Source of the DNA: Pantanalinema sp.
GTDB lineage: Bacteria > Cyanobacteriota > Sericytochromatia > S15B-MN24 > UBA4093
DNA length: 64,000 nt
Direction of reading: 5' to 3'
NCBI GenBank assembly: GCA_036704125.1
Contig: DATNQI010000090.1
Location: 1 to 64,000, forward strand
The stretch's first letter is position 1, and each line of letters begins with the position of its first letter. Below, piece by piece: positions 1 through 64,000 of the stretch. The notes under the pieces are model-generated. The model was given only the letters and a program-made list of their open reading frames with translations, was not told the DNA's origin and ran no database searches. The position numbers and the translations under genes were made by a program.

Positions 1-1070
1 ATGCCGGAGTAGGCAGCATCGTACTTGTTGCCGGCGTTCCACATCAGCCAGCCGACGGCTTTCTCGTCGCGCGCCGCCTTGAGCTGGGTGGTGACGTAGG
101 CGGGGCCGAAGCTCGAGACGCGCCAGGGGAAGGCCTGGAGCCAGGGGCGGATGGTCACGCCGGTCCCCTCGGTGAGCTTGGCGAGCTTGGAGACGCCCTT
201 GCTCACGAAGTAGTAGGGCTGATCACCCGGCTTGCTGTACTTGTCGAAGCCGGGGCCGAAGTGGGAGGGATAGACCATGGGGCAGATGGCGTCGGTGTAC
301 TTCGCCAGGTCCTGCACGCGCTGGCCGGTGATCCGCTCGTCGATGCTCTGCTGCCAGGCGATCACGCCGTACACGTCGATGCTGACGAGCTTGCCCGCGC
401 GCTGCATCTCGTCGTGGGCCTTCTTGAGGAAGCCCGTGATGACGGTGTGCTTGGGCGTCTTGGCGGGATCGAAGCCGTAGTTGATCTCCTTGATCTTGCC
501 CTGAGCCGGATAGCGGATGTAGTCGAACTGGACCTCGTCCACTCCCTGAGCGACGAGCTCCTTGGCCAGGTCGAGGTTGTACTGCTGGACTGCGGGCAGG
601 TAGGGATCCGACCACGCGGGCTTGCCCTTCTCGGGAAAGGCCTTGCCGGCGAAAGTCTTGAGCGCCAGATCGGGGCGCTTCTTGGCGAGGATGGGGTCGT
701 GGAAGAGGCAGATGCGCCCCACGACGTGGATACCCTTGGAGTGCAGGTAGTCCACGCGCTTCTTGAGGTCGCGGATGGGGCCCTCGTTGGAGGCGCCGAT
801 CTCCTTGGCGAGCGGCACGTTCGACTTGTAGGAGACGATGCCGTCCTCGTCCTTGGCGTCGAAGACGACGGTGTTGCCGCCGGCCTTCTGCAGGCCGTCG
901 ATCAGCTTGTAGAAGCGATCGATCTGCATGGAGGTCGCGGTCATGTAGATGCCCCTGGCCTCGAAGTTCTTGGGCTTGACCGTCTGGGTGGCGTTCGCGG
1001 CCAGCGGCGTGGCGACCACGGAAGCGGCGACGAGCAGTGCGGCGAAGGCGGCGTGAATCTTGGGTTTCAT
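1..1070 (-). CDS. Secreted DUF4015-type putative glycoside hydrolase, C-terminus cut off by window edge
   Basis: The frame is open from an ATG at 1070 to the window edge, about 356 codons, with no stop seen. A GAGGAG ribosome site lies just upstream. The N-terminus (MKPKIHAAFAALLVAASVVA, followed by ..LAANA) is a signal peptide, so the protein is exported. The mature part looks like a TIM-barrel of the DUF4015 putative glycosidase family: an early strand VVFDAKDEDGIVSY near residues 68-81 and the motif DEVQFDYIRYP near 178-188, whose acidic residue is a candidate catalytic group. The substrate is unknown; a cell-wall or surface polysaccharide is only an inference. It stands alone, separated from the helicase by a strong terminator. 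Confidence 0.8.
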   Translation of the reverse strand, partial: MKPKIHAAFAALLVAASVVATPLAANATQTVKPKNFEARGIYMTATSMQIDRFYKLIDGLQKAGGNTVVFDAKDEDGIVSYKSNVPLAKEIGASNEGPIRDLKKRVDYLHSKGIHVVGRICLFHDPILAKKRPDLALKTFAGKAFPEKGKPAWSDPYLPAVQQYNLDLAKELVAQGVDEVQFDYIRYPAQGKIKEINYGFDPAKTPKHTVITGFLKKAHDEMQRAGKLVSIDVYGVIAWQQSIDERITGQRVQDLAKYTDAICPMVYPSHFGPGFDKYSKPGDQPYYFVSKGVSKLAKLTEGTGVTIRPWLQAFPWRVSSFGPAYVTTQLKAARDEKAVGWLMWNAGNKYDAAYSG

Positions 1071-1196
1071 CGGGCTCCTCTTCAAGAAGGGGGATGTGAG
1101 CTGGAACCAAAGCATCCCTTATACCGCATGGGGAACAGGGCTTCAAGCGTGTGGAGCGACCGTACCACAGGAAGATTGCATGAAGATGAAGTGGTT

Positions 1197-1236
1197 CCGA
1201 AAAACCTCTCGCCCCCCGAGGACGGGGGGCGAGAGG
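1197..1236 (-). terminator. Rho-independent terminator of the DEAD-box helicase gene
   Basis: A perfect 13-bp stem (1205-1217 with 1224-1236, six-base loop) rich in G/C is followed, reading on the minus strand, by TTTTT at 1204-1200. It begins eleven bases after the helicase stop codon. Confidence 0.9.
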
Positions 1237-1246
1237 GGGCGTTGGG

Positions 1247-2833
1247 TTACTCGCCGTAGACGACCTGGGATGGCTTGCGGGTGAGGCGCCCGCCGCTGTG
1301 GGAGGTCGAGCGCGACCTGCGGCGCGAGGGCTCGCGGTTCGAGTCCTGCTTCTCCTCGCGCGGGACGCTCTTCTCGAGCATTCGCTTGCCGGCGCTGGTC
1401 TGGCTGAGCAGGGCGGCCACGAGGCGCTCGGCGTCGGTCTGACGGAGCAGCTCCTGGGCGATGGTCCGGTAGGCCTCCGCCTGGCCGTTCACTTCCCGGT
1501 AGATGGTCTCCACCGAGAAGCGCGGCCGGGCAGGCTCGATCGCTCGGCTCTCGACCCGGCTCTCGACCCGGCGCTCCGCCTCGCGAGCGGGGCGAGCGGG
1601 CTCGATCTCCTGGCGTACCGTCTGCCGCTCGCGAGGGGCCGCGGGCGCGAGCTCCTGGGCTCGGGGCTCGGGCGCAGGCCTGCGGGCGGGGGCCGCCTGA
1701 GCGGGCACCGCCGCCTCGGCCGCGGCCATCTGCTTGCGGGCGGTCTCGGTCAGGTCCTGCTGGATCTTGGTGAAGTTTCGCTCGTCCTCGGGGGTCACCA
1801 GGGTGATGCAGGTGCCCTTCTTCCCGGCGCGGCCGGTGCGGCCCGACCGGTGGACGTAGGTCTCGGTGTCCTGGGGGACCGAGATGTTGTAGACGTGGGT
1901 GATGCCGTTGATGTCGAGACCGCGGGCGGCCACGTCGGTGGCGACCAGGATGTTGATCTCGCCGCGCTTGAACTGGGCCAGGGTGGCCTCGCGCTGAGAC
2001 TGGTCCATGTCCCCGTTGAGGTAGCCCGAGGGGATCCCGGCGGCGCGCAGCTTGCGCGAGACCTGGGTGGTCTCGCTCTTGCGCTTGCAGAAGACGATCC
2101 CGAGGTTCGGGGGCTCCTTGCGGATCAGGGTCGCCAGGGCCTGGACCCGGTTCGACTCCGTCACCTTGAGGAAGCGGTGGGTGATGTCCGTCGGGGTGGT
2201 GAGGCCCGAGCTCACCGCGATCTTCTCGATGTTGGTCATGTACTTGCGGGCGATCGCCTCGATGGCCTTGGCGAACGTCGCGGAGAAGAGCAGGGTGGTC
2301 CGGGGCTTGGGAAGGCTCGAAAGGATGAACTCGAGGTCGTCCTTGAAGCCCATGTCGAGCATCTCGTCGGCCTCGTCGAGGATGACGGTGGTGCACTTGG
2401 TGAGGTTCATGTTGCCGCGGGTCAGATGGTCCCGCAGGCGGCCGGGGGTCCCCACGATGATGGACGCCCAGGCCAGGTCGGTCATTTGCTTGTCCATCCG
2501 GGTGCCGCCGTAGATGGCGGCGACCAGGACGCCCAGGTGCCCGCCGACCTTGTTCAGCTCTTCGGCCACCTGGATGGCCAGCTCGCGGGTCGGGGTGATC
2601 ACCAGCACCTGGGTGTTGGGGCTGGTGGGATCGAGGCGGGCGAGGACGGGGAGGCCGAAGGCGAGGGTCTTTCCGGAACCGGTCTTGGCCTGGACCACCA
2701 GGTCCTTGCCCTTCATGACTTCAGGGATCGCCGCTGCTTGAACCGGGGTCGCGTAGGTGAAGCCCATCTGGCTGAGGCCCCGGAGAATCTCAGGCGGCAG
2801 GCCGAGATCCTCGAAACGGATGTTGTCTGGCAA
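1247..2833 (-). CDS. DEAD-box ATP-dependent RNA helicase
   Basis: A 528-residue RNA helicase that uses ATP to unwind RNA, probably in ribosome assembly or mRNA turnover. Motifs in order: Q-motif region FTYATPVQAAAI, Walker A AKTGSGKT (49-56), PTRELA, GTPGR, DEAD (153-156), SAT (about 187), then the second RecA domain with ARGLDI and HRSGRTGRAG (about 330). Residues after about 375 form an extension rich in Arg, Glu, Pro and Ala and ending in an Arg/Ser-rich tail, typical of CsdA/RhlE-like enzymes that use a basic tail to grip RNA. The start is TTG at 2833; AAAGGAG lies about 12 bases upstream, which is somewhat far. Single-gene transcript with its own promoter and terminator. Confidence 0.95.
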   Translation of the reverse strand: MPDNIRFEDLGLPPEILRGLSQMGFTYATPVQAAAIPEVMKGKDLVVQAKTGSGKTLAFGLPVLARLDPTSPNTQVLVITPTRELAIQVAEELNKVGGHLGVLVAAIYGGTRMDKQMTDLAWASIIVGTPGRLRDHLTRGNMNLTKCTTVILDEADEMLDMGFKDDLEFILSSLPKPRTTLLFSATFAKAIEAIARKYMTNIEKIAVSSGLTTPTDITHRFLKVTESNRVQALATLIRKEPPNLGIVFCKRKSETTQVSRKLRAAGIPSGYLNGDMDQSQREATLAQFKRGEINILVATDVAARGLDINGITHVYNISVPQDTETYVHRSGRTGRAGKKGTCITLVTPEDERNFTKIQQDLTETARKQMAAAEAAVPAQAAPARRPAPEPRAQELAPAAPRERQTVRQEIEPARPAREAERRVESRVESRAIEPARPRFSVETIYREVNGQAEAYRTIAQELLRQTDAERLVAALLSQTSAGKRMLEKSVPREEKQDSNREPSRRRSRSTSHSGGRLTRKPSQVVYGE

Positions 2834-2949
2834 AAGTCGCTGCCACTCCTTTGTGTTGGCTCTGGTGAAGGCTTGAAACGGTCACCAGGGTGGGCATGGC
2901 GGGGAAAGGGGGCGCAAATGGCGCACGGCTCCTACTTCCCGATGCCATT

Positions 2950-2958
2950 ACTATATCA
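2950..2958 (-). promoter_or_regulatory. Extended -10 promoter of the helicase gene
   Basis: Minus-strand TGATATAGT (TGn followed by TATAGT). The predicted start of transcription is near 2943, giving a 5' leader of about 110 bases before the TTG start. No good -35 was needed or seen. Confidence 0.6.
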
Positions 2959-3006
2959 TGCTCCCCCACATCGGCGAAGCGGCGAGCATCGAGGGGTTCG
3001 GCCGAG

Positions 3007-3300
3007 CTATTCCTCGACGTCCATGATGACCCGCTGCTCGAGGATCGGGGAAAGGTGCTTGGCGAGGGCGTCGACGTGGGCGGGGTGAACCAGGTAGCGG
3101 CCCACGGCCTCCATGTCGTCGAAGCTCGCCGACAGGACGTAAGGGCACGTCGCGTCGCGGTCCGTCAGGTTGGGCCCGACGCTCAGGCTGCGAAGCTCGG
3201 GGATCTCGCCCAAGAGGGCGCGGAAGGCGGCGAGGAACTGGGTGATCTGGCTGGGAGTGGTGTCCGGCTTGAAGCGGAACCCGACGACGTGACGGATCAT
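3007..3300 (-). CDS. Stress-responsive alpha/beta barrel (Dabb) domain protein
   Basis: A 97-residue protein matching the Dabb family (ferredoxin-like fold that dimerises into a small barrel). It has the typical start MIRHVVGFRFKPDTTPSQI with the conserved first-strand His, and a later LVHPAHVDALAKHL segment. GGAGG sits 6 bases before the ATG. Members include heme-degrading-like and plant stress proteins, but most bacterial ones have no known function, so no reaction is assigned. It is divergent from miaE. Confidence 0.85.
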   Translation of the reverse strand: MIRHVVGFRFKPDTTPSQITQFLAAFRALLGEIPELRSLSVGPNLTDRDATCPYVLSASFDDMEAVGRYLVHPAHVDALAKHLSPILEQRVIMDVEE

Positions 3301-3406
3301 GAAGTGCCTCCACAGTAAGGGCCATTTTACGGATGCTACACGCTAGCACGGTTGCGTGAAGATGTGAAGTTTCGCAATCGACGCACAGTCCAGGCCCCGC
3401 ATGCCC

Positions 3407-3412
3407 TATAAT
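3407..3412 (+). promoter_or_regulatory. Consensus -10 box before miaE
   Basis: A perfect TATAAT. Transcription would begin near 3419, after the ATG at 3411, so translation must begin at the next in-frame ATG (3432), which has AGGAG at 3418-3422. No clear -35 box. Confidence 0.6.
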
Positions 3413-3431
3413 GAGAGTAGGAGTAGCAACG

Positions 3432-4034
3432 ATGACCCTCGCAGCGCAAACGTGCCCCCCCATGACCTGTCTCAAGGAGGCCTCCGACAAGGCCTGGCTC
3501 GAGCTGGTGGTCCGTCACACGGACCTCCTCCTGGCGGATCACGCGCACTGCGAGAAGAAGGCTGCGGCCACGGCCATGAGCCTCATCGCCAAATACCCGA
3601 ACGACCGGGCGCTCGTCACCAGCATGCTGCACCTCGCCCAGGAAGAACTCGAACACTTCGCCCGACTGTATGCCGTGCTCGTTGAGCGCGGCATTCCTCT
3701 TGGGAGGATCGACTCCGATCCCTACGTGAAGGAGCTTCTCAGGCTCAACCGCCCGCACGGTGTCGAGAATCTGGTCGATCGGCTACTCATCATGAGCCTG
3801 GTCGAGGCCCGTAGCTGCGAACGCTTCGTGCTGCTCGCCCAACACCTGCCCGATCTCGAGCTGCGATCGCTTTACCATTCGCTTTCGTTCTCGGAGGCCG
3901 GACACCATCAACTCTTCGTTTCCCTCGCCGGCCACCACCTTCCGAAGGCGGTGGTGGCACAACGGCTCGAGGAGCTGGCCGTGCAGGAGGCGGAGATTCT
4001 CCGTCGCTTGCCGATCAGCCCTCGCATGCACTGA
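3432..4034 (+). CDS. miaE: tRNA-(ms2io6A)-hydroxylase
   Basis: A 200-residue ferritin-like non-heme di-iron enzyme that hydroxylates 2-methylthio-N6-isopentenyladenosine at tRNA position 37. The four-helix iron ligands are visible: E in HAHCEKKAA, E..H in EELEHFARLY, E in EARSCERF and E..H in SEAGHHQLF. Length is as expected for the family. The start at 3432 is chosen because of its AGGAG site and because the -10 box overlaps the earlier ATG (3411). MiaE is patchily distributed among bacteria; its presence implies MiaA and MiaB elsewhere in the genome. It is followed after 22 bases by an unknown gene, likely co-transcribed. Confidence 0.9.
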   Translation: MTLAAQTCPPMTCLKEASDKAWLELVVRHTDLLLADHAHCEKKAAATAMSLIAKYPNDRALVTSMLHLAQEELEHFARLYAVLVERGIPLGRIDSDPYVKELLRLNRPHGVENLVDRLLIMSLVEARSCERFVLLAQHLPDLELRSLYHSLSFSEAGHHQLFVSLAGHHLPKAVVAQRLEELAVQEAEILRRLPISPRMH

Positions 4035-4056
4035 CCAACGCCCCCAGGAGGTGCGG

Positions 4057-4464
4057 ATGAATCAACGAGCGCTCGCCAAATTCCAAGACGCCGGCGTCAA
4101 GGAGCAATACCTTGAGAAGTACGGAGACCCCCTCGAGGAGGTCTCCCCCCAGGATCTCATCGACCTGATGGAGAACCTGTGGCTCTCCCGTCGCGGCACG
4201 TACGCCACGCTGCGCGACTCCTTGACGCGGAAGGGAATGGACCCCTGGACCTGCCGCCAGGAGCTGGCTCAGGCCTACTTCCTTGCCATGTACGTCCGGG
4301 AGAACGACCTGGACGAGGAAGCCGACAAGAGCAAGATCGATGATGTCACCGACTTCATCGGCTGCCGGATCATGGACCAGATTCGCGAGTTCCAGGCCCG
4401 TGAGGCCGAGCAGGACAAGGGCGCTCGCGACAAGTTCGGCATCCGGATGCCCCGCGGCTACTAA
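4057..4464 (+). CDS. Unknown helical protein downstream of miaE
   Basis: 135 residues, not recognised. It starts with ATG at 4057, five bases after a perfect AGGAGG; the GTG at 4051 is inside that site. The sequence is highly charged and predicted helical (LIDLMENLWLSRRGTYATLRDSLTRKGMD, later VTDFIGCRIMDQIREFQAREAEQD), with no signal peptide, no membrane segment and only two Cys. It shares a transcript and terminator with miaE, so a link to tRNA modification is possible but unproven. Confidence 0.75.
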   Translation: MNQRALAKFQDAGVKEQYLEKYGDPLEEVSPQDLIDLMENLWLSRRGTYATLRDSLTRKGMDPWTCRQELAQAYFLAMYVRENDLDEEADKSKIDDVTDFIGCRIMDQIREFQAREAEQDKGARDKFGIRMPRGY

Positions 4465-4479
4465 ACCCTGCCCCATCAA

Positions 4480-4519
4480 AAAGCGACAGGCCTCCCGTTT
4501 GCGGGAGGCCTGTCGCTTT
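4480..4519. terminator. Bidirectional terminator between two convergent genes
   Basis: A perfect 18-bp stem (4480-4497 with 4502-4519, loop TTTG). It has A residues on one side and T residues on the other, so it can serve both the miaE transcript (plus) and the lipoprotein gene (minus). Confidence 0.9.
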
Positions 4520-4524
4520 CGATA

Positions 4525-4899
4525 TCAGTCGGTGACCGCGATGGTCTCTTGGCGGGTGTCCTGGCGTTGCTTGTCGTCGGTGACCCGGACCGACACGGTG
4601 ACGTAGGTGTCCTGGCCAAAGGCGCTGTCGGGGGCTCGCCACTGGGGGTGAGCCGCTCGAGGGTCCGAGATCATGCCCTGGGTCGTGCTCCAGTAATAGC
4701 TGAGCTTGGAGTCGTCTGGGCTCTGCGCCGTCACCAGCAGATCCACGATGCCGCCCCGCGAGACCCGGTTGGTCGAGACCTGGAGCGCCGTGATGCGCGG
4801 CCCCTTCGTCGGGTCGGCGGGCTGGTCGCCCGGCTGGGCGCACGCGACGAGCGCGATGCCCGCGATCGCGACAAGACACAAACGACGGATGACGGCCAT
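4525..4899 (-). CDS. Small lipoprotein with one Ig/PKD-like domain
   Basis: 124 residues from ATG 4899, with GAGGAGG upstream. The lipobox LVAC (cysteine near residue 19) after MAVIRRLCLVAIAGIA marks lipid attachment after export. The rest (ITALQVSTNRVSRGGIVDLLVTAQ, SYYWSTTQGMI, YVTVSVRVTDD) has the strand pattern of a single bacterial Ig/PKD-like fold, often used for surface adhesion or scaffolding. No catalytic motif. Longer upstream starts in the same frame would bury the signal sequence and are rejected. Confidence 0.8.
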   Translation of the reverse strand: MAVIRRLCLVAIAGIALVACAQPGDQPADPTKGPRITALQVSTNRVSRGGIVDLLVTAQSPDDSKLSYYWSTTQGMISDPRAAHPQWRAPDSAFGQDTYVTVSVRVTDDKQRQDTRQETIAVTD

Positions 4900-5078
4900 C
4901 GTCTCCTCCTCTGAGATTGGGCACAGCCTTGCTAGCATCCTAACCGCTTCGACTGACCCTCGCAAGGTGATGAGGACGAAATAATCGCCCGCGCTGCGGG
5001 CTCGAGGGGATAAGCGGCCAGCCAGGGGGCGGTTCGACCTTCCGGTTCGAGCCGAGAGCCGATGACGGCTCTATCACC

Positions 5079-5171
5079 CACCAGTAGACATTGTGATGCG
5101 TGCGGCGCCAAAAAACACCTCAACCAGGGCCTCTTGGGCGTCGGTCACGTCAACTCAGATGTCTACTGGTG
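5079..5171. repeat. Inverted repeat CACCAGTAGACAT / ATGTCTACTGGTG
   Basis: Perfect 13-bp arms at 5079-5091 and 5159-5171, 67 bases apart. A further TGTAGAC half-site is at 5191-5197 and an A/T-rich TATAATATAT stretch at 5177-5186 lies between. This suggests a protein-binding region or promoter, but no target gene is obvious: the nearest plus-strand gene starts 360 bases on. Confidence 0.55.
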
Positions 5172-5199
5172 CGTCGTATAATATATCTTATGTAGACCT

Positions 5200-5456
5200 C
5201 GGTTGCCGTGCCCGCCGTTATGTAAGGTGCAGGCCACAGGCGATCGCCGGAGCTCAGCGGGATTTCAGGGGAAAAAGCACCGGTTTACCGGTACGGCATT
5301 ATCCGACTTGTCGACCATGGTGCAGGCGCGTTCGCTCCGGATTCAGGAGTGAACGACCAAAAGATGCATTATGTAACTCAACGGGTGCGTTCGCTGCAGG
5401 TAATAATAGACCCGCCCGGAACTTTGCCATGGGTAACCGTAACAACATTATCCGAC
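5200..5456. repeat. Degenerate tandem repeats (about 75 bp) in the long intergenic region
   Basis: The gap 4900-5532 holds no convincing gene. Within it a core CATTATCCGAC or variant recurs at about 5217 (CGTTATGTAAG), 5297, 5368 (CATTATGTAAC) and 5446, spaced 71-80 bases. Each core is preceded by a variant of GGTWACCGTA and, in the first three copies, followed by GGTGC(A)G or GCGTTCGCT. A fifth copy lies beyond the next gene at 6216-6240. The stretch is less G/C-rich than its neighbours. Its role is unknown: operator array, decayed mobile element or structured RNA. Confidence 0.6.
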
Positions 5457-5532
5457 ATAGCTCAAGGGTGATTCATTGACGAGCGGGGGTATGTTCATTA
5501 TCAGGCAAGTCGCCACGAACGAGGAAGGCACC

Positions 5533-6195
5533 TTGAGCAAAATCAACTCTCTTCTGCTGGCTGGAGCGATCGCATCGATGCCTTTGCCGGCATTTGCCCA
5601 GCTTCCGCAGATCCCAGGCCTTCCCGCCGAGAGCCTCGGTGCTCTCGCCAGCGGGCAGGGGTTCACCACGAGCATCGAAATGACCGCCACCGGCAAGATG
5701 CCGGTATCGCGCATGACCCTCTATTATTCACCTCATCCGGAGCGGGTTCGCATGGAGCTACGCTTGCCCGATCTCGACCGCTCGATGAGCACCATCGCGC
5801 TCCTGGATGAGGGCGTCACCTATCAGGAGTTCGGATCCGGCACCTGGATGAGGATGCCCCTGCCCCGGGAAGCCCTGGACAAGATGCGCAGGGCCATGAA
5901 GCAAGCCAATTCGGAAGTGAAGCGCGAGATCCTGACGCCGACCACGATCGACGGTCGCCTGTGCGAAGTCACGCGTATCACCCAGGCGGGCGGGGGCCAA
6001 ACTACGCTGTACAGCTCGAAAGGAATCCCCGTCAGGGTCGTCCAGCAGACTGCTCAAGGCAACGTCACCCTTCGGTTCGTGAACTTCCGGCAAGGCGAGC
6101 CGCAGAGCGGGATCTTCGCCCCGCCCCCGACTACATCGGTTCTTGATATGGGTGAAATGATGAAGGGCGAGCTCGGCGACTTGCTGGCGGAATAG
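5533..6195 (+). CDS. Secreted LolA-like / outer-membrane lipoprotein-sorting-like protein
   Basis: 220 residues from TTG 5533, which has GAGGAAGG five bases upstream and yields a clean signal peptide (SKINSLLLAGAIASMPLPAFA, cleaved before Q). Earlier in-frame starts (5476, 5491) would add a polar N-tail and lack a ribosome site. The mature part has alternating strands (VSRMTLYYSPHPERVRMELR, TTIDGRLCEVTRITQ, TTLYSSKGIPVRVVQQ, NVTLRFVNFRQG) like the LolA/LolB half-barrel or DUF4412 proteins that bind lipid or lipoprotein. Family assignment is by fold pattern only. It is flanked on both sides by copies of a 25-bp repeat. Confidence 0.7.
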   Translation: MSKINSLLLAGAIASMPLPAFAQLPQIPGLPAESLGALASGQGFTTSIEMTATGKMPVSRMTLYYSPHPERVRMELRLPDLDRSMSTIALLDEGVTYQEFGSGTWMRMPLPREALDKMRRAMKQANSEVKREILTPTTIDGRLCEVTRITQAGGGQTTLYSSKGIPVRVVQQTAQGNVTLRFVNFRQGEPQSGIFAPPPTTSVLDMGEMMKGELGDLLAE

Positions 6196-6215
6196 GCCGA
6201 CCCCTTCAGATCCTT

Positions 6216-6240
6216 GGGTTAACCATAACAACATTATCCG
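6216..6240. repeat. Downstream copy of a 25-bp direct repeat flanking the LolA-like gene
   Basis: GGGTTAACCATAACAACATT followed by ATCCG matches 5431-5454 with one base inserted and one mismatch. The two copies are about 785 bases apart and bracket the gene 5533-6195. Confidence 0.75.
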
Positions 6241-6264
6241 CCAGATCGACTTGCTCCGTGATGG

Positions 6265-6304
6265 ATCGAAGTGGCCCCGAGCGATCGCTCGGGGCCACTT
6301 CGAT
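6265..6304 (-). terminator. Terminator of dnaE
   Basis: A perfect 40-bp palindrome (arms 6265-6284 and 6285-6304) lies directly after the dnaE stop. Its centre is GCGATCGC, the HIP1 octamer. No long T-run follows, so it may act mainly as an RNA-stabilising hairpin. Confidence 0.75.
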
Positions 6305-6305
6305 T

Positions 6306-9761
<3,456 letters not shown>

Positions 9762-9791
9762 CAATCGGACCCTTTCGAACTGAAGGCTTTC

Positions 9792-9800
9792 ATCTTAGCA
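9792..9800 (-). promoter_or_regulatory. Extended -10 promoter of dnaE
   Basis: Minus-strand TGCTAAGAT. Transcription would start near 9785, giving a short leader of about 24 bases that contains the AAAGGG ribosome site. The rest of the gap to the next gene (9801-9941) shows A/T-rich patches at 9881-9900 but no other clear signal. Confidence 0.6.
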
Positions 9801-9941
9801 CAGCCAAGGGGGTGGATCGCCCGTGTTGACGTGGGTTTTCAGCGCATGCGCCGGCTACGCCGCTCCCCTCTCGCACGCGCTATTTTAAAACATTTGTTCG
9901 AATGAGAGGCAAGAGGCAGATCGTCCGATCGATCCCCCGAC

Positions 9942-10904
9942 TCACCAGTGGAGCTTCTGACAGGCCTCGTAGTCTCTGGCTTCGACCTGGACCGTGGCAT
10001 GGTCGATGTCGAAGCGCTCGTGGAGCAGCCGCCTCAGCTCGGCGAGCACCTCCATGCTGCGCTGGAGCTCGTCGATGACGATGTGGCACGTCAGGGAGAC
10101 CATCCCCGAGGTCACCGTCCAGATGTGCAGGTCGTGCGAGGCGACCACCCCGTCGATCCGCTCGATCGTGTGGACCACCTCGGCGGGATCGATGTGCAGC
10201 GGGGTGCTCTGGAGCAGGATGTCCACCGAACTGGTGACCAGGCCCCAGGCGCTGCGCAACACCAGCAGGCCCACCAGCCCCGAGATGAGGGGATCCGCCA
10301 GGTACCAGCCGAAACGCCACATCAGGAGGCCCGCGGCGATCGCGCCGACCGAGCCCAGCGCGTCCCCGATGACGTGCGCGAGCGCCCCCTTGACGTTGAG
10401 GTTCTCCTTGGCGGACTTCATGAGGATCCACGCCCCGACCAGGTTGACCAGCAGGCCGCCCGACGCGATCCCCATCATGGGCAAGGCATTGACGAGCGGA
10501 GGATGAGCCACCCGCGTCACCATCTCGTAAAGGATCCCGCCCGCGACGACGATGAGCAGCGCCCCGTTCATCAGCGCGGCGAGAATCTCGAGGCGGTAGT
10601 ACCCGAAGGAGCGCTTGGGCGTCGGGGGCCGGCTCGCGAACCACATGGCCCCGAAGCTCAGCGCCAGCGCCGCCACGTCGGTGAACATGTGGCCCGCGTC
10701 CGCGAGCAGCGCCAGGCTGTTCGTCAGGTAGCCCCCGACAACCTCGACGACAAGATAGCCCAGGGAGAGGACCATGACCACCAGCAGGGCCTGCTTCGAG
10801 GCTTCGCGGTGATGGTGGTGGTCGTGGCCATGCCCGTGCCCATCGCACGCGCCGGCGTCGCGCGCGATGGGCGGCTGAGGAAGCGTATGATCGTGATCCT
10901 TCAT
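9942..10904 (-). CDS. Cation diffusion facilitator (CDF) metal exporter, Zn/Cd/Co type
   Basis: 320 residues. An N-terminal His-rich loop (GHGHGHDHHHH, about 23-33) precedes six membrane helices. The metal site residues are visible in helix II (LLADAGHMFTD) and helix V (AHVIGDALGSVG). The cytoplasmic C-terminal domain (VHTIERIDGVVASHDLHIWTVTSG) has the HDLHIW motif of zinc-exporting CDF proteins (CzcD/ZitB group). Probably exports Zn(II) or related ions in exchange for protons. GGAG is upstream of the ATG. The A/T-rich palindromic element at 10972-11010 in its promoter region suggests metal-responsive control. Confidence 0.93.
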   Translation of the reverse strand: MKDHDHTLPQPPIARDAGACDGHGHGHDHHHHREASKQALLVVMVLSLGYLVVEVVGGYLTNSLALLADAGHMFTDVAALALSFGAMWFASRPPTPKRSFGYYRLEILAALMNGALLIVVAGGILYEMVTRVAHPPLVNALPMMGIASGGLLVNLVGAWILMKSAKENLNVKGALAHVIGDALGSVGAIAAGLLMWRFGWYLADPLISGLVGLLVLRSAWGLVTSSVDILLQSTPLHIDPAEVVHTIERIDGVVASHDLHIWTVTSGMVSLTCHIVIDELQRSMEVLAELRRLLHERFDIDHATVQVEARDYEACQKLHW

Positions 10905-10971
10905 CGGGTGCTCCGTTCTCCGCGCCCCTTGTCACGATCGCACAACGGGCAAATCGGCCTCAATGTTCCCT

Positions 10972-11010
10972 GGTTAAACAATAACCGCATTAAATAATTA
11001 CTGCGTTAAC
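10972..11010 (-). promoter_or_regulatory. A/T-rich palindromic element upstream of the CDF exporter gene
   Basis: Contains GGTTAAAC (10972-10979), TAACCGCATTAA (10982-10993) and, with five bases between, TACTGCGTTAA (10999-11009); the last two are imperfect inverted copies. Nearly the same 12-mer, TAACCGCGTTAA, lies before mrp at 27424-27435. A likely operator, by position; the regulator is unknown. Confidence 0.45.
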
Positions 11011-11013
11011 AAT

Positions 11014-11646
11014 CTAGCTGCCGACGCTGAAACCCTTCGAGATGTCGATCGTCGGCTTGTACTCCCCCTGGCTGATCATCGGCTGGCCATCCCGGAGCAC
11101 GCCGCCATCGAGCAGGTCGCCGATGAAGAGGGTGTGATCCCCCGTGTCGAGGGCCGACGAGACGCGGCATTCGAGAAAGGCGAGCGCACCGCGAAGGATC
11201 GGGGCCCCGCTCGAGACGCCCTGATCGTATTCTACCCCGGCGAACTGGCTCGCTCCCGCCGGCGGAGGGGCCGTGAAGCACTCCTCGAGCCCCCCTTGCG
11301 CGCGCTCCAGCAGGTTCACGGCGAAGAAGCCGCTCTCTTTGATCAGGTCGTGGACCGGGTGCTGCCGCCGGACCGCGACGGAGATGCGCGGCGGATGCTG
11401 GCTCGCCGTCGCGATGGTGGCCACGACGATTCCCATTGAACGCCCGTCGTGATGGGCCGTCAGCACGGCGACGCTCGAGACGACGGCATCCAGGGCCTTG
11501 TCTGCCCGGTCGAGGCGCGCGGCCTCGCCGATCTCCTTGACGATGTCGACGTACTCGAGGATCCCCCCTCGCTGCGGCATCTCGGCCGAAAACTCGAGCG
11601 CCTGCTCGCTGAAAGAGCCGGTCTTCGCCTTGCGATGCTCCGCCAT
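11014..11646 (-). CDS. Flavin reductase-like FMN-binding domain protein
   Basis: 210 residues from ATG 11646 with AGGAGGGG upstream. Matches the split-barrel flavin reductase family (DIM6/NTAB): VSSVAVLTAHHDGRSMGIVVATIATASQHPPRISVAVRRQHPVHDLIKESGFFAVNLL is the characteristic FMN-binding segment, and SSALDTGDHTLFIGDLLDGGV the second conserved block. It likely reduces or uses FMN, or supplies reduced flavin to a monooxygenase. The first about 45 residues are extra to the domain. The stop lies next to the putative operator of the CDF gene, so the two could be read together. Confidence 0.85.
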   Translation of the reverse strand: MAEHRKAKTGSFSEQALEFSAEMPQRGGILEYVDIVKEIGEAARLDRADKALDAVVSSVAVLTAHHDGRSMGIVVATIATASQHPPRISVAVRRQHPVHDLIKESGFFAVNLLERAQGGLEECFTAPPPAGASQFAGVEYDQGVSSGAPILRGALAFLECRVSSALDTGDHTLFIGDLLDGGVLRDGQPMISQGEYKPTIDISKGFSVGS

Positions 11647-11707
11647 GGTCCCCTCCTTGAATCAAGCCTCACCCGGCGCCATCTTAGGCGCTGAAAACGC
11701 TTCGATA

Positions 11708-11774
11708 CAATGCTTGCAGGTTCCTTAGCGGGGCGATAGGTAACGTGATTCTTATTTAACCACTGCAAGCATTG
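11708..11774. repeat. Inverted repeat CAATGCTTGCAG / CTGCAAGCATTG between divergent genes
   Basis: Perfect 12-bp arms at 11708-11719 and 11763-11774, 43 bases apart, in the spacer between the flavin reductase gene (minus) and the TPR gene (plus). A plus-strand TACAAT at 11706-11711 overlaps the left arm, so a protein bound here could control one or both genes. Confidence 0.55.
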
Positions 11775-11838
11775 ACCAGGAGACTTGGCTGCCGGGTATG
11801 ATGCCCGGAGTATCGTTCCAGAGAAGGCGCAGCCGTCC

Positions 11839-13668
11839 ATGCCCATCGATTCCTCAGCGCTCGTCGAGGCCCTCGTCAACGCGGGCACCATCTCCACAGC
11901 CGATCGCGATCGCGCCGCCGAGGCGCTGCGCGAGCGCGAGACGCTGCTGAACGCGCTGCTGCGCGTGAGCCCCCTGCGCTTCGCGGACCTCGTCACCCTT
12001 CACTTCGGTCCGAACGGCTTGCCCAGCCATGGCGAACGCTCCTTGAACGATCGCCTCGGCGCTCGCTTGATCGCAGCCAAGGCGCTCACCCAGTTCCAGC
12101 TCAAGCAAGCGCTAATGGCCCAGGTGCACCAGCCTCAGCCCCTGGGACGCCTGCTGCAGGAAGGGCATGGCGTCTCGGCATCTGCCATCCAGGCGGCCCT
12201 CGGCAGCCAGGAAGTTCTCAAGCCGCGCCTTTCCGACGCCGATCAGCTCGGGCCTCTCTTGATCCGGTGGGGCATCCTCAGCCCCGAGCAGTGGCGCGCC
12301 GTGCTTGCCGCCGGTCGCAACCCGGCGCAGACCCTCCTGGCGCAGCACCTGTGCAACAAAGAGCACCTTCAGCGCGCCCACCTCTACCTTCAGGAGAAGC
12401 GAGCGCTCTTTCTGCGTCGCCGTCACAGGCTCGGGGAGGTCCTGGTCGCGACGCGAGTGCTGGATCGCGAGACGCTCGCAAAAGCGCTTGCATGCCAGGT
12501 CGATCAACCCTTCATGCTGGGCGAGCTGCTCGTCATGCAGCGCTACTGCAGCCCCGAGGCGGTCCTCGAAGGCCTCGCCGAGCAGCAGCGCCGCTACGAC
12601 GCCGACGCCGAGGCACTCCTTCCCCCTTTGACGCCGGTGCTGCCGCCCGAGCTCCCGGCCCCCGAGCCCGAACCGGAGGAGGCGCCGAGGCCCGATCGCC
12701 GGCGTGCGATCGCCCTCGCGCTCGCCGTCACCGTCATCATCGGATCGGCGACCTGGTACGGCATGCGCTTCCAGAAGGGCGATTTCGGATGGCTCGGGAT
12801 GTTCGCTCGCCCCGGGCAAGCCGGAAAATCTCCGGGCCGCTCGGCACCGGGCGACGTCCTGAGCGGTAGCGCGAGCGCCCCGCAGGACCAGGGGCCGGCG
12901 TCGCGCTACGACGACCTGAGCATCCCGGGCGCCGAGGCGACGCTCCAGGGGAGTTCCGCCAGCCTGCTCGCCGACCTGGGCCTGCGCGACGATCCCTTCG
13001 CGAAGGACGGCGCACCCAGCACCCCCAACACGATGCCCCCCATGAGCGAGCTTCCTAGCCAGGGAGTTCGTGGCGAAGGGGTCTTCGCTGCGCCCGAGGG
13101 GGCTGGCCCCCCCCGGGCCACCCAGGCCAATCCGATGAGCGGTCCGGCAGGCGCCCCCAGTAGCCGCTACCCGATGAGCCACGACCCCGTCCCCGCCCCG
13201 CAGCCAGCTGGGCAGGGCGTGAGCGCCCCGTCCCCGTTCTCCTCGTCGCAGCCCAGCTTGAACGCGCGCCTCACCCTGGATCCCATGCGCGGCCGAGAGG
13301 GCGACGCCGCGTTCACTCCTCCCGCCAACGTCCCCCCGCCGCCGGTAGAGCCTTCGCGAAGGAAGCTGACCACCGCCCCCAGCGACCTCGACGAGCGAAC
13401 CATCAACCGCTCCGGGGCCGTGTTCCACTATCGGCTGGGGCAGGCCAACTTCGCCCAGGGCAGGACCGCTGCAGCACGCCAGGAGTTCCTGGCCGCCCTC
13501 GCGACGGACCCCGACAACCCGCTGCCGCTTTACTACCTGGGGCGCCTCGAGGAAGCCGCCGGCCGAGGTGCCGAGGCGCGAAAGGCCTACGAGCGATACC
13601 TCGCCCGCCTCCCGAACGGTGAATTTCGCGCAGAGGTGGCGATCCGGATCCAGCGCCTGAAAAACTAA
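11839..13668 (+). CDS. Membrane-anchored protein with MshEN/GspE-N-like repeats and a C-terminal TPR
   Basis: 609 residues from ATG 11839; the TTG at 11785 is too close to its AGGAG. The N-terminal 250 residues contain repeated units of the form LGxLLVxxGxLsxExLxxALxxQ (GPLLIRWGILSPEQ near 138, RLGEVLVATRVLDRETL near 197, LGELLVMQRYCSPEAV near 227), the pattern of the N-terminal domain of GspE/PilB-type ATPases. Then a Pro/Glu linker, one membrane helix (about 290-310), a long Pro/Ser/Ala disordered stretch and a TPR-like pair (about 528-609: FHYRLGQANFAQGRTAAARQEFLAAL and LYYLGRLEEAAGRGAEARKAYERYL). No ATPase domain. Could be a scaffold for pilus or secretion machinery or c-di-GMP binding; this is inference. 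Confidence 0.75.
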   Translation: MPIDSSALVEALVNAGTISTADRDRAAEALRERETLLNALLRVSPLRFADLVTLHFGPNGLPSHGERSLNDRLGARLIAAKALTQFQLKQALMAQVHQPQPLGRLLQEGHGVSASAIQAALGSQEVLKPRLSDADQLGPLLIRWGILSPEQWRAVLAAGRNPAQTLLAQHLCNKEHLQRAHLYLQEKRALFLRRRHRLGEVLVATRVLDRETLAKALACQVDQPFMLGELLVMQRYCSPEAVLEGLAEQQRRYDADAEALLPPLTPVLPPELPAPEPEPEEAPRPDRRRAIALALAVTVIIGSATWYGMRFQKGDFGWLGMFARPGQAGKSPGRSAPGDVLSGSASAPQDQGPASRYDDLSIPGAEATLQGSSASLLADLGLRDDPFAKDGAPSTPNTMPPMSELPSQGVRGEGVFAAPEGAGPPRATQANPMSGPAGAPSSRYPMSHDPVPAPQPAGQGVSAPSPFSSSQPSLNARLTLDPMRGREGDAAFTPPANVPPPPVEPSRRKLTTAPSDLDERTINRSGAVFHYRLGQANFAQGRTAAARQEFLAALATDPDNPLPLYYLGRLEEAAGRGAEARKAYERYLARLPNGEFRAEVAIRIQRLKN

Positions 13669-13727
13669 TACGGATGAAGAACGGGTAAAAACCTGGCTAA
13701 AAGGGCTTTTTTCCCATGCCTGATTCG

Positions 13728-13736
13728 TGCTAGAAT
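13728..13736 (+). promoter_or_regulatory. Extended -10 promoter of rpsT
   Basis: TGCTAGAAT ends exactly 8 bases before an ATG (13745) that is in frame with rpsT. The same geometry is seen at dnaX and yqeG. Transcription probably starts at or next to that ATG. Confidence 0.6.
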
Positions 13737-13801
13737 GACGGCTCATGTCGGCGCAGTCCCGAAGGATTGCAATGATGGCCGACGAGAAGGAGGTGAATAT
13801 C

Positions 13802-14074
13802 GTGGCTAAGCGAATCAAATCCGGCATCAAGCGTGTGGAGATCGCCGAGCGCAATCGCATGCGCAACGTGGCGGTCAAGTCGGCGGTCAAGACGCGTTTC
13901 AAGCGCGTTCACGAGGCGATGAACAATGCCGAAGACCAGGCTCGCACCTCTGAGCTTCTCAAGGTGGCGATCAGCACGATCGATCGTGCGGCTCGCAAGG
14001 GGATCATCCATCCCAACACCGCCGCTCGCCGCAAGTCGCGGTTGGTCAAGGCCCTCAACGCCAAGACCGTCTAA
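13802..14074 (+). CDS. rpsT: 30S ribosomal protein S20
   Basis: 90 residues from GTG 13802, five bases after AAGGAGGTGA. MAKRIKSGIKRVEIAERNRMRNVAVKSAVKTRFKRV and HPNTAARRKSRLVKAL are the typical S20 start and end; it binds the 5' domain of 16S rRNA. The frame is open back to an ATG at 13745, which would add 19 non-conserved residues; family length favours 13802. The 13745 ATG may still be used as a leaderless start or a short leader peptide. It has its own promoter and terminator. Confidence 0.96.
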   Translation: MAKRIKSGIKRVEIAERNRMRNVAVKSAVKTRFKRVHEAMNNAEDQARTSELLKVAISTIDRAARKGIIHPNTAARRKSRLVKALNAKTV

Positions 14075-14103
14075 ACTCCGCGCGAAGCTTTCGACGAACT
14101 GAA

Positions 14104-14137
14104 AAGAACCTGCGTCCTCTCAGGCAGGTTCTTTTTT
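14104..14137 (+). terminator. Terminator of rpsT
   Basis: Ten-base stem AAGAACCTGC / GCAGGTTCTT (14104-14113 with 14124-14133) followed by a run of T residues; a textbook intrinsic terminator. Confidence 0.93.
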
Positions 14138-14138
14138 G

Positions 14139-14167
14139 TTGTCCGGGCAACCCAGACTTAATGTAAT
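14139..14167 (+). promoter_or_regulatory. Probable sigma70-type promoter of the lipoprotein gene at 14267
   Basis: TTGTCC at 14139-14144, 17-base spacer, TGTAAT at 14162-14167. This would give a leader of roughly 90 bases ending in a strong AAGGAGG site. Confidence 0.5.
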
Positions 14168-14266
14168 CTTAGAGCAACTTTCAGCTGCGCTTTACCGGCT
14201 TCTTGGCCGCGCCCCCGATAACCCTCTCAACAGACGTGTTAGTAAACCGTCACCAAGGAGGCAGGG

Positions 14267-15043
14267 ATGAAGTACAATCAAATCGCGCTGGCGCTGCTGG
14301 TCGCAATCGGTCTGACGGGCTGCGGCATGCCCAGCACGGGCACCACCGCTCGCTCCATCGCCGCGAGCTCGCCGAGCGCCGACATCTCCCGCGCCGAGTC
14401 GGTCCAGCTCCAGTCGCTCAACGACAACGGCGAGCTCGACGAGCTCGACGACGAGGCCCTCCAGGAGCTCGACGCCGAGGAAGTCGGCGAGGTCCAGGCA
14501 AGCGGCCTCTTCTCGCGCGGTTCGAGCAAGATCGGCTACGTTCGCTCGACCGAGGACGGCAAGTTCTACCTTCAGACCAAGCAAGGTATCTGGAAGAAGA
14601 AGGACATCAGCATCCCGCTGGTCACCGCGACGGACACCGTCTCCCTCAAGCTCTCGAAGTACCTGAACGCCAAGGTCCTGGTCCGCGGCGCCACCGCCAG
14701 CGGTACCATGACGGTCAAGAAGGCTTACCGCGTGCCTGACCTCTCGATCGTGATCGACCTGCTTCGCACCGGCACCGTCAGCGGCAAGCTCTACAACGCC
14801 AAGACCCTGGTCGCTCTCGAGGACGCGGCGGTCACCGTCCGCTCGGTCAACACCGGCAACATCTACCGCGCCACCACCTCGTCGAGCGGCAAGTACCGCG
14901 TCGGTCGACTGACCGCCGGCGACTACACCGTCGAAGCGACCCTCGGCGGCTTCAGCAAGGGCGTGCTCGCCAAGGTGACCATCGCCAAGCGCAAGACCAC
15001 TTCGGCCAACCTTCCCCTCGCCCCGATCGAAACGGCCTTCTAA
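14267..15043 (+). CDS. Lipoprotein with a carboxypeptidase-regulatory-like (Ig-fold) domain
   Basis: 258 residues; AAGGAGG before the ATG. Lipobox LTGC (Cys 19) after MKYNQIALALLVAIG. Next an acidic linker of repeated ELDE units (about 55-75), then a beta-rich middle (IGYVRSTEDGKFYLQTKQGIWKKKDISIPLV). The last 85 residues (GTVSGKLYNAKTLVALEDAAVTVRSV..YRATTSSSGKYRVGRLTAGDYTVEATLGGF) are a CarboxypepD-regulatory-like domain, a surface Ig-type module without catalysis. Probably an outer-surface structural protein; function unknown. Confidence 0.8.
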   Translation: MKYNQIALALLVAIGLTGCGMPSTGTTARSIAASSPSADISRAESVQLQSLNDNGELDELDDEALQELDAEEVGEVQASGLFSRGSSKIGYVRSTEDGKFYLQTKQGIWKKKDISIPLVTATDTVSLKLSKYLNAKVLVRGATASGTMTVKKAYRVPDLSIVIDLLRTGTVSGKLYNAKTLVALEDAAVTVRSVNTGNIYRATTSSSGKYRVGRLTAGDYTVEATLGGFSKGVLAKVTIAKRKTTSANLPLAPIETAF

Positions 15044-15065
15044 CCGGCGAATCCCTTCCTTCCGC

Positions 15066-15105
15066 ACCGCGGGCGGCCTGAACTTCAGGCCGCCCGCGGT
15101 GTTTT
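15066..15105 (+). terminator. Terminator of the lipoprotein gene
   Basis: Stem of about 16 bp (15066-15081 with 15085-15100) followed by GTTTT. It also lies in front of the convergent holA stop. Confidence 0.85.
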
Positions 15106-15132
15106 CGTGGCAGTGAGATCCGAAAGAAGGGG

Positions 15133-16125
15133 CTACAGGCGCGAGAGCTGAACGAGGAGCTTCTCCAGTTGAAGGGCCTCCAGGCCGCGGCCGGAGCCGG
15201 TCTTGAGGGCCACGTCGGCCTCGAGGAGCAGGGCGAGCGCCCCCCGCAGCTGGCCTGACGACCAGGCCCGGCACTGATCCAGGTCCTTCTTGATCTTGTA
15301 GCTGGACTTGGCGCCGAGGGCCTGGGCGATCGCGTCCGCGTTCATGCCGCGCTCGGCGAGCAGCTTGGCGCTCAGCCAGCCGCGCATCATGGTGGCCATG
15401 GTGGCGAGCAGCTTGAGGGCGGCCTCGGTGACCAGGAGCTTGCGCAGGCGCGCGATCGCAGCGACCGGCTTGCGATCGGCGATGGCCTGAAGCATCGCGA
15501 ACACGTCGGTCTCGCCGGGCGGCGAGAGAAGCTGCACCATCTCGAGCGAGATGGGGGCGCCCGCGGCATAGGTGGCGAGCTTGGAGAGCTCGCTTCGCAG
15601 GCGCCAGCGATCGCTCCCCAGCGCCGAGACCAGGGCCTGGGCAACGTCGTTCCCCAGCTTGACCCCGTCGGTGCGCGCCTCGTTCATCAGCCACTCGATG
15701 GCGGGCCGGTCGTCCCAGCTCTTGCCCAGGGAGAACTCACGCACCTCGGCCTTGGCCACGATCGCCTTGGTCTGCGAGAGGCGCTTGTCGATCCCGCGCG
15801 GCACCGAGAGGACGAGGTGGCAGCCCGGGGGGAGGCCCCGCTCGACGGCTTCGGCCAGGACCTCGACCTCGTCGTCGCCCGTGAACTTGCCCGCCGAGAA
15901 GTAGGGGCAGTCCCGGACGATCACGAGGCGCCCGCCGGGCCCGAAGGGCATGGTCCCCGCCGCCGCCACGGCCTGGCTCGGGGCGGTGTAAGGGCCTTCG
16001 AGCAGGTTGAGGTTGAGCGAGGCGAAAGCAGGATCGACGATCCGCGCGATGAGGTCCTCTTCGGCGGCCTTGAGGGCGTAGGTGTCGTCCCCCCACAGGA
16101 GGACGACGGGGCTGGGCGAGGCCAT
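15133..16125 (-). CDS. holA: DNA polymerase III delta subunit
   Basis: 330 residues. The clamp-loader wrench that opens the sliding clamp. The N-terminal LLWGDDTYALKAAEEDLIARI, then VIVRDCPYFS, KRLSQTKAIVAKAEVREF and the C-terminal collar helices match the HolA family, and there is no Walker A motif, as expected. The start is ATG 16125, four bases after the uppS stop; TAGGG is the only ribosome site, so it is probably translationally coupled. Last gene of the lysA operon. Confidence 0.92.
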   Translation of the reverse strand: MASPSPVVLLWGDDTYALKAAEEDLIARIVDPAFASLNLNLLEGPYTAPSQAVAAAGTMPFGPGGRLVIVRDCPYFSAGKFTGDDEVEVLAEAVERGLPPGCHLVLSVPRGIDKRLSQTKAIVAKAEVREFSLGKSWDDRPAIEWLMNEARTDGVKLGNDVAQALVSALGSDRWRLRSELSKLATYAAGAPISLEMVQLLSPPGETDVFAMLQAIADRKPVAAIARLRKLLVTEAALKLLATMATMMRGWLSAKLLAERGMNADAIAQALGAKSSYKIKKDLDQCRAWSSGQLRGALALLLEADVALKTGSGRGLEALQLEKLLVQLSRL

Positions 16126-16129
16126 GACC

Positions 16130-16888
16130 CTAGGGCCGCGCCCCGAAGCGGCGATCGCGCGACTGGAAGTCCAGCAGGGCCAGTCGGAAATCATCGCGGC
16201 GGAAGTCGGGCCAGAGGGTGTCGGTGATGTAGATCTCGGTGTAAGCCAGCTGCCACAGCAGGTAGTTGCTGATCCGGTACTCGCCGCTGGTGCGGATCAA
16301 GAGGTCGGGATCGGGCTGGCCCGCGGTGTAGAAGAAGCCGGAAAGCCGCGCCTCGTCGAGCGCGTCGGCGTCGATCTGGCCGGCCTTGGCCGCGCGCGAC
16401 ACCGCCTTGACCACCTCGAGGATCTCTCGGCGGCCGCCGTAGTTCATGGCGATGTTCAGCGTCAGCTTGGCGTTGGATCCGGTGCGCGACTCGGCCTGCT
16501 GGATCGAGGCGCGGATCTTGGGGTTCAGCTCGTCGATCTCGCCGATGAAGCGCATCCGGACGCCGTACTCGTCGAGCCCCTCGACCTCCTTGAGCAGGGA
16601 CTCCTCGAACAGGGCCCAGAGGTAGCCGACCTCGTCCGAGGACCGGTTCCAGTTCTCGGTGGAGAAGGCATAGACGCTCAGGTAGCTGATGCCGAGGTCG
16701 AGGCACGCCTTGACGAGCTCGCGCAGCGTCTCGACCCCCGCCTTGTGGCCGTGCTTGCCGGGCAGCAGACGATTGAGAGCCCAGCGACGGTTCCCGTCCA
16801 TGATCACGGCGACGTGCTGCGGGAGACGCTTGGGGTCGAGCCCCTCCCATGCCTTCGCCGGATCGATCTTGCTTGCTTTGGATGACAT
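16130..16888 (-). CDS. uppS: Undecaprenyl diphosphate synthase (cis-isoprenyl transferase)
   Basis: 252 residues from ATG 16888. Condenses isopentenyl diphosphate units into the lipid carrier for peptidoglycan and polysaccharides. Family signature HVAVIMDGNRRWA with catalytic Asp 31, SVYAFSTENWNRS, and the C-terminal DLLIRTSGEYRISNYLLWQLAYTEIYITDTLWPDF. An ATG 27 bases upstream (16915) has no ribosome site. Fourth gene of the lysA-cdaA-ybbR-uppS-holA run. Confidence 0.96.
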   Translation of the reverse strand: MSSKASKIDPAKAWEGLDPKRLPQHVAVIMDGNRRWALNRLLPGKHGHKAGVETLRELVKACLDLGISYLSVYAFSTENWNRSSDEVGYLWALFEESLLKEVEGLDEYGVRMRFIGEIDELNPKIRASIQQAESRTGSNAKLTLNIAMNYGGRREILEVVKAVSRAAKAGQIDADALDEARLSGFFYTAGQPDPDLLIRTSGEYRISNYLLWQLAYTEIYITDTLWPDFRRDDFRLALLDFQSRDRRFGARP

Positions 16889-16934
16889 CGTGTTTCCGTC
16901 CTCTTGGGGAACCATGCGGCAGATTGGTGGTGGA

Positions 16935-17312
16935 CTAGTGCGGCTGGACGATCCGGACCTCGGGGGGGCTCAGCTCCCAGCTGACCCCGGGGGGCCCCGA
17001 GATGTTGAGCGGCACATTCGTCGTGCGGCCCTGCCAGCGATGCTTGAGGTCGACGAAGACCTCCAGGTCCTCGTCGTTCAGCTTGTAGATCGCGGTCTTG
17101 GGACCCACGACCGTGACCTCGGCCACGGGAGGATCGGTCCGCAGGGCGAGGGCCTCCGGCGCGTTCCTGACCTTGACCCCGACGGTCATCTTGCGCTTGT
17201 CGCTGTCGATCCGGGGGATCAGCCCGACGAACAGCCACAGCGTGATCGCCATCAGGACGGCGATCACCTGCAACCCGCGGTTGCTCTCTTCCTTGGCCCA
17301 GAGCGAGAGCAT
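16935..17312 (-). CDS. Single-domain YbbR-like protein (CdaR-type partner of CdaA)
   Basis: 125 residues. One N-terminal membrane helix (GLQVIAVLMAITLWLFVGLI, about 13-32), then a single YbbR domain outside the membrane (KMTVGVKVRNAPEALAL..PVAEVTVVGPKTAIYKLNDEDLEVFVDL). Firmicute CdaR proteins carry several YbbR repeats; this has one. Its ATG overlaps the cdaA stop as TGATG, so both proteins are made together, consistent with control of c-di-AMP synthesis. Confidence 0.9.
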   Translation of the reverse strand: MLSLWAKEESNRGLQVIAVLMAITLWLFVGLIPRIDSDKRKMTVGVKVRNAPEALALRTDPPVAEVTVVGPKTAIYKLNDEDLEVFVDLKHRWQGRTTNVPLNISGPPGVSWELSPPEVRIVQPH

Positions 17313-18154
17313 CAGCTTGACTTCCGGAACATGGGCAGCGAGAGGTTCATGGTGCCCGAGCGCGGGGCCTGGTACAGCCCGGAGAGCATCCCGCGCAGGT
17401 CGTCCTCGGTCAGGTGCCGCTGCAGCTGGCCCATCTGGGCGACCGAGATGACGCCCGTCTCCTCGGAGACGACCACCGCGAAGGCGTCCGTCGTCTCCGA
17501 GAGCCCCAGCGCCGCGCGGTGCCGCGTACCGATGGGGCGCTTCTGGGCGCGCCGGAAGTTCTCGGAAAGGGGCAGCAGGGCGCCCGCCGCGACGATGCGC
17601 TCGCCGCGGATGATGACCGCGCCGTCGTGCAGCGGCGAGTTGGGGAAGAAGATCGAGGTCAAGAGGTCCGCCGAGATCAGGCCCTGGATGGTGGTGCCCG
17701 TCTCGATGAACTCGTTGAGGCCCGTCTGGCGCTCCAGGATGATGAGGGCGCCGATCTTTCGGGCGCTCAGCATCCGGACCGCCATGACCACCTCATCGAC
17801 CACCCGGCTGGTGTCGGTCGAGGTCTTGCCGAACAGCTCGGATCGGAAAAGCTCGCCCTGGCCGAGGAGCGACAGGGCGCGGCGCAGCTCGGGCTGGAAC
17901 ACCACCGGGATCGCCACGATGATCATGGTGGCGGCGCTCTGGACGAGCCAGGTGATGGTGTTGAGCTGCAGCGCCCGGCTGAGCAGGTAGGCGACCAAAA
18001 GCAGCAAGACGCCGCGCAGCAGCTGGACCGCTCGAGTGCCCTTGATCAGCAGGAAGAGGCGGTACAGGACCGCGCTGACCAGGAGGATGTCGAGCAGGTC
18101 CTGCCAGCGGAGGTTGGTGGCGAACTGCTGGAGGATCGCGAGCCAGTAGGCCAT
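17312..18154 (-). CDS. cdaA: Membrane diadenylate cyclase (c-di-AMP synthase)
   Basis: 280 residues. Three N-terminal membrane helices (about 1-90), then the DAC domain with the two catalytic motifs: LHDGA (DGA at 177-179) and GTRHRAA (RHR at 211-213). It converts two ATP to cyclic di-AMP, a signal tied to potassium balance and wall integrity. The stop and start codons of lysA/cdaA and of cdaA/ybbR overlap as TGATG. The C-terminal about 35 residues are beyond the core domain. Confidence 0.96.
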   Translation of the reverse strand: MAYWLAILQQFATNLRWQDLLDILLVSAVLYRLFLLIKGTRAVQLLRGVLLLLVAYLLSRALQLNTITWLVQSAATMIIVAIPVVFQPELRRALSLLGQGELFRSELFGKTSTDTSRVVDEVVMAVRMLSARKIGALIILERQTGLNEFIETGTTIQGLISADLLTSIFFPNSPLHDGAVIIRGERIVAAGALLPLSENFRRAQKRPIGTRHRAALGLSETTDAFAVVVSEETGVISVAQMGQLQRHLTEDDLRGMLSGLYQAPRSGTMNLSLPMFRKSS

Positions 18155-19500
18155 CAGCGGCTGCCCCCGAGGCGCGGCGGCAGGCGATCGCGCGCCACCA
18201 GGTCTGCGAGCGTCTCGCGCTCGGCCACCACGTCGGCCCGACCGTCGCTGACGAGCACCATGGCGGGCCTGGCCAGGCGGTTGTAGTTGGAGGCCATCGA
18301 GTAGCAGTAGGCGCCGGTGCCCCACAGCACGACCAGCTCGCCGGCGGCCATCCTGGGGAGCTTCAGCGAGTCGATCAGGATGTCGCCCGACTCGCAGCAC
18401 TTGCCCGCGAGGGTGACCGTCTCGTAGCACTCGCCGGTCTGGACGGGATCCGCCGCGTAGCGCGCCCCGTAGGTGATGGGGCGAGGGTTGTCGGGCATGC
18501 CGCCGTCCACCGAGAGGTAGGTGCGCACCCCGGGGATGTCCTTGCGGGTGCCCACGGTGTAGACCGTGGCCCCCGCGGTGCCGACGATCGACCGGCCCGG
18601 CTCGACCAGGAGCTTGGGCAGCTTGAGGCCCCGCTCGGCGCAGCCCGTCTGGACCCGCTCGGCGATGGCCGCGACTAGCGCCGGGATGGAGGGCGGGTCG
18701 TCCTCGCCGGTGTAGGCGATCCCCAGGCCGCCTCCCACGTCGAGCTCCTCGACGCGCAGGCCGTAGGTCTGCTCGACGCGCAAGGCCCAGTCGAGCAGGA
18801 CGTCCACGTTGAGCAAGAAGGGCTCGATGTCGAAGATCTGCGAGCCGATGTGGGCCTGGAACCCCATGAACTGGAGGTGGTCGCTCGCGACCACGTGGCG
18901 CATGGCCTCGTCGAGCTGGTGGGGCAGGTCGAAGCCGAACTTGGTGTCCACGTGCCCGGTGCGAACGTACTCGTGGGTGTGCGCCTCGATGCCGGGCGTC
19001 AGGCGCAAGAGCAGCTGGGGGCGCACCCCCATCTCCCTGGAGATGGCGCTGAGCTGGTGGAGCTCGTCCAGGTTGTCGACCATGAAGCGGCCGATCCCCT
19101 CTTCGAGGGCGAGGCGCATCTCCTCGGGGCTCTTGTTGCTGCCCTGGAAGTGGATCCGCTCGGGCGGGATCCCCGCCCTGAGGGCGGTGAAGAGCTCGCC
19201 GCCCGAGACCACTTCGGTGGCGAGCCCCTCGTCGTGCAGGAGGCGGTTGATCGCCATGTTGCACAGGGCCTTGCTCGCGAACAGGACCTCGAAAGGCCCC
19301 GGGTAGTGAGCCTTCAGGGCGTCGAGGTAGGTCCGTGCCGCCGTGCGCAGCGTGTCCTCGTCCATGACGTAGAGGGGGGTCCCGTAGGTGCGCGCCAGCT
19401 CGACGAGGTCGCACCCTCCGATCTCCCAGCGACCGTGCGCATTGACGTGCGCGGTCACGGGCCGGATGCGCTGGTTGCAGGCCTGCTCGGCTAGGGGCAT
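18154..19500 (-). CDS. lysA: Diaminopimelate decarboxylase
   Basis: 448 residues, a PLP enzyme of alanine-racemase fold. It converts meso-diaminopimelate to lysine. Lys 77 in EVLFASKALCN is the PLP lysine; HIGSQIFD, VDVGGGLGIAYTG (DVGGGLG phosphate loop), EPGRSIVG and CESGDIL (active-site Cys from the partner subunit) are present. First gene of the operon, with an extended -10 promoter 42 bases upstream. Links diaminopimelate metabolism to the wall genes downstream. Confidence 0.97.
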   Translation of the reverse strand: MPLAEQACNQRIRPVTAHVNAHGRWEIGGCDLVELARTYGTPLYVMDEDTLRTAARTYLDALKAHYPGPFEVLFASKALCNMAINRLLHDEGLATEVVSGGELFTALRAGIPPERIHFQGSNKSPEEMRLALEEGIGRFMVDNLDELHQLSAISREMGVRPQLLLRLTPGIEAHTHEYVRTGHVDTKFGFDLPHQLDEAMRHVVASDHLQFMGFQAHIGSQIFDIEPFLLNVDVLLDWALRVEQTYGLRVEELDVGGGLGIAYTGEDDPPSIPALVAAIAERVQTGCAERGLKLPKLLVEPGRSIVGTAGATVYTVGTRKDIPGVRTYLSVDGGMPDNPRPITYGARYAADPVQTGECYETVTLAGKCCESGDILIDSLKLPRMAAGELVVLWGTGAYCYSMASNYNRLARPAMVLVSDGRADVVAERETLADLVARDRLPPRLGGSR

Positions 19501-19541
19501 GGACCGTCCTTGTTGGGGAGCAATGTGAGCGGGGTCCGATG

Positions 19542-19550
19542 ATTATAACA
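19542..19550 (-). promoter_or_regulatory. Extended -10 promoter of the lysA operon
   Basis: Minus-strand TGTTATAAT, a full-consensus -10 with the TGn extension. It lies back to back with the plus-strand promoter at 19587. Confidence 0.75.
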
Positions 19551-19586
19551 TGCCGCCCCCCCGGAAATCAGCCTCATGCGGGCTTG

Positions 19587-19595
19587 TGGTATCAT
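19587..19595 (+). promoter_or_regulatory. Extended -10 promoter of the nif3-der-plsY-rsmA operon
   Basis: TGGTATCAT, 60 bases before the nif3-like ATG. Divergent from the lysA promoter. Confidence 0.6.
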
Positions 19596-19655
19596 GGGGC
19601 CTTGCCCGAATCCAGGCGCGCCTCGCGGCCGCTGCCACGCCGAAATCGAAAGCCC

Positions 19656-20752
19656 ATGCGCATCCGAGACATCCTTGCCCACCTCGAAGCCCTGGCCCCG
19701 CTCTCATACGCGGCCGGCTGGGACAACTGCGGCATGCAGTTCGGGGACCCCGATCGCCCCTGCACCGGCGTGCTGGTGACGGTGAACCCTTCGCTGGCCG
19801 CGGTGGAAGCCGCCGAGCGCGCGGGGGCGAACCTCGTCGTGGCCCACCACCCCCTGCTCTTCAAGGCGACCAAGAACCTCGACACGCGCAGGGAGCCCGG
19901 TCGCACCGTCGAGGCCCTCGCGAAGGCCGGCATCGCCTGCTACGCGGCCCACACCAACCTGGACGCCACCGCCTGCAACCATCACCTGGCGACCCTGTTC
20001 GGCCTGCCCCTGGACCGCATCCTCCAGGTCGAGGGCACAGAGGCCTGGTACAAGCTCGTCGCATGGGTCCCCACCGAGGCGGCGCCTGCACTGCTCGAGG
20101 CCCTCTGGGCGGCGGGCGCCGGCCGGATCGGCCCCTACGATCAGGCGTCCTTCCGCAGCGAGGGGACCGCGACCTTCCGTCCCCTCTCGGGCGCCAAGCC
20201 CGCCGTGGGGAGCGTCGGGGAGCGCCACCAGGGCCCCGAGACCCGGGTCGAGGTGCTGGTTCCCGCCAGGGTCCGAGGCGCCGTCCTGCGCGCCCTTCAC
20301 GAGGCGCACCCCTACGAGGTTCCGGCCTACGACGTGGTGAGGCTCGAGAACGGAGGGGAGCCCTACGGCATCGGCCTCTGGGGCGAGCTTCCGGAGCCCA
20401 TGACCGTCCAGGCCATCGCCGAGCGGGTCCAGGCTGCAATCAACCCGCGTAGCCTTCGCCTGGTGGGCGATCGCGCGCGCCTCGTGCGCCGGGTCGGAGT
20501 CTGCTCGGGCGCCGGCGGGGACCTCTTCGGAGCGGCCCTCGCCCAGGGCGTCGAGCTGTTCATCACCGGCGAGGTCCGCTACCACGCTGCCCTGGAGGCC
20601 GAGGCCCAGGGCCTCGCCATGCTCGAGGCGGGACACCAGGCGACCGAACAGCCGGTCGTCGCCTTCGTCGTCGATCACCTTAAGGCCCTCGTGCCAAACA
20701 CCGTTCCCATCACCGGCTTCGCCGAACCGGAGCCCTTCGAGGTACTGACCAA

Positions 20753-20756
<4 letters not shown>
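19656..20756 (+). CDS. NIF3-like dinuclear metal centre protein (YqfO type)
   Basis: 366 residues. N-terminal and C-terminal NIF3 halves with metal-binding motifs VVAHHPLLFK and AAHTNLDA (front) and GEVRYHAALEAEAQGLAMLEAGHQATEQ (back), interrupted by the CutA/PII-like insert (about 130-230: YKLVAWVPTEAAPALLEAL) typical of the YqfO form. Some members act as GTP cyclohydrolase I-like enzymes, but the general role is unsettled. ATG 19656 begins the family-conserved MRIRDILAHLEALAP. The stop overlaps der by ATGA. Confidence 0.92.
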
Positions 20757-22077
<1,321 letters not shown>

Positions 22078-22078
<1 letters not shown>

Positions 22079-22686
22079 TGAACGCGCCTGTGGTCGTGGT
22101 CGCGAGTGGGGCGCTTGCGACCTTCGTCTTCGGGTCGATCCCCTTCGCCCTGATCATCGGCCGCATCTTCTACGGGATCGACATCCGCGCCCACGGCTCA
22201 GGCAACGTGGGCGCGACCAACGTGGTGCGCGTGCTCGGCCGCGCGCCGGGCATCGCCTGCTTCGTGCTGGACTTCCTCAAAGGCTGCCTGCCCGTAGCCA
22301 TCGCGAGCGCCGCTCACCTGGACTGGTGGGTGCCCCTGCTGTTCGGGGTGCTCGCCATCCTCGGCCACAGCCGCTCGGTCTTCCTCGGCCTCAAGGGGGG
22401 CAAGTCGGTGGCCACCGGCGCCGGGGTCATCTTCGCCCTCTCGCCCTGGGTGGGGCTCGCGGTGCTCGGGGTCTGGGCGTCGGTCTTTTTTGCCGGCCGC
22501 ATCGTCTCGCTGGCCTCGATCGTGGCCGCGGCCTCGCTGCCCCTGTGGATGCTGATCTTCCGGCAAGCCTTGCCCTCCGTCCTCTTCGGCGTCGCGGCCG
22601 CCCTCTACATCGTCATCCGTCACCGCTCGAACATCGATCGCCTCCGCAAGGGCCAGGAGCCCCGGATGGCCGCAAGGAAACCATGA
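22078..22686 (+). CDS. plsY: Glycerol-3-phosphate acyltransferase PlsY
   Basis: 202 residues, about five membrane helices. Transfers acyl from acyl-phosphate to glycerol-3-phosphate, the first step of phospholipid synthesis. Conserved motifs GSGNVGATNVVRVLG, DFLKGCLPV, GHSRSVFLGLKGGKSVATGAG and IRHRSNIDRL are all present. Its ATG shares an A with the der stop (TGATG). Confidence 0.96.
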
Positions 22687-23525
22687 CCACTTCTTCGACC
22701 CCGGGCTTCCGTACCAAGAAGCGCTTCGGCCAGAACTTCCTCAAGGATCCCGCCGTCCCGGCGGCGATCGTCGAGGCCGCCGAGCTCACAAAGGCGGACA
22801 AGGTGCTCGAGATCGGCCCGGGCCAGGGTGCCTTGACCCGGGGGCTGCTCGAGGAGGCCGGCGAGGTGGTCGCCGTCGAGATCGACACGCGCCTGACGTC
22901 CACCCTGGAAGCCCTACAGGCCGAGCAACCTCACCTTCGCGTGGTGTGGGGGGACTTCCTGGCGACCAGCTTCGCCGAGCTCGGGCTGAGCGAGGCGGGC
23001 ACCAAGGTCGTCGCCAACATCCCCTACTACATCACCTCGCCCATTCTGCTCAAGCTGCTCCACAGCGAAACCATCGAGCGCGAGCCGCTCGAGTCGGTCG
23101 CGGAGTGGCCCGAGCGCATCATCCTGATGGTGCAGGAGGAAGTGGCGCGCCGCCTTCTGGCCAGACCCGGGACCAAGGACTACGGCTCGCTCTCCGTCAT
23201 CTGCCAGTACGCCGCTGAGATCACGCCGGTGATCCGCGTCCCGCGCAGCTCGTTCGTCCCGCGGCCGCAGGTCGACTCGATGGTCGTCATGCTCAAGCCC
23301 CGCAAGGTCGCTCCCATCGACGTGCCGGATCCCCGGCGGTTCTTCCAGGTGGTGCGCGGAGCCTTCGGGCTGCGTCGCAAGACCCTCGTGAACGCTCTCA
23401 AGGGGGCGGGATTCGAGCAGGCGAGACTGGAAGCGGCGTTCGCGGCGACGGGGATCGATCCGGCGCGACGCGGTGAGACGCTCAGCCTCGAGGAGTTCGC
23501 CGCGCTCTCGCGCGCCCTGCTGTAA
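22683..23525 (+). CDS. rsmA: 16S rRNA (adenine-N6,N6)-dimethyltransferase
   Basis: 280 residues. Dimethylates two adjacent adenines at the 3' end of 16S rRNA. Motifs: KKRFGQNFLKDP, EIGPGQGALT (SAM site, about 43-52), and NIPYYITSPIL (catalytic NIPY). Overlaps plsY by ATGA. It ends ten bases from the stop of the convergent BioY-like gene with no hairpin between, so read-through or antisense overlap is possible. Confidence 0.97.
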   Translation: MTTSSTPGFRTKKRFGQNFLKDPAVPAAIVEAAELTKADKVLEIGPGQGALTRGLLEEAGEVVAVEIDTRLTSTLEALQAEQPHLRVVWGDFLATSFAELGLSEAGTKVVANIPYYITSPILLKLLHSETIEREPLESVAEWPERIILMVQEEVARRLLARPGTKDYGSLSVICQYAAEITPVIRVPRSSFVPRPQVDSMVVMLKPRKVAPIDVPDPRRFFQVVRGAFGLRRKTLVNALKGAGFEQARLEAAFAATGIDPARRGETLSLEEFAALSRALL

Positions 23526-23534
23526 GGAAATTCG

Positions 23535-24329
23535 CTAGGATTCGGGGGGCTGCTTGGGCAAGGAAACGCGCTCGGGCGGCCCCTCGATCGCTTTCTGGCG
23601 CTTGGGAGCTTCGCCCAGCTTGATGCGATCGGGCGGTCCGGGCAGCTGGCGCTGGACGGGGATGGGCATGGTCGGCACCCGCTCCGGGGCGGGGGCGGGC
23701 AGGCTCTCGCGCACGGGCGGGGTCGCAATCGGCGCCGGGGTGAAGAGCGCGGTGAAGAAGTCTCCGACCGCTCCGCCCACGGCGAAGGGCAGCATGGCGA
23801 GCATCAGCCCGATGAGGGTCTGGGAGGCAGGCCAGGCGTGCGCCCCCCAGGCCGCCGGAACCGCGAGGTGGCCAGCGCCGATGATCTCGAACAGGGTCCC
23901 CACCCCGAGCACCAGCAGTTGCCCAGCCATCAACGCCTTCCAGCGACGCTTCAGCCCCCCGTGCGGCGCGAGCCGGGCGATCAGCCAGGCTGCGAACGGA
24001 AAGGTGATGAGGAAGGGGAAGCTCGGCGAACGCAGGTAGGCGAGGCCTCCCCCGTCGGCGAAGACCGGGACGCCGGCGAGGCCCAGAAGCAGGTAGGCCC
24101 CCTGGGCCGCGAACGCTCCGACGGGACCCAGGAAGGTACCAGCAGCCCCCAGCGCCATGGCCTGGGCGGATGTGGTATACAGACCGATGCTGAGGGCGCC
24201 AAAGGACCACGCCCTCATCGCGTTCGGCAGGTGCACCTCGCCGAACACCGCGTACGGCAAGGGAACCGCGACGTAGGTGCCGAGGGCGGTCAGGCTTGCG
24301 AATAAGGCCGTGCGGAGCAGCTTGAGCAA
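23535..24329 (-). CDS. BioY-like membrane protein (ECF-transporter substrate-binding type) with C-terminal extension
   Basis: 264 residues from TTG 24329, which has AGGGGA upstream and lies after the predicted transcription start; the ATG at 24377 is rejected for that reason. About six membrane helices. AYLLLGLAGVPVFADGGGLAYLRSPSFPFLITFPFAAWL resembles the BioY core, but the usual GPTGGYL sequence is replaced by SPSFPFL. A 65-residue Pro-rich charged tail follows. No EcfA or EcfT gene is nearby. It might move biotin or another small molecule, or be a diverged paralogue. Confidence 0.65.
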   Translation of the reverse strand: MLKLLRTALFASLTALGTYVAVPLPYAVFGEVHLPNAMRAWSFGALSIGLYTTSAQAMALGAAGTFLGPVGAFAAQGAYLLLGLAGVPVFADGGGLAYLRSPSFPFLITFPFAAWLIARLAPHGGLKRRWKALMAGQLLVLGVGTLFEIIGAGHLAVPAAWGAHAWPASQTLIGLMLAMLPFAVGGAVGDFFTALFTPAPIATPPVRESLPAPAPERVPTMPIPVQRQLPGPPDRIKLGEAPKRQKAIEGPPERVSLPKQPPES

Positions 24330-24365
24330 CAGGCATCCCCTGCGGTGTAGGCAGCGATCACCGCA

Positions 24366-24394
24366 ATTGTAGCCCATCGAGAGAGGGTTGGAAA
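24366..24394 (-). promoter_or_regulatory. Promoter of the BioY-like gene
   Basis: Minus-strand TTTCCA (-35), 17-base spacer, TACAAT (-10 at 24366-24371). Start of transcription is predicted near 24359. Confidence 0.6.
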
Positions 24395-24397
24395 CCA

Positions 24398-24919
24398 ATG
24401 CCGTCCGGACGGACCCACGATCGCATCACCTACCTCTTCGCCTTGCCCGCCGCATGGGCCGCCTACGCCTACGCCGGATCCCTGGTCCATGCGCTGCTCG
24501 CGGCGGCCGGGGTGCTGTTCGGCGGGCTCATGTTCGGGCCCGACCTGGACGTGAAGAGCGTCCAGTACTACCGCTGGGGGCCCCTGCGCTGGATCTGGTG
24601 GCCCTACCAGCGCATGTTCCGCCACCGATCCGTCTGGACCCACGGCGTGATCGCGAGCCTTGCCGTGCGGCTCGCCTACTTCACCCTGGTGGTGGCCGTG
24701 GCCGGAGCGATCGCCTACGCGCTCTTCGCCACCTACGTCCCGGGGCTCGACCTGCAGGGGATCCTCCCCCGGGATCTCTCGGGCGTAAGGCGCACGGATC
24801 CCGTCGGCCTCGGCGTGGCGCTCGCGGGGATCTGGCTCGGCGGGGCCCTTCACACCTGGGCGGACGTCAGCGTCTCGCTAGCGCGGCGCGCGTTCGGAAG
24901 GCGCCGAAGGCGGCGCTGA
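24398..24919 (+). CDS. DUF2227 family putative metal-binding membrane protein
   Basis: 173 residues. N-terminal MPSGRTHDRITYL with a conserved His-Asp pair, FGPDLDVKSVQYYRWGPLRWIWWPYQRMFRHRSVWTHG with further Asp and His residues, then two membrane helices and GALHTWAD. These are the hallmarks of DUF2227, common in cyanobacteria and resembling YdjM-like metal-dependent membrane hydrolases. Function unknown. GAGAGGG precedes the ATG. Confidence 0.85.
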   Translation: MPSGRTHDRITYLFALPAAWAAYAYAGSLVHALLAAAGVLFGGLMFGPDLDVKSVQYYRWGPLRWIWWPYQRMFRHRSVWTHGVIASLAVRLAYFTLVVAVAGAIAYALFATYVPGLDLQGILPRDLSGVRRTDPVGLGVALAGIWLGGALHTWADVSVSLARRAFGRRRRRR

Positions 24920-24957
24920 AGCCGCCCATCCGGTACCGCGGCGATCGGCTCGTAAGT

Positions 24958-24986
24958 TTGACATTGCCTAGGTCGCTGCCTATACT
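24958..24986 (+). promoter_or_regulatory. Strong sigma70-type promoter of secDF
   Basis: Consensus TTGACA (24958-24963), 17-base spacer, TATACT (24981-24986). Transcription should start near 24993, giving a leader of about 110 bases. The rest of the gap (24987-25103) shows no other gene or hairpin of note. Confidence 0.85.
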
Positions 24987-25103
24987 GCTAAAGACTTTTT
25001 AGGCTCGTTTTCGAGCGTTCTTAGTCCACTTCATCCCGGTCGGTCGCAGCCTGTACCCACCCGTCACCGGCGTGAGGCCTGACATCCTTTAGGAGGCGAA
25101 TCG

Positions 25104-26393
25104 TTGAGCCCTAGGAAACTCCTGCTCCTGGTCGTGGTGCTCCTCACCCTCGGGGCGCTCTACGTGATCCAGGACGAGAAGCAATTCCCGACCAAGTACG
25201 GCCTGGACATCCAGGGCGGCATGCACCTTGTCCTCGAGGCAAAGGACACCGAGAAGATCAAGGTCACCCCCGAGGTCATGCAGAGCGTGATCGCCGTCGT
25301 GCGCAATCGGGTGGACGCCACCGGCGTCAACGAGCCCGTCATCCAGCGCAAGGGCGATCGCCAGGTCGTCGTCGAGCTCGCCGGCGTCAAGGACCCCGAC
25401 GCGGCCCGCGAGCTGCTGGGCAAGACGGCCCACCTCACGTTCTGGGAGCTGCCCGCCGGCGTCCAGGCGCCCATGACGGCCAGCGGCAGCCAGCCTGCCT
25501 GGGTCAAGACCCCGCTGGACGGCGCGATGCTCACCGAGGCCAAGGCCGAGCCCAGCCCGCAGGGCGGCTGGCAGATCGCCATCAAGTTCAACAGCGAGGG
25601 TGCCAAGCTCTTCGGCGAGATCTCGAGCCGCAACGTCGGCAAGCCCGTCGCCATCCGGCTCGACGACACCGAGGTCTCGGCCCCGCGCATCGAGGGCCCC
25701 ATCCTCGGCGGCTCGGCCCAGATCACCGGCAGCTTCGACGCCAAGTCGGCGCAGATGCTCGCCGTCCAGCTCAAGGCGGGCTCGCTGCCCGTGCCCCTCG
25801 AGGAGGTCGAGACCCGCACCGTCGGCCCGACCCTCGGCCAGGACACCGTCAAGGCCTCGGTGACCGCCGGCATCATCGGCTTCGCTCTGGTCGCCCTGTT
25901 CATGCTCGCCTACTATCGCCTGCCCGGCCTGGTCGCGGACATCAGCCTCGCGATCTACGCGGTGCTGGTCTTCGCCATCTTCAAGCTGATCCCCGTCACC
26001 CTGACGGTGCCCGGCATCGCGGGCTTCATCCTCTCGATCGGCATGGCGGTCGACGCCAACGTGCTCATCTTCGAGCGCACCAAGGAGGAGCTCAAGAACG
26101 GCCGCGGCCTCTACTCGGCCATCGAGATCGGCTTCAAGCGAGCCTTCACCTCGATCTTCGACTCCAACTCGACCACCCTGCTCACCTGCGCCATCCTCTA
26201 CTACTTCGGAAGCGGCCTGGTTCGCGGCTTCGCGCTCACGCTCGCCATCGGCGTCATCGTGTCGCTCTTCACCGCGATCACCGTCAGCCGCGCCCTCCTG
26301 CACGCCCTGCTCGAAGGCGGCGGCAAGGGGCTGAAGTCGCCGGTCTACTTCGGCGTCAAGCTGCCTGAGACCGCCACGAAGAAGGCTAGCTAG
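25104..26393 (+). CDS. secD: Protein translocase subunit SecD
   Basis: 429 residues from TTG 25104 with AGGAGGCGA upstream. Six-helix RND-type subunit that uses the proton gradient to help pull proteins through SecYEG. Signatures: YGLDIQGGMHLVLEA, the periplasmic P1 region, and the helix-4 motif IAGFILSIGMAVDANVLIFERTKEEL; ALTLAIGVIVSLFTAITVSR near the end. A short P1 domain compared with E. coli SecD. Nine bases before secF. Confidence 0.97.
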   Translation: MSPRKLLLLVVVLLTLGALYVIQDEKQFPTKYGLDIQGGMHLVLEAKDTEKIKVTPEVMQSVIAVVRNRVDATGVNEPVIQRKGDRQVVVELAGVKDPDAARELLGKTAHLTFWELPAGVQAPMTASGSQPAWVKTPLDGAMLTEAKAEPSPQGGWQIAIKFNSEGAKLFGEISSRNVGKPVAIRLDDTEVSAPRIEGPILGGSAQITGSFDAKSAQMLAVQLKAGSLPVPLEEVETRTVGPTLGQDTVKASVTAGIIGFALVALFMLAYYRLPGLVADISLAIYAVLVFAIFKLIPVTLTVPGIAGFILSIGMAVDANVLIFERTKEELKNGRGLYSAIEIGFKRAFTSIFDSNSTTLLTCAILYYFGSGLVRGFALTLAIGVIVSLFTAITVSRALLHALLEGGGKGLKSPVYFGVKLPETATKKAS

Positions 26394-26401
26394 GAGGAAC
26401 C

Positions 26402-27361
26402 ATGGCAACCAACGAGAACATCCAGACGGAAAAGCACGCCCTCGACGTCATGGGCCACAAGGGCCTCTGGTTCGGCGTCTCCATCGCCATCCTGATCCCC
26501 TGCATCATCGCGATCGCCATCTGCTTCCAGCGCTTCGGAGCGCCGGTCAAGCTCGGCATCGACTTCACCGGCGGCACGCTCATGGAGGTCACCTTCGACC
26601 AGCCCGAGAAGATCGAGGCCGTGCGCGGGGTCTTCGAGAAGCAGGCCATCGAGCCGCACATCACCGCCGCGACCGACGAGAAGACGTTCAGCATCCGCAC
26701 CCCCTACCTCGACAAGGACAAGTCCCTGTCGCTGAAGGAAGACCTTCGCAAGGTCGGTAGCTTCAACGAGCCGCACTTCCGGCTCGAGTCGGTCGGTCCC
26801 ACCATCGGCAAGGAGCTGCTGCGCAACGCCGCCATGGCGCTTGGCTTCGGCATCCTCGGCATCCTGCTGTACATCACCTTCCGCTACCAGTTCGACTTCG
26901 CCCTCTCGGCCATCATCGCCATGGTCCACGACGGCGTCATCATGCTCGGCACCTTCGCCATCTTCAGCCTGGTGCTCGGCGCCGAGGCCGACGGTCTTTT
27001 GGTGGTCGCGATCCTGACGATCATGGGCTTCTCGGTCCACGACACCATCGTCATCTTCGACCGCTTCCGGGAGAACCTCAAGTTTGCCAAGAAGGGCGAC
27101 ACCTTCGGCCAGATCGCCAACGCCAGCGTCAACCAGACCCTGGCGCGCTCCATCAACACCTCGCTGACCCTGGTGCTGACGCTGCTGCCCCTGGTGATCC
27201 TCGGCGGCCACACCATCTTCTTCTTCACCCTGACCATGCTGATCGGCGTGGTGATCGGCGCCTACTCGTCGATCTTCAACGCCGGCCCCATCCTCGTGCT
27301 CCTGCGCGAGCGGGGCAACAAGCCCAACGGCGCCCAGACCGCGGCCAAGACCACGGCCTAG
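26402..27361 (+). CDS. secF: Protein translocase subunit SecF
   Basis: 319 residues; partner of SecD. LGIDFTGGTLMEVTF, GPTIGKELLRNAAMAL and the helix-4 motif TIMGFSVHDTIVIFDRFREN are diagnostic. AGGAGG upstream. Ends before an intrinsic terminator. Confidence 0.97.
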   Translation: MATNENIQTEKHALDVMGHKGLWFGVSIAILIPCIIAIAICFQRFGAPVKLGIDFTGGTLMEVTFDQPEKIEAVRGVFEKQAIEPHITAATDEKTFSIRTPYLDKDKSLSLKEDLRKVGSFNEPHFRLESVGPTIGKELLRNAAMALGFGILGILLYITFRYQFDFALSAIIAMVHDGVIMLGTFAIFSLVLGAEADGLLVVAILTIMGFSVHDTIVIFDRFRENLKFAKKGDTFGQIANASVNQTLARSINTSLTLVLTLLPLVILGGHTIFFFTLTMLIGVVIGAYSSIFNAGPILVLLRERGNKPNGAQTAAKTTA

Positions 27362-27376
27362 CCACCGTCGCTTTTC

Positions 27377-27407
27377 AGCCCCTCGCCCCTCCGGGCGAGG
27401 GGCTTTC
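27377..27407 (+). terminator. Terminator of secDF
   Basis: Twelve-base stem (27377-27388 with 27393-27404, four-base loop) followed by TTCGCTT; the T-run is short. Confidence 0.75.
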
Positions 27408-27422
27408 GCTTGCCGATATCGC

Positions 27423-27435
27423 TTAACCGCGTTAA
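27423..27435 (+). promoter_or_regulatory. TTAACCGCGTTAA palindrome upstream of mrp
   Basis: Arms TTAAC and GTTAA around a 3-base centre, followed by A/T-rich TATTTAT. It differs at one base from TAACCGCATTAA upstream of the CDF metal exporter (10982-10993), so both genes may answer the same regulator. Confidence 0.45.
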
Positions 27436-27478
27436 TATTTATCCATTGGAATCACCGACATAGGAGGCCTCTCCCGCC

Positions 27479-28549
27479 ATGGCAACGGCAGAACAAGTCA
27501 TCAAAGCCCTCTCGACGGTCAACGACCCCGAGCTTCACAAGGACCTCGTCACGCTCAAGATGATCGACGAGGTGGAGGTCGAGGGCGGCGTCGCGCGCTT
27601 CAAGGTCATCCTCACCACCCCGGCATGCCCGCTCAAGGGCAAGATCGAGGCCGACTGCGTCGAGGCGGTCAAGCGCCTGGTCCCTGGCATCACCGACGTG
27701 GAGATCACATGGGGCGCGAGCGTGCCCGTCTCCCTCCAGCCCTCGGCCGTGCCCGGCATCAAGCATGCGATCGCCATCGGCTCGGGCAAGGGGGGGGTCG
27801 GCAAGTCGACCGTGACCCTCAACCTCGCCCTGGCCCTCGCCGAGACCGGCGCCAAGGTCGGCGTGCTGGATGCGGACATCTACGGCCCGTCGATCCCCCT
27901 GATGATGGGCGTCAACGAGAAGCCCTACATCTTGGACGGCAAGATCCTGCCCCTCGAGAAGTACGGCATCAAGCTGATGTCAATGGGCTTCTTGCTCAAG
28001 AGCCCCGAGGACCCCGTGATCTGGCGCGGGCCCATGCTCGCGGGGGTGCTCCAGCAGTTCGTGCGCGACGTCAGCTGGGGCGACCTCGACTACCTCCTGA
28101 TCGACCTGCCCCCCGGCACCGGCGACGTGCCCCTGAGCCTCAGCCAGCAGATCCCGCTGTCCGGGGTGGCCATCGTCATCACCCCCCAGCCGGTGGCCCA
28201 GCAGATCGGCATGAAGAGCCTCAGGATGTTCCAGCAGCTGCCCGCGCAGGTGCCCATCCTCGGGATCATCGAGAACATGAGCACCTTCGTCTGCCCCAAC
28301 TGCGACCATTCGACCCCCATCTTCTCGACCGGCGGCGGCGCCCGGACCAGCGAGCTCACGAGCCTGCCCCTGCTCGGCGAGATCCCGCTCGATCCCAAGA
28401 TCCGCGCGGGCGGGGACGAGGGCAAGCCGGTGTTCGTCGCCGAGCCCCAGTCGCCCCAGGCCGAGGCCTTCCGTACGATCGCCCGCCACATGGCCGGCCA
28501 GGTCTCGGTCCGCCACTTCGCGCGGCTCGAGCTGCCGGTGCTCGGCTAG
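27479..28549 (+). CDS. mrp: Mrp/NBP35-type Fe-S cluster carrier P-loop ATPase
   Basis: 356 residues. N-terminal MIP18/DUF59 domain (1-80: LSTVNDPELHKDLVTLKMIDEV), then the deviant Walker A GSGKGGVGKST (101-111), DADIYGPSIP, LLIDLPPGTGD, and the FVCPNC motif (about 270), whose Cys pair holds a bridging [4Fe-4S] cluster in the dimer. It delivers Fe-S clusters to apoproteins in the cytoplasm. AGGAGG upstream. Followed 18 bases later by a MarR-type regulator. Confidence 0.95.
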   Translation: MATAEQVIKALSTVNDPELHKDLVTLKMIDEVEVEGGVARFKVILTTPACPLKGKIEADCVEAVKRLVPGITDVEITWGASVPVSLQPSAVPGIKHAIAIGSGKGGVGKSTVTLNLALALAETGAKVGVLDADIYGPSIPLMMGVNEKPYILDGKILPLEKYGIKLMSMGFLLKSPEDPVIWRGPMLAGVLQQFVRDVSWGDLDYLLIDLPPGTGDVPLSLSQQIPLSGVAIVITPQPVAQQIGMKSLRMFQQLPAQVPILGIIENMSTFVCPNCDHSTPIFSTGGGARTSELTSLPLLGEIPLDPKIRAGGDEGKPVFVAEPQSPQAEAFRTIARHMAGQVSVRHFARLELPVLG

Positions 28550-28567
28550 CCTCGAGGATCGACGCCC

Positions 28568-29122
28568 ATGAAAGACCTGCTGCTGCGTGACGCCGAGACG
28601 CTTTTCGCCCTGTTCGGCGATCTGGTCCACCAGGTGCTCGTGACCGAGCGCCTGGGCGAGGTCTCCGACCACGACATCACGCACGCGCAGGTCGAGGCGA
28701 TCCAGTTCCTGTCGCGCCACGACCCCAACTGCGTGGGGGATCTGGCCTCGGGCCTCGGCATCAGCTACCCGGCCGCCACCAAGGCCGTGGACAGGCTGGT
28801 GCTCAAGGGCCTCGTCACCCGGCGCGAGGGCGAGCGCGATCGCCGCCAGTCGGAGCTCGCCCTCACCCCCGAGGGCAAGGAGCTGGTCGAGGCCCTCAAG
28901 GTCGCGCGCCGCGAGCGCCTCGAGGCGATCCTTTCGCGCATGTCCGCCGAGGACCAGAAGGCCATGCTGCGCGGCCTCAAGGGCTTCATCACGGCGACCT
29001 TCATGACCGACAAGGCCCTCATCGCCGGGACCTGCCAGCGCTGCGGGGACGATTGCTTCAAGGACTGCGTCGTCAACCAGTCCCATCTCGCCTTTCTGGG
29101 GACCGAGATCGAGCGCACTTGA
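28568..29122 (+). CDS. MarR-family regulator with a C-terminal four-cysteine motif
   Basis: 184 residues. The first about 145 are a MarR winged helix (THAQVEAIQFLSRHDPNCVGDLASGLGISYPAATKAVDRLVLKGLVTRREGERDRRQSELALTPEG). The tail contains CQRCGDDCFKDC: Cys 156, 159, 163 and 167 (C-x2-C-x3-C-x3-C), which could bind an Fe-S cluster or zinc. Directly follows mrp, so it is probably an Fe-S or redox sensor controlling this locus; this is inference. Ends inside the promoter of the next gene. Confidence 0.88.
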   Translation: MKDLLLRDAETLFALFGDLVHQVLVTERLGEVSDHDITHAQVEAIQFLSRHDPNCVGDLASGLGISYPAATKAVDRLVLKGLVTRREGERDRRQSELALTPEGKELVEALKVARRERLEAILSRMSAEDQKAMLRGLKGFITATFMTDKALIAGTCQRCGDDCFKDCVVNQSHLAFLGTEIERT

Positions 29123-29123
29123 C

Positions 29124-29152
29124 TTTACGCTGCTTGCTCGGCAGGGTACAAT
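29124..29152 (+). promoter_or_regulatory. Promoter of the LpxB-like gene
   Basis: TTTACG (29124-29129), 17-base spacer, TACAAT (29147-29152). Confidence 0.55.
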
Positions 29153-29215
29153 CGACCCGGAACCAAGGGCCATCGGTCGTTTCAGCCGATTCTTGCCCGC
29201 TGCAGGGAAGGGACG

Positions 29216-30526
29216 ATGCAGCCAGACCTCATCATCATCAGCAACGGCCCTGGCGAGGTCTCGACCTGGGTCAGGCCCGTCGCGCGCCAGCTTCGCGGCG
29301 CCATGCCCGAGGCGCGCATCACCGTCGCCCTGGTGCCCTGCCCCCACGCGAGCGGTGAAGAGCGCCGCACCATCGAGGGCTGGGGCCTCGGGATCCGCGT
29401 CTGGGATCCCACCGAGTCCGTGCGTTACCTGCTCGGCGGTCGTCTGCCTTCCACCGAGCCGCTGCGCGAGAAGGGCGTCGTCCTGTTCCTTGGCGGCGAC
29501 CAGGCCTTCGGGGTCATGATGAGCGGCCGCACCGGTTTTCCGCTCATCACCTACACCGAGACGACCGGCCGCTGGGCGCCCTGGGTGGCGCGCTTCCTGG
29601 TGAGCGATCGCGACGTGTACCTCGCCATGCGCGCCAAGCGGATCGATCCGCGAAAGATCACCCTGGCCGGCAACCTGATGGTCGACGCGGTGCGTCCCCA
29701 GTACGACCCCCACGAGATCCGCGCCAGGCTGGACCTCTCGGCGGACGCCCCGGTCGTGGGCCTCTTGCCCGGCAGCAAGCCCTTCAAGGTCAAGTACATC
29801 ACCCCTCTGCTGCTCAAGGCGGCGGATCTGCTCTACGAGAACGATCCCTCGATCCAGTTCGTGCTGCACCAGTCCCCTTTCACGCCGCTCTCGCAGCTCC
29901 AGGAGGCGCTCGACGACGAGCGGCTCCACCGGGTCACGAGCGGGTGCGGCGGACGCCTGGTTCAAACGAGCGAGGGCCCGACGATCCTCACCCCCGGCGG
30001 GGCGAGCGTCCGGATCATCGGCCCCGAGCACCACTACTCGGGCATGGCAGTGGCGGACCTCGCCCTGACGGTGCCCGGCACCAACACCGCAGAGCTTGCG
30101 ATCCTCGGGGTTCCGATGATCGTGCTCTTGCCCCTCAACAAGCCCGAGGAGATCCCGCTCGACGGCCTCGCCGGCCAGATCGGCAACCTGCCGCTCGTCG
30201 GCAAGCCGCTCAAGCGCGCCGTGGTGCTCGCGCTCGCCAAGGGCCTCAAGTTCGCGGCCCTTCCCAACCAGCGGGCCGGAAGCGCCATCACCCCGGAGCT
30301 CGTGGGCGTCATCGCCCCCGAGGAGGTGGCCGCCCTCGCCGAGGCCATCCTGACCGATCCCGAGCGCAGCCGTGCCATCCGCCTGGCCCTTCACCAGGCC
30401 ATGGGAGAGCCCGGGGCTGCCGCCCAGACGGTGGAGGCCATCCGGGAGGTGCTGGCCCGAGCCGATCACGACCTCGCAGGCGCGATCCCCCCTGCCGTCC
30501 CGACGCGACCGGACGCCGAGGCATGA
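29216..30526 (+). CDS. LpxB-like (lipid-A-disaccharide synthase-related) glycosyltransferase
   Basis: 436 residues; GGGAAGGGA before the ATG. A GT-B fold protein: ISNGPGEVSTWVRPVARQLR at the start, LFLGGDQAFGVMM, LAGNLMVDAV, GLLPGSKPFKVKYI, and the late donor-site block LALTVPGTNTAELAILGVPMIVLLPLN, all resembling LpxB. LpxB joins two acylated glucosamines in lipid A. This form differs from proteobacterial LpxB, so the substrate may be another glycolipid. It overlaps the MsbA-like exporter by ATGA, which suggests that the product is exported by it. Confidence 0.8.
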   Translation: MQPDLIIISNGPGEVSTWVRPVARQLRGAMPEARITVALVPCPHASGEERRTIEGWGLGIRVWDPTESVRYLLGGRLPSTEPLREKGVVLFLGGDQAFGVMMSGRTGFPLITYTETTGRWAPWVARFLVSDRDVYLAMRAKRIDPRKITLAGNLMVDAVRPQYDPHEIRARLDLSADAPVVGLLPGSKPFKVKYITPLLLKAADLLYENDPSIQFVLHQSPFTPLSQLQEALDDERLHRVTSGCGGRLVQTSEGPTILTPGGASVRIIGPEHHYSGMAVADLALTVPGTNTAELAILGVPMIVLLPLNKPEEIPLDGLAGQIGNLPLVGKPLKRAVVLALAKGLKFAALPNQRAGSAITPELVGVIAPEEVAALAEAILTDPERSRAIRLALHQAMGEPGAAAQTVEAIREVLARADHDLAGAIPPAVPTRPDAEA

Positions 30527-32262
30527 CGCGCCGCGCCTTCCCCGGCCTCTGGGGCCGCCTGATTCCGTACGTCCGGCCCTACTGGCCCCTCATCCTGGGA
30601 GGGATCGCGGCCATCGTCCTGACCTCGCTCTCGACGCTCGCGAGCATCTCGGTGGCGCGCCAGGCGGCCGAGACCTTCGCCGCTCTCAGCCTCGACAAGC
30701 TCAACGCGCTGGTCCTCGCCCTGATCGCGGTCTACACCGGCAAGAGCCTCTTCACCTGGCTGGCCAACCTCGCCTCGGCATCCATGGCCCTGCATGCGAT
30801 CGCGGATCTGCGCACGGCCCTGTTCGAGCGGCTTCAGGCGCAGAGCCTCGCCTACTTCGAGCGGCGGGCCTCGGGGGACCTCGCGGCGCGGCTGGTCAGC
30901 GACGTGAATCTCCTGAAGGACGCCCTGGTGGTCGCCACGGCCGAGCTGGTGCCCAGCCTGATCATCGTGGTCTGCGCCATCTCCTACCTCTTCGTCCTCA
31001 ACTGGCACCTTGCGGCGCTCGCGGTCCTCGGCATGCCCCTGGTGGGCTGGGCGATCGGCATGTTCTCCCACCGGCTGCGCGACTGGTCCGCGACCGCCCA
31101 GGGCCGGGTCGGCGACATGCTCGCCTACCTGAACGAGCGCCTCTCCAACGTGCTCCTGGTCAAGAGCTTCGGCCAGGAGGGGCACGAGGCGGCGCGCTTC
31201 GCGTCGTTCAACCGCGACCACCTGCTCGCCACCCTGCGCGGCGCCCAGGTGCAGGCCCTCCAGACCCCGGTGGTCGGCTTCCTCCAGATCCTGGCCATCG
31301 GCGCGGTGTTCTGGATGGGCGGCTGGGAGATCCTCAACCACCAGCTCACCGTCCCAGACCTGCTCGCCTTCGCGGCGGCGGTCGGGGTCTGCATCGACCC
31401 GGTGCTGGTGGTCTCCAACGCGGTCGGCAAGATCCAGCAGGCCGCGGGCGCCCTCGATCGCATCTTCGAGGTGATGGACGCGCCCGCGGCCCTCGAGGAC
31501 GGTCCCGGCGCGCGCACCCTGCCTCACCTTCACGGCGACATCGTCTTCGACCGGGTCGTCTTCGCCTACGACGGCATGTTGCCGGTGCTCTCGGGCCTCG
31601 AGCTCAGGGTGGAGGCCGGTTCGGTGGTCGCCCTGGTGGGCCCCAGCGGCAGCGGCAAGACGACGGTCACCAAGCTGCTGCAGCGCTTCTACGATCCGCA
31701 GGCGGGCAGCGTCACCCTCGATGGCGTCGATCTGCGCGAGCTGCGCAGCGGCTGGCTAAGGCAGCAAGTGGGCTACGTCTCCCAGGAGTCGGCCCTCTTC
31801 TCGGGGAGCATCGCCGACAACATCCGATACGGCAAGCTTGACGCCACCGACGCCGAGATCGCGGCCGCGGCCCGCGCCGCCAACGCCCACGCCTTCATCT
31901 CCGCCTTCCCCGACGGCTACGAGACCCGGGTAGGGGAGCGCGGAGCGTCGCTCTCGGGCGGCCAGCGCCAGCGCATCGCCATCGCGCGCGCGCTCTTGAG
32001 GGATCCGCGCCTCTTGATCCTCGACGAGGCGACCTCGGCGCTCGACACCGAGTCCGAGGCCCAGGTCCAGGAAGCCCTCGAGCGCCTCATGCAGGGGCGC
32101 ACGACCCTGATCGTCGCGCACCGCCTCTCGACCATCCAGAAGGCGGACCGCATCGTGACCCTCGCCGAGGGGCGGGTCCTGGAGCAGGGCTCCCACGCCG
32201 ATCTGCTCGCCCAAGGCGGCCTTTACTCCAAGTGGTATGACCATCAGACCAGCGCCCGGTAA
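30523..32262 (+). CDS. MsbA-like ABC exporter (fused membrane and ATPase domains)
   Basis: 579 residues. Six membrane helices (about 10-300), then the nucleotide-binding domain with Walker A GPSGSGKTT, Q-loop YVSQESALF, signature LSGGQRQRIAIARALL, Walker B LLILDEATSALD and H-loop IVAHRLST. Typical half-transporter of the MsbA/lipid-flippase group. Its coupling to an LpxB-like enzyme favours a glycolipid substrate. The 3' end overlaps the next gene by 26 bases. Confidence 0.93.
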   Translation: MTRRAFPGLWGRLIPYVRPYWPLILGGIAAIVLTSLSTLASISVARQAAETFAALSLDKLNALVLALIAVYTGKSLFTWLANLASASMALHAIADLRTALFERLQAQSLAYFERRASGDLAARLVSDVNLLKDALVVATAELVPSLIIVVCAISYLFVLNWHLAALAVLGMPLVGWAIGMFSHRLRDWSATAQGRVGDMLAYLNERLSNVLLVKSFGQEGHEAARFASFNRDHLLATLRGAQVQALQTPVVGFLQILAIGAVFWMGGWEILNHQLTVPDLLAFAAAVGVCIDPVLVVSNAVGKIQQAAGALDRIFEVMDAPAALEDGPGARTLPHLHGDIVFDRVVFAYDGMLPVLSGLELRVEAGSVVALVGPSGSGKTTVTKLLQRFYDPQAGSVTLDGVDLRELRSGWLRQQVGYVSQESALFSGSIADNIRYGKLDATDAEIAAAARAANAHAFISAFPDGYETRVGERGASLSGGQRQRIAIARALLRDPRLLILDEATSALDTESEAQVQEALERLMQGRTTLIVAHRLSTIQKADRIVTLAEGRVLEQGSHADLLAQGGLYSKWYDHQTSAR

Positions 32263-33079
32263 GCGCTTCCCCTCGTGGGGATCGCTCTTGCTGCTGCTCG
32301 CTGCGATCATGGGCTTCATGGTCCTGTGGGGCCTGCTGCTGAAGGGAGTTTTCCACCTCGAGTGGGCGGCCCTGGCGCAGCTGGATGGCCTGCCCCAGCA
32401 GGTGAAGGACACCTATTCCATCGGCCTCTACCTGGCGCTGCTCGTCCTGACCGCTTGCTTTTGGCTGGTCTGGGAAGGCCGCCTGCCCCTAGATCTGGGG
32501 CTTCGCTTCTCTCGCAGGGCCTTTCTGGAAGGCCTGCTGCTGGGAGGCGGCGGGATCGCCGCGGTTTACGCCCTCGGCCTCGTCCTCGGCTGGACGCATT
32601 ACCGGCCGCCCGCCCAGTGGCCCCCTTCGATCATCGCGTCGGCGCTGATTGCCGGGGCGGGCTTCGCGGTCGTCGAGGAGATCGTCTTTCGCGGCGTGCT
32701 GCTGCAGACCCTGCTCAGGGACCGACGCCCGGCCACCGCTCTTGCGCTGAGCGCGGCGGTGTTCGCGAGCGTGCACTTCATCAGGCCGGGGCTGCGCCCG
32801 GTCGATAGCATCGTGCCGTTTTTCGGCCTCTTCATGACCGGGCTCATCCTGGCTTACACCGCCTACCGCCGCAGGACCCTGGTGACGGGCATCGTGATGC
32901 ACGGGCTCTGGGTCTGTTTCATCACCCTCTCGAGCCGCCTGAACCTCTGGGACTACGCCGCGAACCGGCTCGTCTGGACGGGCTACGGACACCCCATCTC
33001 GGGACTGTTGATGAGCCTTGTCTTGCTCAGCTTCCTCGCCGCGATGATCTACATGGACAGGCGCCAGACGAGCCGCTGA
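32237..33079 (+). CDS. CPBP-family intramembrane metalloprotease
   Basis: 280 residues, about eight membrane helices. CPBP/Abi motifs: EEIVFRG (Glu 147, Glu 148, Arg 152) and FASVHF with His 180. Related proteins cleave membrane proteins, such as CAAX processing enzymes. It begins inside the MsbA-like gene, so it is likely translated from the same mRNA. The target is unknown. Confidence 0.88.
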   Translation: MTIRPAPGKRFPSWGSLLLLLAAIMGFMVLWGLLLKGVFHLEWAALAQLDGLPQQVKDTYSIGLYLALLVLTACFWLVWEGRLPLDLGLRFSRRAFLEGLLLGGGGIAAVYALGLVLGWTHYRPPAQWPPSIIASALIAGAGFAVVEEIVFRGVLLQTLLRDRRPATALALSAAVFASVHFIRPGLRPVDSIVPFFGLFMTGLILAYTAYRRRTLVTGIVMHGLWVCFITLSSRLNLWDYAANRLVWTGYGHPISGLLMSLVLLSFLAAMIYMDRRQTSR

Positions 33080-33097
33080 GCGGATCCCGAGCCGACC

Positions 33098-34516
33098 TCA
33101 GTTGGCGGAGTCGCTGCGCGCGAAGAGCTGAATACCTTGCTCGCTGAAGACGCGACGGAAGCGCCGATCAGCCTCCAGGCGCTGCAGCAGGGCGCGGCTG
33201 TACTCGAGAGAGTTGCACCAGGCGGGATTCGTGGTGTCCATCAGGACGTAAGCGTAACGCCCCAGGTACTCCGGGGTCGGCTCGGTCGTGGTGTTGATCA
33301 TCTCGATCCGCTCGCGGTGAGACAGGTGCGAGGCGAACGCCGACTCGCTCAGGACGCCGCCCGGGCCGGTGATCTGGCGCATGGCCTGCTGGGCAGCAGG
33401 CCGGTTGGAAAGCCGCGTGGTGTAGAGCGAGAAGAAGTAGCCGAACTTGGCGAGCGCCAGGAAGCTGATGAGCATCCAAACCCCGAGCAGGCGGGGCGTG
33501 AGCCATCGGCGCGTTCCGCTGAGCTCGAAGTGTCTAAGCGACTGGAGCTGCCAGAGGATGAGAAAGGGGAAGATCGGCAACGAATACTGGTGCACCAGAT
33601 CCCGTTGCGCCGACACGTCCGACAGGACATTCATCAGGAGCATCGCGAGCGCCGGGACCATGACCGTCGCCTTGCGCCAGTGGATGCCGAGCGCGACCGG
33701 AACGAGCAGGCCGATGTAGTAGACCAGGGCATCCGGACCGAAGACGCGTCCCAGCACGAGCCCTGGCTGAGTGAGGACGTTCCAGGCGATCTCGGCGAGG
33801 GAATGCCCAAGGTAGCTGTAGCGGCCTACCGCCACGGGCGGCCCCCCCGCGAACGCCGGGATGACGACGTTCGTCGAGAGGTAGAACCACCCGAAACCCG
33901 CAGCGCTCACGCAGACGCCTGCGAGGCGCTCGCGCTTCAGGAAGAGCCAGACGCCGAGCATCACGACCGTCAAGCTCATCACGGCCTTGCTCGCCAGGAC
34001 GATCGCGACCGCGACGGCGAGCTGGGCGTAGCGACGCGAGAGGCCTGCCCACACGGCCCAAAGCAGGGCCGGCAAGCCCACCACCTCGGTATGGAAGTCG
34101 AAGAGGTTGATGTTGAACAGGGCGGGATAGGCCAGGTAGGCGATCGTCGCGATCCTGCTCCATTCGGGGGAGAGGCCCTCTTTGCGGGCGATCAGGAAAA
34201 CCGGAACCGCACCCAGCGCAAGGGCCAGCGCCTGAACGAGGAAGAGCCAGTACACGTGCGGCAAGAGCGCGTACAGGAGCGCGAGGGGATAGAGGACGAG
34301 AGCCGCATGATCCCCCATGATGTGAAAACCAAGGGTCGTCACGTACGGGGTGGCCCCGCGGCTGATCAGGTAGACGGCCTGATCGAAGATCCCCAGATCG
34401 AACAGGTTGGACTGCAGCATCGCGTGGCGAAAAACGCTGGCGAGCAGGAGGACGAGCACAGTCGCCCCGATGGCTACGATCAAGAAGCGATGACGATTGT
34501 AGAAGTCGATAAGCAT
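33098..34516 (-). CDS. DUF2079 polytopic membrane protein
   Basis: 472 residues, about ten membrane helices. MLIDFYNRHRFLIVAIG; SNLFDLGIFDQAVYLISRG and FDFHTEVVGLPALLWAVWA are DUF2079 signatures. DUF2079 proteins are frequent in cyanobacteria and resemble GT-C glycosyltransferases, so a glycosyl transfer role is possible. No ribosome site precedes the ATG; instead TGATACCAT ends six bases upstream, suggesting a leaderless mRNA. Confidence 0.88.
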   Translation of the reverse strand: MLIDFYNRHRFLIVAIGATVLVLLLASVFRHAMLQSNLFDLGIFDQAVYLISRGATPYVTTLGFHIMGDHAALVLYPLALLYALLPHVYWLFLVQALALALGAVPVFLIARKEGLSPEWSRIATIAYLAYPALFNINLFDFHTEVVGLPALLWAVWAGLSRRYAQLAVAVAIVLASKAVMSLTVVMLGVWLFLKRERLAGVCVSAAGFGWFYLSTNVVIPAFAGGPPVAVGRYSYLGHSLAEIAWNVLTQPGLVLGRVFGPDALVYYIGLLVPVALGIHWRKATVMVPALAMLLMNVLSDVSAQRDLVHQYSLPIFPFLILWQLQSLRHFELSGTRRWLTPRLLGVWMLISFLALAKFGYFFSLYTTRLSNRPAAQQAMRQITGPGGVLSESAFASHLSHRERIEMINTTTEPTPEYLGRYAYVLMDTTNPAWCNSLEYSRALLQRLEADRRFRRVFSEQGIQLFARSDSAN

Positions 34517-34522
34517 ACAAGT

Positions 34523-34531
34523 ATGGTATCA
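34523..34531 (-). promoter_or_regulatory. Extended -10 six bases before the DUF2079 ATG
   Basis: Minus-strand TGATACCAT, spacer ACTTGT, ATG. The hexamer is a weaker match (TACCAT) than at dnaX or yqeG. Confidence 0.45.
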
Positions 34532-34607
34532 GAAGACTTCGCGACTTCAAGACCGGCATCCTCGAATTCGGCGCGCCATCGGGGCCTTGTTGATCGCCCC
34601 CCACGGG

Positions 34608-34808
34608 TCAGGGCGTGCTGTGCTTGGTCGGCTCGCGGAAATCGACGACCTGGTAGTGCAGCTCGGGCTCTTCGGTCTCCAAGAGCTTGCCCGGAACGGA
34701 CTGGTTCGGATCCAGCTCGAGCTCCTGGATCATGTTCTCCGGGTCGTGCCGGTTGGCCGCTTCGCCACCGAGCACCGGGCGCTCCTTGCGTTCCATCACC
34801 TTCTTCAT
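34608..34808 (-). CDS. Small charged hypothetical protein (66 residues)
   Basis: A GAGGAG site lies upstream of the ATG at 34808. MKKVMERKERPVLGGEAANRHDPENMIQELELDPNQ.. has no signal, membrane segment or known motif. It is strongly acidic in the second half. Coding status rests on the ribosome site and typical codon use; function unknown. Confidence 0.55.
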   Translation of the reverse strand: MKKVMERKERPVLGGEAANRHDPENMIQELELDPNQSVPGKLLETEEPELHYQVVDFREPTKHSTP

Positions 34809-34955
34809 GACGCTCTCTCCTCTTCGGGCGGATGGTGCCCCACCCTACTCCTTTCGCCAGGTGGTCGCAACCACCGTCAGGGCGCGTCATGCGCCTGGCG
34901 ATTCCTCGTCGAGATCGAGTATCATCACGGTGCTAACCACCGATCGAAGGTTCCG

Positions 34956-36515
34956 ATGCCCACCCCACGCCAAACCCTCAGGCTCTCCCTTTTCCTCTTC
35001 GCGCTGGCGCTCTTGATGTTCGGCCTCCAGCTCGGCCTTGACTCCCTCTATGACTGGGACGAGGCCTGGTACGGGCAGGTCGCCAAGGAGATGATCCGCT
35101 CGGGCGACTGGGTCACCCTGCAGTGGCGCGGCGCCCCCTTCTTCGACAAGCCCCCGCTCGCCATCTGGGCGATCGCCCTGAGCTTCAAGGTCTTCGGCGC
35201 GAGCGAGTGGGCCGCCCGCCTCCCATCCGCGCTCTGTTCCGCGGCCTGCGTTGCGGTCCTCTTCTGGATCGGGCGGATGGTCTTCGAACGGCAAGGGGCC
35301 GCCTTTCTCTCGGCGCTCGTCCTGCTGACGACCCTCCCCTTCGTCAAGGCGGGCCGGATGGCCATGCTCGACGGCCCGCTCACGCTGGCGTTCACCTTCG
35401 GCATCGCGACCTTCCTCGCCTCACGGCGCGACGGCCGCTGGGGCATCGGCTTCGGCCTCGCGCTCGCCGCGGTCTGGATGATCAAGGGGCCGCTCGCCAT
35501 CCTGCTCGCGCTCGTGTGCCTCGCCTTCGCCATCCTGGAGCGCAGGGCCTACGCATGGGGGTCCCCATGGCTGCTGCTGGGCTTGCTCCTCGGCGGGACC
35601 TGCCTTGCCCCGTGGTATGCCGCTCAGTGGGGCCGGTACGGGATGGAGTTCGTGCAGAGCCACCTGGGGATCCATGTCCTCGGCCGCGCTGCAAGCGCCA
35701 TGGACGGCCACCAGGGGGGGCCCTGGTTCTACCTGATCCAGCTCGCCGCGCAGAATCACCCCTGGTTTCTCGTGCTGGTGGCGGCCATCCCCTACGCCTG
35801 GCGTCACCGGGAGGCGCGCGCCATCCGCCTTTCGGCCTGCTGGGGCGGGGGCGTCCTGGTGGCCTTCTCCATGGCCGCCACCAAGCTTCCGTGGTACGTG
35901 GTGCCGATGTACCCCGGCTTGGCGCTGATGGTCGGCGCCTACCTCGACCACCTCATGGCCCGCAAGGCGCCGGCTGTTGGCCTCGGCAGGGCCTGGCAGG
36001 TCCTCGGCGCCCTCCTCCTGGTCGGGGGCATCCCTTACCTCATCCTCTCGCCGACGCCGGGAGACCGGGGCTACGTCATCGGCGTCGCCGTGCTTGGACT
36101 GGGGGTGATCCTAGGGGGCCGGCTGCTCTCAGGCCCCCGTCACCGGCAAGGCCCCTGGGTGGTCGCGGCGAGCGCCTATCTCGGCCTGCTTGGGCTCATT
36201 CCGGCCAACATCCAGTGGGAGACCCGCTTCTCGCCGGACCTGCGTCCGTTCGCCGCGGTGGCCGCCGAGCAGGTCCCTGCCGCGCGCGGGATCAATTACC
36301 TGGGCGCCACGACGCGCCCCTCGTTCGTCTACTACCTGGATCGGCCCGAGCGGCTCGTGACGGCCGACGTGCTGGCCGCCGCCTGGGGCCCAGGCGAGAC
36401 GGCCTTGCTGAGCGCGGAGGAGTGGGCGGCGATCGGGCCTCGGCTCGCTGGCGCGCGGCTCAGCGCCTCTGCGAGCGGCATGGTGTTCGTCACCGCCCCG
36501 CTCCGGCTTCATTAA
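34956..36515 (+). CDS. GT39/ArnT-like membrane glycosyltransferase
   Basis: 519 residues from ATG 34956 with GAAGG upstream. About eleven membrane helices and the GT-C signature SLYDWDEAWYGQVAKEM with the catalytic DE pair in the first external loop, then PFFDKPPLAIWAIALSFKVFG, the classic PMT/ArnT segment. It transfers a sugar from a polyprenyl-phosphate donor to lipid A, protein or another acceptor. Its TAA stop shares bases with the TAA of the convergent fusion gene (TTAA at 36512-36515). Confidence 0.9.
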   Translation: MPTPRQTLRLSLFLFALALLMFGLQLGLDSLYDWDEAWYGQVAKEMIRSGDWVTLQWRGAPFFDKPPLAIWAIALSFKVFGASEWAARLPSALCSAACVAVLFWIGRMVFERQGAAFLSALVLLTTLPFVKAGRMAMLDGPLTLAFTFGIATFLASRRDGRWGIGFGLALAAVWMIKGPLAILLALVCLAFAILERRAYAWGSPWLLLGLLLGGTCLAPWYAAQWGRYGMEFVQSHLGIHVLGRAASAMDGHQGGPWFYLIQLAAQNHPWFLVLVAAIPYAWRHREARAIRLSACWGGGVLVAFSMAATKLPWYVVPMYPGLALMVGAYLDHLMARKAPAVGLGRAWQVLGALLLVGGIPYLILSPTPGDRGYVIGVAVLGLGVILGGRLLSGPRHRQGPWVVAASAYLGLLGLIPANIQWETRFSPDLRPFAAVAAEQVPAARGINYLGATTRPSFVYYLDRPERLVTADVLAAAWGPGETALLSAEEWAAIGPRLAGARLSASASGMVFVTAPLRLH

Positions 36516-38905
36516 CCGACGAAGCTTGAAGCGTGCTCGGCGATTCGCGCCGAGGCCCCCGGCGTGCCCATTCTGATTCGGCCGTTCTCGCGGATCCGCG
36601 CGAGCCGGTCGGGATCCCCCAGGACCTCCCATAGCATGCCTGCGATCGCCCCGGGATCCGCCGGACACAGCACCACCGACTCCCCGAGCAGGCGGGTCTG
36701 GGCCTCGGCGAAGGCCGGGTTGAACTGAGGCCCGTTCCCCGGGAAGGTGAGGACCGGCAGCCCCATTCCGACGCACTGCTCGTTGGCGGTGCCCGCCATC
36801 CCGATGACCGCCTCGACCCGGTGGATCCAGTCCCCGAAACGATTACGGCAGAGCTGGATCCGGACGCCGTCCGGGCCGGCTATCGCTTCCACGTCGCCCT
36901 CGAGGACCCATCCCTGGTCGGCGAGTTCGACGGCCAGCCGAACCACGTCGAGGCTCTCGGCGATCGCCGCGAAGAAGTCGACCTTGCGCCCTTCGGGTGC
37001 CGAGCGCGCCACGGCCCGACAGGCCAGGGCCAGGGCGCCCATGTTGGCGTACGCCTCGTCACGGCTGCCCGGCAGGATGCCGATGGCCACGGCTCCAGGC
37101 CGCAGCGGGAGGGGGCGCGACGTGGGTTGCAGCTCGTCCATCATGGGGTTGCCCAGGTCGTGAGCGAGGAAGCCGCGCGCGACGAGGTTGCTCGCAGTCA
37201 CCCCGTCGCGCGCATAGACGGCGCGACAGCGCGGGTGACGGATGAACCAGCGCTCGAAGAGACCGTAGCTGCCGAAGCGGCCCCCGAGGTAGTGATCGGA
37301 CTTGGCGCAGCCGACGAAGACAAAGGGCGCACCGGTGAGCCAGGCGAAGTAAAGGGGCACCACGTCGCCCACGGCGACGACCAGATCCACCTCCGAGCGC
37401 AGGGCGCGCACGGCGAGGATCTGGCGGATCGTCAGGCCCGCGAGTCCGTGATAGAGGTCCCTGAATAGGGCCCGGGGGCTGCGGAGGATGAACCCCCCGG
37501 ACGGCATGGACCGCGTGGGGCCGACGATGGCGGCTCCTGCGGCGCGCAGGGCGCTCCCCTCGCCCACGATCGGCATGGCCCAGAGCTCGGCCTTGGCCCT
37601 CGGCCAGCGCCTGGCGATGGTGCTCGCGATGCGATCCTCGCCGAAACCGTTGCTCACGAAGAGGATCCGCTTGATCTCGCGCCGGGGCTCGGGCTTGAAG
37701 CGGCGCATGGCCACGAGCATCCCGAGCATGCCGAAGAAGAGGATGCTGTTGCGGCCCTCGGTGAAGATGAAGTCGAAGAAGCCGACCACCAGGTAACCGA
37801 CGATGCTGCAGCCCAGGATGGCCACGTGAGCGTGCCACGGGGTCTTTCGGGTATCGATCGTCGCCTTGACGGCCAGCGAGATGAAGACGCCCAGCAGAAC
37901 GACCAGCACGACCAGGCCGAACTCGGCCCCGATCATGAGGTACATGTTGTGAGCGTGCGGCATCTTCTCGAGGATCGACGGATCCTCGAACTTCGGGTAG
38001 ACCAGGGGCCACGTGCCGGGGCCCCAGCCGGTCAGCGGCCGCTCGCGGATCATGGCCAGCGCGCTCTTCCAGACCAGGACCCGGTGGTGGTTGCTTGCGA
38101 AGTCCGTCTGGGCGAGCGTCTGAAGGCGCGGCATCACCATCGGCCAGAAGGCCATCATGGCCGCCGAGACCCCGCCCACCAGCGTGACGAGTATCCGCCG
38201 ATCGACCAGGATGCCGATCAAGAAGAAGGTCGCCACCGTCCCGATCCAGCCCGATCGGGAGCTGGTCAGCACCTGGCAGACCATGATGACGAGGAGGCCG
38301 AGCCCCACGACGATGCGCTCCTTGCGACGGCGCTGGAACATGAGCATCATCCCGATCCCGCTGGCCAGGATCAGGTAAGCCGAGAGGATGTTCGGGTGGT
38401 AGAAGATGGAGGCGGCGCGGTGGTCCCAGGTGCCGAGCTGGATGTTGAGCAGCGGCGACTGGTAGGTGAAGAAGACCTTGGAGTAGACCAGGCCGATCCC
38501 GACGAGCGCCCAGAAGACCGTCGTCCAGAAGATGTTGCGGCAGAGGCTCCAGACCCGCTGCGGGGAGTCGAGCATGAGCCCCACGACCCAGATGAGGGTG
38601 AAGTAGGCCCCGAAGAGCAGGATCGCAACGGCGCTCATGCCCGGCGAGACGCTGGTGGCCGCCGATATGGCCACCAGCGCCATGAGCAGCGACCAGCTCT
38701 TGGCAGGGATCGGAACCTCGATGCGAACCTTGCGCCAGCCGAAGTAGGTGCCCAGACCCAGCACGATGAGCGCGCTCAGGACAGAGGCGAGCGGGAGCAG
38801 GAAGAAGGCCGCTTGCAAGAGGACCCAGGCCGCCCTGGGTACCGCGGAAGGCCCCCGGGTGTCACGAAGCGGGATCCGCCGCTCGGCGACGCGCTCGATG
38901 CTCAC
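36512..38905 (-). CDS. Fusion protein: O-antigen ligase/polymerase domain plus LpxB-like domain
   Basis: 797 residues from GTG 38905, overlapping the GT2 stop as GTGA. Residues about 25-400 are a polytopic Wzy/WaaL-type domain (SSRSGWIG near 215-222, GWGPGTWP near 293-300, HAHNMYL near 318-324, all O-antigen-ligase hallmarks). From about residue 411 (IKRILFVSNGFGEDRIASTIARRWP) to the end is a soluble GT-B domain of the lipid-A-disaccharide-synthase-related type, with VFVGCAKSDHYLG, GILPGSRDEAY and GMAGTANEQCVGMGLPVLTFPGNGPQF. No stop or frameshift divides the two. An unusual arrangement: polymer ligation and lipid sugar transfer in one chain. Confidence 0.85.
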   Translation of the reverse strand: MSIERVAERRIPLRDTRGPSAVPRAAWVLLQAAFFLLPLASVLSALIVLGLGTYFGWRKVRIEVPIPAKSWSLLMALVAISAATSVSPGMSAVAILLFGAYFTLIWVVGLMLDSPQRVWSLCRNIFWTTVFWALVGIGLVYSKVFFTYQSPLLNIQLGTWDHRAASIFYHPNILSAYLILASGIGMMLMFQRRRKERIVVGLGLLVIMVCQVLTSSRSGWIGTVATFFLIGILVDRRILVTLVGGVSAAMMAFWPMVMPRLQTLAQTDFASNHHRVLVWKSALAMIRERPLTGWGPGTWPLVYPKFEDPSILEKMPHAHNMYLMIGAEFGLVVLVVLLGVFISLAVKATIDTRKTPWHAHVAILGCSIVGYLVVGFFDFIFTEGRNSILFFGMLGMLVAMRRFKPEPRREIKRILFVSNGFGEDRIASTIARRWPRAKAELWAMPIVGEGSALRAAGAAIVGPTRSMPSGGFILRSPRALFRDLYHGLAGLTIRQILAVRALRSEVDLVVAVGDVVPLYFAWLTGAPFVFVGCAKSDHYLGGRFGSYGLFERWFIRHPRCRAVYARDGVTASNLVARGFLAHDLGNPMMDELQPTSRPLPLRPGAVAIGILPGSRDEAYANMGALALACRAVARSAPEGRKVDFFAAIAESLDVVRLAVELADQGWVLEGDVEAIAGPDGVRIQLCRNRFGDWIHRVEAVIGMAGTANEQCVGMGLPVLTFPGNGPQFNPAFAEAQTRLLGESVVLCPADPGAIAGMLWEVLGDPDRLARIRENGRIRMGTPGASARIAEHASSFVG

Positions 38906-39756
38906 CTCGTCGCACTCAGGGCGGCGCGGGCCGCAGGCAGGCACATCAGGAAGGCGCGCTCGCGATCGCTGAGGATCAGACCCCGGCGCTCCTTGCGGGC
39001 AAGGGTTCTCGCGCGCCAGCCGATCTCGAGCCGCAAGGCGAAGCGCACCGGGCCGACGGCCCATGGGTAGTGCTTTCGCGCGAGGGTGAGGGACCCGCGG
39101 TAGCCCTCGGCCATGGCCCGGGCCCGCACCGAGAGGTCGGTTCTCGTCGAGACGCCCTCGTGGTGCTGGACCCGAACACCGCGCAGGCAGATAATGCCCC
39201 AGCCCGCCTTCGCCAGGCGCCAGGAGAGGTCCAGGTCCTCGTTGTAGAAGAAGAAGCCCTCGTCCAGCCAGCCGATGCCGTCGAGGGCGTCTCGCCGCAA
39301 GAGCAGGCAGGTGCCGGGCGCGAAGGAAAGCCGGACCGCCTCCTCGCCTAGCAGGCCCCGCCACCCGAGGCGAGGTCCCTGGGCGCGGCCGTCCGGCCAG
39401 CACATGACCGGCGTGACGGCGCCCACGCGCGGGTGCGCGTCGGCGTAGGCCACCATGGCCTCGAGGCTAGAGGCAGAGAGGGTCACGTCGTTGTTGAGCA
39501 GCAGCACGTAGCGGCTCTCGACGGCCCGTCCTCCACGGTTGCACGCCTTGGCGAACCCCTGGTTCTCCTCGTTCTCGATGACCAGGGCGTCGGGGAAGGC
39601 GCGTCGGACCAGCTCCACGCTTCGATCGCCCGAAGCGTTGTCCACCATGATGGGCCGCGTGCTCAGGGGGCCCGCCGCGGCGCCAAGGGCCGACAGGCAG
39701 GACTCGAGCACGCCCTCCCCGTTGAGGTTGGGAATCACGACGGCAACGTCAAGCAT
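38902..39756 (-). CDS. Family 2 glycosyltransferase (rhamnosyltransferase-like)
   Basis: 284 residues, GT-A fold: VAVVIPNLNGEGVLESCLSAL, VDNASGDRSVELV, NQGFAKACNRG, the metal-binding LLLNNDVTLS, and GFFFYNEDLDLSWRLAKAGW (acceptor/base ED motif). Soluble, probably acting at the inner face of the membrane on polysaccharide repeat units. Upstream partner of the ligase fusion, GTGA-coupled. Confidence 0.92.
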   Translation of the reverse strand: MLDVAVVIPNLNGEGVLESCLSALGAAAGPLSTRPIMVDNASGDRSVELVRRAFPDALVIENEENQGFAKACNRGGRAVESRYVLLLNNDVTLSASSLEAMVAYADAHPRVGAVTPVMCWPDGRAQGPRLGWRGLLGEEAVRLSFAPGTCLLLRRDALDGIGWLDEGFFFYNEDLDLSWRLAKAGWGIICLRGVRVQHHEGVSTRTDLSVRARAMAEGYRGSLTLARKHYPWAVGPVRFALRLEIGWRARTLARKERRGLILSDRERAFLMCLPAARAALSATR

Positions 39757-39847
39757 AAGTGCTTCCAGTCTACTGCATTCGAGGTCGCACGCTCAAGGGA
39801 CAAAGGGCCGCAGCGCGGAAGTTTCGAGCAGGCCCCGGGCCGCAGCG

Positions 39848-39856
39848 TGGTATACT
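39848..39856 (+). promoter_or_regulatory. Extended -10 promoter for leaderless dnaX mRNA
   Basis: TGGTATACT, then 8 bases, then the dnaX ATG at 39865. No ribosome-binding sequence lies between; transcription should start at or next to the ATG. Confidence 0.65.
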
Positions 39857-39864
39857 CGTTTGCC

Positions 39865-41802
39865 ATGAGCACCTACCTCGCCCTCTATCGCAAGTGGCGC
39901 CCCAGGAATTTCGCCGGCCTGGTAGGCCAGGAGCATGTCGCTCGCACGCTTTCCAACGCCATCACCGGCAACAAGCTCGCCCACGCCTACCTCTTCACCG
40001 GGCCGCGCGGGACGGGCAAGACCTCGAGCGCCCGCATCTTCGCCAAGAGCCTCAACTGCGCCGAGGGGCCGACCGTCACCCCGTGCGAGCGCTGCGCGGC
40101 GTGCGAGGGCATCTCCCGGGGCAACTTCCCCGACGTCATCGAGATCGACGCGGCCTCCAACCGCGGCGTCGACGACGCCCGCGACCTGCGGGACCGGGTG
40201 CGCTTCGCCCCGACCCAGGGGCGCTACAAGGTCTTCATCATCGACGAAGTCCACATGCTCACCAACGAGGCGTTCAACGCCTTGCTCAAGACCATCGAGG
40301 AGCCCCCCCCCAACCTGGTCTTCGTGCTCGCGACCACCGACGTCCACAAGGTCCTGCCCACCATCATCAGCCGGTGCCAGCGCTTCGACTTCCAGCGGAT
40401 CGCCTTCAAGCCGCTGGTCGACCACCTCGGCTACGTCGCCCTCGAGGAGGGCCTCCAGGTGGATCCCGCCGGAATCGCCGCGATCGCCAAGCGCGCCGAC
40501 GGCGGCCTGCGCGACGCGCTGAGCATGCTCGACCAGGTCCGGGCCTGCGCGCCGGGGACCGCGATCAGCGCCGAGGACGTCTTCAACGCGCTCGGCCTCG
40601 TCTCGAACGAGGCGCTCACCGAGGTGGCGCGCGCGATCGCGGAAACCCGGGTGGTCGATGCCATCGCGGGCGTTCATGCCCTGCTCGCCAAGGGCTACGA
40701 CCACCACGCGGTCCTCCGGGAGCTGGTCGAGACCTTCCGCCACCTGATGCTCGTCGGCCTCGCGCCCGATCGCGCCGGGGCCTTCGAGCTGCCCGAGACC
40801 CAGCTCGAGGCGCTCGGGGCGATCGCCGCCCGCTTCTCTAGTCCCGAGCTGCTGTACGCCCTCGAGGTCCTGCGCGAGACCGAGGACCTCCTCAAGGGCT
40901 CCAACCAGATGACCATCTGGCTCGAGATGGCGATGATGCGCCTGTGCGAGCGGGCCGACATCCCCTCGTTCGCGAACCTGACCCGCCGGATCGAGGCCCT
41001 CGAGGAGCGCCTCGCCAACGCGCCCGCCTCCCAGGGCAGGCCCGGTCCAGCGCGATCACCCTACGCGGCGCCCGTTCAGGCCGCCCCTGTCCAGAGCGCA
41101 CCTCCTCCGGCACCGATAGCGCCGGCGGCGCCTCCGGCCGAAGCACCTGCTGCTCCGGCCGGACCGGCACCGGGCGCGGGCCTTCCCTTTCCGAGCGCGC
41201 AGCCGGGCGCGGACGACGTGCACGCGGCGTTCCTCGCGGCCCTCGCGCGGGTGCACCGCAGCACCCACAGCCTGCTCGAGCAGCACGCGCTCCACGTGAG
41301 ACGCGACGCGGACGTTGTCGCGATCGCCATCAAGGCCACCATGCGCACCTTCTTCGACAAGGCCGACCGCAAGGCCTATCTCGACAAGGCCGCCGCCCAG
41401 GCATTCGGGGATACGGTTCGAACGGCGCTGTCGTTCGAGCAGGGGGATAGCCCCCGCCCTAGTTCGGCCGGCGCCCCGCAAGCGCCGGCCACCCTCTCAC
41501 CCCCGGAAACGCCCCCCGTCTCGCCTGCGCCCACCCTCGAACAGCCACCGGAGGCCGGGCCTCCGGTGGCCACACCGGCCCCCGACGAGGCCCCTCCCGT
41601 CGCGCTCACCGAGGACGTGGCGCCCCCTCTTGCGAAGCCTCAGGATCCCAGCCCGGCGGCGGCCCCCGCGCAGGAGCCGCCCGCCCCGAAGGCGGAGCCG
41701 CGAGGCGCCGGATCGAGCGGTCCTTCGCCGGAAAGGGCGAGCGATCTCGTGAGCCGCACCGCGGACATCTTCAACGGCAAGGTCATCGAACCGACGATCT
41801 AG
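39865..41802 (+). CDS. dnaX: DNA polymerase III subunit tau (gamma/tau)
   Basis: 645 residues. Clamp-loader ATPase: YRKWRPRNFAGLVGQEHV, Walker A GPRGTGKT (46-53), zinc cysteines C65, C74, C77 and C80, Walker B FIIDEVHML, sensor LATTDVHKV and SRC motif IISRCQRFDF. After about residue 370 comes a Pro/Ala-rich linker, a small helical domain (about 450-520) and a long Pro-rich tail. I see no A-rich slippery site for a gamma-forming frameshift. First gene of the run dnaX-mltG-yqeG-pnp-pbp. Confidence 0.96.
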   Translation: MSTYLALYRKWRPRNFAGLVGQEHVARTLSNAITGNKLAHAYLFTGPRGTGKTSSARIFAKSLNCAEGPTVTPCERCAACEGISRGNFPDVIEIDAASNRGVDDARDLRDRVRFAPTQGRYKVFIIDEVHMLTNEAFNALLKTIEEPPPNLVFVLATTDVHKVLPTIISRCQRFDFQRIAFKPLVDHLGYVALEEGLQVDPAGIAAIAKRADGGLRDALSMLDQVRACAPGTAISAEDVFNALGLVSNEALTEVARAIAETRVVDAIAGVHALLAKGYDHHAVLRELVETFRHLMLVGLAPDRAGAFELPETQLEALGAIAARFSSPELLYALEVLRETEDLLKGSNQMTIWLEMAMMRLCERADIPSFANLTRRIEALEERLANAPASQGRPGPARSPYAAPVQAAPVQSAPPPAPIAPAAPPAEAPAAPAGPAPGAGLPFPSAQPGADDVHAAFLAALARVHRSTHSLLEQHALHVRRDADVVAIAIKATMRTFFDKADRKAYLDKAAAQAFGDTVRTALSFEQGDSPRPSSAGAPQAPATLSPPETPPVSPAPTLEQPPEAGPPVATPAPDEAPPVALTEDVAPPLAKPQDPSPAAAPAQEPPAPKAEPRGAGSSGPSPERASDLVSRTADIFNGKVIEPTI

Positions 41803-41811
41803 AGGTGCACG

Positions 41812-42846
41812 ATGCGTGACCGCATATCCGAGCTCATCGCGTGGGCGCGGCGCCACCAGAGGCGCCTTGTGCCGCTGGCTGCTTCCGGCCTGGCAGCTGC
41901 GCTCGTCGTCGTCCAGTTCAGCCCCCCAAGCAAGCCGGGCTCACCCCCGCGCCAGGTCACCATTCCGAGCGGCAGCTCGCTGGCTGGCGCCGGCGAGGCC
42001 CTCGAAGCAAAGCGCATCGTGCGCAATCGCTTCGCCCTCTCGCTGCTCGGGCGCCTGACGGGCACCAGCGACAAGATCCAGCCGGGAACCTATGCCCTCT
42101 CGCCCGGCCTGAGCCCCTTCCAGGTGCTCGAGTGCCTGGTCGAGGGACGCGGGCGCCAGGAGCGCCTCACCGTCCCGGAGGGCTTCTCCGCAGGGCGCAT
42201 CGCCAGGCTGATCGATCAGCGCTCGGCCGGTGACAGCCGGCGCTTCTTGGCCCTGGTCGCCAAGCCCGAGGCTTTCGAGGCGAAGTACCCCTGGCTGAAA
42301 GACGTCGGCACCTCCCTCGAAGGCTACCTCTTTCCCGACACCTACCTCTACGAAGGGGACCGCCTCGACGAGCGCCGCCTGATCGACCAGATGCTGGCAC
42401 GCTTCGAGGCCGTGATCCTCGCGGACTACCGCACCGAAGCGCACCCGATCCTGCCGCTCACCGAGGCGCTGACCCTGGCCTCGATCGTCGAGCTCGAGGC
42501 CGCGCGCCCCGAGGAGCGAGCGCTCATCTCGGGGGTCTTCCACAACCGCCTCGCGCGAAGGATGCGCCTGGGCTCGGATCCCACCGTCGAGTACGCGCTC
42601 GGTCGGCACCAGGGGAACCGCGGCCTCAGCTTCAAGGACGTGAGGATCGACAGCCCCTACAACACCTACCGGTACGCCGGCCTGCCGCCCGGGCCCATCG
42701 CCAACCCGGGGCGCGAGAGCTTTCGCGCCGCGCTGCATCCCGAGAAGACGCCATACCTCTACTTCGTCGCCAAGGGCGACCGCGGCCATGCCTTCACGCG
42801 ATCCTACGCGGATCACCTTGCGGCTCAGCGCCGCTACAGGCCATGA
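41812..42846 (+). CDS. mltG: Endolytic murein transglycosylase
   Basis: 344 residues, one N-terminal membrane helix (about 20-38), a LysM-like region (VTIPSGSSLAGAGEALEAKRIV), then the YceG domain with FPDTYLY, LTLASIVELEA (catalytic Glu), GVFHNRLARRMRLGSDPTVEYALG and DSPYNTYRYAGLPPGPIANPG. It cuts nascent glycan strands and so ends their growth, and pairs functionally with the pbp gene downstream. Nine bases after dnaX. Confidence 0.95.
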   Translation: MRDRISELIAWARRHQRRLVPLAASGLAAALVVVQFSPPSKPGSPPRQVTIPSGSSLAGAGEALEAKRIVRNRFALSLLGRLTGTSDKIQPGTYALSPGLSPFQVLECLVEGRGRQERLTVPEGFSAGRIARLIDQRSAGDSRRFLALVAKPEAFEAKYPWLKDVGTSLEGYLFPDTYLYEGDRLDERRLIDQMLARFEAVILADYRTEAHPILPLTEALTLASIVELEAARPEERALISGVFHNRLARRMRLGSDPTVEYALGRHQGNRGLSFKDVRIDSPYNTYRYAGLPPGPIANPGRESFRAALHPEKTPYLYFVAKGDRGHAFTRSYADHLAAQRRYRP

Positions 42847-42894
42847 GCGAGGCACCGGGGCGCGCCACCGATGCTTTGCGCGGGCTCGCCGGAA

Positions 42895-42903
42895 TGGTAG
42901 AAT
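42895..42903 (+). promoter_or_regulatory. Extended -10 inside the mltG/yqeG junction
   Basis: TGGTAGAAT, 8 bases, then ATG 42912. Same geometry as at dnaX and rpsT. Confidence 0.6.
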
Positions 42904-42911
42904 CTACGCTC

Positions 42912-43454
42912 ATGAGCACCCGTACGAACTTACTTCGACCGGACCTGTGGGTCGGATCCGTCACCGAGATCTCGGCGACGGATCTCAAGGACCGCGGGAT
43001 CCGAGGCCTGATTCTCGATCTCGACGAGACGCTGGTCTCGGCCTTCGAGCATACCCCCCCGCCCGAGATTCACGCCTGGGTCCAGGAGATGAAGGCCTCC
43101 TTCTCCCTGTACATCCTCTCAAACAACCCGAGCGCCAAGCGCGTGCAGGTCGTCGCCGATCGGCTCGAGATCCCATGCGCATGCCGGGCCGCAAAGCCAC
43201 GCCGCAAGGGCTTCCGGGCGGCCCTGGCCGAAATGGGCATCCGAGCGGATCAGGCCGCCATCATCGGCGACCAGCTCTTCACCGACATCCTCGGCGGCAA
43301 CCGCCTTGGCGCCATGACCATCCTCGCCACCCCCATCGCCCCCGAGCACAAGCCCTTGCGCAAGCTCATGCGCCTGGTCGAGGGGATGTTCATCCGCGAG
43401 GCCGACACCATCCGTGAGAAGTTGCACCCCGACCACCTGAAGGAGACCCCGTGA
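42912..43454 (+). CDS. YqeG-type HAD-IIIA phosphatase
   Basis: 180 residues from ATG 42912, which matches the family start (NLLRPDLWVGSVTEI). An upstream ATG at 42843 overlaps the mltG stop as ATGA and would add 23 residues; it may be used on the operon mRNA. HAD motifs: LILDLDETLV (nucleophile Asp), LSNN, K in AAKPRRKGF, and IIGDQLFTDILGG. Related proteins include mitochondrial phosphatidylglycerophosphate phosphatase (PTPMT-independent GEP4). Substrate here unknown; phospholipid phosphate is possible. Confidence 0.87.
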   Translation: MSTRTNLLRPDLWVGSVTEISATDLKDRGIRGLILDLDETLVSAFEHTPPPEIHAWVQEMKASFSLYILSNNPSAKRVQVVADRLEIPCACRAAKPRRKGFRAALAEMGIRADQAAIIGDQLFTDILGGNRLGAMTILATPIAPEHKPLRKLMRLVEGMFIREADTIREKLHPDHLKETP

Positions 43455-44257
43455 CCGAAACGCTGATTGCCGCCCCCAAGTTGCCCGCCGTCGACCTGGG
43501 CGCGCCGCCCGAGCTCGGTATCGTCCTGGGGTCCGGCATCGTGGTCCTCGAGGACCTCGAGGACCAGATCGACATCCCCTACGACCGGATCGAGGGCCTC
43601 CCCGAGATCACCGTCGCCGGCCACGCGGGCGTGCTCACCATCGGCACCATCCCCGGCGGGGCGCGCGTGGCCATCGCCCGCGGCCGCTTCCACCTCTACG
43701 AGGGGCACTCCGTCGATGCCGCGACCAGCATCGTGCGCCTGTACGAGGCCATGGGGATCCGCAAGATCATCCTCACCAACGCCGCGGGCGGCCTCTGCGG
43801 CGACTGGCTGCCCGGCGATCTCATGCTGATCAGGGACCAGGTGAGCCTGCTCGACGGCTTCCAGGCCGGAATGAGCGCCCGTACCGTCCCCTCGTTCGGC
43901 GCCACCCCGGCCTACGACCCCGAGTGGACGGCCAAGATGGCCGCCTGGGGCAAGACGCAGGCCTTCAACCTGCGCGAGGGGGTCTACGCGGGCCTTCTGG
44001 GCCCCAACTACGAGACCCCGGCGGAGATCCTCTGGCTGCAGCGCATCGGCACCCAGGCCGTCGGCATGTCCACCGTGCTCGAGGCCGCCTACGCCAGCTC
44101 GCGCGGCATCCGGGTGCTCGGGATCTCCTGCATCACCAACATCGCCGTGACGGCCGAGGCCCAGGCGGCCACCTCGCACGGCGAGGTCGTCGACGTCGCC
44201 AAGATGGCCTCCGAGGCGATGAACCTCGCGCTGCGGGCGGCCTGCACCCTCGCCTAG
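43451..44257 (+). CDS. Purine nucleoside phosphorylase
   Basis: 268 residues from GTG 43451, overlapping yqeG by GTGA. Family motifs: IVLGSGIVVLED (phosphate loop), HAGVLTIGTI, ARGRFHLYEGHS, TNAAGGL and GLLGPNYETPAEI, with MSTVLEAAYASSRGIRVLGISCITN at the nucleoside pocket. Trimeric PunA-like form. Cleaves purine nucleosides with phosphate for salvage. Confidence 0.95.
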   Translation: MTETLIAAPKLPAVDLGAPPELGIVLGSGIVVLEDLEDQIDIPYDRIEGLPEITVAGHAGVLTIGTIPGGARVAIARGRFHLYEGHSVDAATSIVRLYEAMGIRKIILTNAAGGLCGDWLPGDLMLIRDQVSLLDGFQAGMSARTVPSFGATPAYDPEWTAKMAAWGKTQAFNLREGVYAGLLGPNYETPAEILWLQRIGTQAVGMSTVLEAAYASSRGIRVLGISCITNIAVTAEAQAATSHGEVVDVAKMASEAMNLALRAACTLA

Positions 44258-46399
44258 ATGAGCGACCGACCACGTCCTCGCCCCGGTCGGCCCTCTCAAA
44301 CCGGGCCGACCGGGGGTGACCCGCGCAGCGCGCTCTCCAAGCGTCGAGCCCCCGAGGCGAAGCGTCACAAGCGCCCCTTGACCTGGAAGGACCGCGCCGC
44401 CTTCGTCGGCTGGCAGGTCCTCTTCCTCGCGCTGGGCTCGGGGGTGGGGCTGGGGCTGAGCATGTCTCGCCTGCCGGACGTGAAGTCGCTCGAGGGCTGG
44501 GTCCCCACCGAGTCGACCCGGATCTACGACGCCAAGGGGCACCTGCTCGCCAACGTCCACGGCGAGGAGAACCGGGAGGTCGTCCCCCTCGGCGACATCC
44601 CCCGCCACCTTCAGGAGGCGGTCATCGCGGTCGAGGACGACCACTTCTACCGCCACCACGGCGTCAACCTCAAGGGGATCGCCCGCGCGGCCCTCACCGA
44701 CCTGGCCGAAGGGCGCAAGGCGGAGGGCGCGAGCACCATCACCCAGCAGCTCGCCAAGAACCTCTTCCTCACCAACAACAAGAGCTGGTCCCGCAAGATC
44801 GCCGACGCCTGGCTCGCCATCCAGATCGAGCACCGCTACTCGAAGCCGCAGATCCTGGAGATGTACCTCAACCAGGTCTACTGGGGCCACAACTGCTACG
44901 GCATCCAGGCAGCCGCCCAGAACTACTTCGGCAAGAAGACCAAGGATCTCACGCTCGCTGAGAGCGCGCAGCTCGCGTTCCTGCTGCGCGGGCCCGAGCG
45001 CTTCTCGCCCTACAAGGACGCCGCACTCGCCAAGCGCGGCCAGCGGGTGGCCCTGCTGCGCATGGTCCGCGCCGGCTTCATCACCCAGGCCCAGGCCGAC
45101 GCCGCCACGTCGGTCCCGCTCAAGTACCCCGGGGCGCAGAACTTCGCCTACAAGGCCCCCTACTTCACCAGCTACCTGCTCAACCAGCTCATCAACCGCT
45201 ACGGCAGCGACGTGGTCATGCGCGGCGGGCTGCGGATCCGCGCGACCATCGACTGGGAAATCCAGCAGAAGGCCGAGCAATTGCTGGCCCAGACCGTCGC
45301 CACCCATGGCAAGCGAATGAACTTCAGCCAGGGCGCGATCGTCGCCATCGATCCCCGGACGGGCTACATCCGGGCCATGGTCGGGGGGGTCAGTTACGCC
45401 AGGTCCAAGTTCAACCGCGTGGTCCAGGCCCATCGGCAGCCGGGCTCCTCCTTCAAGCCCTTCGTCTACCTCACGGCCTTCGAGCGCAACTACTCGCCCG
45501 CGACCCCGTTCAACGACGCCAAGGTCTCGTACGACGCCGGCAACGGCAAGCTCTGGACCCCGGAGAACTACGGCAACGCCAGCGGCGGCACCATGACCCT
45601 TCGCAAGGCGCTGGAGCAGTCCAACAACGTCATCGCCGTCAAACTGCTCGACCGGATCGGGATCGACCCGGTGATCGAGAACGCACACCGGCTCGGCATC
45701 CAGAGCCCGCTCGGCGCGAACCTCTCGCTTGCGCTCGGCAGCTCCGAGGTCACCCCCCTGGAGCTCGCGAGCGCCTTTTCGGTCTTCGCCGCCGACGGGA
45801 TGAGGTGCGAGCCCCAGGCCTACAGCATCGTCGAGGACCGAGCAGGCACGGTGGTCGAGCGCAACGACCCGAAGCCGCGCCGGGTCTTCGAGGCGGATCC
45901 CATCCGGGTGCTCAACGACGTCATGATGGGGGTCGTGCGCTACGGCACGGGGGCCGCCGCCAACATCGACCGGCCGGCCGCCGGCAAGACCGGCACCACC
46001 TCGGACCACCGCGACGCGTGGTTCGTGGGCTACACCCCGGACCTGGTGACGCTGGTCTGGCTAGGCAACGACGACAATGCCCGGATGAACGGCACCACGG
46101 GAGGCGCGGTCTGCGCGCCGCTCTGGAAGCAGCTGATGCAGGTGGCGCTCGCCAAGACGCCCGCGACCCCCTTCCCCTTGCTCGAGAAGCACCAGGTCGC
46201 CTCCACACGCTCGCTCAGCGCGGCCCCCGCGAGCCCCTCCAGCGCGTTCTTCATCCCGGGCAGCGACGCCGATCCCGCCAAGAGGCGTGCCACCCCCCGG
46301 CCCTCCCCCACCCCCGACCCCGATAGCTTGCCGGCATTCGAGGCGACGGAGAGCGCTCCTGGCGATGGCGACCATGGCCAGGACTCGCTGGGGCTGTAA
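44258..46399 (+). CDS. Class A penicillin-binding protein (PBP1A-type)
   Basis: 713 residues directly after the pnp stop. Basic cytoplasmic tail, one membrane helix (about 50-70), GT51 transglycosylase (IAVEDDHFYRHHG with Glu 126; GASTITQQLAKN), and transpeptidase with S-x-x-K (PGSSFKPF, Ser 397), SNN and KTGT (Lys 577). Polymerises and cross-links peptidoglycan. A Pro/Ser/Asp-rich tail of about 70 residues ends the protein. Co-transcribed with mltG. Confidence 0.97.
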   Translation: MSDRPRPRPGRPSQTGPTGGDPRSALSKRRAPEAKRHKRPLTWKDRAAFVGWQVLFLALGSGVGLGLSMSRLPDVKSLEGWVPTESTRIYDAKGHLLANVHGEENREVVPLGDIPRHLQEAVIAVEDDHFYRHHGVNLKGIARAALTDLAEGRKAEGASTITQQLAKNLFLTNNKSWSRKIADAWLAIQIEHRYSKPQILEMYLNQVYWGHNCYGIQAAAQNYFGKKTKDLTLAESAQLAFLLRGPERFSPYKDAALAKRGQRVALLRMVRAGFITQAQADAATSVPLKYPGAQNFAYKAPYFTSYLLNQLINRYGSDVVMRGGLRIRATIDWEIQQKAEQLLAQTVATHGKRMNFSQGAIVAIDPRTGYIRAMVGGVSYARSKFNRVVQAHRQPGSSFKPFVYLTAFERNYSPATPFNDAKVSYDAGNGKLWTPENYGNASGGTMTLRKALEQSNNVIAVKLLDRIGIDPVIENAHRLGIQSPLGANLSLALGSSEVTPLELASAFSVFAADGMRCEPQAYSIVEDRAGTVVERNDPKPRRVFEADPIRVLNDVMMGVVRYGTGAAANIDRPAAGKTGTTSDHRDAWFVGYTPDLVTLVWLGNDDNARMNGTTGGAVCAPLWKQLMQVALAKTPATPFPLLEKHQVASTRSLSAAPASPSSAFFIPGSDADPAKRRATPRPSPTPDPDSLPAFEATESAPGDGDHGQDSLGL

Positions 46400-46423
46400 T
46401 ACTCCGAAGCACGAGGAGGAGCC

Positions 46424-47431
46424 GTGAAGAACTACTGGTACATCGCCACGCCTTCCGACGCGCTCAAGAAGCAGCCCATCGCCCGGATGATCGACGGGGT
46501 GCCCCTCGTGGTCTTCCGGGCCGAGGACGGTCGCGCGGCCGCCCTGGCCGATCGCTGCTCCCACCGCAACGTTCAGCTCTCCCGCGGCAGGATCGAGGAT
46601 GGCTGCCTGAGCTGCCCCTATCACGGCTGGGCGTTCGACGCAGCGGGGCAGTGCGTCAAGATCCCCTCGCTGTGCGAGGGCGACCCCATCCCCGCGAAGA
46701 GCGCCATTCGCGCCTTCCCGGTCATCGAGCAGCAGGGCTACGTCTGGGTCTTCGTTGGCGACGGGGACCCCGAAGCGGCGCGCCCTTTCCACCTTCCCCA
46801 CATGGAGGAGGCCGGCTGGGCCTGGACGCGCCTGGAGGCGACGATCGCCAACAGCGCGGCCAACCTCGTCGAGAACTTCATCGACTGCCCCCACACCGGC
46901 TTCATCCATCGCGGCCTCTTCCGCACCGCGCCGGACCATGCGGCCGAGACCGTGGTCCGCACCCGCGCCGACGGGGTGGACATCGACATCGACGAGGAGG
47001 CCAAGTCCAGAAGCCTGCTCGGGCGCCTGGTGCTGAAAGCCGGCGAGAAGGTCGCCCACGTGGACTCCTTCCACATGCCCTTCATCGTCTCGGTGCGCTA
47101 CGCCTTCGGCGATCGCCGGGAGGTCGTCGGCTACCAGATCTGCACCCCGGTCTCGGACCTCGAGACGCGGGTCCACGTCCACGTCACCTGGCGCCTGGGC
47201 GCCTGGGCCCCTCTCATCGCGCCGATCGTGAGGGTCATGGGCCGCAAGGTGCTCGCCCAGGACCGCTGGATCCTCGAGAACCAGGGCCAGCAGATCCGGC
47301 GCTTCGGCGAGGACTTCTGCTCGTCGCAGGCGGACACCGCCAACCTCTGGATCCGCAACCTCCGCAACCGGGTGCTGCGCGGCGAGGATCCGATGAGCGA
47401 TCGGGAGAAGCGGGTACGCTTCAGGCTATGA
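46424..47431 (+). CDS. Rieske non-heme iron oxygenase, oxygenase component
   Basis: 335 residues from GTG 46424 with GAGGAGGAG upstream. Rieske [2Fe-2S] ligands C45-x-H47 and C64-x2-H67 (CSHRN, CPYHGW), then the mononuclear iron site NFIDCPHTGFIHRG (Asp 154 bridge, His 157, His 162). Architecture of vanillate O-demethylase, PaO and Daf36-like enzymes: hydroxylation or demethylation of an aromatic or cyclic substrate. No reductase gene is adjacent. Its stop overlaps the end of the convergent amidohydrolase gene. Confidence 0.9.
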   Translation: MKNYWYIATPSDALKKQPIARMIDGVPLVVFRAEDGRAAALADRCSHRNVQLSRGRIEDGCLSCPYHGWAFDAAGQCVKIPSLCEGDPIPAKSAIRAFPVIEQQGYVWVFVGDGDPEAARPFHLPHMEEAGWAWTRLEATIANSAANLVENFIDCPHTGFIHRGLFRTAPDHAAETVVRTRADGVDIDIDEEAKSRSLLGRLVLKAGEKVAHVDSFHMPFIVSVRYAFGDRREVVGYQICTPVSDLETRVHVHVTWRLGAWAPLIAPIVRVMGRKVLAQDRWILENQGQQIRRFGEDFCSSQADTANLWIRNLRNRVLRGEDPMSDREKRVRFRL

Positions 47432-48415
47432 CGATCGGCGGTAGCGCTTGATCCCCGCCGATAGCAGCTCGCCGGCGGCGGTGAACGTCGCGTCGGGCAT
47501 CCCCATCGCACGCTTGGTGAGCACGTCGCGATCGAGCACGCTGCTCACCCCCTGCAGGCGCGCCACCCCCGAGAAGCCCAGATCCCGCAGGAAGTAGACG
47601 GCGCTCGAGGGGATGGGGAAGTCCGAGCCGTGCAGCAGGCGCCCCTCGTAGCGATCCACCCTGAAGCGCCGGACCTGCTTGTAGCGCACCAGCGAGCAGA
47701 AGGCCGACGTGTCGCCGTACGCGTGGTCGTAGCGCTCGAGAAGGCGCAGGAACTCGCGCGAGTAATCGTAGCCGGGATGGACGAAGGACCCGGTCCCGCA
47801 GTGGCTGAAGACGACGGGGATCCCCCGCTGGAGAAGGGGCTCGTAGAGCGCCGGATCGCCGAGGCGCTGCTCCATCTCGGGAAAAGTGTGCTCGCATCCC
47901 GTGTGGACGATGACGGGCAGCTCGAGCTCCTTGATGAGGTCCATCACGCGCGCGTGGCGCACGGGGCTCAGCGTGAACTTCTGAAGGGGCCCCAGCCACT
48001 TGATCGCGACGGCCCGGGGGCCCCAGCGCTCGAGCTCGGCGACGGCGTCGTGCCGGTCGGGGTTGACCGAGATGACCGGGAGCAGCTTGGGACTCAGGCG
48101 GCAGGCCTCGAAGAGGTGGGAGTTGGGGACCACCAGGTGGCTGCGGCGCTGATCCAGCGCGCCGTGGGCGTCATACACCCCGTCCATCGCAAAGAGGCAG
48201 GCGTAATCGAGCTCGCGCGACTGATCGATCGCGCAGGCCATGAATTCCGCGTAGGCGGCATCCTCGCGCCCCGAAGCAGCGCTCGCGCGCATCCCGGTCA
48301 GGACCATCATCGCCTGGAAGGTGAGCGAGCGGCGCATGCGCGCGGAGACGGCGCAGCCGGTGTGGCCCGCTCCCAGCCCCGCGAGGTGGGTGTGAATGTC
48401 GATCCGCATGACCAT
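47426..48415 (-). CDS. Amidohydrolase-2 family TIM-barrel hydrolase
   Basis: 329 residues. IDIHTHLAG (first metal-binding HxH), AIKWLGPLQKF with a Lys on strand 4 region, VIVHTGCEHTFPE, PVVFSHCGTG, and LLHGSDFPIP (final Asp) follow the metal ligands of the amidohydrolase-2/decarboxylase family. The start may be 48415 or the second ATG at 48409; TGCTAGCAT ends six bases before 48415. Could hydrolyse or decarboxylate a ring compound; a link to the convergent Rieske enzyme is speculative. Confidence 0.85.
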   Translation of the reverse strand: MVMRIDIHTHLAGLGAGHTGCAVSARMRRSLTFQAMMVLTGMRASAASGREDAAYAEFMACAIDQSRELDYACLFAMDGVYDAHGALDQRRSHLVVPNSHLFEACRLSPKLLPVISVNPDRHDAVAELERWGPRAVAIKWLGPLQKFTLSPVRHARVMDLIKELELPVIVHTGCEHTFPEMEQRLGDPALYEPLLQRGIPVVFSHCGTGSFVHPGYDYSREFLRLLERYDHAYGDTSAFCSLVRYKQVRRFRVDRYEGRLLHGSDFPIPSSAVYFLRDLGFSGVARLQGVSSVLDRDVLTKRAMGMPDATFTAAGELLSAGIKRYRRSS

Positions 48416-48421
48416 TGCCCC

Positions 48422-48430
48422 ATGCTAGCA
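48422..48430 (-). promoter_or_regulatory. Extended -10 six bases before the amidohydrolase ATG
   Basis: Minus-strand TGCTAGCAT, spacer GGGGCA, ATG. Lies right at the end of the terminator of the upstream gene. Confidence 0.5.
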
Positions 48431-48433
48431 GAA

Positions 48434-48462
48434 CACCGCCCGGGCCTGGGGCCCGGGCGGTG
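48434..48462 (-). terminator. Hairpin terminator of the coiled-coil protein gene
   Basis: Thirteen-base G/C stem (48434-48446 with 48450-48462, loop TGG). The T-run on the minus strand is weak (TTC). Confidence 0.65.
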
Positions 48463-48475
48463 CGAAAGGAATCGA

Positions 48476-48880
48476 TCAGCGCTGCTTCAGCTCGTCGATG
48501 AGCTTGCTCTGGTTCTCGACGGTCTGCTGGAGATGGCTCAGCACCCCGACCACCTGGTTGAGGCGGGTCTCCAGGGCGTCCTTCTCGTCGCGCAGGGCCA
48601 GGTAGGAATCGAGGAGCTTGGTCAGGTCGTTGGTCGGCGGGGCGCTCGTGACCTCGGGCTCCTCCTCGGCGATGGCATCGAGGGAGGGGACGTTGTCCAG
48701 GTCCATGGTCCGGCGGATCGAGCGCAGCGAGCGCTCGGCCTCGCGAAGGTTCTTGATCTGCTGGAAGATCGCGGCGATCTCGGGGGTATCCTCGGGGATG
48801 CCGCCGTTCTTGAAGGCGTCGCGAACCCCCGCCCAGGGCGAGGTGGCGTCGTGGGACGAGGACTCCGTATCAAAGGCCAT
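48476..48880 (-). CDS. Hypothetical coiled-coil protein
   Basis: 134 residues with GGAGGG before the ATG. The N-terminal half is acidic and disordered. Heptad patterns occur at about 38-58 (IAAIFQQIKNLREAERSLRSI) and 85-134 (LTKLLDSYLALRDEKDALETRLNQVVGVLSHLQQTVENQSKLIDELKQR), predicting a coiled coil. No known family recognised. It has its own terminator, so it is probably a single-gene unit. Confidence 0.75.
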   Translation of the reverse strand: MAFDTESSSHDATSPWAGVRDAFKNGGIPEDTPEIAAIFQQIKNLREAERSLRSIRRTMDLDNVPSLDAIAEEEPEVTSAPPTNDLTKLLDSYLALRDEKDALETRLNQVVGVLSHLQQTVENQSKLIDELKQR

Positions 48881-48980
48881 GATGATCCCTCCGGGAAACG
48901 CATGGGTAGGGTGCGGGCGATCCTATCCTACACGAGCCCCGCGAGTCGAAATGTGACGGGCGCACATGTCGACCACGGGG

Positions 48981-49664
48981 CTAGGGAGCGATGAGCGAGT
49001 AATCCACGTCCTCCACGACCGCATCGCCGGGGCTGACCCTGATGCCGCGCTGACGGCTGGTGAGCTCGGCGGTCGAAAACCACGAGTCGGCGGTGATGAT
49101 CCTGAGCTGGCCCAGCTGCGCGCCGCGCGCCATGCTCGGCCGGCTGACGGCGAAGTAGGTGCCGGGCTCGACCCCGTCCTCGAAGCCGAGGTTGATGAGG
49201 ACCCGGTTGTCCCGCATCCCGGTGATCTCGCCCCGCAAGGGGGAGCGGGCGCGCATGTAGCGCACGATCTCGCGGGCGAGGGCCGTGGTGTCGTTGCGCG
49301 TCCCCGAGAAGCGAATCTGCTTGGACACGTCTCCGACGCCCATGTCGTAGATGCGGCCGCTCAGCTCGAGGTCCCCGTCCTGGCCGACCGCGACGGTGCC
49401 GCCGAAGACGAGGTCGGCTCGGGTCAGCCGGCGCAGGCCAGGGATCGCGGCCTGCGGGTTGGACTCGGCGCCCTGGAGGGCGATCGGCCTGGTGAGGACG
49501 AAGCGTCGCGAGCTCTTGAACTCCTTCTCGAGCGCGTCCTGGAGCGGCTTGGCCTGCTCCTTGGGGCCGAGTGCGAGCGCGACCAGCTGAGGCTTGCTCG
49601 GCAGGGCCGCGGCGCTCGAGGCCGCCGCCAGGCACAGGACCATGGCGACAAGGAATGCTCTCAT
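48981..49664 (-). CDS. Secreted protein of unknown function in the coaD operon
   Basis: 227 residues. Signal peptide MRAFLVAMVLCLAAASSAAALP. LVALALGPKEQAKPLQDALEKEF, then RADLVFGGTVAVGQDGDLELSGRIYDMGVG, resembles proteins that build a variable exported lipoprotein/curli-assembly-like domain, and the second half (MRDNRVLINLGFEDGVEPGTYFAVSRP) has a FlgT-C/SH3-like beta pattern. Assignment weak. ATGA-coupled to the nitrilase gene. Confidence 0.75.
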   Translation of the reverse strand: MRAFLVAMVLCLAAASSAAALPSKPQLVALALGPKEQAKPLQDALEKEFKSSRRFVLTRPIALQGAESNPQAAIPGLRRLTRADLVFGGTVAVGQDGDLELSGRIYDMGVGDVSKQIRFSGTRNDTTALAREIVRYMRARSPLRGEITGMRDNRVLINLGFEDGVEPGTYFAVSRPSMARGAQLGQLRIITADSWFSTAELTSRQRGIRVSPGDAVVEDVDYSLIAP

Positions 49665-50521
49665 CGATCCCCCCCGCTGCGGCTGCTTGCGATCCGGCTC
49701 AGCTCGGCGATGGTCACGTCCATGCGCTCGTCGCGCCCGAGGGGCGTGGCGAGTCTCGCGCGACGCGCATCACCCGGGTCGATCGTCGCCGAGACCAGGG
49801 CGTCGTCGAAGTAGGGCGCCTTGACGAGCGCTTCTCCGGATGGAGCGATCGCCTCGGACCCTCCCCAGAAGCCGACCCCGTCCTCGAAGCCGACCCGGTT
49901 GGAGAAGACCACGTTCATGCCGTACAGCTGGGCGTATACCCGGTTCATCTGCTCGTATATCCGGGCGGAGTCGGGGCGATCGCCTCCGAACCCCCGCGCG
50001 GGCGAGGCCGCCACGCCGATCAGCAGATCGGCCCCGTCGGCGGCCATCACCCCCACCGTGGAGGGGTGCCAGAGGTCCTCGCAGATGAGGACGGCCGTGC
50101 GGCCCAGGGGACCGTCGAAGGCCCTCAGCCTCCGGCCGGGAGCGATGAAGCGCCCCTCCTCGAACATGCCGTAGGTGGGCAGGTAGACCTTGCGGTGCAG
50201 GTGGATCAGCTCGCCGTTCGAGAAGTAGCCCGAGGCGATGTGGTAACGGTCGCCCTGGGCGCGTTCGATGAAGCCGCACACCAGGTCGATCCGCTTGGAG
50301 GCGCGCCGGATGGCGTCGAGCTCGGGTGCGTCGGACGAGAGGGCGACCTCAGCGACCAGGTCCTTGACGAAGTAGCCGGTCAGCGACAGCTCGGGAAAGA
50401 CGACGAGGCGCGAGCCGCTCTCGATCGCCCGCTCGCAGAGGTGCAGGTGGGCGTCGAGATTGGCCGATACCCCGCCGAGGACCGGGGCGAACTGGGCGAT
50501 GGAAACCTGGTACGAGGGCAT
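49661..50521 (-). CDS. Carbon-nitrogen hydrolase (nitrilase/amidase family)
   Basis: 286 residues from ATG 50521 with GGAG five bases upstream; a GTG at 50527 overlapping the previous stop (GTGA) is the alternative. Catalytic triad: Glu 44 (FPELSLTGY), Lys 111 (HRKVYLP), Cys 147 (LICEDLWHP). The context EDLWHP is like the glutaminase part of NAD synthetase, but there is no synthetase domain. It hydrolyses an amide; substrate unknown. Confidence 0.88.
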   Translation of the reverse strand: MPSYQVSIAQFAPVLGGVSANLDAHLHLCERAIESGSRLVVFPELSLTGYFVKDLVAEVALSSDAPELDAIRRASKRIDLVCGFIERAQGDRYHIASGYFSNGELIHLHRKVYLPTYGMFEEGRFIAPGRRLRAFDGPLGRTAVLICEDLWHPSTVGVMAADGADLLIGVAASPARGFGGDRPDSARIYEQMNRVYAQLYGMNVVFSNRVGFEDGVGFWGGSEAIAPSGEALVKAPYFDDALVSATIDPGDARRARLATPLGRDERMDVTIAELSRIASSRSGGDR

Positions 50522-50523
50522 GG

Positions 50524-50970
50524 TCACTCCGCGCCGAGGTGCTGGCGGCCGTTCTGGATGGTCGAGAGGGCGCGGGCGATCTTGGCCTCGAGCTCCCCGA
50601 GGACTTCGTCCGCGTAGCGATCGGCGCCCGCCTGCTGGGCCTGGATGTCGCGGGCGCTCTCGGCCTTCACGCGCTCGGCCTCGGCCTCGGCCGCAGCGAC
50701 GATCTCGCTCTGGTCGAGCAGGGTTGAGGCGGTCTGGCGCGCCTCGACCATGATTTCCTCGGCCCGGCGATGCGCCTCGCTGAGCAGCTCGTCGCGCTGG
50801 CTCAGGAGGGCCTCCGCCTGCTCGATCTCCTTGGGCAGGGCGGCGCGCAGCTCGACCAGCAGATCGAGCAGGCGCTCCTCATCGACGACGGCGCGCGAGG
50901 AGAAGGGGACCTTGATGCTCTTGATGACGAGCTCTTCGATGGAGAAGAGCAGGTTCTCTAGCTGGGAGAT
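50524..50970 (-). CDS. Coiled-coil protein similar to ATP synthase subunit b/DivIVA-like stalks
   Basis: About 148 residues. LENLLFSIEELVIKSIKVPFSSRAVVDEERLLDLLVELRAALPKEIEQAEALLSQRDELLSEAHRRAEEIMVEARQTASTLLDQSEIV.. is a long alpha-helical coiled coil without a membrane helix. No canonical start codon stands at the N-terminus: AGGAGGA (50978-50984) is placed correctly for ATC at 50970, while the only in-frame NTG start upstream is GTG 51027 inside coaD with no ribosome site. Overlaps the coaD end and the nitrilase start. Function unknown; perhaps a cell-division or membrane scaffold. Confidence 0.75.
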   Translation of the reverse strand: MSQLENLLFSIEELVIKSIKVPFSSRAVVDEERLLDLLVELRAALPKEIEQAEALLSQRDELLSEAHRRAEEIMVEARQTASTLLDQSEIVAAAEAEAERVKAESARDIQAQQAGADRYADEVLGELEAKIARALSTIQNGRQHLGAE

Positions 50971-51479
50971 AGGACATTCCTCCTCGTGGCGTCCCCGGTG
51001 ACGGGGACGAACTTGGCGCGCAGGCACGCGGCGACGTGATCAGGCACCATCCCGGTCGTCGGACCGCCCAGAGAGGCGATCTCGCGGACCGTGCTCGACG
51101 ACAGGAACAGGTACTCGGACGAGGTCATGAGGAAGACGGTCTCGAGCGCGGGGTTGAGCTTCTTGTTGGCCAGGGCGATCCGCAGCTCGGCGTCGAAGTC
51201 CGACACGGCCCTCAGCCCGCGAATCAGGATGTTCGCGCCCTTGAGCTTGGCATAGTCGGCCGTCAGGCCGCTGAAGCTCTCGACCTTGACGCGGGGCATG
51301 TCGCGGGTGACTTCGCGGATCATCTCGACCCGCTCCTCGAAGGTGAAGATGCAGTTCTTGGTGCTGTTGGCGAGTACCGCCACGATGACCTCGTCGAACA
51401 TGCGGCTCGCGCGGTCCAGCACGTCCAGGTGACCGTTGGTAATCGGGTCGAAGGACCCGGGATAGATCGCAAGCGACAC
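50958..51479 (-). CDS. coaD: Phosphopantetheine adenylyltransferase
   Basis: 173 residues from GTG 51479 with GGAGGG upstream. Fourth step of coenzyme A synthesis: phosphopantetheine plus ATP to dephospho-CoA. Nucleotidyl-transferase motifs AIYPGSFDPITNGHLD and LFLSSSTVREIASLGG, with RGLRAVSDFDAELRIALANKKL between. The extended frame upstream of 51479 is not conserved. First gene of a four-gene minus-strand operon. Confidence 0.97.
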   Translation of the reverse strand: MSLAIYPGSFDPITNGHLDVLDRASRMFDEVIVAVLANSTKNCIFTFEERVEMIREVTRDMPRVKVESFSGLTADYAKLKGANILIRGLRAVSDFDAELRIALANKKLNPALETVFLMTSSEYLFLSSSTVREIASLGGPTTGMVPDHVAACLRAKFVPVTGDATRRNVLSPS

Positions 51480-51540
51480 GTCGCCCTCCGGTGGAACGGC
51501 GGTGCATGACCCACGGTAACCGCCTTCGAGAACCGCCCTA

Positions 51541-51569
51541 ATTCTAGCCTGTCTCAATGCGCCTCGCAA
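51541..51569 (-). promoter_or_regulatory. Promoter of the coaD operon
   Basis: Minus-strand TTGCGA (51564-51569), 17-base spacer, TAGAAT (51541-51546). Confidence 0.7.
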
Positions 51570-51595
51570 GGCGCGGCCCGCGCATGAAGCAAACA

Positions 51596-51626
51596 AGAGC
51601 CCCGATCCGGAAGGGATCGGGGCTCT
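51596..51626 (-). terminator. Terminator of typA
   Basis: Thirteen-base stem (51596-51608 with 51614-51626) followed on the minus strand by TGTTTGC. Confidence 0.85.
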
Positions 51627-51641
51627 GAGGGAGAGGAGCGA

Positions 51642-53420
51642 CTAGCGCTTGAGCTTCATCTTGCGCAGGCGGACCGACTGGGGGGTGATCTCCACCAGCT
51701 CGTCGTCGCCGATGTACTCCATCGCTCGCTCGAGGCTCATCTCGATGGGCGGGGTGAGGCGCACCAGCTCCTCGCCGCCGGCCGCGCGCATGTTGGTGAT
51801 CTTCTTGGCCTTGCACACGTTGATCTCGAGGTCGGTGGGGCGGTTGTGCTCGCCGACGATCATGCCGCTGTAGACCTTGGTCTGGGGCTTGATGAAGAAG
51901 GCGCCGCGGTCCTCCATGTTCTGGATCGCGTAGTAGGTGGCCTCGCCCTCCTCGTGGGCGATCAGCACGCCGTTGCGCTGGGCGCCCATCTCGCCGACGA
52001 AGGGCTGGTAGTCGAAGAACGAGTGGTTCATGATGCCCTCGCCCTTGGTCATGCGGATGAACTCGCTGCGGAAGCCGATCAGGCCGCGCGCCGGCACCAG
52101 GAACTCGACGATGGTGCGGCCGCTCTCGTTGGCCATCTTCTGCATCTCGCCGCGCCGCGAGCCGATGGCCTGGATGCAGGCGCCGCCCGCCCATTCGGGG
52201 ACGTCGAGCACCAGGGTCTCGAAGGGCTCGTAGGTCGCGCCGTCGATCTCGCGCAGGATGACCTTGGGCTTGGAGATCTGGAACTCGTAGCCCTCGCGCC
52301 GCATGGTCTCGACCAGGATGCCGAGGTGCAGCTCGCCGCGGCCGCTGACCAGGAAGGCGTCGGTGCTCTCGGTGTCATCGACGCGCAGCGAGACGTTGCT
52401 CTCGAGCTCCTTGTCGAGGCGCCCGCGGATCTGGCGGGTGGTGACGTACTTGCCCTCGCGGCCGGCGAACGGGCTGTCGTTGACCGAGAAGGTCATCTGC
52501 AGGGTGGGCTCGTCGACGCGGATCAAGGGCAGGGGATTGGGGTTGGCGGCATCCGCCACGGTCTCCCCGATGTTGGCATCGGGGAAGCCTGCGATGGCGA
52601 CGATGTCACCGGCCGAGGCCTGGTCGACCTCGACACGCTTGAGGCCGCTGAACGTGAAGAGCTTGGAGACCTTGCCCTTGGTCACGGTGCCGTCGGCGCG
52701 CATCAGGACGCACTGCTCGCTGGCGTGAATCACGCCGTTGTGGACGCGACCCACGATGATGCGGCCCAGGTACTCCGAGTAGTCCAGGGTGGTCACCTGG
52801 AGCTGGAGGGGCTTGGTCGCGTCGCCCAGAGGGGCGGGGATGTGCTTGAGGATGGCGTCGAACAGGGGACGAAGGTCGCTCGATTCGTCCTCGAGGGCGT
52901 CCTTGGCGTAGCCACCGATGCCCGAGGCGAAGACCACCGGGAACTCGATCTGGTCGTCGTCGGCGCCCAGGTCGATGAACAGGTCGAGCACCAGGTCGAT
53001 GACCTCGGTGGGGCGAGCACCGGGGCGGTCGATCTTGTTGATGACGACCACGGGCTTCAGGCCCTGCTCGAGCGCCTTGCGCAGCACGAAGCGGGTCTGG
53101 GGCATGGGGCCCTCGAAGGCGTCCACGATGAGCAGACAGCCGTCCACCATGCCGAGGACGCGCTCCACCTCGCCACCGAAGTCGGCGTGGCCAGGGGTGT
53201 CGAGGATGTTGATCTTGTAGCCGTGGTACTCGACGGCGGTGTTCTTGGCGAGGATGGTGATGCCACGCTCGCGCTCCAGGTCATTGGAATCCATGACGCA
53301 GTCCACCACGACCTCGTGCGCCTTGAAGACGCCGGATTGGCGCAGCAGGCCGTCCACGAGGGTGGTCTTGCCATGGTCGACGTGCGCGATGATGGCGACG
53401 TTGCGGATTTTCTCGTTCAA
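51642..53420 (-). CDS. typA: Ribosome-associated translational GTPase TypA/BipA
   Basis: 592 residues from TTG 53420 (GAGGAG seven bases upstream), giving the family start [23 protein letters not shown]1 [32 protein letters not shown] and [10 protein letters not shown] are classic; elongation-factor-like domains follow, ending with the BipA C-terminal domain ([20 protein letters not shown]). Binds the 70S ribosome under stress and helps late subunit assembly. The longer frame to 53483 is not conserved. Confidence 0.97.
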
Positions 53421-53554
53421 AAAATGCTCCTCAGTGCCCTGAGCATCAAGCGTTAGGGGCATAACATAGTTGGGGAGGTCCATGATACCGAACTTTGGCC
53501 CCCCACGTCAAAAGGGGAGCAGGCGTTTGGGGCGTTTACCCCCGGCTGCTCCCA

Positions 53555-53563
53555 TGTTAAGAT
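53555..53563 (+). promoter_or_regulatory. Extended -10 promoter of the GGDEF/HD-GYP gene
   Basis: TGTTAAGAT, about 25 bases before the GTG start. Divergent from typA. Confidence 0.5.
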
Positions 53564-53587
53564 TTTTAATCCCACGCGTCGTTTCCT

Positions 53588-56500
53588 GTGAGGGCCTTCG
53601 TGAAACGCTGGACGATCGGCAAAGCCTACTTCTTCGCCGTCACCGTGCTCGGGCTCGGCCTCGCGGCCTGGATGCTCGCTGACGCCTCGCAGTACGCGCA
53701 GCTCGCGCACCCCATGTTTTTGGCCTTTGCGCTGTTGGGGGTGGCCACCGAGCTTGTGGGCTTCCCGCTGCCCCGCGGCGGCCGGGTGACGGCGAGCTTC
53801 GCCTTCCTCTTCGCGTCGCTCTTGATGCAGGGCCTCTTCCCGACCATCGTGGTGATCGCCCTCATCGCGGTGGCCTCCAACCTCGTGGTCCAGCGCCGCC
53901 ACTGGAGCCTGGCCCTCTTCAACCTCGCCCAGTACACCCTCTCCTACGGAGCCGCCCACCTGGCGCTCGTGCTCGGGGGGTACGAGGCCAGCCGCGACTT
54001 GCTCTCGCCGCTGACCTTCGGGGTCCTCTTCGCCGCCACCCTCGCCCAGATCGCGGTCAACATCGCGCTGGTCAACGGCTACATCGCCCTCGAGAAGCAG
54101 GTCCCCCTCTGGCAGGTCCTCTGGGAGGACGACCGCTACGAGCTGCTCGCCACCCTGCTCTTGAGCCCGCTCTCGGTCACCATGGTCGTCCTCTACCAGC
54201 GCGCCGGCCTCATGGGCGCGGCGCTGCTCGTCGGCCCGTTGCTCGTCACTGCGGTGCTCTGGGTGCTCTACCTCAAGGTCAGGCAATCACGCCGCGCCCT
54301 CGAGGTCGCCAACCAGGAGCTCGCCATCCTCAACCAGATCGCCCAGCGCATCAGCTCCCGGATCGACCTGGGGGAGAGCCTGGTGCTCATCGGCAACGAG
54401 ATCAAGCGGGCGGTCCCGCACGACGCCTGCATGATTTTCCTGCTGGACCCGAGCAACCACCGCCTGGTCCGAGCGCGCACCCAGGCGATCGCCGTCGAGA
54501 AGACGCCCGACGCCCAGCTCGGCCAGGGGTTGATCGGCAAGGCCGCGCAGGGGGCTGCGATCGTGCGGCTCGACGCGCTGCAGGACCTGCTTTCGCCCGG
54601 CGAGGATCACCTTGCGAGCTACCACTCCGCGCTCATCGCACCCATCCTCGCCGAGGACAAGCGCCTCGGCGTCATCGCCCTTTTCAACCACGACGATCGG
54701 GCCTTCGACGCGCGCAGCGAGCGCCTGCTCGGGATCATCGCGAGCTACGCGGCGATCGCGATCCAGAATGCCCAGCTCTACCAGACCACCCAGCAGCTTG
54801 CCATCACCGACGGCCTGACGGCGGTCTACAACCGGCGCTACTTCCAGCGCCAGCTCGACAACGAGTTCCGCCGCGCCCCGCGCTTCGGTTACCCGATCGC
54901 GCTGATCCTGCTCGACGTCGATCACTTCAAGCAATTCAACGACACGCACGGGCACCTGCTCGGCGACCAGGTGCTGCGCTCGATGGCCCAGATCCTCAAG
55001 GAGAGCGTCCGCGAGACCGACGTGGTGGCGCGCTACGGCGGCGAGGAGTTCGCCGTCATCCTGCCCGAGACCACCCGCGACCACGCCCTCGAGGTGGCCG
55101 AGCGGATCCGCAAGAACGTGGCCCACCATACCTTCTGGGGCCGGGGCCAGACGCCGGTCCAGGTGACGGTCTCGATCGGGGTCGCCTCTCGCCTGGCCGC
55201 CGAGACGAGCGCCGAGGCCATGATCGAGCTCTCGGACCAGGCGCTCTACGAGGCCAAGCGCACGGGCCGCGATCGCATCTGCGTGGCCGGCAGCGCCGAG
55301 GACGGCGTCTTCCACCTCGCCCCGCCCCGTCCGGACGAGCAGGGCGCGGCCAAGCGCCGCGCCACGGGCCGTGCCAGGATCCCCCTCGACGCCGAGGCCT
55401 GGGGCGCGACGTTCGCCCTTGCTCTTCCCCCCCTCCTGCTGTGCCTGGAGAGCACCCTGAGCGCCCAGGGTCACAGCCTCGAGCCCGACGCCCAGGACCA
55501 GTGGCGCGATAGGCTCGGCCAGCTGCTCGAGACCCTTGCGCGTCAGGTCGCTCGCCCCGAGACGGTCGATCCCTCCGCCCTGCCGCAGCTCGGCCTCGAG
55601 GCGCCCGTCAGCCATCTCATCCAGCTGGGCATGACCCTGACCCAGAGCGAGCACCTCGTCCTCTCGCTCTGCCAGACGCTGGATCGGCACGTGCAGGAGG
55701 CGCCCTACTCCCCGCAGGCGAGGCTCCAGGTCCTCGCAGAGGTCGAGCGCTTCACCCACGCGCTCCAGCTCGAGGTCTCCCAGGTCTGGCATGCCTTCTA
55801 CCAGCAGACCAACAGCCAGCTGCTGGCGATCCAGGCCCTCGAGGACCGCATCTCGGGCGCCCACGCGCTCGACGAACTGCTGCTCGAGGGGGTGAAGGTC
55901 GCCATGGAGGCGCTCGAGGCGCAGGCCGTGCTCCTGTTCATGCCCCAGCCCGGCCAGGACCACCTGCGCATGCGCGCCGCAAGCGGCCTCGACGAGATCG
56001 AGCGGGTCCAGTGGCTGATCCCGTGCGCCACCGGGCCGGTGGGCGAGGCAATGGCGACCATGCAACCTCGGATCCTACCGGGGGGGAGCGCGCTCGACGC
56101 CGAGGTCCTCACGGCCTTCTGCGCGCGCATCGATGCCCAGCAGGCGGCACTGTTTCCCCTGGTCCACCAGGGGGAGGCCCAGGGCGTCCTGCTGTGCCTC
56201 GGGGCATCGCCCGATCGCTTCGGCCCGTCCTCCCTGCGCCTCGGCCGGGGAATCGCCGGCCGCATGGCCGCTGCGATCGCCCGGATCCAGGCCCAGGACA
56301 GTCGCCAGGACACCTATCTCCAGGCCATCGTCGACATGGTGGAGGCGCTCGAAGCCAAGGACGGCTTCGCGACGGGCCACTCCGAGAACCTGGTCCGCTG
56401 CGCGACGGCCCTGGGCGAGGCCCTCGGCCTGGGGGCCGAGGACCTCGCCGTGCTCCACCAGGCCGCCTACCTCCACGATCTCGGCAAGATCGCCTTTCCC

Positions 56501-56866
56501 GAGGCCATCCTGGCCAAGCCGGGCCGGCTGACGCCCCAGGAGCGGACCCTGGTCGAGAGCCACCCCGAGATCGGCGCGCGGCTGATCGGCTCGATCGCCT
56601 CGCTCAGGTCGGTGGTCCCGATCGTGCGCCACCACCACGAGCACTGGAACGGAACCGGCTACCCGGACGGCCTCGCCGGCGAGGAGATCCCCCTGCTCGC
56701 CCGCATCCTGGCCGTGGCGGAGGCCTTCGAGGGCATGACCGCTCCCAAGCCGTACCGCCCTGCCTACGCCCCGCACGAGGCCCTCGCCGAGATGCGAAGC
56801 AGCGGTAACTTCGACCCGGCGGTGCTCGACGTCCTCGAACCGCTCGTCTTGCGGCAGACGCACTGA
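53588..56866 (+). CDS. Membrane sensor with GAF, GGDEF, GAF-like and HD-GYP domains
   Basis: 1092 residues. About seven membrane helices (1-230), a GAF domain (about 250-400), a GGDEF domain with GGEEF (about 484-488) and an intact I-site RETD five residues before it, a helical linker (about 590-770), a second GAF-like domain (about 780-900), and a C-terminal HD-GYP phosphodiesterase with HDLGKI (about 963) and HHHEHWNGTGYPDGL. It can both make and degrade cyclic di-GMP; both active sites look intact. The start is GTG 53588 or GTG 53600. Stands alone. Confidence 0.93.
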   Translation: MRAFVKRWTIGKAYFFAVTVLGLGLAAWMLADASQYAQLAHPMFLAFALLGVATELVGFPLPRGGRVTASFAFLFASLLMQGLFPTIVVIALIAVASNLVVQRRHWSLALFNLAQYTLSYGAAHLALVLGGYEASRDLLSPLTFGVLFAATLAQIAVNIALVNGYIALEKQVPLWQVLWEDDRYELLATLLLSPLSVTMVVLYQRAGLMGAALLVGPLLVTAVLWVLYLKVRQSRRALEVANQELAILNQIAQRISSRIDLGESLVLIGNEIKRAVPHDACMIFLLDPSNHRLVRARTQAIAVEKTPDAQLGQGLIGKAAQGAAIVRLDALQDLLSPGEDHLASYHSALIAPILAEDKRLGVIALFNHDDRAFDARSERLLGIIASYAAIAIQNAQLYQTTQQLAITDGLTAVYNRRYFQRQLDNEFRRAPRFGYPIALILLDVDHFKQFNDTHGHLLGDQVLRSMAQILKESVRETDVVARYGGEEFAVILPETTRDHALEVAERIRKNVAHHTFWGRGQTPVQVTVSIGVASRLAAETSAEAMIELSDQALYEAKRTGRDRICVAGSAEDGVFHLAPPRPDEQGAAKRRATGRARIPLDAEAWGATFALALPPLLLCLESTLSAQGHSLEPDAQDQWRDRLGQLLETLARQVARPETVDPSALPQLGLEAPVSHLIQLGMTLTQSEHLVLSLCQTLDRHVQEAPYSPQARLQVLAEVERFTHALQLEVSQVWHAFYQQTNSQLLAIQALEDRISGAHALDELLLEGVKVAMEALEAQAVLLFMPQPGQDHLRMRAASGLDEIERVQWLIPCATGPVGEAMATMQPRILPGGSALDAEVLTAFCARIDAQQAALFPLVHQGEAQGVLLCLGASPDRFGPSSLRLGRGIAGRMAAAIARIQAQDSRQDTYLQAIVDMVEALEAKDGFATGHSENLVRCATALGEALGLGAEDLAVLHQAAYLHDLGKIAFPEAILAKPGRLTPQERTLVESHPEIGARLIGSIASLRSVVPIVRHHHEHWNGTGYPDGLAGEEIPLLARILAVAEAFEGMTAPKPYRPAYAPHEALAEMRSSGNFDPAVLDVLEPLVLRQTH

Positions 56867-56934
56867 ATCCCACCGGCCCCTGGAGCCCGGGGCCCGGGTG
56901 TTGTATGATTTGACGCGTTAGGAAGGGAGTGGAC

Positions 56935-57480
56935 GTGCGTCGCCTATTGCTGCTTGGAATGATCCCCCTCGTCGTCGCGGCCCCGCAGCCGGCCGAGGCC
57001 GCCCTCGGGGGCCAACGCGCGTCGTTCGAGCGCTTCTTGAAGCGGGTGCCGAAGTCGCAGTGGAAGATCATCCCGGACTCGGCCGAGGGCGGGGTGCTCT
57101 ACACCGGCCGCGTGGGCTCGCTCGGCACCATCGTGAGGGTGTACTACGACGCCGGCCGCGTCACCCGGCAAAAGGTCGAGGTGGCCCTGCCCGCCGACAG
57201 CAACGACGAGTTCGCGCTCGCCATCCTCACCCGGTTCATGAGCGAGTTCGCCGGCCGGCCCACCGAGCTCAAGCAGGTCATGACCGGCATGCGCGCGCTG
57301 CGCAAGACCGTCATGGCCTCGGGGCGGCGCAGCGCCGAGATGCCGTACCGGAACGCGAACATCACCCTTTCGCTCGGCACCTCGACCACCGAGTTTCCTG
57401 ATGCCAGCATGGACGTTCCCTGGGGGATGCTCTACTGGAAGGCCGAGGCGACCTCGCGCCGCACCCAAGAGGGGACCTAG
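56935..57480 (+). CDS. Secreted protein of unknown function
   Basis: 181 residues from GTG 56935, six bases after GGAAGGGAG. Signal peptide RRLLLLGMIPLVVAAPQPAEA. The mature part has beta strands (GGVLYTGRVGSLGTIVRVYYDAGRVTRQKVEVALP) and helices (FALAILTRFMSEFAG); no known family recognised. Two bases before the next gene. Confidence 0.7.
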   Translation: MRRLLLLGMIPLVVAAPQPAEAALGGQRASFERFLKRVPKSQWKIIPDSAEGGVLYTGRVGSLGTIVRVYYDAGRVTRQKVEVALPADSNDEFALAILTRFMSEFAGRPTELKQVMTGMRALRKTVMASGRRSAEMPYRNANITLSLGTSTTEFPDASMDVPWGMLYWKAEATSRRTQEGT

Positions 57481-57482
57481 CC

Positions 57483-57755
57483 ATGCCGCGCGTGACGCGC
57501 ACCTACGAGACCGACCTGGACGACCTGGCCTACCAGATCTCGCGCTCGGACAAGTTCAACACCATCAAGGACGACTTCGCCTCGACCGAGATCACCGACG
57601 ACGTGGCCCAGGAGCAGATCGAAGCCCTCCTGGACGGGGGCGCATGCCGGCTGGTCGGCGATCGCGGCCCCGAGGTGCTGGAATGGGCCCTCTCCGAATC
57701 GGAGATGGCCCGAATGATCTCCCAGCTGTACCGCCTGTACCTCGGCGCCGACTAA
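57483..57755 (+). CDS. Hypothetical acidic protein, 90 residues
   Basis: Begins two bases after the secreted-protein stop, so it is co-transcribed. MPRVTRTYETDLDDLAYQISRSDKFNTIKDDFAS.. is acidic and helical, without a signal or known motif. Function unknown. Confidence 0.7.
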   Translation: MPRVTRTYETDLDDLAYQISRSDKFNTIKDDFASTEITDDVAQEQIEALLDGGACRLVGDRGPEVLEWALSESEMARMISQLYRLYLGAD

Positions 57756-57762
57756 GCAAGCC

Positions 57763-57840
57763 GGTCTGAATCGAACATCCGCTTGGTTCCCCGCCCCCCG
57801 GTGGGGCGGGGAGGACTCATGCGGATGTTCAATTCAGACC
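57763..57840. repeat. Long two-tier hairpin: 20-bp inverted repeat enclosing a second stem
   Basis: Outer arms GGTCTGAATCGAACATCCGC (57763-57782) and its complement at 57821-57840 differ at one base pair. Inside is a second 10-bp stem, 57788-57797 with 57803-57812. It lies between two convergent genes. It lacks a T-run, so it is not a standard terminator; it may be an RNA processing or stability element or a small repeat of mobile origin. Confidence 0.7.
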
Positions 57841-57848
57841 ATAAGTGT

Positions 57849-58133
57849 TTAGGACCGGGGCATCAGGCTCCCGACAGTCCAGCCCGAGCCGGCGGCTAGA
57901 TCGCGTGCCGGTGCTGGCGCCGTGCCGCCGGCGGTACTTGGTGCCGCGACCGGACTACCCCCACCGCCGCCCAGGATCCCCTTGATCCGGCCCCAGCGCG
58001 CGACCTCCTCCTCGAGGAGACCGAGCAGCTCTGCGCGCTGCGGCTCGCTCAATCCCTGGGCATGGGCCTTGAGGCCGGCCAGGAACTTGTCCAGGTAGCC
58101 GAGATCGCGCGCGAACGACGCCTGTTCCGCCAT
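57849..58133 (-). CDS. Hypothetical protein, 94 residues
   Basis: GGGAGGC before the ATG. An N-terminal helical segment (ARDLGYLDKFLAGLKAHAQGLSEPQRAELLGLLEEEVARWGRIKGIL) is followed by a Gly/Pro/Ala-rich tail. No known motif. It follows the pckG terminator, so it is probably separately transcribed. Confidence 0.65.
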   Translation of the reverse strand: MAEQASFARDLGYLDKFLAGLKAHAQGLSEPQRAELLGLLEEEVARWGRIKGILGGGGGSPVAAPSTAGGTAPAPARDLAAGSGWTVGSLMPRS

Positions 58134-58159
58134 GGCGATGCCTCCCTCGAAGACTGAAA

Positions 58160-58202
58160 GACGAATGGCGCAGCCGACCCGAGGGGGGCTGCGCCATTCG
58201 TC
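58160..58202 (-). terminator. Terminator of pckG
   Basis: Perfect 16-bp stem (58160-58175 with 58187-58202) ending in CTTTC on the minus strand. Confidence 0.85.
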
Positions 58203-58222
58203 ACGACCTCACAGGATCGCGC

Positions 58223-60076
58223 TTACTCCTGGATCTCGGGGGCCAGGTGCCACTCCTCGGGCGAGCGCCAGAGGCGGGACACCAGCAAGCCGCGCTCGTA
58301 GACGAACTCCTTGGGGAGCTTGTCGAGCAGGCCGAAGAAGAACTCCTCGTGCATGAGGCTCTCCTGCTTCCATGCCTCGCGGTCGATCGCCATCAGCTCG
58401 TCGAACTTGTCGAAGCCGAAGTCGGTCATGCCCTTCCAGTCGAGGTCCTCGAAGCGAGGCATCCAGCCCAGGGGGCTCTCGACGGCGTAGGCCGAGCCGT
58501 GGACGCGCTCGACGATCCACTTGAGGACCCGCATGTTGTCGCCGAAGCCGGGCCACAGGAACTCACCGCTGGCGCCCTTGCGGAACCAGTTGACGTGGAA
58601 GATGCGGGGCGGGTTGGGGTTCTCGCGGCCCATCTTCAGCCAGTGGTTGAAGTAGTCGGCCATGTGGTAGCCGCAGAAGGGCAGCATCGCCATCGGGTCG
58701 CGGCGGACGGTGCCGATCTGGCCGGCCGCGGCCGCGGTGGTCTCGGAGCCCATGGTGGCGCCCAGGTAGACGCCGTGCGACCAGTTGAACGCCTGGAAGA
58801 CCAGGGGAACGGTCGTGGTGCGGCGGCCGCCGAAGATGAAGGCGCTGATGGGAACGCCGGCGGGATTTTCCCAGTCGGGGTCGATGGTCGGGTTCTGGTA
58901 GGCCGGAGCGGTGAAGCGGGCGTTGGGGTGGGCCGCCTTGCGGCCGCAGTCCGGGGTCCACTCCTGGCCGGTCCAGTCGATCAGGTTCGCGGGGGGGGTG
59001 TCGGTCATCCCCTCCCACCACACGTCGCCGTCGGGGGTGAGGGCCACGTTGGTGAAGATGGTGTCGCGGCGGATCGACTCCATCGCGTTGGGGTTGGACT
59101 TGAACGAGGTGCCGGGGGCCACGCCGAAGTAGCCGTTCTCCGGGTTGATGGCATGCAGGCGACCGTCGGCGCCGGGCTTGAGCCAGGCGATGTCGTCACC
59201 GATGGTCGTGACCTTCCAGCCCTCGAACGAGGCCGGCGGGATCAGCATGGCGAAGTTGGTCTTGCCGCAGGCACTGGGGAAGGCGGCCGCCACGTAGGTC
59301 TTCTCGCCCTTGGGGTCCTCGACGCCGAGGATCAGCATGTGCTCGGCCATCCAGCCCTCGTCGCGGCCCATGGCCGAGGCGATGCGCAGAGCGAAGCACT
59401 TCTTGCCCAGCAGGGCGTTGCCGCCGTAGCCGCTGCCGTAGGACCAGATCGCGTGCTCTTCGGGGAAGTGCACGATGTACTTCTGATCCTTGTTGCAGGG
59501 CCAGGTCACGTCCTTCTGGCCGGGGGCGAGGGGCGCGCCGACCGAGTGCATGCAGGGCACGAAGTCGCCGTCGCCGAGCACGTCGAGCACCTTCTGACCC
59601 ATGCGGGTCATGATGCGCATGTTGGTGACCACGTTGGCCGAGTCGGTCAGCTCGACGCCGATCTGGGCGATGTGCGAGCCGAGCGGGCCCATGCTGAAGG
59701 GCACCACGTACAGGGTGCGGCCGCGCATGCAGCCGTCGAACAGGCCGTTGAGGGTCTGCTTCATCTGGACCGGGTCGACCCAGTTGTTGGTCGGGCCCGC
59801 ATCCTCCTTGCGGCGGCTGCAGATGAAGGTCCGGTCCTCGACGCGCGCCACGTCGTTCTTGTCGGAGCGCGCGAGGAAGCTGCCGGGGCGCTTCTCGGGG
59901 TTGAGGCGGATATAGGTGCCTGCTTCGACCATCTGGTCGCACAGGGCGTCGTACTCTTCCTGCGAGCCGTCACACCAGTGGACGGCGTCGGGCTTGCAAA
60001 GGGCGACCATCTGTTCGACCCAAGCGAGCAACTTTTTGTTGGTCGTCTTAGGGGGCATCGTCGCCAGCTTTTCCAT
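58223..60076 (-). CDS. pckG: GTP-dependent phosphoenolpyruvate carboxykinase
   Basis: 617 residues from ATG 60076; GTG 60082 is an alternative. Converts oxaloacetate and GTP to phosphoenolpyruvate, a gluconeogenic step. Signatures of the GTP class: [16 protein letters not shown] (P-loop with reactive Cys), TIGDDIAW (metal ligand Asp), [18 protein letters not shown], and [23 protein letters not shown]. Full length. GGGAG lies 16 bases before the ATG and 10 before the GTG. A leader hairpin at 60110-60133 sits just upstream. Confidence 0.97.
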
Positions 60077-60109
60077 GACCACTTTGTCTTCGCTCCCTTT
60101 GCTGATTGC

Positions 60110-60133
60110 CCCTCGGCGGCTTCCCGCCGAGGG
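60110..60133 (-). promoter_or_regulatory. Leader hairpin of pckG
   Basis: Ten-base perfect stem (60110-60119 with 60124-60133, loop GAAG on the minus strand), 34 bases upstream of the ATG and before the ribosome site. No T-run follows, so it is not an attenuator by itself; it may protect or regulate the mRNA. Confidence 0.5.
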
Positions 60134-60194
60134 AAAACTTAACCTGGGCTTATGTTTCATATTGTCGCACATGAGAGCCCTCGCTTCCACCCTA

Positions 60195-60224
60195 TTGACA
60201 TATGGTCCGCACTAGAACTATCAT
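60195..60224 (+). promoter_or_regulatory. Promoter of yceI with overlapping inverted repeat
   Basis: TTGACA (60195-60200), 18-base spacer, TATCAT (60219-60224). The -10 lies between arms TAGAAC (60213-60218) and GTTCTA (60233-60238), which could be a repressor site. Confidence 0.6.
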
Positions 60225-60318
60225 CAATCTTGGTTCTAATGCGAACGGTCGGTCGCCCGACGATCGAATCGGTTTTCCGTCAGCGGGGGTTCACCCCTTC
60301 TTCAGAAAGGACGCTCAC

Positions 60319-60870
60319 ATGCCCTGGCAGATCGACGCTTCCCACTCCCACGTCGGCTTCTCGGTGAAGCACATGATGGTCTCGACGGTGAAGGGCCAGT
60401 TCAAGACCTACTCCGGCAGCCTCGTCATCGACGAGAAGGACCTCACCAAGTCGGTGATCTCGGGCCAGATCGAGGTCGCCAGCATCGACACCCGCGACAG
60501 CGGCCGTGACGATCACCTGCGCTCTGCCGACTTCTTCGACGTGGCCAACCACCCCCTGATCACCTTCGCCAGCAAGCGCATCGAGGGCAAGGGCGGCAAC
60601 GCGTACCGCGTGACGGGCGACCTGACCATCCGCGGCGTGACCCAGGAGGTCGTCCTGGACGCCGAGTACCACGGCCTGGCCAAGGATCCCTGGGGCGGCA
60701 CCCGCACCGGCTTCACCGTGAGCGGCACCGTCAACCGCAAGGACTACGGCCTGGTCTGGAACGCGGCCCTCGAGACCGGCGGCGTCCTGGTCGGCGAGAA
60801 GATCAAGCTCGAGCTCGAGATCGAGGCGGTTCTCCAGGAGGCCCCGGTCACCGAGGCCGTGGCCAAGTAA
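60319..60870 (+). CDS. YceI-family lipid-binding lipocalin-like protein
   Basis: 183 residues. WQIDASHSHVGFSVKHMMVSTVKGQFKTYSGSLVID and RGVTQEVVLDAEYHG are diagnostic of YceI, a barrel that binds isoprenoids such as ubiquinone-like lipids. No signal peptide, so it is probably cytoplasmic, unlike E. coli YceI. GAAAGGA precedes the ATG. Ends before a palindromic terminator. Confidence 0.93.
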   Translation: MPWQIDASHSHVGFSVKHMMVSTVKGQFKTYSGSLVIDEKDLTKSVISGQIEVASIDTRDSGRDDHLRSADFFDVANHPLITFASKRIEGKGGNAYRVTGDLTIRGVTQEVVLDAEYHGLAKDPWGGTRTGFTVSGTVNRKDYGLVWNAALETGGVLVGEKIKLELEIEAVLQEAPVTEAVAK

Positions 60871-60889
60871 GGCCCTCTTCCCGATTGCC

Positions 60890-60915
60890 GGGGGACGCGC
60901 AGCTGCGCGTCCCCC
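60890..60915 (+). terminator. Palindromic terminator after yceI
   Basis: Perfect 26-bp palindrome followed by CTTCTTC. It also lies just past the end of the convergent cupin gene. Confidence 0.75.
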
Positions 60916-60923
60916 CTTCTTCG

Positions 60924-61247
60924 TCATGGGGTCGCCGGAGGGCTGGTGGCCTCGATCGCCGAGAAGCTCTCGATGATCTTGTAGCGATGCGCCGCGCCGC
61001 GCGGGACGACCCACGAGTCGCCCTGTTCGAGCACCAGCCGCTGCTCCTCGATGTACAGCTCGGCCTTGCCCTTGAGGACGTAGCCGACCGTCTCGTAGTC
61101 GCGGCGGGTCACGGGTTTCTCGAGGCCGGGAGGCTCGTCCTCCCACAGGCGCATGCCGAGCGAGCTGCCTGTCGCGAGCATCGCCTGCCCCTGCACGCCG
61201 TGCCGGGACTGCGCGGCCTTTACCTTCGCCAGCTTCACCATCGCCAT
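60924..61247 (-). CDS. Small cupin-domain protein
   Basis: 107 residues; AAAAGGAGG before the ATG. Single cupin barrel: YETVGYVLKGKAELYIEEQRLVLEQGDSWVVPRGAAHRYKIIE, with the conserved Gly, Pro and His of cupin motif 2, but motif 1 lacks the usual His pair, so metal binding is uncertain. Function unknown. Confidence 0.85.
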   Translation of the reverse strand: MAMVKLAKVKAAQSRHGVQGQAMLATGSSLGMRLWEDEPPGLEKPVTRRDYETVGYVLKGKAELYIEEQRLVLEQGDSWVVPRGAAHRYKIIESFSAIEATSPPATP

Positions 61248-61380
61248 CGCGACCTCCTTTTCGAGGCATGCCCTGGAAATGACGCCCAGGGTGGGACTAT
61301 CCTAGAGAACACGAAGGAAAGCACAAGCGGCAACGGCGCGAAGCGCCCCGTGCCCGCACCCGGAAAGGACCAATAACCCC

Positions 61381-62517
61381 ATGCGCTCGCTCGAGATCCG
61401 AAACACCGCCCAGGCCCGGGTCCAGGCCCTGCTCGATCGGCTGACCGGGAGCGGCGCCGAGCGCGGGCTTCAAGTCGCGGCCTACCTCGACGGGGAGCTG
61501 GTGATCGACGCCGCTTCGGGCGTCGCGGACCCCGCGAGCGAGCGAGCGGTCACGGGGGACACCCTCTTCACGGCCTTCTCGGCCAGCAAGGGCATCACCG
61601 CGACGGCGATCCACCTGCTGGTCGAGGCGGGCGGGCTTTCCTACGACGATCGAATCGCGCGCTTCTGGCCGCAGTTCGCCGCCAACGGCAAGGGCGACGT
61701 GACCCTGCGGCAGGTCCTGGCTCACTCGGCGGGCATCCCGCAGATGCCCGGCTGGATCACCCCCGAGACCATGGGCGACTGGGATCGGATCTGCGAGGCG
61801 ATCGCCTCGTCCCCCCCGCTGTGGGCGCCCGGCACGCAATCGGGCTATCACGCCATGACGTTCGGGTGGATCCTCGGCGAGGTGCTGCGCAGGGTGGACG
61901 GCCGCCCCATCGCGCGCTTCGTCCACGACGAGATCGCGCGTCCGCTCGGCGTCGAGCGGCTCTACTTCGGGGTGCCTGCCGATCGCGAGGGCGACCTCGC
62001 GGTCCTTGAGAGCGGCCCCATCCGCAAGAAGGCCATGTCGGTGGACGCCCTGATCCTAAAGGCCATCCCCATCGCGGTGACGCCCTCGCCCAAGGTCTAC
62101 AACCGCCCGGAGGTGCGCCGTGCCTCCATTCCCGCCGCGGGCGGCGTCATGACGGCTCGCGTCCTGGCCAGGCTGTACGCCTCGCTGATCGGCGAGGTGG
62201 ACGGCGTTCGCCTGTTCACGTCCGAGCGCCTGAAAGCGGCCACGGCGCTCCAGTTCGACACGCCGGATCCGGTGCTGGACGAGCGCATCCCGAAGGCGCT
62301 CGGCTACTTTTTGGGCACCGAGGGCTCGCCCATGGGCGATCGCCCGAGCGCCTTCGGGCATCCCGGCGCCGGCGGGAGCATCGGCTTCGCGGACCCCGAG
62401 AAAGGGTTCGCCTTCGCCCTGCTGAAGAACAGGCTCGTCTGGGAGAGTCACACCAGCCCTCAGACGGCCCTGCAGGTGGCCCGGGAGGCCCGATCCGCGC
62501 TGGGCATCGAGGGCTGA
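61381..62517 (+). CDS. Serine hydrolase of the beta-lactamase/EstB-like family
   Basis: 378 residues. S-x-x-K motif at FSASKGIT (Ser 67, Lys 70), tyrosine motif SGYHAMTFG (Tyr 156) and C-terminal FGHPGAGGSIG (His-x-Gly replacing KTG). This pattern fits class C-like esterases or peptidases rather than a drug-resistance enzyme. No signal peptide, so probably cytoplasmic. GGAAAGGA precedes the ATG. Confidence 0.9.
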   Translation: MRSLEIRNTAQARVQALLDRLTGSGAERGLQVAAYLDGELVIDAASGVADPASERAVTGDTLFTAFSASKGITATAIHLLVEAGGLSYDDRIARFWPQFAANGKGDVTLRQVLAHSAGIPQMPGWITPETMGDWDRICEAIASSPPLWAPGTQSGYHAMTFGWILGEVLRRVDGRPIARFVHDEIARPLGVERLYFGVPADREGDLAVLESGPIRKKAMSVDALILKAIPIAVTPSPKVYNRPEVRRASIPAAGGVMTARVLARLYASLIGEVDGVRLFTSERLKAATALQFDTPDPVLDERIPKALGYFLGTEGSPMGDRPSAFGHPGAGGSIGFADPEKGFAFALLKNRLVWESHTSPQTALQVAREARSALGIEG

Positions 62518-62537
62518 AGGGCGAGGCGCAAAGCCGA

Positions 62538-63239
62538 TCAGAAACCGGGGTACAGCACCGCCGCATCCTGGGCGAAGTAGCGACCGCTGGGCTTGCTGCC
62601 TTCGATCAGGTCGAGGAAGGCCGGCACGCTGACCTCGGGCGGGTGGAGGTAGTTGAGGTTCTCGCCGGGGCACGACTCCTCGAAGAGGCGGGTGCGCATC
62701 TCGCCGGGGTCGACCCAGTAGACGCGCCACTGCGGGTTCTCGAGCGCCAGGGTGCCCGAGAGGTGATCGAGCATGGCCTTGCTCGCCCCGTATCCTCCCC
62801 ACCCCTCGAAGCTCTCGGGGGCCGCGTCGCTGCTGACGTTGATCACGCAGGCTCCCGGAACGAGCAGGTCCTTCATGGCCTGTACCATGGCGAGGGGCGC
62901 CAGCGCGTTGACGCGGCAGACCCGCTCCAGGTCGTCGAGCGGAAAGTCCAGGAGCCGGGGCCTGGGGCTCGGGCCCAGGATCGCCGCGTTGTTGACCAGC
63001 AGATCGAGCCCCCCCCGCGCGCGGGCGGCCTCGGCGAGGCGCGCGCGGTGCAGCGGATCCGACACGTCGCCGGGGATCCCTTGCACCCAGGTCTTCTCCG
63101 CGAGCTCGTCGCAAACCCCCTGCAGGGCCTCTGCGCCGCGGGCGGTCAGGATGAGGGCCCACCCTTCGGCCGCGAGCGCGCAGCAGAGCGCCCGTCCCAG
63201 ACCTCGGGACGCACCGGTGATCAAGGCAAGTCGCGTCAT
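62538..63239 (-). CDS. Short-chain dehydrogenase/reductase
   Basis: 233 residues. Rossmann motif TGASRGLG, NNAAIL, INVSSDAAP and the catalytic YGASK (Tyr-x-x-x-Lys). The acidic/Arg pattern after the third strand (LTARG) suggests NADP preference. Substrate unknown. Confidence 0.92.
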   Translation of the reverse strand: MTRLALITGASRGLGRALCCALAAEGWALILTARGAEALQGVCDELAEKTWVQGIPGDVSDPLHRARLAEAARARGGLDLLVNNAAILGPSPRPRLLDFPLDDLERVCRVNALAPLAMVQAMKDLLVPGACVINVSSDAAPESFEGWGGYGASKAMLDHLSGTLALENPQWRVYWVDPGEMRTRLFEESCPGENLNYLHPPEVSVPAFLDLIEGSKPSGRYFAQDAAVLYPGF

Positions 63240-63298
63240 GCTCCCATGATGTCGTCCGCTCCTCGACCGGTCAAGGCGTGGCCGACGTGAGCGGCCGC

Positions 63299-63697
63299 TC
63301 AGCGAACGGTGACGGTGCCGCGCATGAAGGGGTGGGGGGTGCAGACGTAAGGGAAGGTGCCTGCCGTGTCGAAGCGCTGGCTGAAGGTCTGCTCGGAGCG
63401 GTGAAGGCCCGAATCCCAGGCGAAAGCCGAGTCCGCGGTGGACTTGGCGTTGTGCGCCGTCGCGTCCTCGAAGCGCCAGGTCACCGTGCCGCCCCGGGGA
63501 ATCTCGACCGACGCGGGCCGGAAGGCGAAGTCGCGAACCGTCACCGTCACGCTGTCGCTGCTGGGCTGCTCGGTGCCAGCCTGGGCGGTGGGTGACGGGC
63601 CAGGAGATCTGATGGGTGGTCCCCCTCCGCCGCCCGAAGGAGCGCAGCTCCCCGCAAGGCCCATCACCAGCACGAGCACAGGCCCCAACCGGCGCAT
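63299..63697 (-). CDS. Cupredoxin (plastocyanin-like) copper lipoprotein
   Basis: 132 residues from ATG 63697 with GAGGAGGAGG upstream. Lipobox AGSC (Cys 18), a Pro/Gly-rich linker, then a cupredoxin domain with type 1 copper ligands His 82 (AHNAKS), Cys 119, His 122 and Met 125 (CTPHPFMRG). A membrane-anchored electron carrier outside the cytoplasm. The longer frame to 63799 would bury the signal sequence. Confidence 0.9.
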   Translation of the reverse strand: MRRLGPVLVLVMGLAGSCAPSGGGGGPPIRSPGPSPTAQAGTEQPSSDSVTVTVRDFAFRPASVEIPRGGTVTWRFEDATAHNAKSTADSAFAWDSGLHRSEQTFSQRFDTAGTFPYVCTPHPFMRGTVTVR

Positions 63698-63882
63698 CGC
63701 CACCTCCTCCTCTCGACCTTGAAGACGGGACGATGGTAGCCGAGCGGCAGGCAAGCGAGCGTATCGGGTCCGCCGAACTCTTTTGGTCCCGGCGCCCAAT
63801 TCTTCCCCCGCAAGGCGGGTTACCCTTGGTCGTACTCATGGTCGGCCCAGCGCGCCGGCAAAGCCCCTGCGAGGAGACTCCC

Positions 63883-64000
63883 ATGACCAGGTCCCGCACG
63901 CGGCACCGCCCCATCCACCGCCTCGGGGCGTTCGCGCTTGGCGGGCTGCTCGCAGGCGGCCTCGCCCTTGCGCCATGCGCGCAGGCCGAGCCGCTCCCGT
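63883..64000 (+). CDS. Secreted protein, C-terminus beyond the window
   Basis: ATG 63883 with GAGGAG at 63871-63876. The 39 visible residues (MTRSRTRHRPIHRLGAFALG, then GLLAGGLALAPCAQAEPLP) form a basic, then hydrophobic signal peptide with a likely cleavage after AQA. Nothing of the mature protein is visible. Confidence 0.65.
   Translation, partial: MTRSRTRHRPIHRLGAFALGGLLAGGLALAPCAQAEPLP

Follow-up and report, generated by a model that had tools for sequence, protein, structure and literature searches.

WaaL ligases and Wzy polymerases (PF04932; CAZy GT121 and related GT-C families) are polytopic proteins with a Wzy_C core, a long loop before the last helices, and invariant Arg and His residues. 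The PF04932 family takes in ligases and polymerases alike. WaaL (CAZy family GT121, solved structure 7TPG) carries the motif H-[NSQ]-x9-G. For the O-antigen ligases, two Arg residues plus one His have been described (PMC10920833).

A second family, TIGR03492 (‘lipid-A-disaccharide synthase-related’), is common in cyanobacteria, and the members read here are separate genes of ~340–460 aa. A literature search for the family name, or for a fusion of the kind described below, returned nothing relevant.

In the window, the whole 64,000-nucleotide stretch of Pantanalinema sp. DNA that was analysed, the two kinds of protein are joined in one gene. Its N-terminal half (N-half) shares the core, polytopic character and loop of WaaL and Wzy and likewise has invariant Arg and His residues, but a GT-B domain at the C-terminus is found only in the fused protein. 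Its C-terminal half (C-half) has the full-length match and motifs of TIGR03492 proteins, but among the members read only here does such a domain lie fused behind a membrane domain. The combination is genuine and apparently unique, and is drawn from two known enzyme kinds. A Wzy_C protein whose cytosolic tail carries a GT-B transferase appears to be a rare architecture, with both parts known. It is a modest, lineage-specific fusion and not a new kind of system.

The fused gene and its two halves

The gene and its parts are as follows.

36512..38905, minus strand: fused gene, Wzy_C-type GT-C followed by TIGR03492 GT-B, 797 aa
37682..38905, minus strand: N-half, residues 1 to ~408, polytopic and Wzy_C/O-antigen-ligase-like (from PF04932, genome placement and invariant columns)
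37892-38299, minus strand: PF04932 core, residues 203-338
37664..37705, minus strand: junction, residues 401-414, RRFKPEPRREIKRI, Arg/Lys-rich with little or no linker
36530..37663, minus strand: C-half, residues 415-792, TIGR03492, GT-B type (from the NCBIfam score and profile and structure searches)
38902..39756, minus strand: GT2 glycosyltransferase, upstream of the fused gene with a 4-base overlap

Read on the minus strand from 38905 to 36512, the gene gives 797 codons without a stop, inside a stop-to-stop frame of 984 codons, and the corresponding frame of the plus strand contains stops. The single 797-residue frame noted in the preliminary description, which gave no strand, is thereby confirmed, and the continuous frame joining both domains is real in the assembly. 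The start is a GTG at 38905; it is credible because it and the TGA that ends the upstream GT2 gene overlap by four bases, which also suggests an operon. We infer that the fused polypeptide is actually made. The evidence for the fusion comes from one genome and one assembly, compared with genomes of other genera.

Residues 203-338 of the N-half match Wzy_C (PF04932) with E = 6.7e-22 and 78.3 bits, against a gathering cut-off of 31.7 (Pfam). Arg217, Arg260, His317 and His319 fall in invariant columns of an alignment of 10 homologues, a pattern that appears to fit the pair of Arg residues and the single His described for the O-antigen ligases (PMC10920833). The structural model of this half is poor, with pLDDT under 50 (AlphaFold of the whole protein, with only one further sequence as input), and its topology therefore rests on hydropathy and charge.

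The N-half may instead be a polymerase (Wzy) or another PF04932 enzyme and not a ligase; we put this somewhat below an even chance, and it is compatible with the reading preferred below. In that case the fusion would link the addition of a sugar to the polymerisation of the chain. Membership of PF04932 is shared by both kinds of enzyme, the genome carries four Wzy_C genes besides the fused one, and a class profile of the N-half searched against the PDB gave no sequence match to the solved WaaL. On the other side, the N-half contains H-N-x9-G, close to the WaaL motif, together with the invariant Arg residues, and its MsbA-like and LpxB-like neighbours might suit a lipid A-type acceptor. The original label ‘O-antigen ligase/polymerase’ accordingly stands as a Wzy_C class assignment, while ‘ligase’ says more than PF04932 and the PDB search support.

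The C-half matches TIGR03492 over positions 1-392 of 396 at 390.5 bits (NCBIfam; curated cut-off 219.2), so that the two domains lie in the order first proposed. It is the sole TIGR03492 protein above cut-off in the genome and keeps the family motifs SNGFGED, MPSGGF, VGD, NPMMD, LPGSR, GTANEQ and GPQF. Profile and structure searches gave GT-B proteins as the best structural matches, the nearest being UDP-GlcNAc 2-epimerases, MurG and NDP-sugar transferases. For the second Rossmann domain, pLDDT is 70-87, the profile match 9e-5 and the Foldseek probability 1.00 (E 5e-10); the first domain and the domain arrangement are poorly modelled (TM-score under 0.4), and the model overall is moderate. The C-half is probably a GT-B type transferase.

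The C-half had been called ‘LpxB-like’, a label that goes too far for a TIGR03492 protein. In its C-terminal Rossmann domain it is remotely homologous to LpxB (hhalign gives 96.8% against the genome’s own LpxB) but falls below the LpxB models, and is absent from the PF02684 (E<0.01) and TIGR00215 results; we therefore reject its identification as LpxB. A role as lipid A disaccharide synthase was likewise rejected, since the true LpxB (247 bits) and LpxC are encoded elsewhere, on contig C85. Dependence of TIGR03492 on lipid A is in any case unlikely: the family is not tied to LPS, because the control genome Deinobacterium chartae has a TIGR03492 match and no LpxC match.

The halves meet at about residues 405-411, close to the residue 410 originally estimated, and almost without a linker. 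The junction reads RRFKPEPRREIKR, with seven Arg or Lys among 13 residues, and lies just after residues 385-401, which form the last predicted helix. Because this Arg/Lys-rich stretch follows that helix, the positive-inside rule places the GT-B half, as a prediction, in the cytosol, which would locate it where nucleotide sugars are.

Distribution and genomic context

We compared the gene with a class sample of 18 genomes, the window’s own included, and a phylum sample of 386. The fusion is absent from all 17 other class genomes, where the halves, when found, are separate genes and were seen sharing a contig in G006 only; one genome (G017) matched neither half. The fusion protein has matches at E<=1e-20 in at least 198 of the 386 phylum genomes, for the most part to its TIGR03492 half, and among the matches listed none spans both halves. 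A 53-residue query across the junction matched the window’s own genome only, although a query of this length might overlook a fusion that has diverged. No fusion was found in plasmid and viral collections, and a contig scan with strict patterns, which finds close relatives only, returned one relative, with the C-half only.

A recurrent Wzy_C–TIGR03492 fusion family was accordingly rejected, the window’s genome standing alone in the class sample and, among the matches listed, in the phylum sample. The idea of a general fused family thus gives way to a fusion in one lineage, the homologues found being always separate, which is the outcome that the preliminary description had named as a refutation; as far as can be seen the fusion is a single-lineage event. 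The check it proposed, whether relatives carry the halves as separate adjacent genes, showed separate genes wherever the halves were found in the class; adjacency, in divergent orientation, was seen in G006 only.

One further candidate was set aside. At the start of a contig in G002 (L060, positions 1-1545, G002:C181), a 514-aa TIGR03492 frame enters from the contig end with a 134-residue extension. The extension is not membrane-like, contains an ambiguous residue and is probably non-coding, and a separate Wzy_C gene is present in that genome.

Three further genes of the window form the surroundings.

34950..36515, plus strand: ArnT/PMT-like lipid-linked-sugar transferase (start estimated), convergent with the fused gene, ends overlapping by 4 bases
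29216..30526, plus strand: second LpxB-like gene (distant PF02684), beside an MsbA-like exporter in relatives
30523..32262, plus strand: MsbA-like ABC exporter (start estimated), named from reading its translation and kept as a neighbour in relatives

The second LpxB-like copy at 29216, already pointed out in the preliminary description, is real: it matches PF02684 at 39.2 bits, and TIGR00215 and TIGR03492 only below cut-off. It and the C-half are remote relatives (hhalign 96.9%, 23% identity). It belongs to a distant LpxB-like family of ~430-460 aa, with 39 bits to PF02684, that stands apart from the genome’s true LpxB. Members adjoin or nearly adjoin an MsbA-like exporter in the window (29216-32262) and at two other loci (L053, 11270-15134; L056, 7691-10751), and the pairing was found in several genomes of the order.

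A dnaX-mltG-yqeG-punA-pbp block is kept across families of the order (window 39865-46399; L053; L059), and a Wzy_C gene is often its divergent neighbour. As in the window, such a gene lies beside or near dnaX in G001, G002 and G007, and near an MsbA-like gene in G001, G004 and G007. Because the Wzy_C gene keeps its dnaX and MsbA-like neighbours in relatives, the N-half occupies the ancestral position.

For both the C-half and the upstream GT2 gene, the nearest relatives are found in a GT2–TIGR03492 pair of G006 and G008 (~53% and 56% identity), and in the tree the C-half groups with G004, G006 and G008 (support 100/99). It does not group with the homologue of the same-family genome G001, which belongs to a distant, different TIGR03492 clade. 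Such a placement would be explained by a fusion that came after either transfer or an ancient duplication with differential loss. Next to the GT2–TIGR03492 pair of G006 lies the Wzy_C gene, in divergent orientation and with a GT4 gene beside it. This locus (L051), among the closest GT2/TIGR03492 relatives, thus resembles the window in having GT4, Wzy_C, GT2 and TIGR03492 genes side by side, but its Wzy_C gene is divergent and unfused. In G008 the genes lie on two short contigs, where adjacency is unreadable, and in most relatives the TIGR03492 homologues are not near Wzy_C genes. The G006 adjacency, with its genes arranged differently, is the sole independent sign that the two functions are linked. 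In G006 and G007, GT2 domains also occur within long open frames (1271-1498 aa), possibly large multi-domain glycosyltransferases.

A proposed role for the fused protein

Our preferred reading, which we regard as probable, is a recent, real fusion that tethers two enzymes of one cell-surface glycan pathway. The topology, substrates and coupling of the fused protein in what follows are those we infer. The pathway would make a lipid-linked oligosaccharide or an LPS-like surface glycan. The C-half, a cytosolic GT-B enzyme, would work at the cytoplasmic face and extend a lipid-linked acceptor by a sugar taken from a nucleotide donor; a flippase or exporter, possibly the nearby MsbA-like exporter, would act between the two steps; and the N-half, a polytopic GT-C enzyme, would use its conserved Arg and His on a lipid-diphosphate-linked glycan at the periplasmic face, which it would either polymerise or join to an acceptor lipid. 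Because the two active sites would stay separate, on opposite faces of the membrane, the fusion would serve as a tether with fixed 1:1 stoichiometry rather than create a shared active site. It is not required for function, since other genomes of the class keep the halves separate.

Under this preferred reading, the fusion and the G006 adjacency tie TIGR03492 to surface-glycan polymerisation or ligation, an assignment that is testable. A bifunctional trans-membrane enzyme we regard as somewhat unlikely: the glycosyltransferase that finishes a lipid-linked sugar in the cytosol would then be held to the periplasmic polymerase or ligase by which that sugar is consumed. If true, this would give the TIGR03492 family a pathway.

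More doubtful is a real but incidental fusion, whose halves would serve different pathways, or would be released as partly separate products by internal initiation or cleavage, with no coupling between them. The restriction to one genome, the placement of most TIGR03492 homologues away from Wzy_C genes and the Deinobacterium chartae match would all suit such an accident. It accounts less readily for the GT2 gene that overlaps the fused gene, or for the fact that Wzy_C and GT2–TIGR03492 are also neighbours in G006, a genome of a different family of the order with another arrangement.

Formation of the junction

An artefact, in which a 1-base indel or a misread stop codon joined two genes whose ends overlap, is unlikely. 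In its favour, the halves are separate genes in all relatives found; a stop (GTGA) interrupts one alternative frame at codon 417, just within the second domain, so that a single-base error anywhere from residue ~405 to residue 416 could have joined two overlapping genes; and the ATG codons at residues 396 and 400 could be a former start of the second gene. Against it, the other alternative frame lacks a nearby stop, third-position GC is normal across the junction, these internal start codons have no clear ribosome-binding site upstream, and the tail of the first half (RRF..., compare the tails in G001 and G009) runs on in the same frame, within ~6 residues, into the start of the second half.

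Homologues of the N-half end in short tails, ...ATRRFANAPSS in G001 and ...ALRRFAAKHPDC in G009, and those of the C-half begin like MSRRVLFISNGHGED in G006. Where tail and N-terminus join, the fused gene reads ...AMRRFKPEPRREIKRILFVSNGFGED. In this stretch a natural end meets a natural beginning, and the near-seamless junction fits a stop lost between neighbouring genes.
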